Of a stretch of DNA of 64,000 bases, positions 1-64,000 are shown piece by piece. Every line of letters starts with the position of its first letter. Position 1 is the first letter of the stretch. Location of the stretch: positions 1,860,001 to 1,924,000 of the forward strand of contig NZ_BAAAWN010000001.1 in assembly GCF_039535095.1 (NCBI RefSeq). Direction: 5' to 3'. The notes under the pieces were generated by a model. It was given only the letters and a program-made list of their open reading frames with translations, ran no database searches and was not told the origin of the DNA. Source of the DNA: Arthrobacter ramosus. Lineage in GTDB: Bacteria; Actinomycetota; Actinomycetes; Actinomycetales; Micrococcaceae. Made by a program: the position numbers and the translations under genes.

Positions 1-115
1 ACCGGGAAGCACAGGTGTCGCGGGTATCTGGGCTGAACACGATCGGGTCCGGCACCCTTGGCGGACGGGACCGCGCCGGCGCCCCTGTTGGTGTGTCGTG
101 GCGCTGTGAAAGACT

Positions 116-2020
116 GTGGCTGTGAGTTCCGCTGAAGCCCTCGGCCGGCTGAAACAGGCCGCTTTCGATGCGGCGCCGCTGGCGACTGCCATCTTCCGCA
201 ATGAGCACGCCGGCGGTCTGGTGTTTATTGAAGGCAACAAGGAATTTGATGCCCTCCTCCGCGGAATTCCATCAACGGATTCAGGGGCAGCCCTCAGCCA
301 CATGGTGGCCGCCACCGTCTCCACGACCTCCGAACCTCAAACTATCACTCTCCAACTGGGTGACCATCAAGGTGCCTACCGCCTCAGGGCCCGGACCTTC
401 AGCAGCCCTGGGGATCCGGGTGAATACCTGGTCGCTCAGCTCAGGGCGCTGACCGACCAGGAATCCACAGAGCGCGACCTGCATTCGACGATCCAGCAGC
501 TCAAAGATCTTTTGGACAATTCGACCGCCCTTATGTATATCAAGGACCTTGACGGCCGGTACATCATCGTCAACGATTATTTCGCCAGGCGTTTCGGCAT
601 GAACACGGAATCAATCATCGGCCTCACCGATCACGATCTATTCGCAGGACCGATCGCGGATGTCTATCGCGAGAACGACAACATGGTGATCAGAACCTGC
701 GATTCCATTGAAGTCGAAGAACCGCTCGCGATAATGGGGGACCGAACCGACCCCGATGAGGACAGCCGCTGGCTCTCCATCAAGTTCCCCCTCATCGGTG
801 ATTCGGGGCGCCCTTACGCGCTGGGGGCGATCTCCACCGACATTACCGATCGTAAACGCGCCGAGAGGGCGGCTCGCGACGCCATGCACGAAGCAGAACG
901 CGCCAACCGGTCGAAGAGCGAATTCCTCTCCAGGATGAGCCACGAATTGCGCACCCCGCTGAATGCCATCCTCGGCTTCGCCCAGTTGCTTCAGGATCTT
1001 CCGCTCAGCCCCAGAGCAGCCGAAAGCGCCGGTCACATCCTCGATGCCGGCAATCATCTGCTTTCACTGGTCAACGAAGTGCTTGACATCACCTGGATTG
1101 AAGCGGGCGCCCCTGGGATGGCGACGGCCCCCGTGCGAGCCATCGAAGCTATCCATCAGGCCCTCGAGCTCATCCGCCCGCTCGCGGCGGCCCAGGATAT
1201 TGAAATCGCCAGTGACCTGCACGGGGCCTTGCACCGCTACATTCTGGCCGATACCCAACGGCTCCGGCAGGTCTTCCTGAACCTGCTCGGAAACGCCGTG
1301 AAGTTCAACAGGGCGCAAGGTGCTGTCCGTGTCTGGTGCGAGCTCCGAGAGGGTTCCCTTCGTTTCCTCATCACGGACACGGGCCCTGGTATGTCCGAAG
1401 ATGACGTTCAACGGCTGTTCACGCCCTTCGTTCGTCTGGCCAAAGACGCTGACATCGAGGGATCGGGCTTGGGGCTCGCGCTTTCCAGAAGGCTGGTCGA
1501 GGAAATGGGGGGCGTGCTGGGCATCGAGCACACAGCTCCGGGAGAAGGATCGACCTTCTTCGTTGAGATGCCTCTCGGGCCCGAACCGAAGGATGAAGTC
1601 CCGGCGACGGAGTCCGGGATCGGAACTGTTGTCATCCCCGGCGGGGCAGAAGCGACTATTCTGCATATTGAGGATACCTACGCCAATATCCGCTTGGTCG
1701 AGAACATCATCACCGGGATGGGCGACCTTAATCTTGTCTCTGCGACGAGCGGCAGATCCGGGATCGCCCTTGCACGGCAAATCTCTCCCCAACTCATCCT
1801 CCTGGATGTGAACCTGGCTGACATGTCAGGGGTCGAAGTCGTGAAGCAGCTGCAGAAGGACGAACGAACACGACGAATCCCGGTCATAGTTCTCTCAGCT
1901 GATGCCACACCCGCCCGCATCAAAGAACTGCGCGGCATTGGAATCCGGGACTACCTCACCAAGCCCTTCGAAATCCACCACTTCGCCCTAACCGTCCGCA
2001 ACGCGTTGGCCGTGCCATGA
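116..2020 (+). CDS. Hybrid sensor histidine kinase with PAS and C-terminal receiver domain
   Basis: Cytoplasmic two-component sensor kinase of 634 residues with no obvious membrane segment, so it probably senses an internal signal. In order I see an N-terminal PAS-like region (about 15-115), a second PAS/PAC unit (about 125-250, ending STDITDRKRAE), a HisKA dimerisation helix with the H-box SHELRTPLNAILGF (His276), a HATPase_c domain (N-box LLGNAVKF, G-boxes DTGPGM and GSGLGLALS) and a receiver domain (about 512-630) with phospho-acceptor Asp564 in LLDVNL and TKPF near the end. The receiver's acidic pocket reads HIEDT rather than the usual ED(N/D). Start is GTG at 116; another GTG lies two codons on. 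It overlaps the following response regulator by 4 bases (ATGA), so the two are translationally coupled and probably one phosphorelay. Confidence 0.92.
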   Translation: MAVSSAEALGRLKQAAFDAAPLATAIFRNEHAGGLVFIEGNKEFDALLRGIPSTDSGAALSHMVAATVSTTSEPQTITLQLGDHQGAYRLRARTFSSPGDPGEYLVAQLRALTDQESTERDLHSTIQQLKDLLDNSTALMYIKDLDGRYIIVNDYFARRFGMNTESIIGLTDHDLFAGPIADVYRENDNMVIRTCDSIEVEEPLAIMGDRTDPDEDSRWLSIKFPLIGDSGRPYALGAISTDITDRKRAERAARDAMHEAERANRSKSEFLSRMSHELRTPLNAILGFAQLLQDLPLSPRAAESAGHILDAGNHLLSLVNEVLDITWIEAGAPGMATAPVRAIEAIHQALELIRPLAAAQDIEIASDLHGALHRYILADTQRLRQVFLNLLGNAVKFNRAQGAVRVWCELREGSLRFLITDTGPGMSEDDVQRLFTPFVRLAKDADIEGSGLGLALSRRLVEEMGGVLGIEHTAPGEGSTFFVEMPLGPEPKDEVPATESGIGTVVIPGGAEATILHIEDTYANIRLVENIITGMGDLNLVSATSGRSGIALARQISPQLILLDVNLADMSGVEVVKQLQKDERTRRIPVIVLSADATPARIKELRGIGIRDYLTKPFEIHHFALTVRNALAVP

Positions 2021-2655
2021 AAATCTTCACCGTCTTCATTGCCGACGACCACCCGGTGTACCGGGAGGGTCTGGCCCGAAACTGGGAGGCAATGGCCCAG
2101 ATCAAAGTCGTGGGATCCGCAGGGGACGGCAGAAGCGCACTGGCGGCCATTCGGGAATTGAAACCCGATGTGGCAGTCATGGACCTGAAACTTCCTGAAC
2201 TCGACGGCATGCAAGTCCTAGAGCTGTTATTCGCCGAAGACTCCCCGACAAACATACTCGTGCTGACCGCCTATATGGACAACGCGACTGTCTACCGGGC
2301 CTTCGCCCACGGGGCACGGGGGTTCCTGGAGAAAGCAGCATCCTTTGGCGAGATCACCGACGCTGTCCTTCAGGTCGGCGCCGGCGGAACAGTCATTGCC
2401 CCCTTCGCCCAGGATGTACTCGCCCGGGAACTTCGCACTCGCCAGGATGTCCCAGAGAAGCCGGTTCTTTCCTCCCGGGAAGTCGAGATTCTCCGCTTAG
2501 CAGCAGACGGACACTCGGGCCAGAAAATCGCCAGCGAACTCAACATTTCGTTGGCGACTGTCAAAACCCACCTGCAACACATCTACGACAAACTCGATGT
2601 CTCCGACCGGGCTTCCGCCGTCGCGCAGGCCATCCGCCGCGGATTCCTCCGCTAG
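2017..2655 (+). CDS. NarL/FixJ-family response regulator
   Basis: DNA-binding response regulator of 212 residues, a usual length for the family. The N-terminal receiver domain (1-120) has the acidic pair in FIADDHPVYREG, phospho-acceptor Asp56 in VMDLKLPELDG and the conserved Thr and Lys region (VLTAY; FLEKAAS). The C-terminal LuxR helix-turn-helix (about 148-210) contains LSSREVEILRLAADGHS and ISLATVKTHLQHIYDKL. The start codon lies inside the stop region of the hybrid kinase (ATGA overlap), so the kinase at 116-2020 is the likely partner. Targets are unknown; the downstream 600 bases hold only doubtful small ORFs. Confidence 0.95.
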   Translation: MKIFTVFIADDHPVYREGLARNWEAMAQIKVVGSAGDGRSALAAIRELKPDVAVMDLKLPELDGMQVLELLFAEDSPTNILVLTAYMDNATVYRAFAHGARGFLEKAASFGEITDAVLQVGAGGTVIAPFAQDVLARELRTRQDVPEKPVLSSREVEILRLAADGHSGQKIASELNISLATVKTHLQHIYDKLDVSDRASAVAQAIRRGFLR

Positions 2656-2882
2656 GCGCCGGCCAATCACGGCATGGACGATTTTCGTCCAGGAGCGCAG
2701 ATTCATTTCATCAGTCGTGGGACGAGCGAAACGGGTGGGTCCGTTTTAAGATGGCAGAAACTCGGGAAGGGCAACGCCTGTCCAAAGTTATTGCTGTCCG
2801 AAAGACCATCATCCACGGAGACGACAACCTACCCAACTTAAGGCAGATAGCGCACACATCCGTCTTCGCGACGTTACACAAG

Positions 2883-3056
2883 ATGCACCGCAGAAACACC
2901 CAATTGATGCCGTGGGGCATCGTGCTCCTGGTCGTCATTGCAGGCGTGTACGCGGCACGGCGCGGGATTGTCTTCATTCGCCGTGCACGGGCCGCCCTAG
3001 CCCAGACGTCCGCTGAAGGCCCGGTTCCCGCCGGACGCCACCGCCATGAACCCTGA
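2883..3056 (+). CDS. Possible small single-pass membrane protein
   Basis: A 57-codon frame whose product has one hydrophobic stretch (LMPWGIVLLVVIAGVYAA) followed by a basic, positive-inside segment and a charged tail ending HRHEP. I do not recognise the family. There is no convincing ribosome binding site before the ATG at 2883, and the open frame extends upstream to 2751 with low-complexity sequence. It could equally be a chance ORF in a gene-poor region; the hydrophobic core followed by Arg/Lys is the only support. Confidence 0.25.
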   Translation: MHRRNTQLMPWGIVLLVVIAGVYAARRGIVFIRRARAALAQTSAEGPVPAGRHRHEP

Positions 3057-3199
3057 ACCCTGCCCCGACGCAAGGATATTGTCCAGAAGGCTGGAGGCGG
3101 TGCAGTTCGTAGCCACGGACGCGACGGCAAGACCGTAATTAAGAAACCGCAAAGCCTGGCAACGAACCTTTCCCGCCCTCGACAAGAAATGAAGATTTG

Positions 3200-3592
3200 A
3201 TGCCCAAGAAAACTCGGCCGCGTCACCGGTACATAGGGTGTGGAGGGGGACTCTACAATGGGCCGGACGGAGGACTGTACCCCTACAAAGGTGGTGGACT
3301 GGACCCTTACAACGGCGGCGGGCTGGATCGCTATAACGGCGGCGGACTCGACACTTCACGAGGGGGCGGCCTCTACTACGGACCTGGAGGCGGCCTCTGG
3401 GACGGACCCTGCGACAGGCCCTACCGTAGCAGCACGCCGCCCATGCACATCTGGATCCCCCTCCTCCGCGAACAGGGACTTGACGAGGTCGCTGACCTTC
3501 TTGCGAGCCACCACGACTGTGGGGTCGGACACCGGATGGAATATCTCGTTTCTCCCGCTGGGTACGAATTGAACATGCCCGATGACGCTTAG
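3200..3592 (+). CDS. GGGL(Y/D)-repeat small protein of unknown function
   Basis: A 130-residue protein built from about eight short degenerate repeats of the type GGGLYNGPD / GGGLDPYN / GGGLDRYN / GGGLYYGP between residues 14 and 70, then a conserved-looking tail beginning DRPYRSSTPPMHIWIPLLR and ending with a mixed alpha segment (EQGLDEVADLLASHH). From memory, small bacterial proteins with GGGLYxGP repeats followed by PYRSNxPPxxxF exist in many genomes and are annotated as hypothetical; this matches that pattern, but I could not search. The tail probably forms a small helical domain. ATG at 3200 is preceded by a TTG in frame and a purine-rich stretch (aagaaatgaag). No operon partner. Confidence 0.6.
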   Translation: MPKKTRPRHRYIGCGGGLYNGPDGGLYPYKGGGLDPYNGGGLDRYNGGGLDTSRGGGLYYGPGGGLWDGPCDRPYRSSTPPMHIWIPLLREQGLDEVADLLASHHDCGVGHRMEYLVSPAGYELNMPDDA

Positions 3593-3836
3593 CTGGGCTC
3601 CCTGGGGCGACGCTGCGGCCGGAACAACGCTGAACAAGAAGCTGTGACACAGGCAACAGCCGGAAGCAAGATTTTGCGCCACTGATGACCGACAAGGTGC
3701 TAATTGATCGTGGGCCGTCTCTTTCAGCTGGGCGTATCCGTTCAGGGGTTCCAGTCGTGTGGTGTTGGTCAGACACTGGCGGTCTCCTCCATCGGAGCGC
3801 ACGTATACCAGCCCCCACTTGAGTACCTGGGGTGAG
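3593..3836. other. Intergenic stretch without recognised gene
   Basis: About 240 bases between the glycine-rich repeat protein and the EAL remnant. Short frames on both strands show no recognisable domain and no ribosome binding site of note. I see nothing in it. Confidence 0.4.
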
Positions 3837-4145
3837 TTATCTGCACCTTTTGGCGAGCGGCACCCACGTTCGTTGAGCTCCGGGGCATTTGGATGCCACG
3901 TACAGGTGCGCCGGCAACTCTCCGGCGGCCGCGAGGGCAGACTCCAAAGCCGCTAACTCGAGATCACCCGCAAGCTGAGTATGCTTCGCATCGGCGAACC
4001 AGTCCTCCGCGCTATCGCCGCCCTCGCTCAGGAACCTTGTGAGCGCCCCGGCCCCGACAACTCGACCGCTCGCGAGGTCACGGATCGGCTGGAACGCCGT
4101 CACCAACATCCTGCCCTCCAAGACGGCTTCTATCCGCGACCTAAT
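3837..4145 (-). pseudogene. Remnant of an EAL-domain (c-di-GMP phosphodiesterase-like) gene
   Basis: The minus-strand frame resembles the N-terminal third of an EAL domain: RIEAVLEG, then FQPIRDLASGRVVGAGALTR, then EDWFADA, LELAALESAL and ELPAHLYVA. In intact EAL proteins this region carries the EAL signature and continues for about 150 more residues with the catalytic metal ligands. Here the signature reads GAL instead of EAL, and the similarity stops near 3894 right after LYVA, followed by an unrelated tail. The open frame runs upstream to 4454 but the upstream part has no recognisable domain. I read it as a degenerate, truncated gene that cannot be an active phosphodiesterase. Confidence 0.6.
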
Positions 4146-4669
4146 GCTGGCCTCCGAGCGCGGGAACAGGGACCCGGCCATCCGCCGCGGCACGGGGATA
4201 CCGGCCACGGGCACGGTGTCCTGCATGCCTGCACGGAACCTGGCGACGGCTCTGATGGTGAGCAGATGTTCCAACAGCGCAGCTTCCGGACGTCCGTATG
4301 GGCGGCAAGACACCCGCGCAGTTGCTCCCAGTCTGATGAGACACTCCAGCGTCACAGAAAACCGGGGCGGAGATGCGGAGATAACGGGACGGGTAGGACA
4401 CCGGGCGCAGCTTGGATCAAAGCTCACCAAACTTACCCGGAGGTCTAAATTCACCTAATTCACCCAAGTTCACCTTACGGCGAAGGGCGACAGCACAGGA
4501 AGCAGGCTGGACGAACTCGAGCGCATCATCCGTGCCGTATGCCGCGATGGGATACCGATGTCATTGTCGGCCCTGCGTCCGGCCGGAGCTCTCTTTTCGG
4601 TACAGCTCTGCTCTTGTGCCCACCGCTCCTCACGATCTGGGGCTATCGCCCGTGACCCCCGTAGTTGCG
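4146..4669. other. Non-coding or decayed stretch
   Basis: About 520 bases with overlapping short frames on both strands, none with a recognisable domain or a clear ribosome binding site. Given the EAL remnant on one side and the interrupted small membrane gene on the other, it probably consists of decayed sequence. Confidence 0.4.
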
Positions 4670-4891
4670 ATGGCGGTATGGCACCAGCCAGCGCGTAAGA
4701 GAATGCTGTGGTCGGTCGTGGCCCTGTTCTGCTCGGTGCCATGGACACTCCTGATCGTTCTTCGCAACGGCCAACCTCCGTAGATGGGGATCGGTTTCGC
4801 GGGAATTCTTGGCGCTCCCCAGTTCATCATTTGGTCCCGTTACCTGTTCGGCGCCGCTCGACCTGCAGCAGAACAGGACAAACGACACTGA
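4670..4891 (+). pseudogene. Possible small membrane protein split by an in-frame TAG
   Basis: One frame encodes 37 residues (MAVWHQPARKRMLW, then the hydrophobic SVVALFCSVPWTLLIVL and RNGQPP), meets TAG at 4781, and continues immediately in the same frame from ATG 4784 with MGIGFAGILGAPQFIIW and a charged end (AAEQDKRH) to TGA at 4889. Read together the two halves look like one two-helix membrane protein of about 73 residues. It could be a small gene broken by one nonsense mutation or two overlapping chance frames; the abrupt hydrophobic character in both halves favours the first. Confidence 0.3.
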
Positions 4892-5297
4892 TGACAAGGT
4901 CCGGCACTGTGCCCATTCCCGGCGGACGGCGTTCAGTCCGGGGCATGCCGGTCCAGCCGCCGACCGGTCCTAACCATCGGGAGGTCCCGGATGAATCTGT
5001 TCATCGGAGGGACGCTTCATGGGCAACGTTGCCTTGAGTGATTTGCGTGCCCTGAGCCCGACGTCGCCTTGGACATGGGCCTGATGAGGAAAGTCGCAAT
5101 GTCCGCACACATGGGACTTCATGACCATAGCCATGGAAACGGTGCCAACTAAGTTGACAATTCTGCCAGCAAGCCGGCGATCAAAACCGCGAGAGTTCAA
5201 GGGGCATCTAGCGCGAGTTTTGGCCAAGTTGCTTGGCATCTCACACCTGCACGGTACGTCGTGCGGGGGCAGCTTTGTTGTTTTCCAGCCCCAATTC
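4892..5297. other. Intergenic stretch without recognised gene
   Basis: About 400 bases upstream (relative to + strand) of the 3' end of the AlkD-like gene. No frame has a recognisable domain, and I see no clear terminator hairpin or repeat. Confidence 0.4.
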
Positions 5298-5969
5298 CTA
5301 CTTATCGTTCTGTCGGTGCACCATTTCAGTGATCCAGATGGGCGCGAATGGAGAGGTGCAGTTCGGGGGAGTCGGGTAATCCTTGAGCACCCCTAGGCGC
5401 TCACCGATGTCGATGGCGCGGGCGCGGTGCTCGGTGTGTTCGATCCCGATCTGGGCCAGGCAGTGGTTCATGGCCCATTGAAGACGGTCCAGGGCGTCTT
5501 TCATCTCCGCCTCGATGACGTCGAGCAGTCCTGCGAGGTCCAGGCCCTCGGGATTTTTGGCCGCGCGTTCAGTGGTCAGCGCCCAGCCGGCACCCGCGAC
5601 CACTGGATCCGGATCGGCGAACCAGGCAAGGCGCAGCTCCTCGCAGTGCGGGTTCTTCTTCACCACATAGTTCACGAGCCAGTCGTGAACCTTCGGCGTG
5701 CGCGCCTGGCGCAACATGACATCCAGCTCATCGCGCTCGAATTTCTTCCGGCGGCAGATCAGGATCGCGAGCAGTCTCGCGGCCGTGTCATCTGTCGCCC
5801 AGAGCTGGTGGGCGAGTTCCTGCTGCGTCTTCAACCGCTTCGCGAGCGCACGCAGTTCGCCGAGGTTCACACCGCGATCGTCACCGTGTTTTTCGTTCAC
5901 CTCGCGGGCTCTCGGGTCCTCGAGCGTGGCCAGCTCGGCAACCAGTTCGTCCACTGTCGTCTCGGTCAC
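5298..5969 (-). CDS. DNA alkylation repair protein, AlkD-like HEAT-repeat family
   Basis: A 223-residue helical-repeat protein resembling the AlkC/AlkD superfamily of DNA glycosylases that remove N3- and N7-alkylated purines. Visible features are the start region ELATLEDPRAREVNEKHGDD, NLGELRALAKRLKTQQELAH, the helix with LWATDDTAARLLAILICRRK, VHDWLVNYVVKKNPHCEELR with the conserved WL/N pattern, and AGWALTTERAAKNPE. The GTG start at 5969 is chosen because AGGAGG lies 5 bases upstream; the frame itself opens 36 codons earlier with an Arg-rich stretch unlike the family. A second, different AlkD-like gene lies at 21234-21890. No operon partner. Confidence 0.8.
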   Translation of the reverse strand: MTETTVDELVAELATLEDPRAREVNEKHGDDRGVNLGELRALAKRLKTQQELAHQLWATDDTAARLLAILICRRKKFERDELDVMLRQARTPKVHDWLVNYVVKKNPHCEELRLAWFADPDPVVAGAGWALTTERAAKNPEGLDLAGLLDVIEAEMKDALDRLQWAMNHCLAQIGIEHTEHRARAIDIGERLGVLKDYPTPPNCTSPFAPIWITEMVHRQNDK

Positions 5970-6089
5970 CCCAGCCTCCTGATCATCATTTGTGGGGTAG
6001 AGCCAATTAGCAGGCGTGGCCGCGCGGCGCCGGTTGCGAGGGCGTTCAGGGGCGGCGGGCCTGCGTCCCTTTTGCAAGGTTCTGGTCGG

Positions 6090-7736
6090 TCAGGTGCCGT
6101 GGAACGCGGCGCATTCCGGGAAGGGGTCGTTCACGGGGGCTGGCCAGCCTGGATCGTCGGTGTCGTCCATGTCGTCCTCGTCGGGGTCGGGCCATGGGTG
6201 TGCGGCGGTGAAGGAGTACCAGTCGGGGAAGGGATCCGCCGGCAGTTCCGGTTCCGCAGGTGCGGGCAGGTCTTGGTCCGGTTGTGGGTCCGTGTCCGTG
6301 TCCGTGTCGGTGATCGGGATGTGGTGTGGCCAGCGGGGTGGTTCCCAGTCCTGGTGTTCGCCGGAGTAGTGCCGTTGTGAGGGTGAGGTCCACCCGGGCG
6401 GGTGGTCTTTGCTGGCCGCGGTGGGGGTCCATCCGGTCCGGTGTTTGAGGCGGTGGTGTTTGGGGCAGGGCTGGCCCAGGTTGGAGATGCCGGTGGTGCC
6501 TCCCTCGGCCCAGGCCAGGAGGTGGTCTGCTTCGTTGTCCAGGGAGTGGTTGTTGCAGCCGGGGAAGGGGCATTTGCCGTCGCGGAGCCGCAGCCACTGG
6601 CGCATGGCCTTGGTGAGGCGGTAGCTGCTGCGTCCGATTTCCAGCGGGGCACCGTCGCGGGGGTCGGTCAGGACGCGGTGGAAGGAATCGGCGCCCTCGG
6701 CGATCAGGCGCCGGGCCATGGACGGCGGGATCGGCCCGTACCCGTCGAGGATGGCCGGTTCCTCGGTGGCGCCCAGCAGGGACAGGACCGGGACGGTGAC
6801 CAGGACCTGCGCCCGCGGGGACGGAACCCGCCCCGCCCGCCCCGGTTCCACGCCGCCGTCGGGCGTGCCGCCGTCGGGCATTGCGGCGCTGGTGCCGCTG
6901 GTGTTGTTGGTGAGGAGCCAGGTGGCGGTGATGTCGGCGCGGAGCTGGGCGAGGGTCCGGGTCTCGTGGGGGCCTTGGAGGGCGCGGGCGGCGGCGGTGG
7001 TCCGTTCCCAGATCCCGGCCGCGGTGTCTGCCGGGAGGTGGGCGGAGAGCCAGGCCATGCCGTCGCGGTCCGGGAGGTATTCGACCCGCCGGTGTTCGGC
7101 TTTTTGGGCGTGGCGTTCTTCGATGCCGACCGGGTGGTGGCGTTCGCGCCAGGTGCGTGCCTTGGCCCGGAACCGGGACGGGACGAGGTCACCGGCCGGG
7201 CAGCCCCGGGCAGGGTTGGGTGCCCCGGGGTCCAGGAAGTGCGCTTCCAGGCCGGCCGCTCCGGCGGGATCCAGGCCGGTGGTTTCGTCGATGATGATCC
7301 GGGCGTGCTGCCAGGAGATCGTCCCGGACCCCAGGGCGGCCAGGGTCAGCGGCAGGACCGTGGTCAGTGCCTGGCAGTCGGAGAGGAAGGCCCCGGCGGT
7401 CCGTTCGCTGACGGTCAGGACGCAGGCCACCTCGGCGACCAGGGCAAGCTCCTGGGCGGTGGACTCCTGCGGTGAGGCGGCCGGTGACGCCAGGGCCCGG
7501 GCTGCGTGGACGTAGTCCGCGGCCAGCCTCGCTTTCAGCGCGGCGGTCCGGGCCTCCAGCCGGGCCACCTCGGCCAGGCCGTCCAGGCAACCATCCGCCA
7601 GACGCCGCAGCGGGTCGGTGCCTTCGGAGGAATCAGCGTCCCCGGTGAAGGCGGTCAGCACGGCAACGGACGCGGCGACGGCCCCCACGGCCGCCCTGCT
7701 GCCCGCACTCCAGGCTGTCCTTCCATCCATACCCAC
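6090..7736 (-). CDS. DUF222 and HNH endonuclease domain protein
   Basis: A 548-residue protein of the DUF222/13E12 family that is abundant in actinobacteria, often in several copies per genome. The DUF222 region covers about residues 45-330 (ALASPAASPQESTAQELALV, LSDCQALTTVLPLTL, ISWQHARIIIDETTGLD, AWLSAHLPADTAAGIWER). The HNH motif follows near 390-440 (RDGKCPFPGCNNHSLDNEAD with the H of DHLL, and CPKHHRLKH). The C-terminal 80 residues are Pro/Asp-rich and contain a TDTDTDTDP run from a hexanucleotide repeat near 6290-6315. Predicted nuclease; no substrate is established for this family. GTG at 7736 or ATG at 7730 could be the start. It stands alone. Confidence 0.9.
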   Translation of the reverse strand: MGMDGRTAWSAGSRAAVGAVAASVAVLTAFTGDADSSEGTDPLRRLADGCLDGLAEVARLEARTAALKARLAADYVHAARALASPAASPQESTAQELALVAEVACVLTVSERTAGAFLSDCQALTTVLPLTLAALGSGTISWQHARIIIDETTGLDPAGAAGLEAHFLDPGAPNPARGCPAGDLVPSRFRAKARTWRERHHPVGIEERHAQKAEHRRVEYLPDRDGMAWLSAHLPADTAAGIWERTTAAARALQGPHETRTLAQLRADITATWLLTNNTSGTSAAMPDGGTPDGGVEPGRAGRVPSPRAQVLVTVPVLSLLGATEEPAILDGYGPIPPSMARRLIAEGADSFHRVLTDPRDGAPLEIGRSSYRLTKAMRQWLRLRDGKCPFPGCNNHSLDNEADHLLAWAEGGTTGISNLGQPCPKHHRLKHRTGWTPTAASKDHPPGWTSPSQRHYSGEHQDWEPPRWPHHIPITDTDTDTDPQPDQDLPAPAEPELPADPFPDWYSFTAAHPWPDPDEDDMDDTDDPGWPAPVNDPFPECAAFHGT

Positions 7737-7806
7737 AGCATCGCAGGAGGCACCGACAATTTAGTATTGGCGCCGCTGGGCGCGTGCGCGAGGCAGACAA
7801 ACTCGG

Positions 7807-10800
7807 CTAACTAGGTTCCTGCGCTCGGGAAGGAACCATTCGCCTGAATCTCCGGAAAAGGAAAGTTGATCCACTCCGTGCCACGCGTGAAGATCCGCTC
7901 GGGATGGGCCCTGCTTTTGCGAAGCGGAGGTAGAGCGAAGGAACAATGAACAAATTGAGCAGTGTGGACGTGACGAGTCCGCCCAGAATGACCACGGCCA
8001 TCGGGTGTTCGATTTCATGGCCCGGGATATTGCCCATGACCACCAAGGGCACGAGGGCAAGTCCGGTAGCCAAGGTGGTCATGAGGATCGGGGAAAGCCG
8101 TTCCGCAGCTCCGCGCAACACGAGAGCGCGGCCGAAAGCTTCGTCCTCGTTCCTTTCCAGATGCTGGCAGTGGCTGATGAGCAGGATCCCGTTGCGGGCT
8201 GCGATGCCCATGACCGTGAGGAACCCGACGAGTGAGCCGAGCGAGAGGACCCCACCGGTGATGTAGGCGGCGAAAACTCCGCCGACCAGGGCTATCGGGA
8301 GCGTCAGCAGCGCGAGTAGGGCCAGCCGCCAGCTCCGGAACGATGCCTGTAGTAACAGGAAGATCAGGGCCAGGGCCGCTATGGCGAAGATCGTCAGGCG
8401 TTCGGTGGCCGCTTGGCGTTCCGTGTACTCACCGAGGAGCTGGACGCTGTAACCCGGCGGCAGGTTCATCTCTTCGAGGCGTTCCTGGAGCGTGCGGACA
8501 ACGGTCCCGAGGTCCGCCCCCTGATCGATAAAGGAACCGACCTCAACGCGGCGGGATCCGTTCGTGCGGTCAATGAGGTTGGGTGTCGCTTGCACACTGA
8601 CAGCGGCGACGTCGGCCAGCCGGACGCGCTGTCCGCCGGGAGTGTCGAGCGGCAGGTCTTCGATGCTGGTGACGCTGGCGCGGGTCTCCGGTGTGCTCCA
8701 GACTTGGACGTCATAGGCGCGACCGTCCCGGAAGACGTCGCCTACCTCTTCCCCGGCCACGAGTGTCGCGGCTGCCCGCCTGACGTCGCCGGGTTTCATC
8801 CCGTACTTTTGTGCCGCGGCAAGATCCACCTTGACCGTAATCTGCGGCACCTCGACTTCCAGGGAAATGTGGGGTTCATTGGTGCCCTGGATGTGGTCAA
8901 GAATGGATTTGATCTTTTGGGCCTGGTCCCGCAGCACGTTCAGGTCATCCCCGTAGACCCGGACCAGGATTGGTTCGCTGGAGCCGGTCAGGACCTCTTC
9001 GATTCTCTCTTTCAGGTAGGTCTGGACGTCGCGGTGCAGGCCCGGATAGCCGTCGACAACCTCCTGGACAGCTGCCACCGTCTTATCGTAGTCAGCGTGG
9101 CGGTCGATGCTGATCCAGTTTTCCCCAGCGTTGACGCCGACGATCTCGTCTGCGGTGAACGCCTGGCCTATGTGTGTTCCGCAGTTCAGGACTCCGGGCA
9201 CCTTGAGGAGCTCCTCACAGCCCCTTTGTGAGATGCGGTATTCCTCTGCTGCCGATGTGCCGGGTTCTGAGACCCAGTGCATCAGGAAGTCCCGTTCCTT
9301 GAAGGTGGGGAACAAGGACTGGCCCAGCAGGGGAGCGATCACCAGACCAGCCAGCGCGACGGCGCCGAAACCGGCGTAGCCGTAGCGGGGCCGGTTCATG
9401 GTCCGGGACAAGGCGGCGTGATATCCGCGTTTGAGCACCCGGACCAGGGGAGGATCGTGCCGCTCCAGTTTCGCCTTGCCGAGCAGAATCAGGGCCAGCG
9501 CCGGGGTCACCGTCAGCGCGACCAGCATCGAGGCGAGGACGGCCAAGGTATAGGAGACAGCCAGCGGCCGGAAAAAGACGCCGGTCAGTCCGTCGAGGAA
9601 GAAAATGGGAACGGCCGCGACGACGATGATCAAGGTCGCGTAGACAATGGGACTTCGCATTTCCAGAGAGGCCCTGAGCACTACCGAGGCGGTTGGTTCC
9701 TCGCTGCCCAGGGCCCTGTGTTGCCTGAGCCGTCGCATGATGTTTTCGACGTCGATAATCGCGTCGTCGACGACGACACCCACTGCGATGACCAGCCCCG
9801 CCAGGACCATGGTGTTGATGGAGCTCGCCGTGAAGTACAGCACGAGCGCCGCCGTCAGGAGGGAGAGTGGAATGGCCACAAGACTGATCAGCGCGGTGCG
9901 CCACTGGAAGAGGAAGGCGCCGAGGATCATGACGACCAGCAGGCAGCCCAGGAGCAGCGCGAGGCTGAGGTTGGAAATCGCCTCCTCGATGAAGCTCGCC
10001 GGACGGAAGATGGTGGTATCAAAGGTGATTCCACTCAACCCTGGCTGGAGCTGGCGGAGGGCGTCCTCAACTCCCTTCGTCACATCGAGGGTGTTTCCCC
10101 AGGGGAGTTTTTCGACGATGAGCATGAGTCCGTGCCCGTTGTTGATGACCGCGTCGCCGATGAGCGGCTGGTGGTCCTCGACGACCTTGGCCACGTCGCC
10201 CAAGTGCAGCGCGACGCCGTCCTTTTCCCTGATGGTGACTTGCGCCAGGTCCTCGGGGCTGGAAACCGCTTGGACATGCTGGACGCCCATTCTTTGGTTC
10301 GGACTGTCAATGAAACCTCCAGTGCCGATGAACCGGCCGGGGGAATACTTCAGCAAGCCGGCGTCCACGGCTCCGGCGGTGACTTCCATGACCTGGTTGA
10401 GCGAAACGTCTTCGGCCTTGAGCCGGTCCGGCTGCACCTGGACCTGCAGCATCTGGAGCCGTTCACCCCAGATGGCGACGTTGGCCACCCCGGGCACCCG
10501 GAGCAAGCGGGCACGGATCGTCCAGTAAGAGAGCATGGACATCTCGATGAGGGACCGGTCGGAGGAGGTCATGCCGATCTTCATCACGCGGCTCGTCGAC
10601 GACAAAGGCTGAAGCATGACCGGCGGAGCCGCCCAGGTGGGCAAAGCGGTGGTCACTGCCGCCATCCGTTCAGATACCACCTGGCGGGCGTTCAGCAGAT
10701 CGGTACCCTGCTTGAAGACGAGCACGATCGAGGACAGCTGGGGCACGGACTTGGAGCGCAGCTCATCCAGGCCGGGCATGCCGCTGAGGGAAGCCTCGAT

Positions 10801-11001
10801 CGGGACGCTGACCAGCTCTTCCACTTCCTGCGCGGTCAGGCCAAGGCAGGCCGTCTGGATTTCCACGCGCGGGGGCGCGAATTCTGGAAAGACATCGATG
10901 GACGCTGAGCTCAACTGTACGGAGCCCAACAGCATAACCGCGCAGGCCAGTGCAACAACCACCGTCCTGAATTTGAGGCTGATGCCTATGATCCAACGCA
11001 T
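7807..11001 (-). CDS. RND-superfamily efflux permease, CusA/CzcA-like (distal gene of operon)
   Basis: A 1064-residue inner-membrane pump of the usual RND length. It begins with a TM helix (MRWIIGISLKFRTVVVALA), then the periplasmic start FPEFAPPRVEIQTACLGLTA typical of heavy-metal-type RND proteins. Two halves each carry a large external loop and a cluster of membrane helices. TM4 contains VGVVVDDAIIDVENIMRRL with the acidic and Asn residues expected of the proton relay; the second half has MGIAARNGILLISHCQHL and LVVMGNIPGHEIEHPM. It starts one base after the stop of the lipoprotein adaptor gene, so it is co-translated with it and with the second pump upstream. Metal or drug substrate cannot be read from sequence; metal export is a family-level inference. 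Confidence 0.9.
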   Translation of the reverse strand: MRWIIGISLKFRTVVVALACAVMLLGSVQLSSASIDVFPEFAPPRVEIQTACLGLTAQEVEELVSVPIEASLSGMPGLDELRSKSVPQLSSIVLVFKQGTDLLNARQVVSERMAAVTTALPTWAAPPVMLQPLSSTSRVMKIGMTSSDRSLIEMSMLSYWTIRARLLRVPGVANVAIWGERLQMLQVQVQPDRLKAEDVSLNQVMEVTAGAVDAGLLKYSPGRFIGTGGFIDSPNQRMGVQHVQAVSSPEDLAQVTIREKDGVALHLGDVAKVVEDHQPLIGDAVINNGHGLMLIVEKLPWGNTLDVTKGVEDALRQLQPGLSGITFDTTIFRPASFIEEAISNLSLALLLGCLLVVMILGAFLFQWRTALISLVAIPLSLLTAALVLYFTASSINTMVLAGLVIAVGVVVDDAIIDVENIMRRLRQHRALGSEEPTASVVLRASLEMRSPIVYATLIIVVAAVPIFFLDGLTGVFFRPLAVSYTLAVLASMLVALTVTPALALILLGKAKLERHDPPLVRVLKRGYHAALSRTMNRPRYGYAGFGAVALAGLVIAPLLGQSLFPTFKERDFLMHWVSEPGTSAAEEYRISQRGCEELLKVPGVLNCGTHIGQAFTADEIVGVNAGENWISIDRHADYDKTVAAVQEVVDGYPGLHRDVQTYLKERIEEVLTGSSEPILVRVYGDDLNVLRDQAQKIKSILDHIQGTNEPHISLEVEVPQITVKVDLAAAQKYGMKPGDVRRAAATLVAGEEVGDVFRDGRAYDVQVWSTPETRASVTSIEDLPLDTPGGQRVRLADVAAVSVQATPNLIDRTNGSRRVEVGSFIDQGADLGTVVRTLQERLEEMNLPPGYSVQLLGEYTERQAATERLTIFAIAALALIFLLLQASFRSWRLALLALLTLPIALVGGVFAAYITGGVLSLGSLVGFLTVMGIAARNGILLISHCQHLERNEDEAFGRALVLRGAAERLSPILMTTLATGLALVPLVVMGNIPGHEIEHPMAVVILGGLVTSTLLNLFIVPSLYLRFAKAGPIPSGSSRVARSGSTFLFRRFRRMVPSRAQEPS

Positions 11002-11002
11002 C

Positions 11003-11467
11003 TCAGTGGGCCGTATCGAATTCCTCGCCGAGCAGTTCCTCGGCCCCCAGCGTTACCACCACCGTGCCGACCGGCGGACCGTCCCTCAGCAAGGCGGCTT
11101 CGCCGGCGATTCGCTCGATATTTACCGCCTGGCGGACGTACACACGGAGCTCCGGATTTGTGTAGACCCAGGTCCTGCCCTGGCTGTCGTACAGGATTGC
11201 CCCGTAGGGGACGGTCAGCTTCCCCTGCGGACCCGACGCCGCCATCCCGGTCTTTAGCCCCAGCCGTTCGACGGCGCGTTCCGTCAGGGTGATGCGGTGC
11301 AGGTCCGTCCCCGGGACTTCTTCCAGGGTGGCTGGGTTGTCTGCGGCAGGCACGGCTTCGGCTGGCGGCTGGGAACAGGCTGGCAGCGACAGCGTCAGGA
11401 ACGCGGCGACCACCAGGGCGATCAGGACCTTGGTGCTGCGGCTCCGCCGGGAAGCTATCTTTTTCAT
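11003..11467 (-). CDS. Short lipoprotein resembling the C-terminal part of an RND membrane-fusion adaptor
   Basis: A 154-residue exported lipoprotein. The signal peptide KVLIALVVAAFLTLSLPAC ends in a lipobox (LPAC; Cys at about 31). The mature part contains DLHRITLTERAVERLGLKTG, VPYGAILYDSQGRTWVYTNP, VRQAVNIERIAGEAALL and VGTVVVTLGAEELLGEEFD, which matches the membrane-proximal C-terminal domain of CusB/HlyD-type adaptors. The coiled-coil hairpin and lipoyl domains that reach an outer-membrane channel in diderms are absent, which fits a monoderm host. Start overlaps the stop of the upstream RND gene by 4 bases and its stop is one base from the next RND start: a single coupled operon. Confidence 0.85.
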   Translation of the reverse strand: MKKIASRRSRSTKVLIALVVAAFLTLSLPACSQPPAEAVPAADNPATLEEVPGTDLHRITLTERAVERLGLKTGMAASGPQGKLTVPYGAILYDSQGRTWVYTNPELRVYVRQAVNIERIAGEAALLRDGPPVGTVVVTLGAEELLGEEFDTAH

Positions 11468-14400
11468 GGTGCATCCTCGCTCTGTGCCCGGAGCAGCGAA
11501 TCGTTCCGGGTTGCGGTCCTAGGCGCCGGATCCGGTCCGAATCGAAGCAACAGTGCGGGCAAGACAAATAGCAGGAAAAGCGTCGTGGTCAGCAGCCCGC
11601 CCCAGATGATGACGGCGAGCGGTTGGATGATTTCCGTTCCGACCACGCCACCGATGAGTACGAGCGGCAGTAGGGCAAGAGCCGTCATCAGGGCCGACAT
11701 CAGCACGGGCATCAACCGGTCCCGCGCGCTTCGGATCACGAGAGCGGGCCCGTGGGCCGCGCTATCCTCGGATCCCAAGCTTCGGGCGTGCCGTATCAGC
11801 AGGATGGAGCCACGCACGGCGATGCCCAGGACGGCGGAGAAGGCAGGAAGCGAGATCAAGGAGTTGATTCCGCCCGTCATTTGGGCTGCGAGCACCCCGC
11901 CCGAGAGCGCCGCAATCAGGCCCAGGAAGACCGTCGCACCTAGCCGCCAGCTTCCGAGCGCCGTCTGGAGAAGCACGAGGATTCCGGCCGCAGCGACCGC
12001 CGCCAGCAGCCACAGCCAGCGGGCGCTATTCTGCAGCTCTGCGTACTGGGTGAGGATTTCCGCATGGTAAGAGAGCGGGAACTGAAGTTGCTGGAGGCCC
12101 TTCTCGATGTCCTGCTGTACGTCGTTGAGCGCGCGCCCCTGAATTTCAGCCTTCACATCGATCCGGCGCGAGGTGTCATCGTGCAGGATGACCGCCTCGT
12201 TCCCGACCATGTTGACCTGGGCAACGTCGCCGAGGCGTACGTGCCCGCCGCCAGGGGTGTCGATCAGCAGCTCGCGGACGCTGGTAAGGCTGTTCCTGGT
12301 GGACGGGGTTCCTTTGACGATCACCGAGAAGACTTTTTGTTGCTGGTAGATGTTGCCGACTTCGATTCCCTGCAGCAGGGCAGCGGCCGCGCGCCTGACA
12401 TCGCCGGGGATGACACCCGCCTTCTGGGCCGCGGCCAGGTCAACCTGGACTTCGACGATTGGTTGTTGGACAGCCGCGTCGACATGGGGATTGACGACGC
12501 CGCCGGTCCGGGCCAGGATTTGCCGCACTTCCTCAGCTTTCTGGCGGAGCGTGGCCATATCCAGGCCGTATACCCGGACGGTGAATCCGGGGTCGGCGGC
12601 CTCATGGATCTGGTCGATCTTCTGCTGCGGGTACGTGGATACCTTGCTGGTCAACCCCGGGTACCCATTTACCACGTGCTGGACTGCCGCCGCCGTGTCG
12701 CGGTAGGAGGCCTCCGCGGAAACCGTCACCCAGAGCTCCCCGGCGCTGATGTCACCCACCTGGTCCGAGGTGATCGCGCGCCCGACGTGTCCCCCCACAT
12801 TGGCCACGCCGGGAAGTGCCCGGAGCTCTTGGGCGGCCGCATCAGTGATCCGGCTCATTTCCTGGTCTGATGTGCCGGCGATCGTACTCCACTGCACCAC
12901 GAGTGTCTTGTCCGGCAGGACGGGCACTGTCGGACGGCCGGTGGCTAGCTGGGGCGCGAGGGCAAGCCCGGCAAGGGCGATGACCGCAGCGCTCGCGAAT
13001 ACCCACCGAGCCTTTCCCGCTGCCCGGGACAAGGCACGGCCGTATCGGCTGTGGACCCGGGACAGGGTGCGTCCTTCCCTTGCGGTGGTCCGGCCGACCG
13101 GCAGGACGAAGACCAGCGCCGCGGTTACAGTCAGCGCCACGATCATCGCGACAGCCAGGGTGAGCAGGTAGGAAAGGAGCAGCGGGCCGAAGAGCGCTCC
13201 GTCTTCGCCCGGGACGAAGATCACGGGCAGCACCGACAACGCCATGATCAGCAGAGAGTAGAGAATCGGCGTTCGCACTGCCCGCAGGGACCCCGTCACC
13301 AAGGCGGCGCTCGACTCCGCGACGCCGGGCCCGACGCCGGACCGGGCGCCTGCCCTGCCAGCGCGGACTGCACCATAGAGGTCTTCGGCGACGTCACCAA
13401 CGATGACGGCCAAGGCCAGGATCATCCCGGCCAGGACCATCGTGTTTATCCCGGTGCCTCTCAGATACAGCACCAAGGCTGCCGCCGTCAGTGAGACCGG
13501 AATCGTGACCAGACTGATGACCGCGGTGCGCCAGGAGCGGAAGAACGCGCCAAACATGGTGGCTATCAGCAGCAGGGAGACAAGCAGTGCGACACCAAGC
13601 GTGCCGACCTCTTCCTGGATGAACGCTGCCTGTCGGTAGACGGTGGTATCGATCGTGACGCCGGACAGCCCGGGCTGGAGGGCATGGAGCGCATCATCGA
13701 TGCCCCGGGTCACGTCCATCGTGTTCGTCTCCGGGAACTTCTCGATGACGAGGAGCAATTCGGCATCCTTGCCGGAAAGTGCATCCCCGATCAGCGGCTG
13801 GTGATCGGTCACGACGTGGGCGACATCGCCCAACACCAGCTTTCCGGCCGGCCCCTCCAGGCTGACTTGGCCCAGATCCTCGGGCGTGGTGATCGGCAGG
13901 ACGTGCTGAACTCCGAGCCGCTGGTGGCCGGTCTCCAGAAAGCCGCCGGTGCCGGGTGTGGACGCCTCAAGGTAACTCAACGGCGACACCCACACGGCGT
14001 TGCCGGTGGTAGTAATGACCTCGTCCAGCGTCACGCCCTTGGCCTCAAGTTGTTTAGGATCGACCAGGACCTGCAGTTGCTGGTCGCGGAGGCCCCAAAT
14101 AGACACGTTCGCGACGCCGGGCACCGCCAGGAGGCCGGGCTTCATGGTCCAGCGGGCCAGAACGGACATGTCAATGGCCGACATCTCTTGGGAGGTCAGC
14201 CGAATCATCATGACCCGGCTCGTCGATGAGAGCGGCTGCATCAGGACGGGCGCGGCAGACACGTTCGGCAACGCGCGTGCCTGGGTCAGACGTTCGGACA
14301 CAAGCTGGCGGGCCCGAAAAAGGTCGGTCCCCGGCTTGAACACCATCTGGATCGATGACAAGCCCGGGACGGATCTGGAATGAATGGCTTCCACCCAGGC

Positions 14401-14631
14401 CACACCATTCAACAGGTCCGCCTCCATGGGGGAAGTGATCAGCTGTTCAACTTCCGCGGCGGAGAGCCCCAGGGCCTCGGTCTGGATTTCAACTTGTGGA
14501 GGGGCGAATTCCGGGAAGGCATCCACTGCCATGCCCGGCAGGCTCGTGAAGCCGAACCCCAGGATCCCCGCTGCCAATGCCAGGACCAGAAACCGGAACT
14601 GGAGTACCCATCGGAGGATCGTGCCCATCAT
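11464..14631 (-). CDS. RND-superfamily efflux permease (first gene of operon)
   Basis: A 1055-residue RND pump paralogous to the one at 7807-11001: same start pattern (LPGMAVDAFPEFAPPQVEI), same periplasmic loops (VPGVANVSIWGLRDQQLQVL; AGVIPGDVRRAAAALLQG) and two membrane clusters. It differs in TM4, which reads ILALAVIVGDVAEDLYGAV, lacking the DDAIIDVEN arrangement of its partner, and in the loop after it, which is Gly/Ala-rich. TM10 region reads GIAVRGSILLIRHARSL. The proton-relay residues are therefore shifted or altered; it may be a structural or regulatory partner of the second pump, or have a different coupling ion. ATG ATG start at 14631; the 270 bases upstream hold the promoter region. 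Confidence 0.88.
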   Translation of the reverse strand: MMGTILRWVLQFRFLVLALAAGILGFGFTSLPGMAVDAFPEFAPPQVEIQTEALGLSAAEVEQLITSPMEADLLNGVAWVEAIHSRSVPGLSSIQMVFKPGTDLFRARQLVSERLTQARALPNVSAAPVLMQPLSSTSRVMMIRLTSQEMSAIDMSVLARWTMKPGLLAVPGVANVSIWGLRDQQLQVLVDPKQLEAKGVTLDEVITTTGNAVWVSPLSYLEASTPGTGGFLETGHQRLGVQHVLPITTPEDLGQVSLEGPAGKLVLGDVAHVVTDHQPLIGDALSGKDAELLLVIEKFPETNTMDVTRGIDDALHALQPGLSGVTIDTTVYRQAAFIQEEVGTLGVALLVSLLLIATMFGAFFRSWRTAVISLVTIPVSLTAAALVLYLRGTGINTMVLAGMILALAVIVGDVAEDLYGAVRAGRAGARSGVGPGVAESSAALVTGSLRAVRTPILYSLLIMALSVLPVIFVPGEDGALFGPLLLSYLLTLAVAMIVALTVTAALVFVLPVGRTTAREGRTLSRVHSRYGRALSRAAGKARWVFASAAVIALAGLALAPQLATGRPTVPVLPDKTLVVQWSTIAGTSDQEMSRITDAAAQELRALPGVANVGGHVGRAITSDQVGDISAGELWVTVSAEASYRDTAAAVQHVVNGYPGLTSKVSTYPQQKIDQIHEAADPGFTVRVYGLDMATLRQKAEEVRQILARTGGVVNPHVDAAVQQPIVEVQVDLAAAQKAGVIPGDVRRAAAALLQGIEVGNIYQQQKVFSVIVKGTPSTRNSLTSVRELLIDTPGGGHVRLGDVAQVNMVGNEAVILHDDTSRRIDVKAEIQGRALNDVQQDIEKGLQQLQFPLSYHAEILTQYAELQNSARWLWLLAAVAAAGILVLLQTALGSWRLGATVFLGLIAALSGGVLAAQMTGGINSLISLPAFSAVLGIAVRGSILLIRHARSLGSEDSAAHGPALVIRSARDRLMPVLMSALMTALALLPLVLIGGVVGTEIIQPLAVIIWGGLLTTTLFLLFVLPALLLRFGPDPAPRTATRNDSLLRAQSEDAP

Positions 14632-14903
14632 GGCCGGTCACCCGGTTCTCGGGGTGTGACAGTGGAGAAGCCGCAGCGGGGAGGAGACACTTCACAATCG
14701 ATTACTGGTGAGTGCCCGCTGAAAGCGTTATATCCCCGGTACTTGTCCACCACGCCGCTCCCTGGAACAGTGCCAAAGCGCCCCCAGACGTGTACGTCAA
14801 TGATGAGCCCCGAGCAAACCCGCGGTCAACGCTCAATGCAATGATTCTCAGGATGTTAACAGGGAATTTTCCGTCTTTTAGCAAATGATAGTGGTAGTTC
14901 GGA
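14632..14903. other. Intergenic region upstream of the RND operon
   Basis: About 270 bases between the RND operon start and the 3' end of the lipoprotein gene, slightly more AT-rich than its surroundings near 14840-14900. It must contain the RND operon promoter (reading leftwards). I could not pick out a confident -35/-10 pair or operator. Confidence 0.35.
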
Positions 14904-15896
14904 CTAACCGCCGGAACCCGGCGCCGCAATCTCGGCGTGGGGCGTTGTGCCGTAAACACTCGCACTGACCTGGTAGGCGTGCTCGTCCAATTCCAGTGCT
15001 TGCTGATTGATTTCGCTCAGCTTGGAGTCCGCGAGCGCCTCCGCGGTGATGAGGTCCAACGACTCCTGGTCCGCACCACCTACCGCTGTCACTTTCACGA
15101 GCCCCGTGCCCGCTGAATAGAGCTTTTGCTGATGGCCCACAGACGGTTCCAGGGGATTGTATTCGTCAATGACCAACACATCGTCGTAGCACGCGGCGGG
15201 GACGCACACCCGCTCGTGCTGCTTGAAGACGGTTCCGCAGTCGAGGAAGCCCACGTCGGGTGCGTGGGCCTGGACGTACCCGGGCGTACCGGTCACGGGC
15301 TGATCCTGCATGGCGATCCCTGCCTGGGCCTTGGAAATACCGCTAATGAAAGTGTGGGGAGCGCCGGTGAAAGTGCCGTTCTCGTACTCTTCCGGGTACT
15401 CCCCGAAGAGCCAGACCGCCCCCTTCTCCGTCTGGGCGAAGAAAGCCAGTTCGGATTCCACCAGCTGCCCGTCGAAGTAGTCCCGGTCCCACATCACGAG
15501 GGTCTTCACGCCGTCTATCACCTTTGTCAGTCCGGTCACGGAGTGGACGACCGTGCGCTCGGAGGTGCCGTCGGCACTCTTCACCGTGCCTTTTGTCGTG
15601 TACTGCATGCCGGGCTTCAGCGGAAACCACTTGTTGTCAATCCTGGGCGTCAACTGGAAAGCGGAGCGGTCATAGTGGATGGCGGACCCTGCGCCGCAGA
15701 GCTCCGCGGCGTCCGGGGTCGCTGTCGAGGTCACGGTCGGGGAGGCTGACCCCGACGTCGGCCCTGTCGGCGTCCCGTTTGACGTGGCCGGGGAAGGCTC
15801 ACGGGTTGGCCCGGAACACGACGCCACCGCGGACATTGCCAGAAAAAGCACGAGTGCGGATCCCAACGCTGTTAGTCGTTTGCTTGGCTGGAACAT
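14904..15896 (-). CDS. Exported lipoprotein of unknown function
   Basis: A 330-residue predicted lipoprotein. The signal peptide (LGSALVLFLAMSAVASC) ends in a lipobox-like VASC at about residue 27, followed by a Ser/Thr/Pro-rich linker (about 30-62). The folded part begins near LCGAGSAIHYDRSAFQL and contains IDNKWFPLKPGMQYTTKGTV, VMWDRDYFDGQLVESELAFF, TEKGAVWLFGEYPEEYENG and several Cys (LDCGTVF, VCVPAACYDD) that could pair. The IDNxxFPLxPG pattern recurs in actinobacterial secreted proteins of unknown function; I cannot name a reaction. A good ribosome binding site (gaaagga) precedes the ATG. It is transcribed alone. Confidence 0.75.
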   Translation of the reverse strand: MFQPSKRLTALGSALVLFLAMSAVASCSGPTREPSPATSNGTPTGPTSGSASPTVTSTATPDAAELCGAGSAIHYDRSAFQLTPRIDNKWFPLKPGMQYTTKGTVKSADGTSERTVVHSVTGLTKVIDGVKTLVMWDRDYFDGQLVESELAFFAQTEKGAVWLFGEYPEEYENGTFTGAPHTFISGISKAQAGIAMQDQPVTGTPGYVQAHAPDVGFLDCGTVFKQHERVCVPAACYDDVLVIDEYNPLEPSVGHQQKLYSAGTGLVKVTAVGGADQESLDLITAEALADSKLSEINQQALELDEHAYQVSASVYGTTPHAEIAAPGSGG

Positions 15897-16337
15897 CTCG
15901 GTTTCCTTTCACAACAGGCTGATGAAAGGGAGGACCGGGACAGCTGGAGAGAGTTTTCATGCCGCACCGCCCACGGTCCAACATTTCTCAATTGTGCTCC
16001 GGCAGGCGCACAAAAAGAACAGACGGCGCACAAACCTGGTGAGCCGAGCGGGGGTTCCCCTGGGCAACGTCGGGGGGCCGGCGGCGTCTGGGGTAGAGAG
16101 CCCCGAGCCCCGGGCTCCAGGGGCCCTCCCGCCGTCGGCCCCGTCCAATGCCCGGTCCCGGAGGGCCGGCTGGTCTGTCTCAAGCCGCGGATGTGTTCCT
16201 GTGTTAATTCAACATCTTTCGCGGCCCTGAAGCACGAGTGCCGCCTACTCGTTTTCCAAGGCCACGGGCGGCCATACACGCGGAGAACCCTACGTAAGCA
16301 GGGCTTTCGCCAATTCCGCGTCCACGCTCATTGCGTC
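15897..16337. other. Intergenic stretch between lipoprotein and hybrid kinase genes
   Basis: About 440 bases. The part next to 15896 must carry the lipoprotein promoter (reading leftwards); the remainder is downstream of the hybrid kinase stop. Short frames here show no recognisable domain. A GC-rich imperfect inverted repeat near 16090-16130 (ccccgagccccgggctcc) could fold but lacks a T-run. Confidence 0.4.
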
Positions 16338-19133
16338 CTAGATCCTCTCCCGCTGGGGAACCCACCGATTCAGGGCTTCATCCAGGGCAGCCAGATCGAC
16401 CGGTTTGCTGAGGTAGTCGTCCATACCGGCTGCGAGGCAGCGCTCGCGGTCTTCGTCCTGGGCTCCGGCGGTCATGGCGATGATGGGCAGGCGCACGGAG
16501 CGGTTCTCCCGCGCCCGAATGCTCCTGGTGGCCTCGAAGCCGTCCATGACGGGCATGTGGCAATCCATGAGCACAGCCGCATAGGAGCGGGTGGCAATGG
16601 CGGAGACAGCCTCGGCGCCATCGGCAGCCACCTCGGCTTCGTAGCCCAGTTTGGCAACCATTTCACGGGCGACGAGCTGGTTCACCTCGTTGTCCTCCAC
16701 TACAAGGATTCTTCCTTTGGAAGGCCTGTCCGGCCTCGGGGGCCGTGCTAGTGCGGATGCCGTGTCGGTCGCTGGGTTGCCAGCTACCAGCCGCATCAGG
16801 CGGTCGTAGAGTTCTGAGCCGCGTACAGGTTTCGTGAGCCATTCGCTGATTCCCGCATCAGTCATATCGGTCTTGGATACCTGGGACGCGGACGTCAGCA
16901 TCATGAGCCGGATGCCCCGCAGGCCCGGGTCGCTCGAGAGCTCGTGAGCAAGCTCGAGGCCGTCCATGTCCGGCATGCACATATCGAGCACCGCAACGTC
17001 GAAGGGTTTCCCAGCGGCGGCTGCCGTCCGTGACCGCTTGAGGGCCGTGCGCGCGTCCGCTACCGCGTCCGGCCGCAGCCCCCACGTGTTCAATTGCGAT
17101 TCCAACACGAACCTGTTGGTGGCATTATCGTCGACCACCAACACGCGCAGACCCGCCAGTAGGCCCGGGACCGGACGGTCGGGAACCCGCCCGGGTTCCT
17201 TGGCCAGCGGCAATCGGAGAGAGAACCAGAACGTGCTTCCCACACCAGGGCTACTGGTCAAACCGATGTCCCCGCCCATAACTTCCGTCAGACGCCGGCA
17301 GATGGCCAGCCCCAGCCCGGTTCCACCGTACCGACGCGTGGTGGAGGCATCCGCTTGGGAGAACGAATCGAACAAGCGCAAATGATCCGCTGCATCGATA
17401 CCAATACCGGTATCGCTGACCTCGAATCGCACAAGCGCGGTTCTCGCGTCCTGGTCCGCGACGGTCACCCGGATGGCGACTTCACCGGACGCAGTGAACT
17501 TTACGGCGTTCGAAGCCAGGTTCAACAGGATCTGCCGGATCCGGCCGGCATCACCGGCCAGCTGCGCGGGAACACCGGGGTGGCAGTACGCGATGAGTTC
17601 CAGGCCCTTGGCCTGAGCTGCTTCGGCGAGGAGCGAGGCGACTTCCTCCATCAGGTATTGCGGATCGAAGGACGTGATGTCCAGGTCGATTTTCCCCGCT
17701 TCCAACTTCGAGAAATCCAGGATGTCGTTAATCAGGGTCAACAAAGCTCCGGCAGCGGTCTGAACCCCTTCGGCGTATTTGCGTTGTGCTTCATCCAGCG
17801 GCGTGTCCAACAACAGCGTTGTCAGGCCTATGACTCCGTTCATGGGGGTACGGATCTCATGGCTCATCGTCGCGAGGAACTCGGACTTCAACCTGCTCGA
17901 TTCCAGGGCCGCCTCACGGGCGGCCAACAGTTCCGCTTCTGCGGCACGCCGAGCGGTAATGTCCTGCCCGATGGTCGCAATTCCGATGACCCCGTTTTCG
18001 CCGCGGATCGGGGAGACCGTCAGGGACACCGGCACGATGGACCCATCCTTACGCACACGGTCTGTCTCGAAGCTACGGGCCTGTCCGCCATTCTGGACAG
18101 CGGCCAGCACCTCGTCCTCGGACTGGAGGTAGTCCGGAATGAGGAGCCGGACGTTCTGCCCGGTCGCTTCAGCGGCAGTGAATCCGTACAGCTTCTCCGC
18201 CCCGGGGTTCCAGCTGGTGATGATGCCCTCAGGCGTCATACCGATGATCGCGTCAGCCGAGGACTCAACGATGGCGGCCAGACCCTCCACTTGGGTGAGC
18301 GCCTCCCGCGCCTGGTCCTGTGCGCGCTCGCGGGACGTGACGTCACGGAAACTCCAGACCCGTCCCACGATCTCATCCCCGACTTGTTGGGGCCGGGAAT
18401 ACCGCTCAAACGTCCGCCCGTCACGGAATTCCAACATGTCCAGGCTCTCCGCCCCCGGATCGGCGTATAGTTCCTGGACCTTGGCTATGAAGCCATCGGG
18501 ATCCGTGAGCTGGTCGAGGACGAAAGCCAACAGCCGGCCGTCGTCGTGGGACTCCAGAAGATCCGTGGGGATGCCCCACAACTCGGCGAACCGCTCGTTC
18601 GCCCCCGCGATAGAGCCGTCTGCCGCGACAACCAGAATGCCGTCGGCTGTGGACTCCAGGGTGGCACTGAGAAGGGAGAGGGCATCACGGAGTTCGGCGT
18701 CAACACGGCCGCGGTCACTTACTTCGCGGATGGAGGCGACGAGTTGCATGCCCGGTCCGACGCCGAGGGGAGCGAAGCTGACCTCAATGGGAAACTCCGT
18801 GCCGTCGCTGTGGCGGCCGAACAGTTTCAGGTCAGTCCCGGCCCGATGTATTCCAGGATCACTGGCAAAGAGGTCCCGGATGGCGCCACCCTGGCCCTTG
18901 AACCGCGCCGGAAGGAGCATCTCATAGTGCTTGCCCAGCAGCTCGGTACGCGAATAACCGAAGAGCTGCTCTGAATAGGCATTGCCGAACGCGATCTGAC
19001 CGTCCGCGTCGATCACGAGCAAAGCGTCCGGCACGGCCTCAACCAGGCCGCTAAAAGAGCCGACGCGATCCAGCGGCCGCATTTCGTTTGTCATTTCGGC
19101 CCCCAGAGCTGAATAGATGACAAGCCCGCCCAC
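16338..19133 (-). CDS. Large hybrid histidine kinase: three PAS, HisKA, HATPase, two receivers
   Basis: A cytoplasmic hybrid kinase of up to 931 residues, BarA/LuxQ-like in layout but without membrane helices. PAS1 (about 20-140, [17 protein letters not shown]), PAS2 (about 150-275, [18 protein letters not shown]) and PAS3 (about 285-400, [20 protein letters not shown], matching a PAS fold with [14 protein letters not shown]) precede HisKA (H-box [18 protein letters not shown], His about 425). HATPase_c has [15 protein letters not shown] and [13 protein letters not shown]. Receiver 1 (about 665-785) has [10 protein letters not shown] and [10 protein letters not shown]; receiver 2 (about 805-925) has [20 protein letters not shown] and SKPVD. 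No histidine phosphotransfer domain or output regulator is adjacent, so the partner must be elsewhere. ATG at 19094 (MTNEMRPL) is an alternative start. Confidence 0.92.
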
Positions 19134-19234
19134 ATTGGCGGGCGCCTGGGTGTGCCTATGTGGCCCTCCCCACGGACAGAGTATCCGGGAACGTACCCGA
19201 AAGCATCACAAAATTGCCATGTACTTCGCGACCT

Positions 19235-20125
19235 CTACAACCACCGCTGCCGCTTCGGGAAGGGAACCCGGTCCAGGTCGTTCGCGGCGATGACGGTAGC
19301 TCCGCCGGACCGCGCCCGGGCTTGCTCCGCGAGTAGTCCGACGTCGGGATAGCGCGAGGAGAAATGGGTAAGGATCAGCATGCCCGCTTCGGCAGTGGCA
19401 GCCAACGCCCCGGCCTGCCCGGCGGTGAGGTGGCGGTACTGAGCGGCGAGGGCGCCGTCGTCGTCGCTGAAAGTGGACTCAGCGACGAGAAGGTCCACCC
19501 CCTCGGCGAGTTCCTCAGCACCGTCACATGGCGCCGTGTCCATCACGAAGGCGAAGCTCTGTGCGGGCCTCGGCACGCTCACGTCTTCCAAGCGCACGCC
19601 GCCCAGGCTCCCGTCCCGCCGCAGGAGGCTGATATCGGATCCGGTAATCCCCGCCGCCGCAAGCCGCTCCGGCAGTAGGCTGCGGCCTTCGGGCTCGACA
19701 ACCCTGTAACCGTATGTCTCGATTCGATGGAGCAGCGGGCGCACCTCCACTCCTGCCGCGATAGGACCGGCACCGCCGTGCGGATGAAGCCGAAGGTCGA
19801 TGCCGGGCGACGCAACAGCCACGAGGGCGCGGATCATGTCCTCGCCGGACGCGGGATAGTGCAAGTGGATTGGATGCTCCACCCGGTCCAGAGCCATACG
19901 CGAAAGCACGCCCGGCAGCCCGAAACAGTGGTCTCCGTGGACATGGGTAATACAGATACGCGTGAGCTGGCTGGCCGAGACACCAGCTTGGATCATCTGC
20001 CGCTGGGTGCCCTCTCCAGGATCGAAGAGCAGGCCCTCGCCATCCCAGTAGAGCACGTATCCGTTGTGGTTGCGGGTCCTGGTCGGGACCTGGGAGGCGG
20101 TGCCGAGAACCACGAATTCACGCAT
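19235..20125 (-). CDS. rnz: Ribonuclease Z (tRNase Z)
   Basis: Zinc-dependent endonuclease of the metallo-beta-lactamase fold that matures the 3' ends of tRNA precursors in the cytoplasm. At 296 residues it is of the short (tRNase Z-S) type. Visible motifs are LGTASQVPTRTRNHNGYVL near the N terminus, LFDPGEGTQRQ, the metal-binding ITHVHGDHCFGLPG (HxHxDH), VMDTAPC, the AESTFSDDD motif and ILTHFSSRY near the C terminus. The family's flexible exosite arm is present between the HxHxDH motif and the later ligands. Start ATG at 20125. It is divergent from the dienelactone-hydrolase-like gene at 20231. Confidence 0.93.
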   Translation of the reverse strand: MREFVVLGTASQVPTRTRNHNGYVLYWDGEGLLFDPGEGTQRQMIQAGVSASQLTRICITHVHGDHCFGLPGVLSRMALDRVEHPIHLHYPASGEDMIRALVAVASPGIDLRLHPHGGAGPIAAGVEVRPLLHRIETYGYRVVEPEGRSLLPERLAAAGITGSDISLLRRDGSLGGVRLEDVSVPRPAQSFAFVMDTAPCDGAEELAEGVDLLVAESTFSDDDGALAAQYRHLTAGQAGALAATAEAGMLILTHFSSRYPDVGLLAEQARARSGGATVIAANDLDRVPFPKRQRWL

Positions 20126-20230
20126 GGAACCGAGTGTCTCATTACTTGGCGGCTACACCCATCATCTTGGGCACTCTTGCCCGGTGACGGTCTTGGGAGG
20201 AGGATATGCGGCAAACTCAGGAGGCCTTCC

Positions 20231-21205
20231 ATGATCCAGCTCGGGAAATTCGAAAAGTACTTGGTCGAAGAATTCTTCGACGACTACCGCTCGGGAGACA
20301 TGTCGCAGCGAGCATTCATTCGTCGGCTCGCATTTATCACCGGGAGCATGGCTGCGGCCTCCTCGACGATGCTGCAGCTCGGATGTGCTCCGGATGACGT
20401 CCCGCGAAGCACCGATCCCATGCCAAGCCCCGAAGCTTCGTCCGCCCGGCCCCCGGCGACGCCGACTGCCGGACCAGTACCGGGAGCGAAGAGTCCGCTT
20501 TCCGTACCTGAGGGCGCGTCCGGACTTGTGACGGCCGCCGTCCGGTTCCCCGCCGGCGGAACCGGGATCAGCGCCTACCTTGCCCGGCCTGAGGGGTCCG
20601 ATGCGGGACCGGCGGTGCTCGTCTGCCACGAGAACCGCGGACTGACCCCGCACATCCAGGACGTGGCCCGCCGTTTTGCCAAGGCCGGGTACGTTGCCTT
20701 GGCCCCGGATCTTCTCAGCAGGGAAGGAGGCACATCAAACCTGGATGCCGACGCCGTCTCCGGAGCGCTGACACGGGCAGGAGCCGAGCGCCATGTCTCC
20801 GACTTCTCCGCGGGTTTCGACTATCTCCGATCACTCGATTTTGTTGACGGCGAACGGATCGCGATGAACGGCTTCTGCTTTGGCGGAGGCATCACCTGGC
20901 AGGCCGCGACCGAGATACCCAGGCTGAAAGCCACAGCGGCCTTCTATGGCCCCGCACCCGAGCTGGAGAAGGTTCCGTCCATCAAACCGGCCGTCTTTGG
21001 GGTCTATGCCGAACTCGACCAACGCATCACCGGCGCAATGCCGGCACTTCGGGATGCGCTCGCAGCCACCGAGGTCCGCCACAAGCTCACTGTCTATCCC
21101 GGCGTCGACCATGCCTTCCACAACGACACCAGCGAGCGGTACAACGAAACGCAGGCGACAGCCGCCTGGCAGGACATGCTGGCCTGGTTTGGCGAGTACG
21201 TCTGA
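20231..21205 (+). CDS. Dienelactone hydrolase family protein with Tat-like export signal
   Basis: Alpha/beta hydrolase of 324 residues. The C-terminal 220 residues match dienelactone hydrolases: VLVCHENRGLTPHIQDVARR, YVALAPDLLSREGG, the nucleophile elbow GFCFGGG with catalytic Cys, YAELDQRI carrying the acidic residue and PGVDHAFHNDTSERYN carrying the His. The N terminus is unusual for the soluble enzyme: about 25 residues, then RRLAFITGSMAAASSTMLQLGC, a twin-arginine-like signal ending at a Cys that could be lipidated, then a Pro/Ala/Ser linker. This points to an exported, surface-anchored enzyme. ATG at 20231 has AGGAGG 7 bases upstream. The substrate is unknown. Confidence 0.85.
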   Translation: MIQLGKFEKYLVEEFFDDYRSGDMSQRAFIRRLAFITGSMAAASSTMLQLGCAPDDVPRSTDPMPSPEASSARPPATPTAGPVPGAKSPLSVPEGASGLVTAAVRFPAGGTGISAYLARPEGSDAGPAVLVCHENRGLTPHIQDVARRFAKAGYVALAPDLLSREGGTSNLDADAVSGALTRAGAERHVSDFSAGFDYLRSLDFVDGERIAMNGFCFGGGITWQAATEIPRLKATAAFYGPAPELEKVPSIKPAVFGVYAELDQRITGAMPALRDALAATEVRHKLTVYPGVDHAFHNDTSERYNETQATAAWQDMLAWFGEYV

Positions 21206-21233
21206 CCGGACACTATTGCGAAAGAATGTTCGC

Positions 21234-21890
21234 ATGAGTGACGCCGCCGAGTTCATCGATGAGGCCTTGCGCCGTGAAAGCTCTTGGATCCGTGCAGAGC
21301 AGGCGCAGGCACGGCTGGGAAACAGGCTCAAGCAGTACGGATCCTCGATCGGGGCTATCCGTGGAACGGTTCGCGACGCCCTCCGCCGCCACCCGGGACT
21401 CGCGCACGACGAGGTCACTGCCTTGAGCTCGGAATTGTGGGAGGTTCCCGTTTTCGAACGCCGGCTCGCGGCAATCGTCCTTCTGCAGTCCAAGGTCCAT
21501 CTGCTGACGAATACCGATCTGACGCGGCTCGAGGGTTTTGTCCGTGAAGGAAGGCTGCGCGAACTGGTCGATCCGCTAGCGGTTGACGTGATCGGACCTT
21601 TGATTGCCGGGCTGGAAGGGCAGGCCAAGACGCGGGCTGGAAGCGTGATGGATCGGTGGGCCCGGGAGGGAGACGAGTGGCTGTGCCGCGCCGCCCTGAT
21701 GGCGCCGCTGAGGGCGCTCCGGGCCGGGGGAGGCGACTGGGAAGCGTTTGTAGGCCACGCCACGGCGGGGCTGGACGCCGCTCGGGAAATGGGCGCGGAG
21801 GGGGAGGTGGTCAGAGAAGCGGTATCCACCGTTCTGAACGAGGTTGCCAAGCGACGGCCTGAGCTGCAATTCCCATCGTCAGCCGCTTGA
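21234..21890 (+). CDS. DNA alkylation repair protein, second AlkD-like paralogue
   Basis: A 218-residue all-helical protein of the AlkD HEAT-repeat glycosylase family. I see RLKQYGSSIGAIRGTVRDAL (the YG-x-x-x-x-x-R-x-x-x start of AlkD repeats), ALSSELWEVPVFERRLAAIV with the diagnostic LW and E-R residues, ELVDPLAVDVIGPLIAGL containing the Asp expected near the active site, and VMDRWAREGDEWLCRAALMA. It differs strongly from the AlkD-like protein at 5298-5969. The ATG at 21234 lies 28 bases after the hydrolase stop, on the same strand, so both may be cotranscribed. Its 3' end converges on the polysaccharide deacetylase gene with 5 bases between stops. Confidence 0.82.
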   Translation: MSDAAEFIDEALRRESSWIRAEQAQARLGNRLKQYGSSIGAIRGTVRDALRRHPGLAHDEVTALSSELWEVPVFERRLAAIVLLQSKVHLLTNTDLTRLEGFVREGRLRELVDPLAVDVIGPLIAGLEGQAKTRAGSVMDRWAREGDEWLCRAALMAPLRALRAGGGDWEAFVGHATAGLDAAREMGAEGEVVREAVSTVLNEVAKRRPELQFPSSAA

Positions 21891-21895
21891 TCTTG

Positions 21896-22684
21896 TTACC
21901 CCAAGGCCTGGGCCACCGTCTTGACCGAAGTCGTTCTGTTAGCGGTCCGCGCAGCCAGCCAAGTGACGAAAGTGTCAAAGAGCGTCGGGCTGATGGTCAG
22001 CGTCGGATCAGTTCCGACCGCGATGTGGTGGAAAGTCAGCTCGAGCCATCCGCCAGTGCTTTCGGCATTGGTGACCAGATCCTCCAGATTCTGCAGGGTC
22101 CAAGTGCTGTCTACTTCATCCGGCGCCTTGGTGACCAGCGGGTTTTCCGGAGGAAGGGTCTCTGCGAACGGGCAGTCCGCGCAGCTCGCGGGGGAGCGGA
22201 TATCTCCCAGGCCCCGTCCGCTCGCAAATCCGCAGTTCTTGACCTCAGCCTGGACAGCGGCGTTTTCTGCTGCAAAGGGATAGGCAAAGTCGCTCACCTG
22301 GAATCCCCAGCTTTCAAGCGTCGATTTGCCGTTGCAGATTTCCGCGCTGGCGGCCGAAGGGGTGAGGGTGGTCAGATCCGGGTGGGTAACGGTATGGCCG
22401 CCAATCTCGTTTCCGTCGCCGGCGATGGTCTGCAGATTTGCCTGGGTCAGGTAACCCGGCGATCCGATCCAGCTGGTGGTGATGAAGAAGGTTCCCACCA
22501 GCCCGTGGGCCTTGAGTACCTGTTCGGCAGCGAGTTGATTGTCGTTGCCGTCATCGAACGTCAGGCTCACGACAGTCGGGGGTGCGGCATGGGCCGGAAC
22601 GGCGATTCCGCCGAGGGCGCCCGCGGCGAGCAACAAGACGCCCAAGATGGACGTCAGCCGCTTGTTCTTTTTTGGGTTGCGCAT
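21896..22684 (-). CDS. Secreted polysaccharide deacetylase (NodB domain)
   Basis: Carbohydrate esterase family 4 type protein of 262 residues, exported by a Sec signal peptide (RLTSILGVLLLAAGALGGIA, cleavage probably at VPAHAA near 33). The NodB domain shows motif 1 VVSLTFDDGNDNQ with the catalytic Asp and metal Asp, motif 2 EIGGHTVTHPDL with the two metal His, motif 3 WGFQVSDFAYPFA, and a late WLELTFHHI carrying the last His. Such enzymes remove acetyl groups from peptidoglycan, chitin oligomers or other extracellular glycans; the substrate cannot be told here. The CADC and CGF cysteines could form disulphides. A strong ribosome binding site (ggaggagcc) precedes the ATG. Confidence 0.9.
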   Translation of the reverse strand: MRNPKKNKRLTSILGVLLLAAGALGGIAVPAHAAPPTVVSLTFDDGNDNQLAAEQVLKAHGLVGTFFITTSWIGSPGYLTQANLQTIAGDGNEIGGHTVTHPDLTTLTPSAASAEICNGKSTLESWGFQVSDFAYPFAAENAAVQAEVKNCGFASGRGLGDIRSPASCADCPFAETLPPENPLVTKAPDEVDSTWTLQNLEDLVTNAESTGGWLELTFHHIAVGTDPTLTISPTLFDTFVTWLAARTANRTTSVKTVAQALG

Positions 22685-22800
22685 GGCTCCTCCAAGAGAC
22701 GAGGGCCCCCAGACGCGTATGAATGTAGGCTACGCCTTGAATCGCGCGGGTTGAACCCAGAAGACGGGCAACGGCCGAATTCACAGCTTGCGTTCAGGTT

Positions 22801-23031
22801 CTACGGCAGGGGCACGTCCCGTGGCCGCGACGTTTGCCGGGAAGCGAGCAGCGCCTTGTTCGCTGCGGAAATGGCCCGTGAACGTCCCGTGCTGACTTCC
22901 TTGGAGACACTGGCAAGCAGCTCGGGGTACCAATCCGGCATGGAGGTGCGCGCGGAGGGAGTCGCGAACGACGCCGCTGCTGCTGCTGCTGCCGTCGTGG
23001 TCTGTTCCGGTTTCAGTTCTTGACTTTGCAC
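22801..23031 (-). pseudogene. N-terminal fragment of a DUF1016/YhcG-type nuclease gene
   Basis: A 76-residue frame starting at GTG 23031 behind GGGAA. Residues 31-65 (MPDWYPELLASVSKEVSTGR, then SRAISAANKALLAS) resemble the beginning of DUF1016 N-terminal domains, which normally continue with a YWxIG motif into about 300 more residues and a PDDEXK nuclease domain. Here the match breaks right after LLAS and ends within 12 codons (RQTSRPRDVPLP). Upstream is an alanine run (TTTAAAAAAAS) encoded by a GCA/GCT trinucleotide repeat near 22976-22995. I read it as a truncated remnant; a tiny expressed peptide is possible but would lack the nuclease. Confidence 0.5.
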
Positions 23032-23206
23032 TGGCTTCCCTCTTCTAAGGCGAGTAAGTACGGCGACCATTTCGTCAAACGTAGGGGAGGGGGCTGACAC
23101 TTTAGGAGCTGCGACGTGCCACCGCACGGCCAGTTGGATCGGCCGCCTGCAGCCTGTTCCCACGACGGCCCAACACTCGTAATGTGAATGCTGGGAGGTG
23201 GTTCCT

Positions 23207-23401
23207 GTGGAAGCAGCCCAGGGAGATCGGATCATCATTCATGGCAGAACGGTCGGGGCGTCCGACCGGCACGGCGAGATCATCGAAGTCCGCGGTGCAA
23301 ATGGTGCGCCGCCGTACTTCGTGCGTTTTGACGATGGTCACGAGACCATCCTGTATCCGGGTGGTGATTTCACGATCGATCGCGCAGGCGGGAGTTCGTA
23401 G
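23207..23401 (+). CDS. DUF1918 domain protein
   Basis: A 64-residue protein with the DUF1918 pattern common in actinobacteria: GDRIIIHGRTVGASDRHGEI, then IEVRGANGAPPYFVRFDDGH and a terminal PGGDFTID. It has an SH3-like beta-barrel look, and its function is not established. GTG at 23207 is chosen because GGGAGG sits 8 bases upstream; GTG at 23198 would add three residues. It is a lone gene, divergent from the DUF1016 fragment. Confidence 0.85.
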   Translation: MEAAQGDRIIIHGRTVGASDRHGEIIEVRGANGAPPYFVRFDDGHETILYPGGDFTIDRAGGSS

Positions 23402-23473
23402 CCCCAGGGCTGGCCGTCTTGCGCGTTGAGCTAAGGTAAGACTTAGCTGCGGAGACGACCGGGGAGGGCACGC

Positions 23474-23962
23474 GTGGACCACATCCTGGACCTGCCCTTT
23501 GAGGTGGCGCTCGTGGCTCTTTTCGCTGTGGTGATGGTCCGGGTCAACGCGACGTACTGGATCGGCCGCGGCGCAGCGGCCGGAATGGAACGCACGCGAT
23601 TCGCACGTGCCTTGCATTGCCCCAAGGCAAGCAAAGCGCAGGCCATGATTCAGCGCTTTGGCCCCTACGCCGTCGTGCTGACCTTCCTTACTATCGGACT
23701 CCAAACCGCCGTCAACCTGGCTGCGGGGGCTGGAAGAATGCCACTCAGCCGGTATCTCCCTGCGGCAATAGTAGGCTCCGGCATCTGGGCCTTCGTCTAC
23801 GCGACCATCGGACTGGCGGCGATAGATGCGTGGCTTGCGGTCATGGCGGCCTCCCCTTTGGCCGCCATTCTCCTGGTCCTCTCATTTGCCGGACTTGCCG
23901 TCTGCCTGGTCATGCGGCGTCGACGTCGGACGGCTGTGGCGCCAGAAGATACAGTGGTCTGA
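23474..23962 (+). CDS. DedA-like (VTT domain) integral membrane protein
   Basis: A 162-residue membrane protein with about four hydrophobic segments (FEVALVALFAVVMVRVN; YAVVLTFLTIGLQTAVNLAA; YLPAAIVGSGIWAFVYATIG; AAILLVLSFAGLAVCLV). The pattern RFGPYAVVLTFLTIG followed by GRMPLSRYLPAA and GSGIWAFVYATIG resembles DedA/VTT proteins, where an Arg and a Gly-rich re-entrant segment are conserved, here in a shortened version (DedA proteins are usually about 200 residues). The family is linked to lipid carrier or phospholipid flipping. GTG start at 23474 is preceded by GGGGAGGG. It is followed after 32 bases by the thioesterase-like gene, possibly one transcript. Confidence 0.75.
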   Translation: MDHILDLPFEVALVALFAVVMVRVNATYWIGRGAAAGMERTRFARALHCPKASKAQAMIQRFGPYAVVLTFLTIGLQTAVNLAAGAGRMPLSRYLPAAIVGSGIWAFVYATIGLAAIDAWLAVMAASPLAAILLVLSFAGLAVCLVMRRRRRTAVAPEDTVV

Positions 23963-23994
23963 GTTCCATTACCGGACCGGCGAAAGGGCAGGCG

Positions 23995-24798
23995 TTGAGT
24001 ATTGAGCTTCCGGACCTTGCGGAAGGCGACTTCTACTACGAATCGCTCGGAAATGGGCGGTTCCGCTCGACCATCCACGCCCAGGGCGCATGGAATCCGC
24101 ACGAGCAGCACATGGCGCCCGCATCGGGCATCATGGCCGATGCCCTGCTCCGCCATGAGCCGCGCGACGACGTCCGGATGGCCCGCCTCAGCTACGAAAT
24201 CCTGGGCTTGATCCCGGGCGGCGAATTCGAAATCACCACAGCTACGGTCCGCCCCGGCAGGACGATTGAACTGATCCAGGCGGAACTCTCAGCGGCAGGA
24301 CGCGTGGCTATCCGGGCCACCGCCTGGCGCATGGCTACCAGCGACACGAGTGCCGTCGCCGCCATAGAAGACGTTGCCATGCCGGCCCCGGACGAATGCA
24401 AGCCGTGGGACGGTGCGGGCGTGTGGCCGGGTGGCTATATCCGGTCCTTGGAAATGCGGATAGCAGAAGGGCACCGGGCAGGCTCGGGCAAAGTCTGGAT
24501 CCGCACGGAGCATCCCCTCACCGACGCGGCGGACAGCCGCGATCTCGCGAGGCTCGTTGGACTGGTGGACACAGCCAACGGTATTGCCGCCCGTGTTTCG
24601 CCCGGCAAGAACAGCTACATCTTCCCCAACCTTGACCTGCAGGTCCACATGTACCGTGAACCTGCGGGCGAATGGCTGGGCCTGGACAATATGGTCTCCT
24701 TCGGCAATGACGGCATCGGCCTGACGTCCACCGTGCTTCACGACATCAGCGGCCCGTTCGGCCGCGCCGAGCAGATCCTCACGCTGAGGAAGAGCTGA
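23995..24798 (+). CDS. Thioesterase-family protein (acyl-CoA thioesterase II-like double hotdog)
   Basis: A 267-residue protein resembling TesB-like or 4HBT_3 thioesterases, which hydrolyse acyl-CoA. Visible features are FYYESLGNGRFRSTIHAQGA at the start, GIMADALLRHEP in the first hotdog helix, FEITTATVRPGRTIELIQAE as the long first beta strand, and in the second half VWIRTEHPLTDAAD, RLVGLVDTANGIA (second hotdog helix with the conserved Asp) and NLDLQVHMYREPAGEWLGLD. Start is TTG at 23995, uncertain, with AAAGGGCAGG upstream. It overlaps the following lipoate-ligase-like gene by one base (TGATG), indicating an operon. Confidence 0.8.
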   Translation: MSIELPDLAEGDFYYESLGNGRFRSTIHAQGAWNPHEQHMAPASGIMADALLRHEPRDDVRMARLSYEILGLIPGGEFEITTATVRPGRTIELIQAELSAAGRVAIRATAWRMATSDTSAVAAIEDVAMPAPDECKPWDGAGVWPGGYIRSLEMRIAEGHRAGSGKVWIRTEHPLTDAADSRDLARLVGLVDTANGIAARVSPGKNSYIFPNLDLQVHMYREPAGEWLGLDNMVSFGNDGIGLTSTVLHDISGPFGRAEQILTLRKS

Positions 24799-25574
24799 TG
24801 GTTGAGGACCTCGCCCGAACACAGCGCACGCTGACGGTGGTGCGCCAGGAAGAATCGCTCGGCGTCGCCGATGACCTGGACTTCGGGATCGAGCTCCTCA
24901 ACCGTGCCCGCAGGGGGCTGCTGGCGCCAACGCTGCGGTTGTACCGGCCCCGCCCTACCGTGGCGTTCGGGCAACGCGATGCCAAGCTGCCGGGATTCCA
25001 GGCCGCATCCGAGGCCTGCCGGGACCTGGGTTTCGAACCACTGATCCGCAAGGCGGGGGGCCGGGCAGCGGCCTACCATCGGGGCACCCTGGTGATCGAC
25101 CATGTGGAGCCACACAGCGACGCGATTTCCGGGGCGAAAGCCCGTTTCTCCTTCTTTGGCGAGCTCCTCGCAGGCGCGCTCCGCCGCGTCGGCGTCCAGG
25201 CGGCCGTCGGGGAGATCCCCGGGGAGTACTGCCCCGGTGAGTTCAGCGTCCACGGCCTTGACCCGGATTTTCCAACACACCAGCTCAAGCTGGTCGGCAC
25301 CGCCCAGAGGGTGGTCTCCGGGGGATGGCTGTTCAGCTCGGTGATCGTCGTCGAGAACTCGGCACCCATCCGCGAAGTCCTCACTGCCAGCTACGGAGCC
25401 CTCGGACTGGAGTGGGATCCCGCCACCGCCGGGGCCGCCAATGACCTTTTGCCGCAGCTGGACGTACCCACGGTGGAAGACGCCGTCGTCGCGGCTTACG
25501 CAGAATACGCCGAACTTATCGACGGCGATTTCCAGGGCCTTCTCCCTGTGACGAGCACCCGCACGCCGTTGTAG
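24798..25574 (+). CDS. Lipoate-protein ligase A family protein
   Basis: A 258-residue member of the biotin/lipoate protein ligase fold (BPL_LplA_LipB). Features are RLYRPRPTVAFGQRDAKLPG near 50, the family motif RKAGGRAAAYHRGTLVIDHV near 88-105 (equivalent to the R-R-x-x-G-G-G-x-V-x-H-D block of LplA, here with AAYH), GEYCPGEFSVHG, and KLVGTAQRVVSGGWLFSSVI containing the catalytic-type Lys of the KLxGxAQR motif. Such proteins attach lipoate or octanoate to 2-oxo-acid dehydrogenases or the glycine cleavage H protein, in the cytoplasm; some homologues act as octanoyl transferases, so the exact substrate is open. The ATG overlaps the thioesterase stop. Confidence 0.83.
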   Translation: MVEDLARTQRTLTVVRQEESLGVADDLDFGIELLNRARRGLLAPTLRLYRPRPTVAFGQRDAKLPGFQAASEACRDLGFEPLIRKAGGRAAAYHRGTLVIDHVEPHSDAISGAKARFSFFGELLAGALRRVGVQAAVGEIPGEYCPGEFSVHGLDPDFPTHQLKLVGTAQRVVSGGWLFSSVIVVENSAPIREVLTASYGALGLEWDPATAGAANDLLPQLDVPTVEDAVVAAYAEYAELIDGDFQGLLPVTSTRTPL

Positions 25575-25630
25575 ACGAATACCGGCAGGACTACGCTTGA
25601 GGCCACAACCAAGTGGACCGAGGTAGAGCA

Positions 25631-27931
25631 ATGGACAAGAAGCCATCCGTTGTCCATGATTCCGACGCGGACCTCACCGTCGGTCCGCCGAAGCGATCCG
25701 CCGCGGGTTTGCCCAGCCTGGTGGACTCCTTGCCCCGTGCGTTGAGCCAGATGGGGCCGTCCCGTACCTGGAAGTCCCTGCTGGCCATGAACCAGAGGGA
25801 TGGCTTCGACTGCATGAGCTGCGCTTGGCCGGATCCTCCGGAGCGGAAGCTGGCCGAGTTCTGTGAGAACGGCGCGAAGGCCGTCGGGTGGGAGGCTGAT
25901 CCGCTCAAGGTTCCGTCCGGTTTCTGGGACGAGAACGACGTCGAATCCCTCGCCGGGCGTTCGGAATACTGGCTGGGACAGCAGGGCAGGCTCGTGGAGC
26001 CCGTCTACAAACCCGCAGGTTCCAGCCACTACCGTCCCATCAGTTGGGACAATGCGTTCCGGATTGTGGCCCGAGAACTCAATGCCCTGGAATCGCCCGA
26101 CGAAGCCACCTTCTACACGAGCGGCCGGACGAGCAACGAAGCCGCGTTCGTCTACCAGCTCTTCGTCCGCGCCTTCGGGACCAACAACCTGCCCGATTGC
26201 TCGAACATGTGCCATGAGTCCACGGGGCTGGCCCTCGGTGAGACGCTCGGCGTGGGCAAGTCCGCCGTCACCTACACGGACTTCGCCAAGGCTGATTTGA
26301 TCATCATCATGGGCCAGAACCCGGGGACCTGCCATCCCCGGATGCTCACCGCGCTGGAAGAGGCAAAGCTCGCCGGTGCCAGCATTGTCGCGGTGAACCC
26401 GCTCCCCGAAGCAGGACTCATCAACTTCAAGAACCCGCAACGGCCCCGTGGGCTCGTGGGCAAAGGAACGGACTTGGCAGACCAGTTCCTGCAGATCCGC
26501 CTCGCAGGCGACATGGCGTTGCTTCAAGCCGTCTCCAAGCGGGTCCTGGAAGCGGAGAAGGCAGCACCGGGGGCGGTACTGGACCATGCGTTCATCGAGG
26601 AGCACTGCCAAGGCCTCGAAGAGTTCCAAGCCCATATCGAAAACCTGGATGAGCAGGACGTCCGCGCCGCAACGGGCTTGAGGGCGGAGGAAATCGATGA
26701 GCTCACCTCCCGCTATCTGCGTGCAGAGAAGGTCATCATCACCTGGGCCATGGGCCTGACCCAGCACAAGAAGGCCGTGGCGACCATCAAGGAGATCGTC
26801 AATCTGCTCCTGCTCCGCGGCAACATCGGCAAACCCGGCGCGGGCCCGTCGCCGATCCGTGGACACAGCAACGTCCAAGGGGACCGCACCATGGGCATTT
26901 GGGAGAAGATGCCGGAACCGTTCCTCAACGCCCTGCAGCAGGAATTCGGCTTCGACCCGCCGCGGCACCCGGGCCTCGATTCCGTGGACAGCATCCGTGG
27001 CATGCGGGACGGCCGGATCAAGGTGCTCGTAGCACTTGGTGGAAACCTCGTGCACGCAATGTCGGACACCACCGCGGCTGAGGCAGCCGTCGGCAAGACC
27101 CGCTTGTCCGTACAGATTTCCACGAAGCTCAACCGTTCCCACGCCGTCGTGGGGGAACAAGCGATGATCCTGCCGACGATGGGCCGCACGGAAATAGACC
27201 GCCAGGCGAGCGGCGAGCAGTTCGTCACCGTCGAAGACACCGTCTGCGCGGTACACCGTTCGGCGGGAAGGCTGGAGCCGATCTCCGACAAAGTGTTGTC
27301 TGAAGTGGCGATCGTGTGCCGCATGGCCCAGACGGTACTCGGCGATAAAGTCCCCGTTGATTGGCGAGGTTTCGAGGCAAACTACGACTCAGTGCGCGAA
27401 CACATTTCCCATGTGGTGCCGGGCTTCGAGAACTTCAACCAAAAAGCCCGAAGCCGTGACGGTTTCGTCCTGCCCCATGGCCCCCGGGACGAGCGGAAGT
27501 TTCCCACCGCCACGGGAAAGGCAATGTTCACGGTCAACGACCTTGAGACCATCCACGTCCCGGAAGGGCGACTGCTGCTTCAGACAGTGCGCTCCCACGA
27601 TCAATTCAACACGACCACCTACAGCATGAACGACCGCTACCGGGGCGTGAAGAAGGGCCGTATGGTGCTTTTTGCGCACCGCGACGACCTGGCCGATCTG
27701 GGCCTTGCCGATGGCGGCTATGTGGACGTCCACAGCGAAGCCGACGACGGCGTGGACCGGGTCCTGCGCCAGTTGCGGTTGATCGCGTACCCGACAGCCC
27801 GTGGTTGCGTGACTGCGTATTACCCGGAAGCGAACGTCCTTGTGCCGCTGGATTCGACCGCCGAAGGCAGCAATACTCCCGCGTCCAAGTCAGTGGTGGT
27901 GCGCCTGGAACCGGTCGCACCACCCGGATAA
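25631..27931 (+). CDS. FdhF/YdeP-family molybdopterin oxidoreductase
   Basis: A 766-residue molybdopterin-guanine-dinucleotide enzyme of the YdeP/FdhF group. After a short N-terminal region with DGFDCMSCAWPDPPE, I see SSHYRPISWDNAFRIVAREL (entry to the molybdopterin domain), ATFYTSGRTSNEAAFVYQLF, NLPDCSNMCHESTGLALGE, KADLIIIMGQNPGTCHPRML, ALGGNLVHAMSDTT, and the C-terminal dinucleotide-binding half (RSHDQFNTTTYSMNDRYRGV, GYVDVHSEADDG). The N-terminal [4Fe-4S] Cys cluster of classical formate dehydrogenases is reduced to DCMSC. Substrate is not established; YdeP of E. coli is linked to acid resistance. ATG at 25631 is preceded by AGGTAGAG. No fdhD or moco genes are adjacent. Confidence 0.9.
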   Translation: MDKKPSVVHDSDADLTVGPPKRSAAGLPSLVDSLPRALSQMGPSRTWKSLLAMNQRDGFDCMSCAWPDPPERKLAEFCENGAKAVGWEADPLKVPSGFWDENDVESLAGRSEYWLGQQGRLVEPVYKPAGSSHYRPISWDNAFRIVARELNALESPDEATFYTSGRTSNEAAFVYQLFVRAFGTNNLPDCSNMCHESTGLALGETLGVGKSAVTYTDFAKADLIIIMGQNPGTCHPRMLTALEEAKLAGASIVAVNPLPEAGLINFKNPQRPRGLVGKGTDLADQFLQIRLAGDMALLQAVSKRVLEAEKAAPGAVLDHAFIEEHCQGLEEFQAHIENLDEQDVRAATGLRAEEIDELTSRYLRAEKVIITWAMGLTQHKKAVATIKEIVNLLLLRGNIGKPGAGPSPIRGHSNVQGDRTMGIWEKMPEPFLNALQQEFGFDPPRHPGLDSVDSIRGMRDGRIKVLVALGGNLVHAMSDTTAAEAAVGKTRLSVQISTKLNRSHAVVGEQAMILPTMGRTEIDRQASGEQFVTVEDTVCAVHRSAGRLEPISDKVLSEVAIVCRMAQTVLGDKVPVDWRGFEANYDSVREHISHVVPGFENFNQKARSRDGFVLPHGPRDERKFPTATGKAMFTVNDLETIHVPEGRLLLQTVRSHDQFNTTTYSMNDRYRGVKKGRMVLFAHRDDLADLGLADGGYVDVHSEADDGVDRVLRQLRLIAYPTARGCVTAYYPEANVLVPLDSTAEGSNTPASKSVVVRLEPVAPPG

Positions 27932-27945
27932 CTCCCTCGTGGGCG

Positions 27946-28203
27946 TCAGGCGGCGAGGCGCGCTTCGACCTCGGCTGCGGAAGGGTTGGTGACCGCGGTA
28001 CCGTCCGGGAAAAGGACCGTGGGGACGGTCTGGTTGCCGCCGTTCAGCTTCTCCACGAGTTCGGCAGTGCCCTCAACCTCTTCGATGTTGATCTCGTTGT
28101 AGCCGATGCCCTTGGCGTCCAGCTGCTTCTTGAGGCGGTTGCAATAGCCGCACCAAGTGGTCGAGAACATAGTGATGGTGCCGGATTCGGGGGTGAAGTC
28201 CAC
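27946..28203 (-). CDS. Mycoredoxin / glutaredoxin-like thiol reductase
   Basis: An 85-residue thioredoxin-fold protein of the actinobacterial mycoredoxin type, which reduces mycothiol-mixed disulphides in the cytoplasm. The active site is in TMFSTTWCGYCNRLKKQLDA (CGYC), followed by GIGYNEINIEEVEGTAELV and the cis-Pro segment GNQTVPTVLFPDGTAVTNPS, all matching glutaredoxin/Mrx1 proteins in order and length. Start GTG at 28203 follows CAGGAGAA. Its stop converges with the YdeP-like gene, 14 bases away. Confidence 0.92.
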   Translation of the reverse strand: MDFTPESGTITMFSTTWCGYCNRLKKQLDAKGIGYNEINIEEVEGTAELVEKLNGGNQTVPTVLFPDGTAVTNPSAAEVEARLAA

Positions 28204-28306
28204 GGATTCTCCTGCCGTCGTTGTTATGAACTACTCGCGTCAACGGTAACCCGGCAAGCACTATTCCTTCGCGCGCATGTGTCACATGACACGCTGCACA
28301 TAGAAA

Positions 28307-28326
28307 CGGCGCGACGCATCGCGCCG
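28307..28326 (-). terminator. Rho-independent-type hairpin after the 129-residue hypothetical gene
   Basis: Perfect 8-bp inverted repeat CGGCGCGA / TCGCGCCG with a 4-base loop. Read on the minus strand it is followed by TTTCTATG, a short U-rich tract, so it can end transcription from the gene at 28385-28774 before the mycoredoxin gene. Confidence 0.6.
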
Positions 28327-28384
28327 CGCACGCCCGAAGAAAAGAAATCGACGTGCGGTTTCCCAGGACCGTAGGCAGTCGATC

Positions 28385-28774
28385 CTAGAGCGACTCGTCG
28401 ACGGCGACGCCGGACTGGAACTCGCGGCCGTCGGCTTCACTGAAGGCCGTCATCACGTGTCCCTTGCCAAGGCCGTTGATCGCCGAGAGGGGGAAATGGC
28501 CCGTTATGGTGTTCCCCGAGTGCTCAACACCCTTGAGGTCGTAGTTCTCTTCGGCGCTTTGGTCGTGGTTGAACGAGAAGAAGGCGATCGCCTCTCCGTT
28601 CATGAACTCGATGCCCAGTCTTCGTTGAGAGGAATAATCAGGAGTCGCCGCGACCAGGCCCACGACAAAGGCGCCGGAACCAGGGATGTTGCCCTCGATC
28701 TCGAACTTCGCCACGAGCGTGGCTTCCGTGGCGGTAATGCTGGCCTGCTTCAGAAGTGCCTCATGGATGCTCAT
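28385..28774 (-). CDS. Hypothetical protein, predicted beta-rich
   Basis: A 129-residue soluble protein I do not recognise by name. Text of the product suggests alternating strands: ASITATEATLVAKFEIEGNI, GAFVVGLVAATPDYSSQRRL, GIEFMNGEAIAFFSFNHDQS, EHSGNTITGHFPLSAINGLG and SEADGREFQSGVAVDE. No signal peptide, Cys or membrane segment. Codon use looks like the neighbours and an AGGATTGAG element lies before the ATG at 28774, so it is likely expressed. It is followed by a good terminator hairpin and stands alone. Confidence 0.7.
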   Translation of the reverse strand: MSIHEALLKQASITATEATLVAKFEIEGNIPGSGAFVVGLVAATPDYSSQRRLGIEFMNGEAIAFFSFNHDQSAEENYDLKGVEHSGNTITGHFPLSAINGLGKGHVMTAFSEADGREFQSGVAVDESL

Positions 28775-28979
28775 GGCTCAATCCTGCTCTGTGCGACCTC
28801 CGCCGTCCACCCCTGATTCGGGTTTTGTCAGAGCCGTGCCATCGGCCGGATCTTATCGGTCTTACGGCCAAAATCAGCCCTGACCAGCTGGAAGACCTGC
28901 TGATACAGGTACCGGCAGGGCCTCCCTCGCGGCCCGGAGGGCTTCTAGGGTTGAGGACGTGGAGAACCGGAATGGAAGC

Positions 28980-29286
28980 ATGAAGCGATTGCTCGTCCCG
29001 TCTGCGGCGCTGTTGTGGGGGTTCCAGTTCGCGTTCCTTAACCCTGCGCTGGCACTCAGGCGCCGGAGCTACTGATGTGGTGAACACGCGCGCGATTGTC
29101 TCCTTCGCCTGGGTGGCCGGGCCGCCCCTGGCGACCTTCATCATGGGGGCGCTGGGCAATCGGGCCATCCTGCTCGCCCTCGGTGCGGTCGCGGTCCTCA
29201 ATCTGTTTGCCGGGCGGCCGTCGCGGCGGATGCCGCCGAAGGAACGGCCTGCCGCCTCTGCGGCTGCCCTTGACGCTATCGCTTGA
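28980..29286 (+). pseudogene. MFS transporter pseudogene with large internal deletion
   Basis: Two pieces of one transporter gene are joined. The first, from ATG 28980, encodes MKRLLVPSAALLWGFQFAFL and NPALAL, which looks like the first helix of an MFS sugar-efflux-type permease, and ends at TGA 29073. The second, in another frame, begins near 29071 with TDVVNTRAIVSFAWVAGPPL and ATFIMGALGNRAILLALGAV, the kind of late helix pair (TM10-12 region) of the same family, and ends with a polar tail at 29286. About 900-1000 bases expected between them are missing. The stop overlaps the 3' end of the opposite APC permease gene. Confidence 0.65.
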
Positions 29287-30523
29287 GCCTGACGACGCGC
29301 AGGATGATGCCCGCTGCGAACATCAGCACGCCCAAGCCCGCCGATAGCGGCGGAAGCGTGGCCACGAGGATCACGCAAGCCAGTGCTCCGAACACTTGGA
29401 GCGCTTTGGGGTATCGGCGGTCTTCGGCCGGCTGGGTGAACGCCGCAATATTGGCGACCAAATAGTAGATGAGCACGCCGAACGAGGAGAAGCCGATCGC
29501 GCCGCGCAAGTCGGCGACCGCGACGATTACGCAGATCACGACGGCGAGGGTGACTTCGGCCCGGTGCGGGACACGATACCGGGGGTGGACGGCGGCGAGC
29601 CAGTGCGGCAGGTCGTGGTGCCTGGCCATTGCCAGGGTGGTCCGAGCCAAACCGGCGATGAGGGCCAGCAGGGCACCGAGGGAAGCGACGGCGGCTCCCA
29701 CGCGGACCACCGGAACGGCCCAGGAGAAAGTCCCGGCTCCGACCGCGGCAGCGAGCGGCGTCGGGGTGCCGGCCACGCCGTCCGGACCGAGAGTGGCGAG
29801 AAGGGTCACCGCGATGATCGCGTAGAGGACGACGGCGATGCCAAGGGCGATCCCGATGGCACGCGGAATGGCGCGCCGCGGGTTGCGGACTTCCTCTCCC
29901 ATGGTCGCGATCCTCGCATAGCCGGCGAACGCGAAGAACAACAACCCGGCGGATTGGAGGATCCCGTACCAGCCGTGTGCAAGCAGTCCATCCCCGGGAA
30001 TGTTGGCCGTGGAGGGAGCAGAACCGCCCCAGCAGGCTGCGACGCCAATGGCGAGGGCCGCCAGCACTGTGAGAACCAGAAGGCGTGTGAGGCCAGCCGT
30101 GCGGGTCACCCCGTGATAGTTCACGACGGCGAGGACGACGACGGCGGCGATGGCCACGGGGCGTTCCCATCCCGGAGGGGCGGCATAGGCGGCGAATGTC
30201 ATGGCCATGGCCGCCGCGCTGGCGGTCTTGCCGATGACGAATCCCCAACCGGCCAGGTATCCGGACCACGGTCCCAGCCGTTCACGACCGTAAACGTAGC
30301 TTCCGCCCGACGTCGGGTATGCGGCGGCGAGCTGGGCGGAGGACGTCGCGTTGCAGAACGCCACGGCAGCCGCGACGACGAGTCCAACCAGCAGTCCTGA
30401 TCCTGCGGCGGCAGCGGCCGGAGTGAAGGCCGCGAATACGCCGGCGCCGATCATGGAGCCCAATCCGATCACGACCGCGTCAAAGGTACCCAGCCGACGG
30501 GCCAGGGCCGGGGGGTTGCTCAT
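29276..30523 (-). CDS. APC-superfamily amino acid permease
   Basis: A 415-residue integral membrane transporter with about 12 helices. The N terminus has LGTFDAVVIGLGSMIGAGVF, the unwound TM1 GSMIGAGVF motif that binds the amino-acid backbone in APC proteins. Further segments are AAYPTSGGSYVYGRERLGPW (TM3 approach), AGLLFFAFAGYARIATMGEE (TM6 with FAGYARIATMGEEVRNPRR, a typical APC signature) and LARTTLAMARHHDLPHWLAA before TM9. Substrate unknown; probably a neutral or cationic amino acid or polyamine. It is followed (minus strand, upstream) by mntH only 4 bases away, so both may share a transcript although they have unrelated roles. Confidence 0.88.
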   Translation of the reverse strand: MSNPPALARRLGTFDAVVIGLGSMIGAGVFAAFTPAAAAAGSGLLVGLVVAAAVAFCNATSSAQLAAAYPTSGGSYVYGRERLGPWSGYLAGWGFVIGKTASAAAMAMTFAAYAAPPGWERPVAIAAVVVLAVVNYHGVTRTAGLTRLLVLTVLAALAIGVAACWGGSAPSTANIPGDGLLAHGWYGILQSAGLLFFAFAGYARIATMGEEVRNPRRAIPRAIGIALGIAVVLYAIIAVTLLATLGPDGVAGTPTPLAAAVGAGTFSWAVPVVRVGAAVASLGALLALIAGLARTTLAMARHHDLPHWLAAVHPRYRVPHRAEVTLAVVICVIVAVADLRGAIGFSSFGVLIYYLVANIAAFTQPAEDRRYPKALQVFGALACVILVATLPPLSAGLGVLMFAAGIILRVVRLKR

Positions 30524-30527
30524 GAGC

Positions 30528-31778
30528 CTAGGACTTCCCCGTGACCGTCAGGACGATGAGGACGCAGTTGAGGCCAACGATGAGTGCTGCGCTGGTCCAC
30601 CCGGCAATCTTCAGTGCCGTGGAATCCGTGTGGATGCCCATGACCTCGCGCTTGCCGGTGAGCCGGATCAGCGGAATCAAGGCGAAAGGAATGCCGAAGC
30701 TCAGCAGGACTTGGCTCAGCACGAGCGCCAGGGTAGGTTCTATGCCCGCGCCCAGAATGACCAACGCCGGGACCAGCGTGATCACCCGGCGGAGCAGCAA
30801 GGGCACCCGTATTTTGAGGAGTCCGCCCATGACCGTTGCCCCGGCGTAGCATCCGACGGACGTTGAAGCGAGGCCCGAGGCAAGCAAGCCGACGGCGAAA
30901 GCCACTCCGATAATCGGACCAAGGGCCGATGTAACGGCGGCATGGGCCCCGGCGATGGTGTCGGTTCCTTCGACTCCCCGCAGGCTGGACGCGGCCAAAA
31001 GGAGCATGGCGATGTTCACGACTCCGGCCAGCATCAAGGCGGCCACGACGTCCACGCGGGTGGTCTTGATGAGCCTTGTCCGTACAGCGGGATCTTCCGA
31101 GAAACCATGCCGGTCACGGGCCAGGGCCGAATGCAGGTAGATGGCATGCGGCATGACAGTGGCACCGAGCATGCTCGCAGCGAGGAGGACAGTGTCAGTG
31201 CCTTCGAACCGCGGCACCAAACCAGCCAATACGCCACCGGTCTCGGGGGGATTGACGAAGAGCCCCGAAACGAATCCGACGGCGATGACGGCGAGGAGCA
31301 TCATGATGGCGTACTCAAAGGACTTCTGGCCCCGTGACGACTGGAGCGCCAGGAGCAACATTGACGCCACGCCGATGATGATTCCGCCCATGAGGAGCGG
31401 CAGTCCGAAGAGAAGGTTGAGGGCTACCGCCCCGCCGATGACCTCGGCCATGTCGGTAGCCCCGGCAACCACCTCTGCCTGGACCCAGAACAGTCTGCGG
31501 CGGTGGGTTCCCAAGCGTTTGCCCAGGAGCTCCGGAAGGCTGTGGCCGGTGGCCAAGCCGAGCTTCGCCGACTGGTACTGCACCAGGACCGCCATGATGT
31601 TTGCCGCTACCAGGACCCACACGAGCAGGTAGCCGTAGTTCGCTCCGGCAGTGAGGTTTGCCGCGACGTTTCCCGGGTCCACGTATGCGATCGCAGCCAC
31701 GAAAGCCGGACCCAACAAGAGCAGCCGGGACCTCCACCGGGTCTTGCTCGCCGGTCGCTCAACAATCGTGGCAGCCAT
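30528..31778 (-). CDS. mntH: Nramp-family divalent metal ion transporter (MntH)
   Basis: Proton-coupled Mn2+/Fe2+ importer of 416 residues with about 11 helices. The TM1 metal-binding motif is present as AFVAAIAYVDPGNVAANLTA (DPGN), and TM6 carries MLGATVMPHAIYLHSALARD (the MPH motif with the metal-binding Met). The consensus transport signature around TM8-9 reads GLLASGLASTSVGCYAGATVMGGLL. A TTGAGGAAACC ribosome binding site precedes the ATG at 31778, and a palindromic element resembling a DtxR/MntR-type operator lies about 50 bases upstream (31826-31839), which suggests metal-dependent repression. It precedes the APC permease with a 4-base gap. Confidence 0.94.
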   Translation of the reverse strand: MAATIVERPASKTRWRSRLLLLGPAFVAAIAYVDPGNVAANLTAGANYGYLLVWVLVAANIMAVLVQYQSAKLGLATGHSLPELLGKRLGTHRRRLFWVQAEVVAGATDMAEVIGGAVALNLLFGLPLLMGGIIIGVASMLLLALQSSRGQKSFEYAIMMLLAVIAVGFVSGLFVNPPETGGVLAGLVPRFEGTDTVLLAASMLGATVMPHAIYLHSALARDRHGFSEDPAVRTRLIKTTRVDVVAALMLAGVVNIAMLLLAASSLRGVEGTDTIAGAHAAVTSALGPIIGVAFAVGLLASGLASTSVGCYAGATVMGGLLKIRVPLLLRRVITLVPALVILGAGIEPTLALVLSQVLLSFGIPFALIPLIRLTGKREVMGIHTDSTALKIAGWTSAALIVGLNCVLIVLTVTGKS

Positions 31779-31825
31779 GGTTTCCTCAACATCGGGGATA
31801 CGGACATGATGAGGATACCGTTAAG

Positions 31826-31839
31826 TTAGGCATGCCGAA
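31826..31839 (-). promoter_or_regulatory. Palindromic operator candidate upstream of mntH
   Basis: TTAGGCATGCCGAA, a near-perfect palindrome around GGCATGCC with one mismatch, 48-61 bases upstream of the mntH ATG. A TATCCT -10-like element lies just downstream on the minus strand. Position and symmetry fit a metalloregulator (MntR/DtxR-type) site; the consensus for this host is not known to me, so assignment is by context. Confidence 0.5.
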
Positions 31840-31946
31840 AAGTCGTTTTTAGGTGCGGCTTGATAAGCGCGCTTGCCCAACTGACTCGCACTAGATGTCG
31901 TTCTGAGCCCTCTAAACGACATTAACTGCGAGCTAGTTGGGTGAGT

Positions 31947-32924
31947 TCAGGCATGGGTTGGTTCTTCCACCAGCGCGGTGGCGATGCTGTCCGCGTCGTC
32001 GAGCGCGGCGAGGTACCGTTCGGCATCCAGGGCCGCGGCGCAACCCGTGCCGGCGGCCGTAATGGCTTGGCGGTAGCGGTGGTCCACGGCGTCACCGCAA
32101 GCGAACACTCCCGAGAGATTGGTAACGGTGGTGGGGGAGTCGACCTTGATGTAACCCTCGGCGTCGAGCTCCACTTGTCCCGCAACAAGGTCCGTCCGAG
32201 GGACATGTCCAATGGCCACGAATATGCCCGTAGCCGCATGTTCGCGCGATTCACCGGAACGTGTGTCGGCCAGGGTTACCCCGGCGACTTTGGTGTCGCC
32301 GTGGATTGCGGTGATGGCCGAGTTCCATGCGAAGCGGATTTTCGGATTGTCCTTGGCCCGCTGGGCCATGATCCGGGAGGCGCGGAGCTCTTCCCTGCGG
32401 ACGACGACGGTCACGGTCTTCGCGAACCGGGTCAGGAACATCGCTTCTTCCATGGCGGAATCTCCACCACCCACGACGATGATTTCCTGTTCGCGGAAGA
32501 AGAAGCCGTCGCACGTGGCGCACCACGAAACGCCGTGTCCGCTCAGGCTCTTCTCTTCGGGCAAACCGAGTTCCTTGTAGGCGGAGCCGGTCGCAAGGAT
32601 GACGGCCGGTGCCTCGTGGGTGTCGCCCGAGCCGGTGACCACGCGCTTGAGGTGGCCACGCAGCTGGACTTCAGTGACGTCGTCGAACGCTATCTTGGCG
32701 CCGAAGCGCTCGGCCTGCTCCTGCAGGCCATCCATGAGTTCCGGACCCTGGATTCCCGCGGGGAAGCCGGGGAAGTTTTCCACTTCCGTGGTGTTCATCA
32801 ACGCGCCGCCGGCGGTGACCGATCCGGCAAGGACGAGGGGGCTCAGGCCCGCCCGGGCGGCATAGATTGCCGCGGTGTAGCCGGCTGGGCCGGATCCGAC
32901 GATGATCAGCTGTTCTTTGCTCAT
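31947..32924 (-). CDS. trxB: Thioredoxin-disulfide reductase
   Basis: Homodimeric FAD enzyme of 325 residues that passes electrons from NADPH to thioredoxin. It begins with [20 protein letters not shown] (FAD Rossmann motif), has [20 protein letters not shown], the redox-active CATCDG preceded by SGHGVSW, the NADPH-binding [23 protein letters not shown] and the terminal FAD motif [20 protein letters not shown]. Length and order match bacterial TrxB. Neither trxA nor another redox gene is adjacent; it is transcribed alone. Confidence 0.95.
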
Positions 32925-33026
32925 GGGACAAGTGCAACAAGGACGAGGACTTCAATCAAGGGATCGTCAATCCGAGTGCATATTGGGTGAATGTCCGGCG
33001 AGCCGGTGACCGGACGTTTCGGCGGC

Positions 33027-33719
33027 TCATGGCACGTGGTAGAGGCTGTTGAGGGCTGCCCATTGGAGGAGCATGATCGACTTTCCGTCCACGATGCGGC
33101 CGTCGCCGATCATGGCGAGAGCATCGGCGAAGGCAATCTCGATGGTTTCGATGTCCTCGCCCTCAGCGGCTACTCCGCCGCCGGGTCCTGCCTGGTCCGC
33201 CGGGGTGTAGGGCGCGACGTAGAAGTGCAGCCGTTCGGTAACCGATCCAGGGCTCATGTATGCGTCGAAGACGTGCCGCAGCGCTCCGACGTCGACGCCG
33301 AGCTCCTCGCTTGCCTCGCGACGGATAGCCGTTTCGGGATCGTCGTCGTCCAGCAATCCGGCAGCAGCCTCGATCAGCATCCCGTCCGGATGATCGTTGA
33401 CATAGGCCGGGAAGCGGAACTGCCGGGTGAGTAGAACCGTGCCCCGGCCGGCGTCGTACAACAGAATCGTCGCGCCGTTCCCTCGATCGTAACTTTCCCG
33501 TTGCTCCGTGACCCATCGGCCATCCCTGCGGCGGTAGTCGAAGGTGGTGCGGCGCAGCACGTGCCATCCGTCCGAGGTCACTTCGACGTCGCGCACAACC
33601 ACGGCGGGATTGCGGTCAAGGCCTCGGCCGGTCTGGTCGAGACCGGTGCGGCCGCGGTGATCGGGTACATCAATTCCAGGACGCATCGTCGTGGGAGGCG
33701 CATCGTTTCTCAGAGTCAT
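33027..33719 (-). CDS. NudK-like Nudix hydrolase (GDP-mannose pyrophosphatase type)
   Basis: A 230-residue Nudix enzyme that probably hydrolyses a nucleotide sugar. The Nudix box is IEAAAGLLDDDDPETAIRRE followed by ASEELGV. The box spacing AGLLDxDxPExxIRxEAxEE(T/L)G and the later DAYMSPGSVTERLHFYVAPY and GEDIETIEIAF blocks match E. coli NudK more than ADP-ribose pyrophosphatases. The N terminus is about 35 residues longer than in NudK. ATG at 33719 is preferred because a TATTCT element lies 6 bases upstream, fitting a leaderless mRNA; ATG at 33737 is the alternative. It diverges from the DeoR regulator, which may control it. Confidence 0.82.
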   Translation of the reverse strand: MTLRNDAPPTTMRPGIDVPDHRGRTGLDQTGRGLDRNPAVVVRDVEVTSDGWHVLRRTTFDYRRRDGRWVTEQRESYDRGNGATILLYDAGRGTVLLTRQFRFPAYVNDHPDGMLIEAAAGLLDDDDPETAIRREASEELGVDVGALRHVFDAYMSPGSVTERLHFYVAPYTPADQAGPGGGVAAEGEDIETIEIAFADALAMIGDGRIVDGKSIMLLQWAALNSLYHVP

Positions 33720-33731
33720 GCCGTTAGAATA

Positions 33732-33746
33732 GTGCATAATCGTGCA
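33732..33746. promoter_or_regulatory. Direct-repeat operator candidate between nudK-like and deoR-like genes
   Basis: Within the short divergent intergenic region, GTGCA occurs twice 10 bases apart (GTGCATAATCGTGCA), so both copies face the same side of the helix. TAGAAT on the + strand (TATTCT on the minus strand) at 33725-33730 could serve as a -10. DeoR-family proteins often bind short repeats here; the assignment is inferred from position. Confidence 0.4.
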
Positions 33747-33765
33747 ACATCAGGAAGGAACGCGC

Positions 33766-34524
33766 ATGCTTGCTGCCGAACGACTCGAATACCTCCTCAC
33801 GCGCCTTGCCGCCGACGGCAAGGTGATCGCCAAAGACATCGCCCGCGAACTTGGTTTGTCCGAAGACAGCGTGCGCCGCGATCTGCGGGAGCTTGCCGCG
33901 GCCGGGCTGTGCCAGCGTGTGTATGGCGGTGCGCTGCCGGTTTCTCCTGCCATCGCCGACTACGCCACCCGCGTTACGGTTGAGCCGGAGAGCAAGGGAC
34001 GTATTGCTGTCCTCGCCGCTTCGATGGTCCAGCCGGGTTCCGCCGTGATCCTCGACGGCGGCACCAGCACCCTCGCGGTGGTTCGCGCGCTGCCCGCGGA
34101 GCTTGACTGCACGGTGATTACCCACAGCCCGACCATCGCCTCGGCGCTTGTCGACCACCCCCTCATTGAGGTGTTCCTCCTCGGTGGTCGCTTGTTCAAA
34201 CACTCTGCCGTGACGTGCGGTGCTGCCGCCGTCGAGGCGACCCAAGCCATATCCGCCGAGCTCTTCTTCCTGGGTGTCACCGGAGTCCATCCCGACCACG
34301 GGCTGACAACCGCCGACGCAGACGAAGCCGCCATGAAACGCGCTCTCGCCGCCCGTGCGGCAGATACTTACGTCCTCGCGAGCACCGAGAAGATCGGGGC
34401 CGCTTCGCGCTACTCGGTATTGCCCTTTGCCAGCGTCACCGGCATCATCACCGATGCGCCAGCCGAAGATCCGACCATGAGGGAGCTCTCGCGCCTCGGC
34501 GTCGCCCTTCTTGGCGCTGGCTGA
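33766..34524 (+). CDS. DeoR-family transcriptional regulator
   Basis: A 252-residue repressor. Residues 1-60 form the winged helix (ERLEYLLTRLAADGKVIAKD, LGLSEDSVRRDLRELAAAGL). The C-terminal ISOCOT/DeoR sensor domain shows GRIAVLAASMVQPGSAVILD, GGTSTLAVVRAL, VITHSPTIASALVDHP, VFLLGGRL and ADEAAMKRALAARAADTYVL, where phosphorylated sugars bind in the family. ATG at 33766 is chosen over the upstream GTG because AGGAAGGAA lies directly before it. It is divergent from the NudK-like gene and no sugar catabolic genes are nearby, so the ligand is unknown. Confidence 0.9.
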   Translation: MLAAERLEYLLTRLAADGKVIAKDIARELGLSEDSVRRDLRELAAAGLCQRVYGGALPVSPAIADYATRVTVEPESKGRIAVLAASMVQPGSAVILDGGTSTLAVVRALPAELDCTVITHSPTIASALVDHPLIEVFLLGGRLFKHSAVTCGAAAVEATQAISAELFFLGVTGVHPDHGLTTADADEAAMKRALAARAADTYVLASTEKIGAASRYSVLPFASVTGIITDAPAEDPTMRELSRLGVALLGAG

Positions 34525-34546
34525 CTCTGCTGGTCACTGGCTCGCG

Positions 34547-35143
34547 CTACTCCAGTCGGTCCTGGTGTGCGCGGATGACGAAGTGTTCAACGCGGCGGTC
34601 CGGAACCAGCCAGATCAATGCCACGACGGTGTAGGCGGCGACGCCGAGTAAGGGATGCAGAACGCAGAGGCCAAGACCGGCCAGATAGATGAGCGGCGAC
34701 GTCTTCCCCTTCCAGTCTCGGCCAATCGCCTGGGCAAGCGCACCCTGCCGCCCCTGGTGCCGGATCAAGGACTGTTGCAGGACGAAGTAGGCAATGGCGG
34801 CGCAGAGCAGGTTGAAGCCGTAAGCCAGCACAGGGACCTCGGCGAAGCCCGACTCATCCATCCAGCGCGTGCTGAACGGGAAGAGGGATATCCAGAACAA
34901 CAGGTGCAGGTTCGCCCACAGTATTCCGCCGTTGACTCGATCCGCCAGATGGATCATGTGGTGGTGGTTGTTCCAGTAGATTCCCACGTAGACGAAGCTG
35001 AGCAAGTAGCTGAGGAACGTGGGAAAGACGCTGAGCAAGGCATGCCAGCTCGGTTCCGCGGGCACTCGCAGCTCAAGCACCATGATGGTGATGACAATGG
35101 CGAGGACGCCGTCACTGAATGCCTCGAGCCGGTTCTTGTTCAT
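34547..35143 (-). CDS. TMEM175-family (DUF1211) putative potassium channel
   Basis: A 198-residue membrane protein with about six helices. The diagnostic RxxxFSDGV motif is present at the start (NRLEAFSDGVLAIVITIMVL) and WNNHHHMIHLADRVN with GGILWANLHLLFWISLFPFS follows, as in bacterial TMEM175 proteins, which form homotetrameric K+-selective channels. Length is that of the single-repeat bacterial type. Whether this one conducts K+ is inferred from the family. It is convergent with the DeoR gene (22 bases between stops). Confidence 0.87.
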   Translation of the reverse strand: MNKNRLEAFSDGVLAIVITIMVLELRVPAEPSWHALLSVFPTFLSYLLSFVYVGIYWNNHHHMIHLADRVNGGILWANLHLLFWISLFPFSTRWMDESGFAEVPVLAYGFNLLCAAIAYFVLQQSLIRHQGRQGALAQAIGRDWKGKTSPLIYLAGLGLCVLHPLLGVAAYTVVALIWLVPDRRVEHFVIRAHQDRLE

Positions 35144-35216
35144 CGGATTGCCTTCATGGGGACATCATCGTTGCTTCGGACTCCCGCGGCCAAGGGATTA
35201 CGTTTGCCCTTCCCGC

Positions 35217-36260
35217 CTAGCCCAGTGTCGACGCGTCAATGACGAAGCGGTACCGCACATCCGAGGCGAGGACCCGTTCGTAGGCGTCGTTGATCTTGTC
35301 GGCCGGGATAACCTCGATCTCGGCGCCGAGTCCATGTTCGGCGCAGAAGTCGAGCATTTCCTGGGTCTCCCGTATGCCGCCGATTGCGGATCCGGCGAAG
35401 GAGCGCCGTCCCGTGATGAGCGAGAACACATTGACCGGGAGTGGTTCCGCCGGTGCGCCGACGTTCACCAGCGCGCCGTCGAGGGTCAGTAACTGGAGGT
35501 AGGAGCTGATGTCGATCGGGGCGCTGACGGTGTTGATGATCAAGTCGAAGGTTCCCGCAAGCTCTTCGAAGGTGGCGGGGTCGCTCGTGGCGAAGTACCG
35601 GTCCGCGCCCAGCCGCAGGCCGTCTTCCATCTTCTTCAGCGATTGGGACAACACGGTGACTTCGGCGCCCATCGCGTGAGCGAGCTTGACGGCCATATGG
35701 CCAAGCCCGCCGAGTCCTACGACTGCAACCTTCTTGCCCGGGCCGGCACTCCAATGCCGGAGCGGCGAATAGGTGGTGATGCCTGCGCACAGCAGGGGAG
35801 CAGCGGCGTCGAGCTCTATTCCATCGGGGATCCGCACCACGAAGTCCTCGGTCACGACGACGTGGGTGGAGTAGCCGCCCTGGGTGATGGTCCCGTCGCG
35901 GTCAACGGCGCCGTAGGTCCCCGTCATGCCTTTCAGGCAGTACTGCTCCTCGCCCTTGCGGCAGTTCCCGCATTCGCCGCAGGAGTTGACCATGCAGCCG
36001 ACGCCGACGCGGTCGCCGACCTTGTGGCGGCTCACTTCGGAGCCGATTTCGGTGACAATTCCGGCGATTTCGTGGCCGGGGGCGAGCGGGTAGGACTGTG
36101 GTCCCCAGTCCCCGCGGACGGTGTGGATGTCTGAATGGCAGATGCCTGCGTACTTGATCTCGATCAGCACGTCGTGTGCACCGACGTCGCGGCGCTCAAT
36201 CGTGGTCGGGACGAGGGCCTCGCTCGCGGACGGGGCGGCGTAAGCATTTACGGTCAGCAT
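35217..36260 (-). CDS. Zinc-dependent NAD(P) alcohol dehydrogenase
   Basis: Medium-chain dehydrogenase of 347 residues. Catalytic zinc ligands are in [16 protein letters not shown] (Cys, with His in [14 protein letters not shown]), the structural zinc site is [16 protein letters not shown], and the nucleotide fold has [20 protein letters not shown]. The [12 protein letters not shown] and [18 protein letters not shown] segments place it in the cinnamyl-alcohol or YjgB-like NADP-preferring group, broad aldehyde reductases. ATG at 36260 has CAGGAG before it. It stands alone. Confidence 0.92.
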
Positions 36261-36319
36261 TTTTCTCCTGTTTGTGGACGGAGGATTGGCACTATCTAGC
36301 CAACACGAGATTTCCGACG

Positions 36320-36363
36320 TGAGGGAGTCCCTGCTGGTAGGGGTACTGGCAGGGACTCCCTCA
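36320..36363 (-). terminator. Hairpin terminator after the PHP-family gene
   Basis: A perfect 15-bp inverted repeat (TGAGGGAGTCCCTGC / GCAGGGACTCCCTCA) with a 14-base loop, located 22-65 bases after the stop of the gene at 36386-37948. There is no strong U-run, which is common for actinobacterial terminators. It also separates that gene from the alcohol dehydrogenase promoter. Confidence 0.65.
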
Positions 36364-36385
36364 ATTCAATCGGATCTGTTGCGGA

Positions 36386-37948
36386 CTAGCTGGCGCCCAG
36401 GAAGATCGGGTTCGTCAACGCTGCCATGGGACCGAGCGGGATGACCGTTCCCATCTCCGTGCCGCTGCCGGACGTTCCGTCGATCTTCGGATGCCGGACC
36501 TCCACGCGCACGTACGCCGCGAGCTGCGGGGTTGTAACCCACGTGCTCGTTCCCTGGCCCGACGCGGGAAGCGTCACCTGCTGGGTCTGGCCTTCATCCG
36601 TGATGAAGCGTACGACGCCGTTCGGCACGCCGGCGATTTTTGCCGTCACCGTGACAGGGGCGTCTGCCGCGACGTTGAGCCGGTCGCCCACGGTCGCGCT
36701 CTTGCCGCCGGCCGTGACGTGGAAGTCCACCGAGACGTCAGCGGACTCGGCGATCCAGTTCCGGCCGTTGCGGATGCCGTCAAGCAGGGCATCGCGGGAC
36801 AATGCTGCGGCGTTGACCACGTTGTGGGGGAAGCCGATGACCTGCGGGACGCTGTGGGCGTCGCTGTTGCCCATCGCCGGGAGCCACCGGCCACCTGTGC
36901 GCACGGAGTGGGCCAGCATTGAGTCCCACGTGTTGACGGAGGACTCATCGTCCAGGGTCCACGGGCCCGTCCAGACCTCAACCGCGTCGGCGTCGTCGTA
37001 GCCGAACTTCCAGCGGCAGGCGACATACGGGCAGTACGGGTGAGCCGGCACAACAATCCCGCCCGAGGAGTGGATCCGCTGGGCTGCCTGCTCGAACCCC
37101 TTGTCGCGGGCCCGGTAGCGCCAGTCGATCCATTCGCCCGGCTCCAGGCCGAGAGCGAGGTAGTGACCGTTTCGCGTGGTGACTTCCTCGCCTGTGAGGA
37201 TGAGCAGATCGTTGCCAGCGAGCGGCCCCCAGACGCCGTGCGATGCCGGCGTGTTGTGGTCCGTGGAGATCATGAAGTCGAGACGCGCGGCGCGGGCGCC
37301 GGCTGCGACTTCCTCGGGGGTGCGCTTTCCGTCCGAGTAGACAGTGTGGAGGTGCGCATCGCCGCGGTACCAGGCTGCGCCGCGGCCGGCGATCTGCTGC
37401 GGCGGGTACTGGGGCTTGAAAGGAGTGACATCGGGTCCGTACTCAAGGGTGACGTTCACGGTGTAGTCAAGGCCCTGCCCGGCCACCTGGTAGGGGCCGA
37501 GCACGACGTTCCACGTGCCCTTCCCAATGGGTCCTGGCAGGTAGCCCGGCGTCGTTTCGCCGGCGCTGATGCTGAATTCTGTGCGGAAACCGCCTGACCA
37601 GCCACGGAAGCCCTTGCCGGCAAAGTCGGTGCCCTTTTCATCGAAGATTCCGATGTCGCAGGCGTTCCCGAGGAGTCCAGAGGCCACCTGTGGCTTGCTG
37701 TAGGTGTACGAAACGCTGATCTTGTTGACGCCGGCCGGGACCTCGACCGGCAAATAGACGAAGTCCGCGGCGCCCGGATCCAGGTGGCCGGTGATCGTCT
37801 TGGTCTTGCTGGTTCCGGTAGCGGCTGCGGCGAACGAAACCGGGGCCAGGGTCAAGGCCGCGCCGGTCAGTGCGGCGGCCAGGAAGCCGCGCCGGGTGGG
37901 GGAGAAGGAAACGTTGTCGCCCGAATGGGCTTTGCATGGTGAAGTCAC
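36386..37948 (-). CDS. Tat-exported PHP-domain (CehA/McbA-family) metallohydrolase
   Basis: A 520-residue protein with a twin-arginine signal SPTRRGFLAAALTGAALTLA, cleaved near SFAAAA, so it is exported folded. After a beta-sandwich-like region (about 45-175), the PHP metallophosphoesterase core has YRGDAHLHTVYSDGKRTPEE (metal ligands HLH and D), RLDFMISTDHNTPAS, LTGEEVTTRNGHYLALGLEP, GGIVVPAHPYCPY and MGNSDAHSVPQVIGF. This matches CehA/McbA hydrolases, some of which cleave carbamate or phosphoester bonds; substrate unknown. GTG at 37948 is chosen; the open frame runs further upstream without signal-peptide logic. A 9-bp inverted repeat lies just upstream of the start. Confidence 0.85.
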   Translation of the reverse strand: MTSPCKAHSGDNVSFSPTRRGFLAAALTGAALTLAPVSFAAAATGTSKTKTITGHLDPGAADFVYLPVEVPAGVNKISVSYTYSKPQVASGLLGNACDIGIFDEKGTDFAGKGFRGWSGGFRTEFSISAGETTPGYLPGPIGKGTWNVVLGPYQVAGQGLDYTVNVTLEYGPDVTPFKPQYPPQQIAGRGAAWYRGDAHLHTVYSDGKRTPEEVAAGARAARLDFMISTDHNTPASHGVWGPLAGNDLLILTGEEVTTRNGHYLALGLEPGEWIDWRYRARDKGFEQAAQRIHSSGGIVVPAHPYCPYVACRWKFGYDDADAVEVWTGPWTLDDESSVNTWDSMLAHSVRTGGRWLPAMGNSDAHSVPQVIGFPHNVVNAAALSRDALLDGIRNGRNWIAESADVSVDFHVTAGGKSATVGDRLNVAADAPVTVTAKIAGVPNGVVRFITDEGQTQQVTLPASGQGTSTWVTTPQLAAYVRVEVRHPKIDGTSGSGTEMGTVIPLGPMAALTNPIFLGAS

Positions 37949-37957
37949 TTCCTCGAT

Positions 37958-37987
37958 GTTGCCTACCGTTACTGAACAGTAGGCAAC
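37958..37987. promoter_or_regulatory. Inverted repeat just upstream of the PHP-family gene
   Basis: A perfect 9-bp inverted repeat, GTTGCCTAC and GTAGGCAAC with a 12-base spacer, 10-39 bases before the GTG at 37948. It could be an operator over the promoter or a 5' leader hairpin hiding the ribosome binding site. Confidence 0.45.
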
Positions 37988-38164
37988 GGGTCCAAGAACG
38001 CAGCATGAAACCACGGGCGTCTGCAAGTGGTGTCCATTTGGTGGGCTTGTCTTGTTTGGACCCTTGCCACGAGCCATGCCCGGGCTTACTGTTCTTGGCA
38101 TGCACCAAGGGCTGGGGCGACGGCGCAAACCTTTCCCATGGACCGAACAGGACGGTGTTTTTAG

Positions 38165-38425
38165 ATGTGCGATATTCCGGGTTTGATTAGTCGCCTTGAG
38201 GCCGAAGACCTCGCTCGATTGCGCGAGGCAGGCAAAGAAAAGCCCTTGGAGCCGGGGATGATCGCGGCCATAGATGCCGCGGCTGGGGGGCCAGGCGAAG
38301 GCCGCGGCTATTACGTGGTCAATGGTTCCCTCTATCCGGTCGAAAGCAGGGACTACCACCTCCGGGAAGATGTAGCGCAGGCCGTGTTGGAAGCGGAAGG
38401 ATCCTCCGTAGGCGTCACGGCCTAG
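38165..38425 (+). CDS. Small hypothetical protein
   Basis: An 86-residue acidic soluble protein (start MCDIPGLISRLEAEDLARLR, end YHLREDVAQAVLEAEGSS) that I do not recognise. It looks like a helix, a glycine-rich turn (AAGGPGEGRG) and a YYVVNGSLYPVESRD hairpin. Codon use matches neighbours, AGGACGG lies before the ATG, and it ends in a strong terminator shared with the opposite gene, which support expression. Confidence 0.6.
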   Translation: MCDIPGLISRLEAEDLARLREAGKEKPLEPGMIAAIDAAAGGPGEGRGYYVVNGSLYPVESRDYHLREDVAQAVLEAEGSSVGVTA

Positions 38426-38453
38426 ACCCGGGATGGCATTGCCAGGCCACCGG

Positions 38454-38492
38454 CACCGGCCCACACTGGAAATCCAGGTGGGCCGGTGTTTT
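38454..38492. terminator. Bidirectional hairpin terminator between convergent genes
   Basis: An 11-bp stem (CACCGGCCCAC / GTGGGCCGGTG), extended after one bulged A by a 5-bp inner stem (CTGGA / TCCAG) around a two-base loop, and followed by TTTT on the + strand. It lies between the stop at 38425 (+) and the stop at 38497 (-). Confidence 0.8.
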
Positions 38493-38496
38493 GGGG

Positions 38497-39021
38497 CTAG
38501 AGGGTGCTCAGCAGATCCTGCATTTCCTTGATCTCCGACTCCTGGGCCGTCACGATGTCCCTGCTGAGTTTGAGGGCATCGGCATTCATGCCGTCGGTGC
38601 CTTCCTTTTGCGCCATGGCCACGGCCCCTTGGTGGTGGGCGATCATGTGGTTCAGGAACAGCCGGGCTGCTTCCCGGCCTTGGGCGGCCTCGAGCTTGGC
38701 GATGTCCTGGTTGTCGACCATTCCGTTCATGGCATGGCCGCCGGACATCCCGACGGGCTCATTCCAGTCCGTGAGCCAGCCCGTCATCTTCTCGATCTCA
38801 GGGCCTTGGGCAGCCTTGATCCTGCCGGCGAGCGCAGTCACTTGGGCAGGAATGTCGTTCTTGGTGAGCATGACGTCGCTCATCTGAACGGCCTGGGCAT
38901 GGTGGGGGATCATCATCCGGGCGAACCCTGCGTCCGCGGCGTTGTGGCCTCCGGCAGAGCAGCCGGCAAGTGCGATTGCTATGGCAACGGCAAAGGTGGT
39001 CATGGTCAGGTTTTTTCTCAT
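38497..39021 (-). CDS. DUF305 lipoprotein
   Basis: A 174-residue predicted lipoprotein, signal peptide RKNLTMTTFAVAIAIALAGC (lipobox ALAGC). The mature part is a DUF305 ferritin-like helical domain with FARMMIPHHAQAVQMSDVML, LTDWNEPVG, FLNHMIAHHQGAVAMAQKEG and its many Met and His residues, suited to binding copper or other metals. ATG at 39021 is chosen over the upstream TTG because it is preceded by GAAGGACC. It lies downstream of the DUF6153 gene on the same strand, the order often seen in Arthrobacter-like genomes, and ends in the strong terminator at 38454. Confidence 0.88.
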   Translation of the reverse strand: MRKNLTMTTFAVAIAIALAGCSAGGHNAADAGFARMMIPHHAQAVQMSDVMLTKNDIPAQVTALAGRIKAAQGPEIEKMTGWLTDWNEPVGMSGGHAMNGMVDNQDIAKLEAAQGREAARLFLNHMIAHHQGAVAMAQKEGTDGMNADALKLSRDIVTAQESEIKEMQDLLSTL

Positions 39022-39157
39022 GGTTTTGGGGTCCTTCAATCAATCAGCCTGCAGGGGTACGGCTGCGTGGGACGCGCACAGCAAGCCCACCGCGTGGGCG
39101 GCGCGTCAGGGTGGAGTCTTGTGCAGCGGGCCGGCAGCCCGGTGCGGCTGTGGATTC

Positions 39158-39614
39158 TACGTGCGGCTGATGCAGAGATCGCCCGGGGAAGGACTACCCG
39201 GGCGGTGCGAATAGCCGGAGACCAGGGCGCCGGCCTCGGACGTGCCCGCAATGGCATAGGGCGGGACGCCGGTAAGGGTGCTGTTAGCGTGTTATGGCCC
39301 GGCGCAGGCACGCAAACGGTGTGCAGGGCCGACATCCCGGTGCACTTGCCCGAGCTTGTGCAGGACGGCGCCGGCGGTGAAGCCGCGGGTTGAACTGCAG
39401 CTTTGTCCGGCAGCGACGCACGTTCAGCGGCCGTGTGGACCGCATGCGACGGGCTCGCGACGGCGGCCGGGCTCACGGCGGCCGCGGCGTGCATGCTGTG
39501 GCCATCGGCCATGACATGCATCCCGACGATTCCGGCGATGATCGACAGCAGTCCTGCCAACAGGCCAATGCGGAGGAGGAAGGCGGTGGCGCGGCCCCGT
39601 AGGGGGTCGGTCAT
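39158..39614 (-). pseudogene. DUF6153 family protein gene with a probable frameshift
   Basis: The first frame starts at 39614 with a TM helix (RIGLLAGLLSIIAGIVGMHV) and a His/Ala-rich region through SCTSSGKCTGMSALHTVCVP, then degenerates into an Arg/Pro-rich tail in the published frame. In a neighbouring frame the expected DUF6153 C terminus appears: GALVSGYSHRPGSPSPGDLC ending ISRT at TAG 39158. Joining both frames near 39280-39300 would give about 152 residues, the usual length for the family. Either a single-base change broke the gene or there is a sequence error in GC-rich DNA. Function of the family is unknown; it usually neighbours DUF305, as here. Confidence 0.7.
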
Positions 39615-39706
39615 GGTCTTCCTCCTTTTTGCGGCTTGTGCGCTCGGTTCTCAGGTTACGACGGGTTCAACGAGCATAGGCGCCGTTCAGTTTCACCCTG
39701 CCGCCT

Positions 39707-40537
39707 TCACCCTGCCGCCATAGTCCGGCCCGTCATGGTCCTCGGTGGTTGTGCGGCCTTCGCGGCGGCGGCTTCGCGGGCAAGGAATGCTCCGAGCTCG
39801 CCGATGGTGCTCATCAAGGGCGCAGGGAAGACGACGGTGGTGTTCTTGTCCACGCCGATCTCCACCATGGACTGCAGGTTGCGCAGCTGCAGGGCCAAAG
39901 GGTGGGCCATCATGGTGTCCGAGGCCATGCCCAGCGCGGCGGCGGCCAGGGACTCGCCTTCGGCGGCGATGATCTTGGCGCGCTTCTCACGCTCAGCCTC
40001 GGCTTGGCGGGCCATGGCGCGCTTCATGCTGTCCGGCAGCTGGATGTCCTTGAGTTCCACGAGGGTCACTTCGACGCCCCATTCCAAGGTCAGGCCATCC
40101 AGGATCTGACGGATATTGGCATTGATGACATCCGTTTCTGCGAGCGTTTCGTCGAGCGTGTGCTGGCCTACCACCTTGCGCAGCGTGGTTTGCGCGATCT
40201 GGTCAATCGCGGAGTAGACGTTTTCGATGGCGAGGACGGACTTGATGGCGTCCACCACCCGGAAATAGGCGACGGCGGAAATGTCCAGGCTGACGTTGTC
40301 ACGCGTGATGATGCCCTGGGACTGGATGGGCATGGTGACGATCCGCAGGGACACTTTCCTCAGCCGGTCGACGAACGGGATGATGATCACAAGCCCCGGA
40401 GTCCGGAGGCCCTGGACCCTCCCCAGCCTTAGCAGGACACCGCGCTCATACTGCGTGACAATGTGGATGGCCATCGAAAACCAGATGACCAGCAGGACAA
40501 TCAAGACAATAAGCCAGGTGATGGCGTCCGCTGTCAT
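39707..40537 (-). CDS. Slipin / SPFH-domain membrane protein
   Basis: A 276-residue stomatin-like protein. The N-terminal helix ITWLIVLIVLLVIWFSMAIH anchors it to the membrane, then the SPFH/band-7 domain shows QYERGVLLRLGRVQGLRTPG, LVIIIPFVDRLRKVSLRIV, IITRDNVSLDISAVAYFRVV and TTLRKVVGQHTLDETLAETD. A coiled-coil (MKRAMARQAEAEREKRAKII) and a GESLAAAALGMASDTMM segment follow, as in slipins. ATG at 40537 is chosen because the longer open frame upstream is basic and unlike the family. Often paired with an NfeD gene; none is adjacent here. Confidence 0.9.
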   Translation of the reverse strand: MTADAITWLIVLIVLLVIWFSMAIHIVTQYERGVLLRLGRVQGLRTPGLVIIIPFVDRLRKVSLRIVTMPIQSQGIITRDNVSLDISAVAYFRVVDAIKSVLAIENVYSAIDQIAQTTLRKVVGQHTLDETLAETDVINANIRQILDGLTLEWGVEVTLVELKDIQLPDSMKRAMARQAEAEREKRAKIIAAEGESLAAAALGMASDTMMAHPLALQLRNLQSMVEIGVDKNTTVVFPAPLMSTIGELGAFLAREAAAAKAAQPPRTMTGRTMAAG

Positions 40538-40763
40538 GGCCGCCCACCGGCTTCGTCGCTTAGTGCTGATGCGTTCATGGCGGAGATCCTTTGGTGGCAG
40601 TGGAGGGAAAAGGGAGCCCAAATTCCGCAGCGAGGCGGGCGAACCCGCTTACGTTGTATCTCCAGTAAATACCTTGGATTCGCCGAGTTGTAGGGCCTGC
40701 GGGCCCATCTTCCGGGTCGATCCGGGGGCGCCCGATCCAAGGGAACTGACGTGGTCCGAACGA

Positions 40764-40801
40764 ATGAAAGGAACGCCCCCTTCGGGGACATTCCTTTCAA
40801 T
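40764..40801 (-). terminator. Hairpin after the small MCYGYN protein gene
   Basis: Imperfect inverted repeat TGAAAGGAACGCCCC / GGGGACATTCCTTTCA with a short loop and two mismatches, 9-46 bases after the stop of the gene at 40810-40995, in front of the slipin gene. Confidence 0.55.
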
Positions 40802-40809
40802 TTCGTGGC

Positions 40810-40995
40810 TTAGACCCTTTCGCGGGTCCGGTCGATAACCGGCTCCGGATCGTTCGTGAACTCACGGTGGCGGCGTGGGAAGGCCCAGAACATGAAGTCC
40901 TTCGCGTCCACCTTGGGCTCAGGGCGTTCCTCGGGTTCCTGTGAGGCATCTTTCCTGGTGTCCCGCCGGAAATCCTTGTTGTAGCCGTAGCACAT
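40810..40995 (-). CDS. Small hypothetical protein with MCYGYN start
   Basis: A 61-residue hydrophilic protein (starts MCYGYNKDFRRDTRKDASQE, continues PEERPEPKVDAKDFMFWAFP and RRHREFTNDPEPVIDRTRER). ATG at 40995 follows a perfect GAAGGAGG ribosome binding site, and a hairpin terminator follows it, so I take it as real despite unknown function. The central aromatic stretch FMFWAFP flanked by charged residues is the only structured-looking part. It is divergent from hrpB. Confidence 0.65.
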   Translation of the reverse strand: MCYGYNKDFRRDTRKDASQEPEERPEPKVDAKDFMFWAFPRRHREFTNDPEPVIDRTRERV

Positions 40996-41093
40996 CACAG
41001 ACCTCCTTCTAGCAACTGCCCTTTAATCGTCCTCCCGATTCGGCACGCAGTCCACCTTTCAGGGGCGGATCCGCATGTAGGCACAATGGAGGA

Positions 41094-43814
41094 GTGAAAT
41101 CCCCACTCGTTCCCGGGAACGCCGCGCTCGCATACCGCCCTTTCGACCTGGACACGATTGGCGCGGGACTCGTCTTCGGAGAATCACTGGGGGAACTCGC
41201 CAAAGCCCTCGGTGCGGGAGGAACTGCAGGAACCGCGGTCGTGCAAGCGCCACCGGGGACCGGCAAGACCACGCTCGTGCCGCCCTTGCTTGCCAACATC
41301 GCGCTCGCCAACATCGCTGCCGGCGCCGTTACAGGGAAAGAGCGCCCCAGAGTGATCGTGACCCAACCACGACGGGTCGCCGCCCGCTCAGCCGCTCGGC
41401 GCCTCGCCGCCCTCGACGGCAGCCGGCTCGGCGATCGGGTCGGGTACACGGTCCGCGGAGAAAGCCAGACGGGTCCGGGGACCATCATTGAGTTCGCCAC
41501 TCCGGGAATCCTCTTGCGCCGCCTGCTCGCGGATCCGGGGCTTGAGACCGCCAGCGCTGTGATCCTGGACGAGGTTCACGAACGCGGCCTGGAGACAGAC
41601 CTGCTGCTCGGAATGCTCATCGAGGTCCGTGAGCTGCGGGAGGACCTCACCCTCGTTGCGATGTCTGCAACGCTGGACGCGCCACGGTTTGCCGCGCTGA
41701 TTGGTAGTTCCGGCGTCGGGGAGGGTGCAGACGGAAACCACGACGGCGGCGGGCCGGCACCCGTCGTCGACTGTCCGGCCGCGCTGCATCCCTTGAAGGT
41801 GGACTGGGCGCCCGCGGCAGGTCCACGTTTGGACGGACGCGGCGTGACCCGCACCTTCCTGGACCATGTGGCGGACACGGCCGCGGCGTCGTACACGGAC
41901 ACGCTCGCAGCTGATCCGGACATCGACGCCCTGGTCTTCGTCCCGGGTGCATGGGAGGTCTCCTATGTCGCTTCCCGGCTGCGCGCCCGCCTCGCTGCGA
42001 GGCTACCGGACGCGGAGGTATTGGAGCTTCACGGCCAGGCAAGCCCGGCGGAACAAGACCGGGCGGTTTCCGGCCGTGAGGCCGGCGGATCTCCCCGGAT
42101 TGTCGTCTCGACTGCCCTGGCCGAATCCTCCCTGACGGTGCCGGGAGTCCGGCTCGTCATCGACTCGGGGCTGTCCCGTGAGCTGCGGCGTGACGCCAAC
42201 CGCGGCATGTCCGGCCTGGTCACGGTCTCGTGCTCCCGTGCCTCCGCCGAACAGCGCGCCGGACGCGCGGCACGCCAAGGACCCGGACGGGTGGTCCGCT
42301 GCTACGAGCAAAAAGCGTTCGGCGCCGCGCCGGCCCACCCCGCACCGGAAATTGCGGCCGCGGACCTGACGGGAGCCGCGCTGGTCCTGGCCTGTTGGGG
42401 ATCACCGGGTGGCCGGGGGCTCGCACTTCCGGACTCCCCGCCCCAAGGCGCGATGGACGATGCCATTGAAGTGCTGCGGGAACTTGGTGCGATTGACCCC
42501 GACGGACTGGCCACGGACGTGGGAAAGACGCTGGCCAGGATCCCCGCCGATCCACGACTGGCCCGCGCACTGCTCGATGGTGCTGCCACAGTCGGGCACC
42601 GCGCTGCCGCGGAGGCGGTCGCCCTCGTGGCCGGCGATCAACGGGCTCAGGGGGCCGACCTGACGCGCCTCCTGGCCACACTCCGGACAGGCAAGGATCC
42701 CGCAGCCCGGCGTTGGGCTGAGGATGTCCGCCGCATGGAGGCGATCGCACGCCAGGAGCGATCCGCCGTCGGGCCTTCCCTGACTGCACCGCCAAGCCTG
42801 TCTTCCCCGGCGAGCGCGGCCGGGGCCGTGGGGTTCGTCGTCGCGCTCGCGTTCCCGGACCGTGTGGCGCGCCGCGTTCCGGGCGCCGGCCCTGAACGCT
42901 ACCTGCTGACGTCCGGGACACGTGCCGGACTGCCGGCGCGCAGTCCACTCGCCGGCCACGAATGGCTCGCCGTGGCCGAAGTGTCCCGTGCGGAGGGCCG
43001 GGATGCGGCAGGGACCGGCGCCGTCATCCGTTCCGCTGCGCCCTTGGCAGCGGATGCGGCGGAAGCTGCCGCCAGCCACCTCCTGCGCAACACGGTGGAA
43101 GCCGAATTCAAACAAGGCCGCGTCATCGCCAGGCAGGAACGGCGTATGGGAGCGATCCTGCTCTCGTCGACGCCCGTGAGGCCCTCCATAGACGACGGGC
43201 GCGTTGCCGTAGCCCACGCGCTGGCGAAGGAGGGCTTGGGGACCATTGGATGGTCGTCGCCCGCGGATGCTCTGCGCCGGCGACTGGCTTTGCTGAACAG
43301 GGAACTGGGCGATCCATGGCCGGACGTCTCCGAGCAAGCGTTGCTGGCCCGGCTGGACAAGTGGCTGGCACCGGAGCTCGAAGCGCTCGCCGGAGGCGCT
43401 GCTACGAGCGGAATCGACCTGACCGAGCCGTTGCGGCGGCTTTTGCCGTGGCCGGAGGCGGCCCGTCTCGGTGAGCTGGTGCCGGAATGGCTTGAGGTGC
43501 CGAGCGGTTCGCGGGTTCGAATCGATTATCCGGACGCGGCGGACGGCGGCGGCCGGCCGGTGGTGGCAGTGAAGTTGCAGGAGTGCTTCGGCTGGGCCGA
43601 GACGCCCCGTTTGGTGGGCGGACGGGTGCCGGTGCTGTTCCACCTTCTTTCTCCGGCCAGGCGACCCCTGGCTGTGACAGATGACCTGTCTTCCTTTTGG
43701 TCCGGCCCCTATGCCCAGGTGCGTGCAGAAATGCGCGGCCGCTATCCGAAGCATCCCTGGCCCGAAGACCCGTGGACAGCGCCCGCCACGGCCAAGACCA
43801 AACGGAAGATGTGA
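41094..43814 (+). CDS. hrpB: ATP-dependent helicase HrpB
   Basis: DEAH-box helicase of 906 residues, slightly longer than the usual 820-850. Helicase motifs in order: motif I APPGTGKTTLVPPLLAN, motif Ia QPRRVAARSAARRLA, motif II DEVHERGLETDL, motif III SATLD, motif IV region VFVPGAWEVSYVASRL, motif V VVSTALAESSLTVPGVRLVI and motif VI QRAGRAARQGPGR. The C-terminal HrpB domain (LLPWPEAARLGELVPEWLEV, VAVKLQECFGWAETPRLVGG, LFHLLSPARRPLAVTDDLSS) confirms HrpB rather than HrpA. Role in bacteria is poorly known. GTG start at 41094 is preceded by GGAGGA. M50 peptidase gene follows after 59 bases. Confidence 0.95.
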   Translation: MKSPLVPGNAALAYRPFDLDTIGAGLVFGESLGELAKALGAGGTAGTAVVQAPPGTGKTTLVPPLLANIALANIAAGAVTGKERPRVIVTQPRRVAARSAARRLAALDGSRLGDRVGYTVRGESQTGPGTIIEFATPGILLRRLLADPGLETASAVILDEVHERGLETDLLLGMLIEVRELREDLTLVAMSATLDAPRFAALIGSSGVGEGADGNHDGGGPAPVVDCPAALHPLKVDWAPAAGPRLDGRGVTRTFLDHVADTAAASYTDTLAADPDIDALVFVPGAWEVSYVASRLRARLAARLPDAEVLELHGQASPAEQDRAVSGREAGGSPRIVVSTALAESSLTVPGVRLVIDSGLSRELRRDANRGMSGLVTVSCSRASAEQRAGRAARQGPGRVVRCYEQKAFGAAPAHPAPEIAAADLTGAALVLACWGSPGGRGLALPDSPPQGAMDDAIEVLRELGAIDPDGLATDVGKTLARIPADPRLARALLDGAATVGHRAAAEAVALVAGDQRAQGADLTRLLATLRTGKDPAARRWAEDVRRMEAIARQERSAVGPSLTAPPSLSSPASAAGAVGFVVALAFPDRVARRVPGAGPERYLLTSGTRAGLPARSPLAGHEWLAVAEVSRAEGRDAAGTGAVIRSAAPLAADAAEAAASHLLRNTVEAEFKQGRVIARQERRMGAILLSSTPVRPSIDDGRVAVAHALAKEGLGTIGWSSPADALRRRLALLNRELGDPWPDVSEQALLARLDKWLAPELEALAGGAATSGIDLTEPLRRLLPWPEAARLGELVPEWLEVPSGSRVRIDYPDAADGGGRPVVAVKLQECFGWAETPRLVGGRVPVLFHLLSPARRPLAVTDDLSSFWSGPYAQVRAEMRGRYPKHPWPEDPWTAPATAKTKRKM

Positions 43815-43873
43815 CCTCGGCTTCCAGCCGTCTGGGAGGCATTCACAGGCTCTTTCCTTAGGATGCGAGGGTG

Positions 43874-44626
43874 ATGAACATGGAATTGCGTCCCGCTGAC
43901 TTGGCCAACGACTGGTGGCAGGCCGTGCTGCGCGGATTCACCACGCCAGAGGTCCCGAACCTGGCGGCTCCGGTTGTGTTGGGCATCCTGGCTGCGGCCG
44001 TCGTGCTGAGTATCCCGCGGGCCACATGGCGTTGGTTTGGCCTCTACGTGACCTTCGTGCATGAACTGGGCCACGCGTTCGCCGCCCTCATGACGGGGCG
44101 GGTTGTCCACGGGCTCCGGATCGGGCTGGACCACTCCGGACAGCTCCTGAGCAGCGGGCGCGGCAAGTTCGGCGCAGCCTGGTCCGGTTTTTGGGGATAT
44201 CCGAGTCCCGCGGTGGTAGGCGTGGCGCTCATCTGGTCCGTCTCGGCAGGGCGGTCGGGAGCGGCCATGTCCATCGGCGCGCTTGTATTGCTGCTCGCAC
44301 TCATCTTTCTGCGGAACTTCACCGGAATCTTCGTCGCGCTCCTGAGCGCGGCGATTGCGCAGCTGCTTGTCATGTTCGCCACGGCCTCGACGGTCAGCCA
44401 TGTGGTGCTGGGACTCGGCATAGCCCTCGAGGTGGGTGCCGTGCGGGATTGGTTCAAGGTGGCTTCGGTCCACACCCGCCGCCGGGATCAGCTCGCGTCG
44501 TCGGATGCCTACATCCTGGCCCGTTCCACCGGGGTGCCGTCCTTGCTGTGGCTGGTGGCTTTCGCCAGTGTCATTGCAGCAAGCGCGGCCATATCCGTTC
44601 GCCTGGTGTGGGGCATGCTCTCCTGA
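43874..44626 (+). CDS. M50-family (M50B-like) membrane metallopeptidase
   Basis: A 250-residue integral membrane protein with several helices. The zinc motif HELGH is in FVHELGHAFAALMTGRVVHG, as in site-2 protease-like M50B peptidases, with further hydrophobic segments (ASFWG... region near SGFWGYPSPAVVGVALIWSV; GALVLLLALIFLRNFTGIFV; AQLLVMFATASTVSHVVLGL). The second metal ligand (NxxPxxxLDG) of classical site-2 proteases is not evident, so it may be a short relative. ATG at 43874 is preferred; GTG three bases earlier and ATG at 43880 are alternatives. Confidence 0.85.
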   Translation: MNMELRPADLANDWWQAVLRGFTTPEVPNLAAPVVLGILAAAVVLSIPRATWRWFGLYVTFVHELGHAFAALMTGRVVHGLRIGLDHSGQLLSSGRGKFGAAWSGFWGYPSPAVVGVALIWSVSAGRSGAAMSIGALVLLLALIFLRNFTGIFVALLSAAIAQLLVMFATASTVSHVVLGLGIALEVGAVRDWFKVASVHTRRRDQLASSDAYILARSTGVPSLLWLVAFASVIAASAAISVRLVWGMLS

Positions 44627-44739
44627 GCCTGGGGTTTCGGCACAGACTGGGTCGATTGCTCTTGCCGTGCGCCGGTCCAGGGTGTGGAATCGGTTAGCAA
44701 AGGACGCGGGGGATTCGGCTTCTACTCCAGGAGGTGCTC

Positions 44740-46917
44740 ATGTCGGTGAAAGGCCCAGGCAGTGCGACGAAGGGGTCGAACCGGACCAACCCCGATCTTC
44801 GACGCGCGGACCCTTCCTCGGCGCCGGCCGATCGGCCCGGGAATATCCGCAACGTCGTCCTGATTGGCCGCTCAGGAGCCGGAAAGACGATGCTGCTCGA
44901 ATCGCTCCTCTACGCTGCCGGCGTCGTGTCCCGCATGGGTTCGATCGTGGATGGCACTACCGTGAGTGATTCGGAAGCGACGGCCATCCACCAGCAGCGG
45001 TCCATCGGACTATCTGCGGCGCCCCTGGTCTTCGACGACGTCAAAGTGAACCTTCTCGACACCCCGGGCTACGCCGATTTCATGGGAGAGTTGCGCGCGG
45101 GGCTGCGTGCTGCCGATGCGGCGCTGTTCGTGGTGTCGGCCGTTGACGGCGTCGACGTCGGAACCACCGCCCTTTGGGGTGAATGCGAGCGCGTCGGCAT
45201 GCCCCGGGCCGTGGTAATCAGCCGGCTTGACCATCCGCGGGCGAACTACGACGCTGTCCTGGCCGAATGCCGGGCCGCCTTCGGCGATTCCGTCCTGCCC
45301 CTCCACTTGCCGGTCCGCAACGGTGACGCCGTCTCGGGCGTGCTCGGGCTGCTTTCGGGCTCGGTGTCGGAGTACACCTCCGGGGAGCCACGACCTGCGA
45401 TGCGTCCCGCGACTGCGGCGGAACTGGCCGCCGCGGAGGTTGTCCGCGGGGAACTCATCGAGGGCATCATTTCCGAGAGCGAGGATGAGACCTTGATGGA
45501 CCGGTACCTCGGCGGCGAGGAGGTCCCCATCGATACCCTCGTGGAGGATTTGGAGACCGCGATCGTCCGAGGGACGTTCTTTCCGGTGCTGGCAAGCTCC
45601 TCCGTGACCGGAGTCGGCACGGCCGAACTGCTGGAAGTGCTGACCCGGGCGTTTCCGTCTCCGATCGAGAGAAGTCTCCCGACGGTAAATGACCTGGGCG
45701 GGACGCCTGTCCCACCCTTGACATGCGATCCGGATGGCCCGCTCCTTGGCGAAGTAGTGCGGACTACCGTTGACCCGTTCCTGGGACGGGTGTGCCTTGT
45801 CCGGGTCTTCTCGGGGACGCTTCGCGAGGACTCCGCCGTGCACGTGGGAGGGCACGGCCTGGCCGAACGAGGCCACCCCGACCACGACAGCGACGAGCGG
45901 ATCACCCATCTTTACTCTCCGTTGGGGTCCAGCCTTCGGCCGGTACAGTTCGCTGTGGCCGGGGACATTTGCGCGCTGGCGAAGGTGGCGAGCGCCGAGA
46001 CGGGAGACACGGTTTCCGCGCGCGAGGCTCCATTGCTCGTGGAAACCTGGGACATGCCCGAGCCGCTGATGCCTGTCGCGATCGAAGCGGCTTCGCACGG
46101 CGATGAGGACGCGCTGTCCAAGAGCCTGGCCAAGGTCGCGGCGGGAGATCCGACCCTGAGGGTGGAGCGCAACTCCGAGACGCATCAGCTAGTCCTGTGG
46201 TGCATGGGCGAGGCGCACTCGGAGGCAGTCCTGGACCGCCTGCGCGAGCAGGGGGTGAAGCTCCAGACCGTGGACGTCATCACTCCGCTCCGGGAGACCT
46301 TCGCCGCCCAGGCCGTCGGCCACGGGCGCTATGTCAAGCAATCCGGCGGCCACGGACAGTACGCGATTTGCGATATCGAAGTGGAACCCCTTGAACGCGG
46401 GGGAGGCTTCGAATTCGTCGACAGGATTGTGGGCGGGGTCATCCCCGGCACGTATGTAGTGTCGGTCGAGAAGGGCGTCCGGGCCCAGATGAGCAAGGGG
46501 GTGCGGGCAGGGTTCCCGGTGGTCGACATCCGCGTGACACTGGTTGGCGGCAAGACACACAGCGTCGATTCATCGGACGCCGCTTTCCAGGCGGCCGGCG
46601 CGTTGGCCCTGCGCGAGGCCGCCGCGGCGAGCAGCATCCAACTCCTTGAACCGATTTCGGCCGTGACCGTCCTTGTGGCCGACGAGCATGTGGGCGCGGT
46701 CATGAGCGATCTGTCCTCCCGCCGCGGACGCGTCACTGGAACGACATCCGTGGGCGGAGAGCGCACTGAGATCAGTGCCGAAGTTCCCGAACAGGAACTG
46801 CTGCGGTACGCGATCGTGCTGCGGGGACTGACCGCGGGAAGCGGTCGATTCCGCCGGGAGTACTTGCGGCACGAGCCGCTGCCGCCCGGCATAGCCGTTG
46901 CCTCGGCGAAAGCCTGA
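44740..46917 (+). CDS. EF-G2-like translational GTPase
   Basis: A 725-residue homologue of elongation factor G. GTPase motifs are NVVLIGRSGAGKTMLLESLL (P-loop), a switch region, DTPGYADFMGELRAGLRAAD (G3) and VISRLDHPRANYD in place of the NKxD motif, as in actinobacterial EF-G2. Domain II (PFLGRVCLVRVFSGTLREDS), domain III-V segments (SLAKVAAGDPTLRVERNSET, GGHGQYAICDIEVEPLERGG, GRVTGTTSVGGERTEISAEV) are in order. EF-G2 does not replace EF-G in mycobacteria; its role is uncertain. ATG at 44740 follows CCAGGAGG; upstream GTG at 44734 overlaps that site. Confidence 0.93.
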   Translation: MSVKGPGSATKGSNRTNPDLRRADPSSAPADRPGNIRNVVLIGRSGAGKTMLLESLLYAAGVVSRMGSIVDGTTVSDSEATAIHQQRSIGLSAAPLVFDDVKVNLLDTPGYADFMGELRAGLRAADAALFVVSAVDGVDVGTTALWGECERVGMPRAVVISRLDHPRANYDAVLAECRAAFGDSVLPLHLPVRNGDAVSGVLGLLSGSVSEYTSGEPRPAMRPATAAELAAAEVVRGELIEGIISESEDETLMDRYLGGEEVPIDTLVEDLETAIVRGTFFPVLASSSVTGVGTAELLEVLTRAFPSPIERSLPTVNDLGGTPVPPLTCDPDGPLLGEVVRTTVDPFLGRVCLVRVFSGTLREDSAVHVGGHGLAERGHPDHDSDERITHLYSPLGSSLRPVQFAVAGDICALAKVASAETGDTVSAREAPLLVETWDMPEPLMPVAIEAASHGDEDALSKSLAKVAAGDPTLRVERNSETHQLVLWCMGEAHSEAVLDRLREQGVKLQTVDVITPLRETFAAQAVGHGRYVKQSGGHGQYAICDIEVEPLERGGGFEFVDRIVGGVIPGTYVVSVEKGVRAQMSKGVRAGFPVVDIRVTLVGGKTHSVDSSDAAFQAAGALALREAAAASSIQLLEPISAVTVLVADEHVGAVMSDLSSRRGRVTGTTSVGGERTEISAEVPEQELLRYAIVLRGLTAGSGRFRREYLRHEPLPPGIAVASAKA

Positions 46918-46920
46918 GGC

Positions 46921-47592
46921 TCAGCGGTTCTTTCGAAGGAATGCTGACACCGGGGCCGCCAAGGAGGCCCCCACATCCGCCGCGCTCTTCTTGACTCCCA
47001 CGCGTCCAAACGAATGGTCGCCGCCGTCCCACCACTCGATGGTGGCGGTGGGTCCAATCCGGGCTACCACGTTTTCGAGAAGCTCGGGCGTCGCGAAGGT
47101 GTCCCGGGTGCCCTGCAGGAAGAGCATGGGCAGCGTGAGCCCGTAGAGGTGCTCATCGCGGAGCTTCTCCGGTTTTCCCGGCGGGTGCAGCGGGTAGCCG
47201 AGGTAGACGAGTCCGGCCGCGGACATGCCTTCGGCAACCGCCATCGACGCCATGCGACCGCCGAAGGACTTGCCGGCTGCCCACAGCGGTTCGCCCTCTG
47301 AACGGGACGCCGCTGCCTCCATGACGGCCCGCCACGCCGCGATCGCGGCAGGCGGCCGGTCGGGGAACCTCTTGCCGGCTTCCCGGTAGGGGAAGTTGAA
47401 GCGCAAGGTCGCGACGCCGTCGTCGTTCAACGCGTGCGCGAGACCGCCCAGGAACGGATGCTCCATGCCCGCCCCGGCTCCGTGGGCAAGCACGAGGGTC
47501 GCAACCGGTTTATCGGGCCGGGCGTAGATGCCGGAAATCGGTACGCCGTCGACGTCGATCGTGACAAGGGATTCGGCGCTGCGCATGCTCAC
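46921..47592 (-). CDS. Alpha/beta hydrolase, KANL3/Tex30 family
   Basis: A 223-residue alpha/beta hydrolase. It has LVLAHGAGAGMEHPFLGGLA near the N terminus (oxyanion region), LRFNFPYREAGKRFPDRPPA, the nucleophile elbow AAGKSFGGRMASMAV (Ser in GKSFGG), YLGYPLHPPGKPEKLRDEHL, FLQGTRDTFATPELL carrying the acid and the catalytic His near WWDGGDHSFG. The GKSFGG and HPPGK motifs match the KANL3/Tex30 hydrolase family of unknown substrate. GTG at 47592 overlaps the stop of the YciO-like gene (GTGA), so the two are translationally coupled. Confidence 0.88.
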   Translation of the reverse strand: MSMRSAESLVTIDVDGVPISGIYARPDKPVATLVLAHGAGAGMEHPFLGGLAHALNDDGVATLRFNFPYREAGKRFPDRPPAAIAAWRAVMEAAASRSEGEPLWAAGKSFGGRMASMAVAEGMSAAGLVYLGYPLHPPGKPEKLRDEHLYGLTLPMLFLQGTRDTFATPELLENVVARIGPTATIEWWDGGDHSFGRVGVKKSAADVGASLAAPVSAFLRKNR

Positions 47593-48209
47593 TCGAATCG
47601 CGAGGGATCGCCGGTGCCGCGCCTGACCACTTCCGCTGTGCCGCTTGAGAAGTCCACCACGGTAGTGGGCTCTGCGCCGGTGTCTCCGGAGTCGATGACG
47701 GCTTCCACCAGATTGTCCAGGCGTTCCTTGATTTCCCAGCCTTGGGTCAAGGGTTCCTCCTCGTCGGGGAGCAGCAAGGTGCTGGAAAGGAGCGGTTCGC
47801 CCAGTTCGGCGAGCAGGGCCTGGACAAAATTATGGTCCGGGATCCGCACGCCTACCGTTTTCTTTTTGGGGTGCAGGAGACGGCGCGGCACTTCCTTCGT
47901 GGCAGGCAAGATGAACGTGTAGCTTCCAGGCGTGACGGCCTTGATGCTTCGGAAGACATCGTTGTCGATCATGACGAACTGCCCGAGCTGCGCGAAGTCC
48001 TTGCAGACCAAGGTGAAATGGTGCTTGCTGTCGAGCTGCCGGATCGAGCGGATCCGGTCAAGGGCTTCCCTGTTGCCGATTTGCGCGCCGAGCGCGTAGC
48101 AGGAATCGGTGGGGTAGGCGATGAGCCCGCCGGACTGGAGGATATTCACCACCTGGGCAATTGCGCGTGGTTGGGGGTCCTGGGGGTGAACATCGAAGAA
48201 TCTTGCCAT
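47589..48209 (-). CDS. YciO/Sua5/YrdC-family protein (threonylcarbamoyl-AMP synthase type)
   Basis: A 206-residue single-domain Sua5/YrdC/YciO protein. Motifs: IAYPTDSCYALGAQIGNREA, RIRSIRQLDSKHHFTLVCKD, SYTFILPATKEVPRRLLHPK, TVGVRIPDHNFVQALLAELG, and LLSSTLLLPDEEEPLTQGWE. The length and HHFTLVC pattern fit YciO more than the longer Sua5; YciO forms or interacts with threonylcarbamoyl-AMP only weakly, so its role in tRNA t6A synthesis is uncertain. It ends in a 4-base overlap with the alpha/beta hydrolase gene. Confidence 0.88.
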   Translation of the reverse strand: MARFFDVHPQDPQPRAIAQVVNILQSGGLIAYPTDSCYALGAQIGNREALDRIRSIRQLDSKHHFTLVCKDFAQLGQFVMIDNDVFRSIKAVTPGSYTFILPATKEVPRRLLHPKKKTVGVRIPDHNFVQALLAELGEPLLSSTLLLPDEEEPLTQGWEIKERLDNLVEAVIDSGDTGAEPTTVVDFSSGTAEVVRRGTGDPSRFE

Positions 48210-48236
48210 GCCACGAGCTTACGGGCAGGCCCTACT

Positions 48237-49109
48237 TCAGGACAGGACATCCTTGCTCGTGAATTTGCCATAAGCCAGCGCGCCGGCCGCCACGATGTAG
48301 CCCGCCTGCAGGAGGGCGTTGTCGCCGAAGCTCGTCCACGAGATGGGTTGGCGCAAGAGGTCGGCGAAGCCCAACCAGTAATGGCTGAACAGCCACGGGT
48401 GCAGCCACTCCAATTGCGGCAGGTTGTCGGCCACTTGCGACACGACGGACAACACGATGGTCGCGGCCATGGCTCCGACCGGTACGTCCGTAAACGTGGA
48501 AATTGCCAGCCCGATAGCGGACAGCCCCAACAAAGACACCGCGATGTATGCAGCAATAAGCAGGGAACGCACCACGGATTCGCCGACGCCGATGGTGTCG
48601 CCCGACAGCAGCGTGACCGGGCCCACCGGGAAGAGCGCGACGCCGGCCAGCGCACCGGCGGCGGCCACGGTAAGGGTCGCTGCCAGGCAGAACGCCGCGG
48701 CGGCAGCGTATTTGATCAACAAGAGGCGGACGCGCCCCGCCGGCGCGACGAGCAAGTACCTGAGCGTCCCCAGGTTCGCTTCACCTGCGATCGTGTCGCC
48801 AGCCACCACTCCGATCGTGAGAGGAAGGAACAAGGGCACGGAGACAACCATTGCGGTCACGCCGACGAAAAGCCCGTTTTGGGTGATCCGGTCCAGGAAG
48901 GGCGGACCCCGACCCGGCGCCACGGGATGCGAGCTCAGCTTGACCGCCGCGGCAATGAGGATGGGGATCGCGGCGAGCGCCAGGAGCATGGCCCATGTCC
49001 GCAGCCGCCTGAACAGTACCGAGAGCTCCGAGGCCATGAGTGACCACGAGCTTGATGCCCCGGCCTTCGGCGCGGCAGTTACGAGTGCGGTTTCGTGTTC
49101 AGCCGGCAA
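48237..49109 (-). CDS. ABC transporter permease (ABC-2 type)
   Basis: A membrane component of up to 290 residues with about six helices (LRTWAMLLALAAIPILIAAA; LFVGVTAMVVSVPLFLPLTI; AAAAFCLAATLTVAAAGALA; LLIAAYIAVSLLGLSAIGLA; VPVGAMAATIVLSVVSQVAD). The GDTIAGEANLGTLRYLLVAP motif in the first cytoplasmic loop is typical of ABC-2 permeases in bacitracin-type or sodium-type exporters. Start is TTG 49109, overlapping the ATPase stop, or ATG 49037 (MASELSVLFRRL). It is the partner of the ATPase at 49099-50085. Confidence 0.88.
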   Translation of the reverse strand: MPAEHETALVTAAPKAGASSSWSLMASELSVLFRRLRTWAMLLALAAIPILIAAAVKLSSHPVAPGRGPPFLDRITQNGLFVGVTAMVVSVPLFLPLTIGVVAGDTIAGEANLGTLRYLLVAPAGRVRLLLIKYAAAAAFCLAATLTVAAAGALAGVALFPVGPVTLLSGDTIGVGESVVRSLLIAAYIAVSLLGLSAIGLAISTFTDVPVGAMAATIVLSVVSQVADNLPQLEWLHPWLFSHYWLGFADLLRQPISWTSFGDNALLQAGYIVAAGALAYGKFTSKDVLS

Positions 49110-50085
49110 TGTCGAAGCCCTCTCCGGTAAGGGAGACGAAGCGCTCCTCCAGGCTGGCGTTCTCCACGCCGAAGCCCCGCACCCGGACGCCGTCGGACAC
49201 GAGGGCCGCCACGATCGCCTCGGGAGCCACGTCGTGCCCCGGTGGACCGGTACTGACGAGGCTCTGGCCATCGGGACCGTACGAGCCGGGCGGCGGAGCA
49301 GACAGTTCCGACTTCAGGCCCAGCCTGGAGAGGACCCGGACAGCGGCGTCAATGTCCGGCGTGTGGAGGCGGATCGTAGCCTTTCCCGCGGCGCGCAGTT
49401 CGTGCAGGGTTCCTTGCGCCACGAGCTTGCCCACGCTCATGACTCCCACGTGGGTGCACATCTGCTCCACTTCCGCGAGGAGATGGCTGGAAACGAACAC
49501 AGTGGTGCCCCCGGCCGCCAGCGAGCGCACCAGGCTGCGCACCTCCCGGGTCCCTTGCGGATCGAGGCCGTTGGTGGGTTCATCCAGGACAAGCAGTTCC
49601 CTCGGCCTCAGGAGTGCATGCGCAATTCCGAGCCGCTGTTTCATCCCGAGAGAATAGGCTCGGACTTTCTTGCCTGCGGCATGGGACAACCCCACCCTCT
49701 CGAGCGCTTCATCCACCCGTGCGGCCCGGGTCCGCGGCGAGGCATGAAGATCGGCGCTGTCCAATCGCCGAAGGTTCGCTGCCCCGGACAGGAAAGGGTA
49801 GAAGGCGGGGCCTTCCACCAGCGAGCCAACGTTGGGCAGGACTGTTGCCAGTTGGCGCGGCATCTCGCCGCCAAGAACCCGGATGTGGCCGTTCGTGGCG
49901 GAAGCCAAGCCGAGCAGTAGCCGGATGGTCGTGGTCTTGCCGGAGCCATTTGGACCGAGGAAGCCAAAGACTGAACCGCGGGGAACTGCCAGATCGACGC
50001 CGTCGACGGCGGCCCGGTGCCCGAAGCGCTTGCTGAGGCCTTGCGTCTCGATCGCCAATTCAGCTGGCGCGGATGCCTCCGTCAT
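49099..50085 (-). CDS. ABC transporter ATP-binding protein
   Basis: A 328-residue ATPase of an ABC exporter. Walker A is FLGPNGSGKTTTIRLLLGLA, the Q-loop region follows near LPNVGSLVEGPAFY, the signature is YSLGMKQRLGIAHALLRPRE, Walker B is LLVLDEPTNGLDPQGTREV and the switch His is in VFVSSHLLAEVEQM. A C-terminal extension of about 100 residues (LRAAGKATIRLHTPDIDAAV) is the DUF4162-like tail of the CcmA/NatA group. It overlaps the LolA-like gene by 4 bases upstream and the permease downstream: one operon of three. Confidence 0.93.
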   Translation of the reverse strand: MTEASAPAELAIETQGLSKRFGHRAAVDGVDLAVPRGSVFGFLGPNGSGKTTTIRLLLGLASATNGHIRVLGGEMPRQLATVLPNVGSLVEGPAFYPFLSGAANLRRLDSADLHASPRTRAARVDEALERVGLSHAAGKKVRAYSLGMKQRLGIAHALLRPRELLVLDEPTNGLDPQGTREVRSLVRSLAAGGTTVFVSSHLLAEVEQMCTHVGVMSVGKLVAQGTLHELRAAGKATIRLHTPDIDAAVRVLSRLGLKSELSAPPPGSYGPDGQSLVSTGPPGHDVAPEAIVAALVSDGVRVRGFGVENASLEERFVSLTGEGFDIAG

Positions 50086-51167
50086 TTCGTGGCGGCTGCG
50101 GACTGCAACCGCTCAAGTGGCACCATTCCCGCGAAGACGCGGCCGTCGTCGAGCATCAAAACGGTTACCAGGCTCGTCGTCAGCGCGCGGCCGCCAGCGA
50201 CCGGCTGGGTGAGCTGGGCCAACAACGGAGCCGAACGGACATCCGTGGGGACCGTGCCAGCGGGCAGGCTGATCACTGCGTCCCAGCCGGTGCCTGTGAT
50301 GGTTGGCCGGCCCGCTGCTGCCTTGGCTTGCGGTGCCTGCCCGGTCTTACCGGGGAGGGCACGCAGCTGCGGGGTTGCCTTCTCTTCCACGGCGGCACCG
50401 CGGGGCGGAGTGAAACTGAACAGGGCGGCGTCGGGCGCCGACAAGTTCAGCTCAGTGAATGCGAGCGAAAAGGCCGCTGCGGCCTGGCCCCGTGCCCGTA
50501 CATCGACGCCGAGCGGCAGGCCCGAGGCGGAGTCGACGGCGATTGTCACGGAATCGACGAGCGTGGTTGTACTGCGCGGCGTGATCACCAATTGGTAGGC
50601 CGCGTGGCCGGCCACGGTGGTTCCGTCACCCACTGTCACGTCCGTGGTGGGCCCGACGGCGGCGAGGAAGTGCTGCGCGACGACGTCAGGGGTGGTTACC
50701 CCTGGAGTCGGTGTCGCGTGCGGGGCCGCTGTGCGCGCCGGCTCAGCGGGCATCGTCATGTGCGCCGCACTGTTGTCGGCCGAGTTGTAGAGCCACAGAT
50801 CGTTGCCGTTGCGGACGACGTCGCGCTCGGCGAGCATGTCCATCACCTGGAACCTGGCCTTGGTGGGACCGTCCAGGTAGACCCGGGCCGTGTGTGAACC
50901 GCTCAGAAGCTCGATGACTGAAGCCGGACCCTGGGTTGCAGTTGGCCCGACGGAGGGGAGCTGCGGGAGTCCCAGTTCGGAACTTTGTTGAAGGGTTCCG
51001 GACAAAGCCTTCACGTCGGCGCGGCCGATCATCGCGATGACTTCCTCTGCCGTTTTCTGCGGCAGGCTCGTCGCAGCTCCTGCCTGGTAGGAACCAGCCA
51101 GGGCTGCCGCAGCAAGGGCTACCGGAACCAGCGCGGCCGGCAACCAACGCAACCAGAGGCGAGTCAT
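50082..51167 (-). CDS. Exported LolA-like (MucB/RseB or DUF2092-type) protein
   Basis: A 361-residue predicted secreted protein. A signal sequence (RWLPAALVPVALAAAALAGS) is followed by residues resembling the LolA/RseB half-barrel: EEVIAMIGRADVKALSGTLQ, GSHTARVYLDGPTKARFQVM, ERDVVRNGNDLWLYNSADNS and, in the second part, YQLVITPRSTTTLVDSVTIA and SLAFTELNLSAPDAALFSFT. These are typical of extracytoplasmic lipid-binding or anti-sigma-associated proteins. It is cotranscribed with the ABC exporter (ATGA overlap with the ATPase), suggesting the ABC pump and this protein act on the same exported molecule. ATG at 51167 has GCGAGGTT before it; ATG at 51185 is possible. Confidence 0.8.
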   Translation of the reverse strand: MTRLWLRWLPAALVPVALAAAALAGSYQAGAATSLPQKTAEEVIAMIGRADVKALSGTLQQSSELGLPQLPSVGPTATQGPASVIELLSGSHTARVYLDGPTKARFQVMDMLAERDVVRNGNDLWLYNSADNSAAHMTMPAEPARTAAPHATPTPGVTTPDVVAQHFLAAVGPTTDVTVGDGTTVAGHAAYQLVITPRSTTTLVDSVTIAVDSASGLPLGVDVRARGQAAAAFSLAFTELNLSAPDAALFSFTPPRGAAVEEKATPQLRALPGKTGQAPQAKAAAGRPTITGTGWDAVISLPAGTVPTDVRSAPLLAQLTQPVAGGRALTTSLVTVLMLDDGRVFAGMVPLERLQSAAATK

Positions 51168-51399
51168 GGCAACCTCGCGAACCATCCACCATCGGGGAAG
51201 TTCATGGTTCCAGACTACTCCTGGTGCTCGGAGGGATCACGTGTTCATGCCTCCATGTCCGTGCCGGGCAGCGCGGAGATTCGATTCCCGATCATCGGTA
51301 ACCGCATGGCGTCGGTCAGACGAAAACCGCGAGTCTTGATCTCCTCACCCCCCGGATCTCCGTCCGCACAGAGACAACGCCGTCCCAAGGAGAAACCCC

Positions 51400-52803
51400 A
51401 TGGCAACAACCACCCGGAAACAGGCAACGATGCGCAAGACCCCCGGAAAAGCCGCCCTCGCGTCGTTCCTCGGTAGCACCCTCGAGTATTACGACTTCTT
51501 CATCTACGGCTCTGCGGCCGCGCTGGTCTTCGGACCTCTGTTCTTTCCCTCCGATGATCCCGCCGTCGGCCTGATCGGCGCCTTTGCTACCTTCGGCGTC
51601 GCTTACATCGCACGCCCGGTGGGAGGACTCGTTATGGGCCATTTCGGCGACAAAATGGGAAGGAAGAAGATCCTGCTCATCACCCTCGGCGTCATGGGCC
51701 TGTCTTCGCTCGGCATCGGCTTCCTGCCGAGCTACAGCCAGATCGGGTACTGGGCGCCGGTCCTTCTGGTTGCCGGTCGCCTGGCTCAGGGCTTCTCTGC
51801 CGGGGCTGAGTCCGCCGGAGCATCGACGCTGACACTGGAACACTCGCCGGAAGGCCGCCGCGGGTTCTTTACCAGCTTCGTGATGACCGGGTACGCCTCC
51901 GGCATGGTCCTCGCCACGCTGGTCTTCATTCCGGTCGCGGCACTGCCCCACGACGCACTCATGAGCTGGGGGTGGAGGATCCCCTTCTGGCTGTCGATTG
52001 TGGTCCTGGCCATCGCCTACTGGGTCCGCACCCATCTGGATGAGACGCCCGTCTTCGAAGACGCCAAGGAGAAGGACGCGGTGGCTTCCTTGCCGATCCG
52101 CGATGTGCTCAAGTTCCAGTCCATGGACGTGGTGCGCGTCATTGGGATGTCAGTCATGTCGGTCATGCAGACCATCTTCACCGTTTTCGGTTTGGCCTAT
52201 GCCACGGGAGCGGCCGGCTTCGACAAGACGGCAATCCTTACTGTGAATGCCGTGGCGATCGGACTGTCAATGTTCGCCATGCCCCTCGTCGCGAGGCTGT
52301 CGGACAAAGTGGGGCGGCGACCATTGCTCCTGACCGCAGCCATTGGATGCTCGGCCACGATCTTTGCCTACTTCTGGGCGCTGTCCACCGGCAGCATCTG
52401 GTTGGTCTTCGCCGCGGCCTTCGTGAACATGACACTGCTCTACTCATGCTTCAACGGCATCTGGCCCTCATTCTTCGCCGAACTGTTCGCGGCCCCCGTT
52501 CGATACTCCGGCATGGCCATCGGCAACCAGCTGGGACTGGTGGTGGCAGGCTTCGGTCCGCTGATCGCCGGCCTGCTGCTCGGCAAAGGCGCTGACGGCT
52601 GGGTGCCCGTGGCGGTGTTCGCGTGTGCCTGCATGGCTATTGCCGCTGTCTGCGTGGTTTTGTCGAGGGAAACGGCGAAAACGCCGACTGAGGAGCTGGG
52701 CGCGCCCTACCTGCGGGGCATGGCCATCCGGGCATCCCAAAGCCATGGCAGCGGCTACGCCTCCAGCGTCCTCCGCACGAAGTCCGCGCTCGGCCGTGAA
52801 TAG
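51400..52803 (+). CDS. MFS transporter, metabolite:H+ symporter (MHS) family
   Basis: A 467-residue permease with 12 helices. The MHS pattern is clear: LASFLGSTLEYYDFFIYGSA in TM1, GVAYIARPVGGLVMGHFGDK and MGRKKILLITLGVMGLSSLG (signature loop 2-3), AGRLAQGFSAGAESAGASTL in TM4-5, and RLSDKVGRRPLLLTAAIGCS in loop 8-9. MHS proteins import carboxylates, shikimate or betaines with protons. It faces the kynurenine operon, and its 3' end overlaps the PaaX-type gene by 49 bases, so an anthranilate or tryptophan-derived substrate is possible but unproven. ATG at 51400 follows CAAGGAGAAA. Confidence 0.9.
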   Translation: MATTTRKQATMRKTPGKAALASFLGSTLEYYDFFIYGSAAALVFGPLFFPSDDPAVGLIGAFATFGVAYIARPVGGLVMGHFGDKMGRKKILLITLGVMGLSSLGIGFLPSYSQIGYWAPVLLVAGRLAQGFSAGAESAGASTLTLEHSPEGRRGFFTSFVMTGYASGMVLATLVFIPVAALPHDALMSWGWRIPFWLSIVVLAIAYWVRTHLDETPVFEDAKEKDAVASLPIRDVLKFQSMDVVRVIGMSVMSVMQTIFTVFGLAYATGAAGFDKTAILTVNAVAIGLSMFAMPLVARLSDKVGRRPLLLTAAIGCSATIFAYFWALSTGSIWLVFAAAFVNMTLLYSCFNGIWPSFFAELFAAPVRYSGMAIGNQLGLVVAGFGPLIAGLLLGKGADGWVPVAVFACACMAIAAVCVVLSRETAKTPTEELGAPYLRGMAIRASQSHGSGYASSVLRTKSALGRE

Positions 52804-53645
52804 GCGGCCCCGAGGCGCTCGAACAAGGCGATTCCCGTCGTGCCGGGCCAATCTTTGGGAAGAAGCTCCGCCGGCAGCCCCGGATCCAGATACGGAATGA
52901 TCCGCCAGCGGTCGATGCATCGGACATAACGGGCGAACGTTTCGGCCGTGGCCTCGGGAGAGGCTCCCATCAGCTGGTGAGCATCACCCGGGCCGCCGTC
53001 GGAACCGTTACCCGGGCCGCCGTCGTCGGCCGCTGAACCATAATGCCTGATGAAGTCGCGATGCAGTTCTGCCACGGCCTCCAGGTCCCACCATGCGGAT
53101 GCGGCATCGCGGAGGCTGCCGCCGACCAAGGGAGTGTCCGTGACGAACACCGTGGCCATGCCGCGCAGCTTCAGGTCCTCCAGGATCTCCTCCACTTCCT
53201 CCCGAAGCGAATCCGGGCAGATCCACAGCCCTGCTGCCACCGTGCCGCATCCAATCCAGTGCAATCTCCGACGCAATTGGTGCCGCTTTTCCCGCTCCGT
53301 TTCCGGAATGGAAAAGGACACGAGGCACCAGCGGTCCGCGGACGACATAAGGCGGGGGTTGAAAATCCGCCGGTCGCCGCGGGCAAGCATCGCTGCGGCG
53401 CCCTCGGTAACCGCGAAGCCGGGAACACCGTGACGCACTTGCGGAAGGACGATTTCCTTCTTCTTCAACCGTGACAAGGCCGTCCGGGAAACGGCCGCGG
53501 TCAGCCCAAGAGCCTCCATGAGGGCGATGATGTGCCTCGTGGACATCCATCCACCGGCATCGCGCAGATACAAGCCGATGACCGTGCGCAGCAATGACGT
53601 GGTACTCCCGGGCCGGGAGTCCATGTCGTCGAGGACAGCGCTCAC
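52755..53645 (-). CDS. PaaX-family transcriptional regulator of the kynurenine operon
   Basis: A 296-residue regulator. The N-terminal winged-helix (LLRTVIGLYLRDAGGWMSTR; LMEALGLTAAVSRTALSRLK) and the PaaX-like sensor region (RRIFNPRLMSSADRWCLVSF; LRRRLHWIGCGTVAAGLWIC) with a C-terminal WRIIPYLDPGLPAELLPKDW match PaaX and related repressors, whose effectors are often acyl-CoA or aromatic intermediates. It is the last gene of the kynA-kynU-paaX operon (GTGA overlap with kynU), so it probably autoregulates the operon; the palindrome at 55826-55853 is the candidate operator. GTG start at 53645. Its 3' end overlaps the MHS gene on the other strand. Confidence 0.88.
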   Translation of the reverse strand: MSAVLDDMDSRPGSTTSLLRTVIGLYLRDAGGWMSTRHIIALMEALGLTAAVSRTALSRLKKKEIVLPQVRHGVPGFAVTEGAAAMLARGDRRIFNPRLMSSADRWCLVSFSIPETEREKRHQLRRRLHWIGCGTVAAGLWICPDSLREEVEEILEDLKLRGMATVFVTDTPLVGGSLRDAASAWWDLEAVAELHRDFIRHYGSAADDGGPGNGSDGGPGDAHQLMGASPEATAETFARYVRCIDRWRIIPYLDPGLPAELLPKDWPGTTGIALFERLGAAYSRPSADFVRRTLEA

Positions 53646-54880
53646 AGGAGTTCGGTGAGGGCGTCCCGGATGGCGGTCACTCCCAGCTCAACCTCCGCGT
53701 AGCTGGTGCTGAGCGGCGAGAGGCCGATCCGCAGTCCGTGCGGCGGACGGAAATCCGGAATGACACCCCTTTCCCACAGCGTCTGGGTCACCTCGCCGAA
53801 CAGGGGATGGTCCACCGTGATGTGCGAGCCACGCTCCGCGGTGTTGCGAGGGCTGACAATCTCGACGCCCAGGGGGACCAGCATGTCCTCAGCCAAGGCA
53901 ACTGCGTACTCAGTGAGCTTGACGGACTTTTCCCGCACGGCGTCCATGCCCACTGATGCGATCAGCTCGACCATGTCCTTGAGCGGCTGCATGGCCAACA
54001 CCGGGGGAGTGCCGGTGATGAAGCTTCGGATCCCCTTTGCCGGCTTGTAGCTTTCCGTCATGCCGAAGGGGTTGTCAGCGCCCATCCAGCCCCAAATAGG
54101 CTGTTGCAGACGGTCCTGCTGCGAAGCGTTGACGTAAGCGAACGCGGGAGAGCCCGGGCCGCCATTGAGGTACTTGTACGTGCAACCCACTGCGAGGTCC
54201 ACGCCCCATGCGTCCAACTCGAGGGGAACCGAGCCTACGGAATGGCACAGGTCCCAAAGCATGAGCGCGCCGGTTTCCTTGACCATTGCGGTGATCGCCG
54301 CGGCATCCGCCAGGAAACCGGAACGGTAAGCCACGTGGCTGAGAACGACGACGGCCGTCCGCTCGCTGATCAGTCCCTCGAGGTCCGTGGTCCGGACGCC
54401 GCTGGCCGGGTTGGAGGCGACCCACTTGATTGTGGCACCCTTTTCCGCGGCGATGCCCTCGATGATGAAACGGTCCGTGGGGAAATTGTCCCGGTCCACA
54501 ACAATCTCATCGCGGCCGGGCTGGGCGTCAACCGCTGCCCGGATGAGCTTGTAGAGCATCACGGACGTGGAATCTCCCACGGTGACCTGGCCGGCGGCGG
54601 CGCCCAGGGTGACGACGCCGATCCGGTCGCCCACCGTGATGGGCTCGTCCATCCACTGTTCGTCCCAGCCGCGGATGAGGCGGCTGCCCCAGGCATCCTC
54701 GACGAAGGACGCAAGCTTCGCCGACGTCGCCTTGAGCGGACGGCCGAGCGAGTTCCCGTCGAGGTAAGCGGTGAGTTGACCGCCTCCCGGGGAGTAAAAG
54801 GCCTCACGCTGCTCGGCGAGGGGATCTGCGGCGTCGAGTTCTGCCGACGTCGGCCGTTGCGTTTGCTGCGTGCTGTTCAT
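53642..54880 (-). CDS. kynU: Kynureninase
   Basis: PLP-dependent enzyme of 412 residues that converts L-kynurenine to anthranilate and alanine. Features: AYLDGNSLGRPLKATSAKLA, the substrate-entry RLIRGWDEQWMDEPI, VGDSTSVMLYKLIRAAVDAQ, WDLCHSVGSVPLELDAWGVD before the PLP lysine in VGCTYKYLNGGPG, and GWMGADNPFGM. Length and order match bacterial KynU. ATG at 54880 follows GAGGAGAG. Transcribed with kynA upstream and the PaaX-type regulator downstream. Confidence 0.95.
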   Translation of the reverse strand: MNSTQQTQRPTSAELDAADPLAEQREAFYSPGGGQLTAYLDGNSLGRPLKATSAKLASFVEDAWGSRLIRGWDEQWMDEPITVGDRIGVVTLGAAAGQVTVGDSTSVMLYKLIRAAVDAQPGRDEIVVDRDNFPTDRFIIEGIAAEKGATIKWVASNPASGVRTTDLEGLISERTAVVVLSHVAYRSGFLADAAAITAMVKETGALMLWDLCHSVGSVPLELDAWGVDLAVGCTYKYLNGGPGSPAFAYVNASQQDRLQQPIWGWMGADNPFGMTESYKPAKGIRSFITGTPPVLAMQPLKDMVELIASVGMDAVREKSVKLTEYAVALAEDMLVPLGVEIVSPRNTAERGSHITVDHPLFGEVTQTLWERGVIPDFRPPHGLRIGLSPLSTSYAEVELGVTAIRDALTELL

Positions 54881-54927
54881 GTCTCTCCTCAAGGAAGCTG
54901 ATGGGGTTGCTGGGGCTGGATTGCTGT

Positions 54928-55812
54928 TCAGTTGCCGATCTCGGTGCGGACGGCGTAGAGCTCGGGGAAAAAGGTCAGGTCAAGGGCCCGCTTGAGGAAG
55001 TCGACGCCCGAGGAGCCGCCCGTACCTACTTTGAATCCGATGGTCCGTTGCACCGTACGCAAGTGGCGGAAGCGCCACGCGTGGAAGTTGTCCTCGATGT
55101 CCACGAGGTCTTCGCAAGCCTCGTAGAAACCCCAGGGCGTGGCTTCCGATTCGTAGATCTCCTGGAAGACCGGGACGAGGTCCTTCCGGAACGTCCACGG
55201 TTCGCTCGTGTCACGTTCCAGGATTTCGGCGGCAACGGCATAACCGGCCCGGGCCAGCACCGCGAGGAAGGCGTCGTAAAGGGTCGGCTCCTCCAGGAGC
55301 GTGCTGAGCTGGCTGTGCGCCGCCGGATCGCTCTCGAAAACCCGGAGCATGTCCCGGTTCTTGTTGCCCAGCAGGAACTCAACGGCGCGGTACTGATGGG
55401 ACTGGAAGCCTGACGAGCTGCCCAGGAAGCGCCGGAATTCGGAGTACTCGCGCGGAGTGAGGGTGCCCAGGACAGACCACTGCTCGGTCATGGTCCGCTG
55501 GATCGCCTTGACGCGTGCGATGCATTTGAGGGCTTTGGCAAGGTTGTCCGCATCAAGGAGCCGGCGGGCTTCAAGGAGTTCATGCAGGACGAGCTTGAGC
55601 CACAGTTCGCTGGTCTGGTGCTGGATGATGAACAGCAATTCGTCATGGTGTTCCGGGGTGCTCAACGGGTGCTGGGAGGTGAGGAGGCGGTCAAGGTCCA
55701 GATAACCGCCGTAGGACATGGCCTGGCTGAAGTCGGTGCGGACCGAATCCTCGATGGGCCTGATGTTTTGGGCCCTGATGTTCTCTTCGGAGTGGCCGGT
55801 GCGGTTTTCCAT
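54928..55812 (-). CDS. kynA: Tryptophan 2,3-dioxygenase
   Basis: Heme enzyme of 294 residues that opens the indole ring of tryptophan to N-formylkynurenine. Motifs: MSYGGYLDLDRLLTSQHPLS, HHDELLFIIQHQTSELWLKL (substrate-contacting His/Arg region), FRRFLGSSSGFQSHQYRAVE and the C-terminal RHLRTVQRTIGFKVGTGGSS with the distal ligand region. No kynB (formamidase) is present in the operon, so that step must be supplied from elsewhere. No ribosome binding site precedes the ATG at 55812, and the promoter lies so close that the mRNA is probably leaderless. Confidence 0.95.
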   Translation of the reverse strand: MENRTGHSEENIRAQNIRPIEDSVRTDFSQAMSYGGYLDLDRLLTSQHPLSTPEHHDELLFIIQHQTSELWLKLVLHELLEARRLLDADNLAKALKCIARVKAIQRTMTEQWSVLGTLTPREYSEFRRFLGSSSGFQSHQYRAVEFLLGNKNRDMLRVFESDPAAHSQLSTLLEEPTLYDAFLAVLARAGYAVAAEILERDTSEPWTFRKDLVPVFQEIYESEATPWGFYEACEDLVDIEDNFHAWRFRHLRTVQRTIGFKVGTGGSSGVDFLKRALDLTFFPELYAVRTEIGN

Positions 55813-55818
55813 ACATTG

Positions 55819-55846
55819 AGAGTATCACTATTGTGACGAACGTCAA
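55819..55846 (-). promoter_or_regulatory. Predicted sigma70-type promoter of the kyn operon
   Basis: TTGACG (-35, 55846-55841) and TACTCT (-10, 55824-55819) with a 16-base spacer on the minus strand. Transcription would begin at or next to the kynA ATG at 55812. Confidence 0.6.
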
Positions 55847-55853
55847 GATAGTG
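55826..55853. promoter_or_regulatory. Palindromic operator of the kyn operon
   Basis: CACTATTGTGACG and CGTCAAGATAGTG form a 13-base imperfect inverted repeat (11 of 13 pairs match) over a 2-base centre. It covers the -35 element and the spacer of the kynA promoter, the ideal place for a repressor such as the PaaX-type protein encoded at the operon's end. Confidence 0.65.
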
Positions 55854-55978
55854 AATTTCCGGGAAGCCCAGGCTCCCGGTGGCGTTCCAAAGGCTCCTTT
55901 TTGTTGCCTAGGTGAACCGCTGGCGAGGTCCATACGTTGTAAGATCGGCAAGGGGGTATGCGGGCTCCAGGAGGCTCC

Positions 55979-56033
55979 ATGTACCAGCAGACAGTCAGCA
56001 TCCGGGATGTACCAGCAGACAGTCAGCATCCGG
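55979..56033 (+). repeat. 28-bp tandem duplication at the aspartokinase start
   Basis: The unit atgtaccagcagacagtcag + catccggg occurs twice in tandem (start positions 55979 and 56007), 27 of 28 bases identical. Each copy begins with an ATG. Because 28 is not a multiple of three, the copies are read in different frames. Confidence 0.9.
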
Positions 56034-57460
56034 AGGTGGACGGACCAGAACGCTTCCCCGGTCTCGAACAGATGGCGCTACGTACGCGTACAAAACTTCG
56101 GGCCCGGGACCTCATAGTGCAGAAATACGGGGGCTCCTCCGTGGCTGATGCAGCGGCCATCAAACGAGTGGCCCGGCGGATCGCTGAGACCCGGGAGGCC
56201 GGACATCCGCTGGTGGTCGTGGTCTCGGCCATGGGCGACACCACTGACGAACTGCTTGACCTGGCCGTGTCCCTCAGCCCCAGTCCTCCCGCCGGCGAAC
56301 TTGACACGTTGCTGACAACGGGTGAACGGATCTCCGTGACGGCCTTGGCGATTGCGTTGGCCGACCTGGGTGTTCCTTCCCGCACCTTCAGCGGAAAAAA
56401 GGCCGGACTGATAACCGATGGCATCCACGGCAAGGCGCACATTGTCAACGTTGACCCGCACCATATCCGCGCTTGCCTGAAGCGCGAAGAAATTGCCATC
56501 GTCGCCGGGTTCCAGGGAAAGGGCCTCAAGAAGAAAGAGGTCACCACCCTTGGCCGGGGCGGTTCGGACATCACGGCCGTCGCCTTGGCCGCCGCGCTGG
56601 GCGCCGGAATGTGCGAAATCTATACCGACGTCGATGGTGTGTATACCGCTGACCCGCGGGTCGTTCCCCGCGCGCGGAAAATCGACGTCATTTCAAACGA
56701 GGAAATGCTGGAGCTGGCTGCGTCCGGTTCCAAAGTCGTGCATGCCAGATCCCTTGAGTATGCCGGCCGTTTTGGCGTCCCCATCCACGTGCGCTCCTCC
56801 TTCAACCGGGGTATTGGAACCTTGATCCTCCCAGGCCGGGACCAGGAGGCGGAATGGGACCACAAGCCGGTCTGGGAACGAGCTCCGGCCGTTGAGCAGC
56901 CCGTGGTCTCTGCAGTTCTCTGCGACAAGTCCGTGGCGAAGCTGACGTTAATAGGCGTCGCGGACGGCGTGGGAAAGTCCGCAGAAATCTTCGGGCTTCT
57001 TGCCGATGAGCGCGCCCAGGTTGAGATGGCCGTTCAAAACACCTCGTCCGCGCGCGCCGGCGGGAGCGACATTTCGCTGGCGGTTCCTGACCGGGACGGA
57101 TTCCGTGTCCGCGCCGCCCTGTCCGCTGCACAGGTGGCCATCGGCTTCGTGGACCTCCAGTACGACGGCCAGATCGGCAGGCTGTCGCTGATCGGTCTGG
57201 GCATGCGCACTGACGCGCAGGTCTTTTCGCGGCTCTTCAAGGCCCTTTCGGATGCCGGAGCCGAGATCGAGTTGATCTCGGCGTCGGACGTGCGCATCGA
57301 CGTTGCAGTTCGCGCGGCCGTGCTCGAGGACGCACAGCGCGCCGTGCGCTTGGCCTTCGGACTGGACCACCCAGGACAGGACCAGGCGGGACTGAACCAT
57401 GCAGGACTGAACCATGCAGGACTGAACCAGTCAGGAGAGGAGGCCACCAAAGCGCCGTAG
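55979..57460 (+). CDS. Aspartate kinase with repeat-bearing termini
   Basis: ATP-dependent enzyme phosphorylating aspartate, first step to aspartate semialdehyde. The kinase domain starts near residue 44 (LIVQKYGGSSVADAAAIKRV) and includes VVVSAMGDTTDELLDLAVSL, LLTTGERISVTALAIAL, GRGGSDITAVALAAALGAGM and YTDVDGVYTADPRVVPRARK; two ACT domains follow (KLTLIGVADGVGKSAEIFGL; GRLSLIGLGMRTDAQVFSRL, IELISASDVRIDVAV). ATG 55979 has AGGAGG 5 bases before it; ATG 56072 (MALRTRTKLR) is an alternative nearer the usual length (about 420). The start carries a 28-bp tandem duplication and the C terminus pentapeptide repeats. It leads the putative polymer cluster. Confidence 0.88.
   Translation: MYQQTVSIRDVPADSQHPEVDGPERFPGLEQMALRTRTKLRARDLIVQKYGGSSVADAAAIKRVARRIAETREAGHPLVVVVSAMGDTTDELLDLAVSLSPSPPAGELDTLLTTGERISVTALAIALADLGVPSRTFSGKKAGLITDGIHGKAHIVNVDPHHIRACLKREEIAIVAGFQGKGLKKKEVTTLGRGGSDITAVALAAALGAGMCEIYTDVDGVYTADPRVVPRARKIDVISNEEMLELAASGSKVVHARSLEYAGRFGVPIHVRSSFNRGIGTLILPGRDQEAEWDHKPVWERAPAVEQPVVSAVLCDKSVAKLTLIGVADGVGKSAEIFGLLADERAQVEMAVQNTSSARAGGSDISLAVPDRDGFRVRAALSAAQVAIGFVDLQYDGQIGRLSLIGLGMRTDAQVFSRLFKALSDAGAEIELISASDVRIDVAVRAAVLEDAQRAVRLAFGLDHPGQDQAGLNHAGLNHAGLNQSGEEATKAP
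57374..57433 (+). repeat. 15-bp tandem repeats at the aspartokinase C terminus
   Basis: Four in-frame 15-base units (ggactgaaccatgca and variants) encode GQDQA-GLNHA-GLNHA-GLNQS just before the end of the protein. Two units are identical. Confidence 0.85.
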
Positions 57461-57531
57461 CGGGGCCGCAGCACCTGCACCCCATCCTCCCCGCGTCGCC
57501 TAGGCACGGCCGCGGGAAGCGCTCAATCATT

Positions 57532-57549
57532 GATCCGCCTCCGCGGATC
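57532..57549 (+). promoter_or_regulatory. Short inverted repeat before the aminotransferase gene
   Basis: GATCCGC and GCGGATC with a 4-base loop, 24-41 bases upstream of the aminotransferase ATG. Could be a leader hairpin or a weak attenuator between the two genes; no U-run follows. Confidence 0.25.
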
Positions 57550-57572
57550 CCCGGGATAAGGACCCGATCGCC

Positions 57573-58973
57573 ATGAACACTCTCCCGCAGCAGACTACCT
57601 TGACCTCGGCACATGTAACCGGGCCCCTCCCGGGACCCAGGTCCGCCGAGTTGCTGGCGCACCAGGAACTCAACGAATCCAATGCCCGCACCTATCCGCG
57701 GCATCTCCCCATCGCGATTGCCGAGGGCTCCGGAGCCTTTGTGCGGGACGTCGATAACAATGTCTTCATTGATTTCCTGGCCGGAGCCGGCGTTTTGTCC
57801 CTCGGGCATAGCCATCCGGAACTGGTGGAGGTCGTCGCCGCTCAACTGCGGAGCTTGAGCCATGGACTTGATTTCCCGACGCCGGCGAAGGACGCCTTCA
57901 CGACGGCGCAGCTGTCCATGCTTCCCTGGGGACTCGCCGATCGGATGAAGATCCATTTCTGCGGACCGACCGGTGCAAATGCCGTGGATGCTGCCGTCAA
58001 ATTGTGCAAGACGGCCACCGGGCGCGGGGACATCGTGTGCTTCCAAGGAGCATTCCACGGCAGCAGCGCCATGGGGATGGCGTTGACCGGACTGGTTGAA
58101 CAGAAGCAGCCGGTGGCGAACGGAATGCCCGGAGTGCACTTCTTCCCATACTCCTACTGTGCTCAGTGTCCCCTAGGCCTGCACCCGGAGACCTGTTCGA
58201 CCAACTGTGTCCAATTCCTCGAACATTCCCTCAAAGACCCGCTCGGGGGCATTCCGCTTCCCGCGGCCGTCATCATGGAAATGGTCCAAGGCGAGGGAGG
58301 AGTTGTACCGGCCACCGCAGAATTCGCGCGAACCGTGCGCAGGGTGACCCGTGAGCTGGGCATCCCGTTGATTATCGATGAGATCCAGACCGGGTGCGGG
58401 CGCACCGGAACGTGGTTCGCGTTCGAGCAGTACGGGATCGAGCCGGATGTCATCGTCGCATCCAAGGCCCTCAGTGGAATAGGCCTCCCCGTTGCCCTGA
58501 TCATCTACAACAAGGACCTTGACCGCTGGCTCCCCGGCGCCCACACCGGAACATTCCGCGGAAACCAGCTGGCATTCGCCGCAGGGGCCGCAGCAGTGGA
58601 GATCTTCCGGCGCGACGACGTTCTCGGCAACGTCCGTAGCCGCGGTGCGCAGATTGCCGGGCTTCTCGCACCCCTGGTCGGCAACCCGTGGGTGCGCGAG
58701 GTGCGGGGCCGGGGCCTGATGTGGGGGATCGAGTTCGCCGATCCGGAAACCGGCCGCCCTGCCGGGGACCTGGCCCGGGCAGTGCAGCGAAATGCCCTGG
58801 AGCTGGGCCTGATACTCGAATGCGGCGGCCGGGACGACTGCGTGGTCAGGCTCCTGCCTCCGCTGAACATCACGGAAGAACTCGTCAATACCGCCTGCGG
58901 GCTCCTTCTGGCTGCCATTGCGGAACAAAGTTCCGTCGCAGGACACAGGACCACGACAGGGGCGGTCCGATAG
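57573..58973 (+). CDS. Diaminobutyrate-2-oxoglutarate aminotransferase family protein (Dat-type)
   Basis: Class-III PLP aminotransferase of 466 residues. Features: RTYPRHLPIAIAEGSGAFVR, NVFIDFLAGAGVLSLGHSHP, IHFCGPTGANAVDAAVKLCK (substrate/PLP phosphate loop), CFQGAFHGSSAMGMALTGLV, IIDEIQTGCGRTGTWFAFEQ with the catalytic Asp, and VIVASKALSGIGLPVALIIY with PLP Lys298. Sequence pattern matches L-2,4-diaminobutyrate transaminases (Dat), which convert aspartate semialdehyde to diaminobutyrate. It is longer than EctB (about 420) and no ectA/ectC or diaminobutyrate decarboxylase is adjacent. It follows aspartokinase by 112 bases and precedes the Pls-like synthetase by 41 bases. AAGGAC lies before ATG 57573. 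Confidence 0.88.
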   Translation: MNTLPQQTTLTSAHVTGPLPGPRSAELLAHQELNESNARTYPRHLPIAIAEGSGAFVRDVDNNVFIDFLAGAGVLSLGHSHPELVEVVAAQLRSLSHGLDFPTPAKDAFTTAQLSMLPWGLADRMKIHFCGPTGANAVDAAVKLCKTATGRGDIVCFQGAFHGSSAMGMALTGLVEQKQPVANGMPGVHFFPYSYCAQCPLGLHPETCSTNCVQFLEHSLKDPLGGIPLPAAVIMEMVQGEGGVVPATAEFARTVRRVTRELGIPLIIDEIQTGCGRTGTWFAFEQYGIEPDVIVASKALSGIGLPVALIIYNKDLDRWLPGAHTGTFRGNQLAFAAGAAAVEIFRRDDVLGNVRSRGAQIAGLLAPLVGNPWVREVRGRGLMWGIEFADPETGRPAGDLARAVQRNALELGLILECGGRDDCVVRLLPPLNITEELVNTACGLLLAAIAEQSSVAGHRTTTGAVR

Positions 58974-59014
58974 GGCCCGCCGGCCGGGCACAAAGCCAGG
59001 ACAAGGAGGCGAAC

Positions 59015-62000
59015 ATGGGAAGGCATGTGGACCCAGGCCGGACCCCGGGCGGATCGGCCACAAGCCCCGGATCCATGATCCAGCTCAGGGACGGTGCCCC
59101 GGTCCTGGTCGGCACCGCACTGGGCAACGCGGGACCGGGCAACCCGGCACTGGGCAACCCGGCACTGGGCAATACCATCCGGTGGAGCCCCGGCGAGCGG
59201 CTTGAGGAGCTCTTCGAGAACCGGTGCGACCGGCAACGGGCCGAAGGCCACCGCCGTCATCCTGCCGTGGAAACGGCGGATGGTTCGCTCAGCTACGGAG
59301 AACTGGACGCCCGGGCCAATAGGCTCGCCCGCTACCTTCTTGCCCGCGGGGTAAGCCCCGGCGACAGAATCGCACTGCTCTTCGAGGACCCGGTGCGGTC
59401 CTACGTCGGCATGCTTGCGGTCCTCAAGGCCCACGCCGTCTACGTGCCCCTCGACCCGGCGTTCCCTCCCGAGAGAATTTCCTATATAGCCGCAGACGCC
59501 GGCGTCACCATGCTCCTGACTGTCTCCCGCCTCGCGGACAGCCTCCTGCCCGGGACCGCGGACTTGGCCATTCGCGTGGACAAGGAGGACCACCGCATTG
59601 CCGCGTTTGAACCCTCCCGCTTGGCTTGGGCGGGGCAGACGTCCCCGGCCAACGGACTGGCCTACATCATCTACACTTCAGGATCCACCGGACGGCCCAA
59701 GGGAGTGGCCATCGCCCACGCCAGCATTTGCCACTTCGTGCGCATTGCCGCCGAAACCTATGGCTACGATTCCCGGGACCGGGTCTACCAAGGCATGACC
59801 ACGGCTTTCGATTTCTCCGTGGAGGAGATCTGGGTGCCTTGGATGGTCGGGGCCACCTTGGTGCCCCGGCCGCCCGGGAACAACCTCCTCGGGCCGGATC
59901 TTGCCGAGTTCATCGAGGCCCGGAACATCACCGCCCTTTGCTGTGTGCCGACCCTGCTCGCCACGCTCGACGACGACGTGCCCGGGCTGCGGTTCCTGCT
60001 CGTCTCAGGTGAAGCCTGCCCGGAGGACCTTGTGAAGCGTTGGCACCGGCCCGGCCGGCGTTTCCTGAATGTCTACGGGCCCACCGAAGCGACGGTGACA
60101 GCCACCTGGGGAACGGCGGAGCCCGGCAAGCCCGTGACCCTGGGCAAACCGTTGCCCGGCTATTCGGCGGTCATCCTGGATCCCGTCCAGGACCGTGCAC
60201 TGCCTCGCGGCGAGCTGGGCGAAATCGGACTGGCGGGCGTCGGGCTCGCCCGGGGCTACATCAACCGGCCCGAACTCACAGAAAAGGCGTTCATTCCCGA
60301 TTTCCTGGGCCTGGAGGACAACCCGTCCCATCGCATTTACCGCACCGGTGACCTCGGCCGGTTCAACGACCACGACGAAATCGAGTACCACGGCCGCACC
60401 GACACGCAGGTGAAGGTCCGGGGCTATCGGATTGAGCTCAGCGAAATCGAAAGTGTCCTCCTGCAGATGCCCGGGATAGCGATGGCAGTTGTGAAGACGT
60501 GGGAGCCCGGGCCGGGAACCACGGAACTCGCCGCCTATTACACGCTGCACCAGGACGCACCCAGGGTGCAAGGAAGCGACATCCGCGCCTGGCTGCGCGA
60601 GCGGCTCCCCGCCTACATGGTGCCGGGCTATTTCCAGCCCCTCCGGACCATGCCGATGATGGTCAGCGGGAAAGTGGACCGCAGCAGGCTTCCACATCCC
60701 ACTGGCCCCCGCGCGGTCAGTACAGACGTCGCAGACACCAGGCCGATGACGCCGACGGAACGGATCCTCGCCCCGGCTTTGGCTGCCGCCCTCCAGCTCA
60801 CCTCAGTCTCCACCACCGCCAATTTCTTCAACGACCTCGGGGCAAACTCCCTGCTGCTGGCTCATTTCTGCGCCAACGTCCGCAAGGAAGCCGACCCACC
60901 CTCAGTCTCGATGCGCGAAATCTATGCACATCCGACCATCGCCGCCTTGGCGGCCGCCCTGGACGCAGCGAACGACGAGGCGCTGGCGGGGGCCGACGCC
61001 GGGGGCGCGGAAACTGCGGTGGCGGAACCCTTCCTGCGCGTTGGGACCGGCCAGTACCTGCTGTGCGGGGCCTTGCAGGCAATGGCCGCCCTGGCCTACG
61101 CGTACGTGGCGTTGCTCATCCCCGTGGCCGGCGAGCAGTGGATCGGCGGGTCCCGGCAGCCCGGCGACCTCGTGATGCGCTCCGTCGTCGTCGGCGCCGT
61201 GTCGTTCCTGGCCTTGGCAGTCCTACCCGTTGTGCTCAAATGGGCGCTCATCGGCCGATGGAAGACCGGGGACTTCCCTCTCTGGTCCTTAAAGTACGTC
61301 CGCTTCTGGTTCGTCAAGAGCTTGGTCAATACAAGCCCCGTCCGAATGTTCGTCGGGACGCCGGTCTTTCCCCTCTACCTCAAAGCGCTGGGGGCCAGGA
61401 TCGGCCCCCGGGTAACCATCCTCTCCTCAAGGATTCCCGCCTGCCCCGACCTGCTGACTGTAGGGGCGGACACGGTGATCCGAAAGGACTCCGCCTTCTA
61501 CTGCTACCGTGCCCACGGCGGCCGGATCCAAACAGGGCCAGTCACCCTCGGCCGCAACGTCCTGATTGGTGAGCAGGCCACACTGGACATAGACACCGCG
61601 ATGGGCGACGACGCCCAACTGGGGCATAGCTCCTCCTTGCACCGCTTCCAGAGCGTTCCCCCGGGCTCCGCCTGGAATGGCTCACCGGCCCAACCCGCCG
61701 GCACCAACTACCGGCTGGACGGACACGCCATCAGCGGCACGCGCAGCCGGGTCAGCTTTGGTTTCTGGACGGTCGTGAACCATGTGGTGCTCGTGTCGTC
61801 CCTCGGAATCGGAGCCATTGACATCCTGCTCGCCTCCCTTCCCACCGGCGACACAAACCCTGCCCGGCCCGGATTCTGGGGCGCACTTCTGCTGGTCTCG
61901 TTCGTCGTTCTCTTCGGCAGCATCCTGGCCGCCTTCGCCCTCGTCGCCACCCTTCCCAGGCTGCTGGCATTGTTCCTGGTCCCTGGGCAGGACTATCCGC

Positions 62001-63184
62001 TCTATGGCCCCCGGTTCGGACTCCTGCGGACCATTCAGCGGCTGACAAACCTCAAGTCACTCCTCCAACTCACGGGGGACAGTTCCCTGATCGTGCACTA
62101 CTTGAATGTCCTGGGCTACCACCAGCCGGACATGGTGCAGACCGGATCCAATTTCGGCGTCGGGCTGAAGCACGACAGCCCCACGCTGGCGACGGTCGGC
62201 AGCGGCACCATGGTCTCCGACGGTCTATCCATCATCAACGCCGACTATTCAAACACCGCGTTCCGCCTCTCGCCTGCCGTCATTGGGGCCAGGAGCTTCT
62301 TCGGCAACAACATCGCCTATCCCGCCGGAGCCAGGGTGGGCGACAACTGCCTCCTGGGCACCAAGACCATGGTGCCTTTGGAAGGTCCGCTCCGTGAGGG
62401 GGTGGGCCTCCTGGGCTCTCCACCCTTTGAAATCCCGCGCACAGTAGACCGCGACAGTGCCTTCGACCGGTTCAGGACGGCGGAGGAATTGCGGCGGCGG
62501 ATCCCGGCAAAGAACCGGCACAATGCTGTGACGCTGCTCCTCTACCTGCTGGGCCGCTGGGTTGAGCTCTACGTGATTCTCCTGGCCGCCTGGGCATCGC
62601 AGGCCTTCCTCCCTGCGGCAGGAGGCCTCGGAGCCCTGGCCGGGTTGGGAACAATGGTCATCACCACCAACGCCCTGGCAGTCCTGGTGGAGCGGGCATC
62701 CCTCCGCTTCGGAAGACTTTCACCGCTCTTCTGCTCCATCTACGAAGTGCCCTTCTGGCGGCATGAGCGCTTCTGGAAGCTCAGCGCCGGGGGCATCGTG
62801 CAAATGTTCAACGGGACACCGTTCAAACCCGTGATCTGGCGCATGTTGGGGATCCGGATGGGCAAGAAGGTCTTCGACGACGGTTGCGGGATCCCCGAAA
62901 GGACCCTCGTCACCATCGGGGACTATTGCACCCTCAATGTCCACTCCGGCGTGCAGTGCCATTCCATGGAGGACGGCGCGTTCAAACTCGACGCCATCAC
63001 GCTTGGTCCCGGCTGCACCCTTGGAGTAGGCGCATTCGTCCACTATGGAACCACCCTGCACGAAGGTTCCCAGCTCGAAGCCGACTCGTTCCTGATGAAG
63101 GGCGAAGACGTCCCCGCCCACAGCATCTTCGGCGGCAATCCCGCACGCGAACTCACCCGGCAAGCCGTCCCCGGACTGCCCTGA
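59015..63184 (+). CDS. Pls-type non-ribosomal peptide synthetase (A-T-membrane-embedded polymerase)
   Basis: A 1389-residue synthetase. Adenylation domain (about 50-580): A3 YTSGSTGRPKG at Tyr220, A4 FDFSVEEIW, A5 YGPTEA at Tyr354, A7 YRTGDLGR, A8 GRTDTQVKVRGYRIE, A10 Lys553 in SGKVDRS. Carrier domain with 4'-phosphopantetheine Ser612 (DLGANSLLL). From about 680, six predicted helices in three pairs (about 683-750, 912-985, 1170-1230) alternate with three soluble domains. Left-handed-helix-like hexapeptide stretches (VTLGRNVLIGEQATLDIDTA; IGARSFFGNNIAYPAGARVG; ITLGPGCTLGVGAFVHYGTT) lie in these. No condensation or thioesterase domain. This is the layout of epsilon-poly-lysine synthetase. ATG 59015 follows AAGGAGG. 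Confidence 0.93.
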   Translation: MGRHVDPGRTPGGSATSPGSMIQLRDGAPVLVGTALGNAGPGNPALGNPALGNTIRWSPGERLEELFENRCDRQRAEGHRRHPAVETADGSLSYGELDARANRLARYLLARGVSPGDRIALLFEDPVRSYVGMLAVLKAHAVYVPLDPAFPPERISYIAADAGVTMLLTVSRLADSLLPGTADLAIRVDKEDHRIAAFEPSRLAWAGQTSPANGLAYIIYTSGSTGRPKGVAIAHASICHFVRIAAETYGYDSRDRVYQGMTTAFDFSVEEIWVPWMVGATLVPRPPGNNLLGPDLAEFIEARNITALCCVPTLLATLDDDVPGLRFLLVSGEACPEDLVKRWHRPGRRFLNVYGPTEATVTATWGTAEPGKPVTLGKPLPGYSAVILDPVQDRALPRGELGEIGLAGVGLARGYINRPELTEKAFIPDFLGLEDNPSHRIYRTGDLGRFNDHDEIEYHGRTDTQVKVRGYRIELSEIESVLLQMPGIAMAVVKTWEPGPGTTELAAYYTLHQDAPRVQGSDIRAWLRERLPAYMVPGYFQPLRTMPMMVSGKVDRSRLPHPTGPRAVSTDVADTRPMTPTERILAPALAAALQLTSVSTTANFFNDLGANSLLLAHFCANVRKEADPPSVSMREIYAHPTIAALAAALDAANDEALAGADAGGAETAVAEPFLRVGTGQYLLCGALQAMAALAYAYVALLIPVAGEQWIGGSRQPGDLVMRSVVVGAVSFLALAVLPVVLKWALIGRWKTGDFPLWSLKYVRFWFVKSLVNTSPVRMFVGTPVFPLYLKALGARIGPRVTILSSRIPACPDLLTVGADTVIRKDSAFYCYRAHGGRIQTGPVTLGRNVLIGEQATLDIDTAMGDDAQLGHSSSLHRFQSVPPGSAWNGSPAQPAGTNYRLDGHAISGTRSRVSFGFWTVVNHVVLVSSLGIGAIDILLASLPTGDTNPARPGFWGALLLVSFVVLFGSILAAFALVATLPRLLALFLVPGQDYPLYGPRFGLLRTIQRLTNLKSLLQLTGDSSLIVHYLNVLGYHQPDMVQTGSNFGVGLKHDSPTLATVGSGTMVSDGLSIINADYSNTAFRLSPAVIGARSFFGNNIAYPAGARVGDNCLLGTKTMVPLEGPLREGVGLLGSPPFEIPRTVDRDSAFDRFRTAEELRRRIPAKNRHNAVTLLLYLLGRWVELYVILLAAWASQAFLPAAGGLGALAGLGTMVITTNALAVLVERASLRFGRLSPLFCSIYEVPFWRHERFWKLSAGGIVQMFNGTPFKPVIWRMLGIRMGKKVFDDGCGIPERTLVTIGDYCTLNVHSGVQCHSMEDGAFKLDAITLGPGCTLGVGAFVHYGTTLHEGSQLEADSFLMKGEDVPAHSIFGGNPARELTRQAVPGLP
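59123..59167 (+). repeat. 15-bp tandem repeats near the synthetase N terminus
   Basis: Three in-frame 15-base units (ggcaacgcgggaccg, then ggcaacccggcactg twice) encode GNAGP-GNPAL-GNPAL in the linker before the adenylation domain. Confidence 0.85.
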
Positions 63185-63186
63185 CA

Positions 63187-63207
63187 CCAGCGCTTGCCTT
63201 ACGCTGG
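63187..63207 (+). terminator. Short hairpin after the synthetase gene
   Basis: Perfect 6-bp stem CCAGCG / CGCTGG with a 9-base loop, starting 3 bases after the synthetase stop. Weak: no U-run; the next gene begins 30 bases on. Confidence 0.3.
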
Positions 63208-63236
63208 CCTTGTTGGCACGTCGGGGAGGGGGCTGC

Positions 63237-63734
63237 ATGACCACCGTGTCGCTGTATCTGGACGTCGACGGCGTGGTGAACCCCTTCGGTCCCATGGGCT
63301 TCACCGATTGGGGTACCGAATGGAAAATCGCCGACGCTGGAATCCTGGACGTCGTTTACGCCTCCGAACTGGTTGACGAGCTCAATGAGCTGGCCGCTCA
63401 TCCCGCGGCGAGGTTTGTTTGGCTGACGACATGGCAGCGGCTCGCGCCCGAGTTCCTGTGCCCGGCCATCGGTCTCCATGGTGAGCATTGGCCCGTCTTG
63501 ACCAGCGACGGTTGGGACCAGACCGCCGATTGGTGGAAGCTGGACGTTTTGCAAAGGGACGTCCACGAGTCCGGAGCCGAACGCATCGTGTGGATGGACG
63601 ATCAGCTGAACTATGAAGCCGCGGCCCGGTCCTGGGCCGAGTTCCTCGGCAGCCGTGTGCTTTGGATCTCACCGGACCCGCGGCGGGGCCTGTCACGGAG
63701 CGATATCGCGGCCGTTCGGCAATTCCTTGGATGA
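63237..63734 (+). CDS. HAD-like domain protein
   Basis: A 165-residue protein with the HAD hydrolase motif I in VSLYLDVDGVVNPFGP (DVDGV), a motif II-like Thr in RFVWLTTWQRLAPE and an acidic motif near IVWMDDQLNYEAAARSW, and a short RSDIAAVRQFLG end. It lacks an obvious cap domain and the motif III lysine is unclear, so the substrate is unknown. ATG at 63237 follows GGGGAGGGGG. It lies 52 bases after the synthetase, same strand; functional link to the cluster is possible but not shown. Confidence 0.78.
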   Translation: MTTVSLYLDVDGVVNPFGPMGFTDWGTEWKIADAGILDVVYASELVDELNELAAHPAARFVWLTTWQRLAPEFLCPAIGLHGEHWPVLTSDGWDQTADWWKLDVLQRDVHESGAERIVWMDDQLNYEAAARSWAEFLGSRVLWISPDPRRGLSRSDIAAVRQFLG

Positions 63735-63901
63735 TTCGATGTTTGGCCATGCCTGCAATGGCACGTAGGATTCTTAAGGTTTCACGCCCGCCATGGTTAA
63801 TTCCGCCAGTACAGTCAGATGAACGCTTGCTGAACTGTTTGTTTCGGGCAAGCCCGGGGAAGTGAAACTGCGCATCGTCGACTCTGCAGATTGGGCACCG
63901 G
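63735..63901. other. Intergenic region before the phosphate transporter
   Basis: About 170 bases, rather AT-richer than the genes around it; must hold the promoter of the phosphate transporter. No clear hairpin or operator identified. Confidence 0.35.
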
Positions 63902-64000
63902 GTGGGAATCACCTTCATGGTCGCGCTTGTCATAGCGCTGGCCTTATTTTTTGACTTCACCAACGGGTTCCACGACACCGCGAACGCCATGGCGACTCCG
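63902..64000 (+). CDS. PiT-family inorganic phosphate transporter (5' end only)
   Basis: The window ends inside this gene. The visible 33 residues, VGITFMVALVIALALFFDFT and NGFHDTANAMATP, contain the PiT signature (GFHDTANAMA), the first helix of low-affinity phosphate:H+/Na+ symporters of the inner membrane. GTG at 63902 or ATG at 63917 could be the start. No pap/phoU homologue is visible upstream. Confidence 0.85.
   Translation, partial: MGITFMVALVIALALFFDFTNGFHDTANAMATP

Follow-up and report, generated by a model that had tools for sequence, protein, structure and literature searches.

A putative three-gene operon for a diaminobutyrate polymer in Arthrobacter ramosus

Several described systems polymerize a basic amino acid with a synthetase of one family. 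The closest is pldA-dat-ask, which is described as a gamma-poly-L-2,4-diaminobutyrate (gamma-poly-L-Dab) synthetase cluster (Yamanaka et al. 2020, via PMC8117764). Likened by its published description, it has the same three gene functions and the same synthetase family as the locus reported here, but comes from a host of a different family. The pddA-D cluster of Streptoalloteichus hindustanus is described as producing gamma-poly-D-Dab with the transaminase PddC and the aspartate kinase PddD (PMC8225329). It likewise combines a synthetase with a pathway-specific transaminase and aspartate kinase, but it also contains the racemase gene pddB, which our operon lacks. The epsilon-poly-L-lysine synthetase Pls (peptidase PldII) shares the domain layout of our synthetase and differs in its pocket, and Dat and Ask here take the place of the peptidase. 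The delta-poly-L-ornithine synthetase PosA belongs to the same family and has the same domain order, Asp1 and Glu3, but carries Met at code position 2, where our enzyme has Phe (PMC10522769). The synthetase of poly-2,3-diaminopropionate (PDAP) from Streptomyces albulus PD-1 is of the same family (PMC4668381) and has Phe2 (PMC10522769), but its monomer Dap is made by NjxA/NjxB (PMC4668381), whereas our locus contains Ask and Dat.

Since the Dat/Ask pathway type has been published, and Pls-like or NAPAA clusters were annotated earlier in Arthrobacter-type genomes, this kind of system is not new. In the accessible parts of the open-access literature searched (including PMC9606270, PMC12025171 and PMC11078813), no poly-Dab cluster is described in Arthrobacter. 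A reading of the sequence alone had considered a dedicated diaminobutyrate supply in an Arthrobacter-type genome to be new; the pathway type itself is published for Streptomyces and Streptoalloteichus.

Gene order and domain architecture

The window, a stretch of 64,000 nucleotides of the A. ramosus genome, contains three intact ORFs, which lie head to tail on one strand as the sequence-only reading had stated. The genes and the synthetase domains are as follows.

55979-57460, plus strand: ask, aspartate kinase (TIGR00657, NF005155, Pfam AA_kinase), the genome's second Ask copy
57573-58973, plus strand: dat, L-2,4-diaminobutyrate--2-oxoglutarate aminotransferase of the Dat lineage, not EctB (TIGR00709, Pfam Aminotran_3)
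59015-63184, plus strand: single-module membrane NRPS of the Pls/PosA family (TIGR02353, TIGR01733), proposed gamma-poly-L-diaminobutyrate synthetase
59234-60691 (approximate), plus strand: adenylation domain with C-terminal subdomain, protein residues 74-559 (TIGR01733, Pfam)
60779-60961, plus strand: phosphopantetheine carrier domain, residues 589-649, with the motif DLGANSLL and Ser612
61064-63145, plus strand: Pls/PosA terminal polymerising region, residues 684-1377 (TIGR02353)

All three products scored above curated profile cut-offs, in agreement with the identities first assigned to them. Ask reached 364.8 bits with TIGR00657 (cut-off 208.7) and 448.2 with NF005155 (cut-off 346), and Dat 425.1 bits with TIGR00709 (cut-off 401.6). 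The adenylation domain of the synthetase gave 401 bits with TIGR01733 (cut-off 317.4). Its C-terminal domain gave 674.8 bits with TIGR02353 (cut-off 423.1), which places the enzyme among the Pls/PosA family members with which a comparison had been proposed.

The ATG of ask at 55979 is preceded by AGGAGG; the start candidates are 55958/55979 or the in-frame ATG at 56072. The synthetase frame is open from 58688, and AAGGAGG precedes its ATG at 59015. The intergenic gaps are 112 bases between ask and dat, enough for dat to have a promoter of its own, and 41 bases between dat and the synthetase gene. Scans for promoters (0 promoter-like versus a shuffle mean of 1.0) and terminators (3 terminator-like versus 5.3) found nothing above shuffled sequences. 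Expression and co-transcription of the three genes are putative.

A single synthetase chain comprises the adenylation domain, the carrier domain and the terminal region, in which a simple hydropathy scan gave about six membrane segments, near residues 682-708, 717-750, 917-945, 952-992, 1171-1193 and 1198-1226. The Pfam matches listed were AMP-binding, AMP-binding_C and PP-binding, with no classical condensation or thioesterase domain among them. Across an alignment of 15 sequences, the window enzyme among them, the carrier Ser612 and the ten code positions of the adenylation domain do not vary. The window Ask keeps 94 of the 108 catalytic-domain positions at which the unlinked Asks and LysC are all identical.

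This conservation and the three intact ORFs argue against a silent or decayed operon without product, which we consider unlikely. In favour of such a fate, a related locus in one genome (G053) is broken in its assembly, and the Pls of Corynebacterium variabile is described as giving no product in its own host, while it worked in Streptomyces (PMC8117764).

Adenylation pocket and conserved neighbourhood

The adenylation code of the window synthetase is DFECLSVVTK (Asp1, Phe2, Glu3), with positions that we take to follow the gramicidin synthetase numbering. Code position 2 is described as Phe in the PDAP and PDAB synthetases, Met in PosA (ornithine) and Ala in the lysine enzymes (PMC10522769). 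Comparison of the specificity residues, another check suggested beforehand, thus gave a Dab/Dap-type pocket, set apart from the ornithine synthetase and from the lysine synthetases, whose Ala2 is absent here. The identical ten-residue code is found in 74 of 80 synthetases (the window and 79 loci, the best 80 of 242), a constancy due partly to selection, because the search patterns included two code positions and the relatives were already close to the window.

We compared the neighbourhoods of these 79 related loci (from the best 80 of 242). A Dat-family ORF lies in the flanks of 60 loci, on the strand of the synthetase in 56 of the 60. At one further locus (L060) a single ORF encodes Dat and the synthetase as a fusion, and another (L050) shows a piece of Dat at its contig end. 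Ask is found in 36 loci, always on the synthetase's strand, and among the clusters listed only the aminotransferase and aspartokinase families occur on the sense strand in more than 10 of the 79. Linked supply genes are not obligatory, because 16 of the 79 loci have neither dat nor ask as a separate ORF, and in 11 of these the flanks exceed 7 kb on either side.

The aminotransferase is of Dat type in 38 of these loci and of EctB type in 22 (three of three tested EctB-type assignments exceed the EctB cut-off), and at least 8 switches between the types map onto the synthetase tree. Two diaminobutyrate aminotransferase lineages therefore accompany one synthetase family. Similar loci were found across many actinobacterial genera, and a full-length synthetase of the window type (at least 53% identical) is present in 19 of 150 sampled genomes of the genus, the window's included. 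The control set, taken from the same genus, consisted of 20 Pls loci with a lysine code. Ask was found in none of them, nor was Dat, apart from one aminotransferase match at 32% and 145 bits, and 16 of the 20 contain an M1 peptidase. In other genomes of the genus, a different, split synthetase is accompanied by SbnA/SbnB, a diaminopropionate-linked relative.

The code alone cannot tell Dab from Dap, since Phe2 is common to the synthetases of both polymers (PMC10522769), and the PDAP adenylation domain is reported to activate Dab in vitro, less than Dap (PMC4668381). The synthetase might accordingly make beta-poly-L-2,3-diaminopropionate or a mixed Dab/Dap polymer, with Dat serving something else. 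We regard this as quite improbable. Dat recurs beside window-type synthetases and is once fused to one, visual inspection of the ORFs listed for 50-64 kb showed no SbnA/SbnB-like gene, and the SbnA/SbnB pair goes with a different, split enzyme.

Aspartokinase drift and the rest of the genome

The genome's other Ask copy is 56% identical to the linked one and lies about 2.5 Mb away. Eight regulatory residues, chosen following an initial inspection of the data, are all kept in 17 of 17 unlinked Asks, whereas the full set is present in 0 of 37 linked Asks. The median ratio of ACT to catalytic identity is 0.55 for linked and 0.78 for unlinked Asks, with the ACT region only partly covered in some linked Asks (0.60 of the region in L042 and L047). 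The unlinked set was extracted by best score. It leaves out copies identical to linked Asks, and also L122, which was found in the L056 genome and matches the Ask linked to the synthetase in L065. The window Ask is likewise drifted in its ACT regulatory region. These results suggest that the linked Ask has probably been released from lysine/threonine feedback.

The middle step of the pathway is missing from the cluster; it would be supplied by an Asd whose gene lies at another place in the genome (asd_gamma, 574.7 bits; cut-off 402.9). Other uses of diaminobutyrate were searched for genome-wide. Ectoine synthase (PF06339) was absent from the whole genome, as had been claimed from the window; the named controls gave no match in that scan, but the same model, run on 80 genomes of the family, matched in 21. 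IucA/IucC was not found in the genome (the control matched in 2 of 14), so that the claimed absence of siderophore genes stands for this type alone. Two PLP decarboxylases are encoded elsewhere: one is a glutamate decarboxylase (TIGR01788, 626.5 bits; cut-off 380.4), and the other reached 90.8 bits against the 900-bit cut-off of the RhbB-type diaminobutyrate decarboxylase model. Neither fits this curated model, consistent with the claimed lack of diaminopropane genes. Ectoine, an IucA/IucC siderophore and diaminopropane were thus rejected or left unsupported as the purpose of Dat.

Gamma-poly-D-diaminobutyrate is another conceivable product, because the D-polymer cluster described for S. hindustanus has the same supply pair, with PddC as transaminase and PddD as aspartate kinase (PMC8225329). 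This product is highly unlikely here: no PddB-like racemase was seen beside the three genes, and the sole DapF-family gene in the genome, a 322-aa ORF, lies about 1.27 Mb away, with no second one found. PddB itself has only weak similarity to DapF, and this search could overlook a racemase that has diverged strongly.

EctB and Dat enzymes normally serve ectoine, siderophore or diaminopropane pathways, but that Dat and Ask supply such a product and adjoin the synthetase by chance is extremely improbable, given the searches above and a neighbourhood kept across many genera. That the genome searches found no ectoine synthase, no IucA/IucC and no second gene of the DapF family points to gamma-poly-L-diaminobutyrate.

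Proposed pathway and a second synthetase

The three genes very likely make up an operon that directs the synthesis of a cationic isopeptide, for which gamma-poly-L-2,4-diaminobutyrate is the best candidate. A dedicated diaminobutyrate supply is supported by the pocket, the neighbours at 79 loci, the Dat fusion, the two aminotransferase lineages, the lysine-type control and the Ask drift, and the pathway for a diaminobutyrate polymer proposed from the sequence alone gains from the same evidence. In the predicted catalytic scheme, the pathway-specific aspartokinase would raise the flux to aspartyl phosphate, Asd would convert this to aspartate semialdehyde, and Dat would transaminate the semialdehyde to L-Dab. 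The membrane synthetase would then activate L-Dab with ATP and load it on the carrier domain, and its terminal region would join the units iteratively. The identity of the product, its gamma linkage and L configuration are putative, as are a particular chain length, export and an antimicrobial role.

If this is true, an Arthrobacter-related soil bacterium makes diaminobutyrate, a rare amino acid, and links it into a cationic polymer of the antimicrobial type. Dedicated poly-Dab operons, so far tied to a small number of Streptomyces-like producers, would then extend to many genera of actinobacteria. The combination of a Phe2 code, Dat or EctB and a drifted Ask could serve as a rule for picking probable poly-Dab clusters and separating them from those that automatic annotation labels epsilon-poly-lysine-like. 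The linked Asks also offer amino-acid engineering a set of naturally occurring aspartokinases that may be resistant to feedback.

A broader proposal could equally well prove right or wrong: that poly-Dab is widespread in soil actinobacteria, its supply repeatedly assembled from different aminotransferase lineages and several feedback-released Ask lineages around one synthetase family, and that in this host a single branched aspartate pathway feeds two cationic polymers, poly-Dab and epsilon-poly-lysine. At another site the genome encodes a Pls with the lysine code DAESIGTVVK (Ala2), which gave 639.9 bits to 7wew, adjoins an M1 peptidase gene and is about 31% identical to the window synthetase. 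An aminotransferase near this second Pls was at first taken as another Dat; it is probably argD, because it is flanked by ORFs that we take, by eye, to be argR-like and argB-like.

Operon layout and synthetase code

As the sequence-only reading had claimed, three genes line up on one strand of the window. All three ORFs were intact and head to tail, separated by 112 and 41 bases, and each family was backed by a curated model with at least one cut-off exceeded:

55979-57460, + strand: ask, aspartate kinase (Ask)
57573-58973, + strand: dat, diaminobutyrate--2-oxoglutarate transaminase (Dat)
59015-63184, + strand: synthetase of 1389 residues, Pls/PosA family

The operon is very probably a dedicated diaminobutyrate-polymer pathway, with monomer preference, linkage, stereochemistry, expression and activity as predictions. 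This proposal of the sequence-only reading was strengthened by the Phe at code position 2, the recurrent Dat and Ask neighbours, the two Dat lineages, the bare lysine-type control and the Ask drift. The host genome is a single contig of 5.25 Mb (completeness 99.98).

In the synthetase, adenylation and carrier domains precede a TIGR02353 region of about 690 residues with about six hydrophobic segments. The ten specificity positions, mapped through motifs in gramicidin synthetase numbering, read DFECLSVVTK. In the available text of PMC10522769, Asp1 and Glu3 are conserved in Pls/PosA-type enzymes and position 2 tracks chain length, with Phe in diaminopropionate and diaminobutyrate polymer synthetases, Met in the ornithine enzyme and Ala in lysine enzymes. 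Both the TIGR02353 match and Phe2 agreed with the proposed type. The closest named relatives were from Arthrobacter (at least 82% identical in one search, 83-90% for the five nearest loci).

Several minor features were observed. The ask start region (55979-56033) contains a perfect 28-base tandem duplication including the likely start codon; as a 28-base unit is not divisible by 3, the ATG in the second copy falls in another frame. At the Ask C terminus (57359-57436) and near the synthetase N terminus (59117-59172), tandem 15-base repeats translate into Asn/Gly-containing pentapeptide repeats. Upstream of ask (51400-55812), genes presumably encoding an MFS transporter, a PaaX-like regulator, a kynureninase and a tryptophan 2,3-dioxygenase were recognized by eye; the last three lie on the opposite strand, and no link to the operon was seen by eye. 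Six related synthetases (L061, L021, L068, L071, L074, L078) carry about 270-340 extra C-terminal residues resembling a fused Sfp-type phosphopantetheinyl transferase. PF01648 scored over the cut-off of 25 in L021 (49.6) and under it in L061 (21.4), and the other four were judged by length or by eye; proteins P0068, P0085 and P0117 have the same type of extension (PF01648, precomputed).

Neighbourhoods of related and lysine-type synthetases

A scan with a 15-sequence alignment gave 242 encoding stretches. The 80 best of them yielded 79 loci with flanks of up to 10 kb per side (shorter at contig ends). The identical code was found in 74 of the 80 synthetases, a constancy that is partly a product of selection, since two code positions fall within the scan patterns and only top hits were retained. 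Dat flanked the synthetase in 60 of these loci, in 56 cases on the same strand as the synthetase, and Ask did so in 36, always on the same strand. In a clustering of flanking ORFs 120 residues or longer, Dat and Ask were the two widely recurrent sense-strand families among the 40 clusters listed; the remaining large clusters were antisense over Dat or Ask, as judged from one representative each, and the others covered at most 10 loci each. In Pseudonocardia sp. N23 (L060), Dat is fused to the synthetase C terminus in one 2048-residue ORF, and L050 has a piece of Dat at a contig end. The tree table contains 18 loci without Dat, 2 with Ask and 16 without; several of the 18 end near the synthetase gene. 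More than 7 kb was available on both sides in 11 of the 16, and any supply genes of these 11 lie elsewhere. A full-length synthetase at least 53% identical to the window's was present in 19 of 150 sampled genomes of the genus, the window's included. Separately, a Pseudonocardia contig (L080:2321-17542) showed three consecutive synthetase-like ORFs, of which the third is truncated where the contig stops, and a related ask/aminotransferase/synthetase locus (L138, G053; assembly completeness 79%) was broken over several frames, by either decay or sequencing error.

The flanking Dats fell into two groups, 38 of 60 being 68-95% and 22 being 35-39% identical to the window's. All three low-identity members tested exceeded the EctB cut-off (634.0, 607.2 and 627.2 bits versus 552.2), whereas the window Dat was under it (351.8). 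The type switches at least 8 times on the synthetase tree, a quick tree with some unresolved forks on which recruitment and replacement look alike. The strongest genomic argument for diaminobutyrate as the monomer is that aminotransferases from separate lineages, all with one and the same reaction, adjoin a single synthetase family.

As a lysine-type control, 20 of the 22 best-scoring loci of the genus were used (two were passed over; L139 is cut by a contig end). Their codes were DAESIGTVVK (16) or DAESIGTVIK (4). Neither Ask nor Dat adjoined any of the 20 synthetases, apart from an aminotransferase match in L158 (32% identity, 145 bits), and an M1 peptidase was found in 16. The window's genome has a second synthetase (3161641-3165405), 31% identical to the window's, with the code DAESIGTVVK and 639.9 bits against the adenylation domain of the solved epsilon-poly-lysine synthetase 7wew. 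An M1 peptidase gene follows it within the locus L097:13465-18887 (genome 3161464-3166886), and the available text of PMC8117764 places a peptidase in the Pls operon. This is likely an epsilon-poly-lysine locus in the same organism.

Regulatory drift of the linked aspartate kinases

The window's genome encodes two Asks, 56% identical to each other, and at least two matches were found in all 16 further genomes searched. Eight regulatory positions (274, 277, 279, 299, 301, 308, 374 and 380 in C. glutamicum LysC numbering), several of which are known sites of feedback-resistant mutations, were all retained in 17 of 17 Asks encoded elsewhere versus 0 of 37 encoded beside a window-type synthetase (window's included). 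As these eight were selected once the data had been inspected, positions invariant in LysC and the unlinked Asks give the fairer measure: linked Asks retained 86% of 108 catalytic-domain positions versus 46% of 41 ACT-region positions (window Ask, 94 and 27). At least three changes separate linked from unlinked Asks on the catalytic-domain tree.

Competing routes and published systems

One Asd was found, elsewhere in the genome (asd_gamma, 574.7 bits versus 402.9). The claimed absence of ectoine, siderophore and diaminopropane genes held for the families searched: ectoine synthase and IucA/IucC were not found in the genome, and of its two PLP decarboxylases one is a glutamate decarboxylase and the other scores far under the diaminobutyrate-decarboxylase cut-off. 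A D-polymer route, which runs through PddB in the available text of PMC8225329, appears unlikely, since the genome yielded a single DapF-family gene, an ORF of 322 residues near 3.193 Mb.

The system is of a known kind. The accessible parts of PMC8117764 name pldA, dat and ask as a poly-diaminobutyrate context, the same partners as in the window, and those of PMC8225329 describe PddC and PddD as a pathway-specific transaminase and aspartate kinase, as dat and ask would be here. The dedicated diaminobutyrate supply had been suggested to be new for an Arthrobacter-type genome. This stood for the host group, for which the accessible parts of the open-access literature gave only generic epsilon-poly-lysine-like or NAPAA annotations (PMC12025171, PMC11078813) and lysine-type Pls homologues (PMC8117764), but not for the kind of pathway; the novelty is modest.

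A different operon was observed in other genomes of the genus, in L133:5044-13999 (G116) by profiles, and similar ones by eye in L132 and L134-L137 (G089, G132, G140, G061, G046). In L133, it encodes SbnA (TIGR03945, 393.9 bits, cut-off 349.95), SbnB (399.8, cut-off 326.9), a TauD-family dioxygenase and a Pls/PosA terminal half (TIGR02353, 668.2 bits, cut-off 423.1). This half carries three carrier domains in tandem but lacks an adenylation domain; adenylation and carrier domains are on a separate protein with the code DIWQCTTDDK or DIWQSTADDK (four computed). The arrangement resembles a split synthetase with activation in trans, and its product would be a diaminopropionate polymer.
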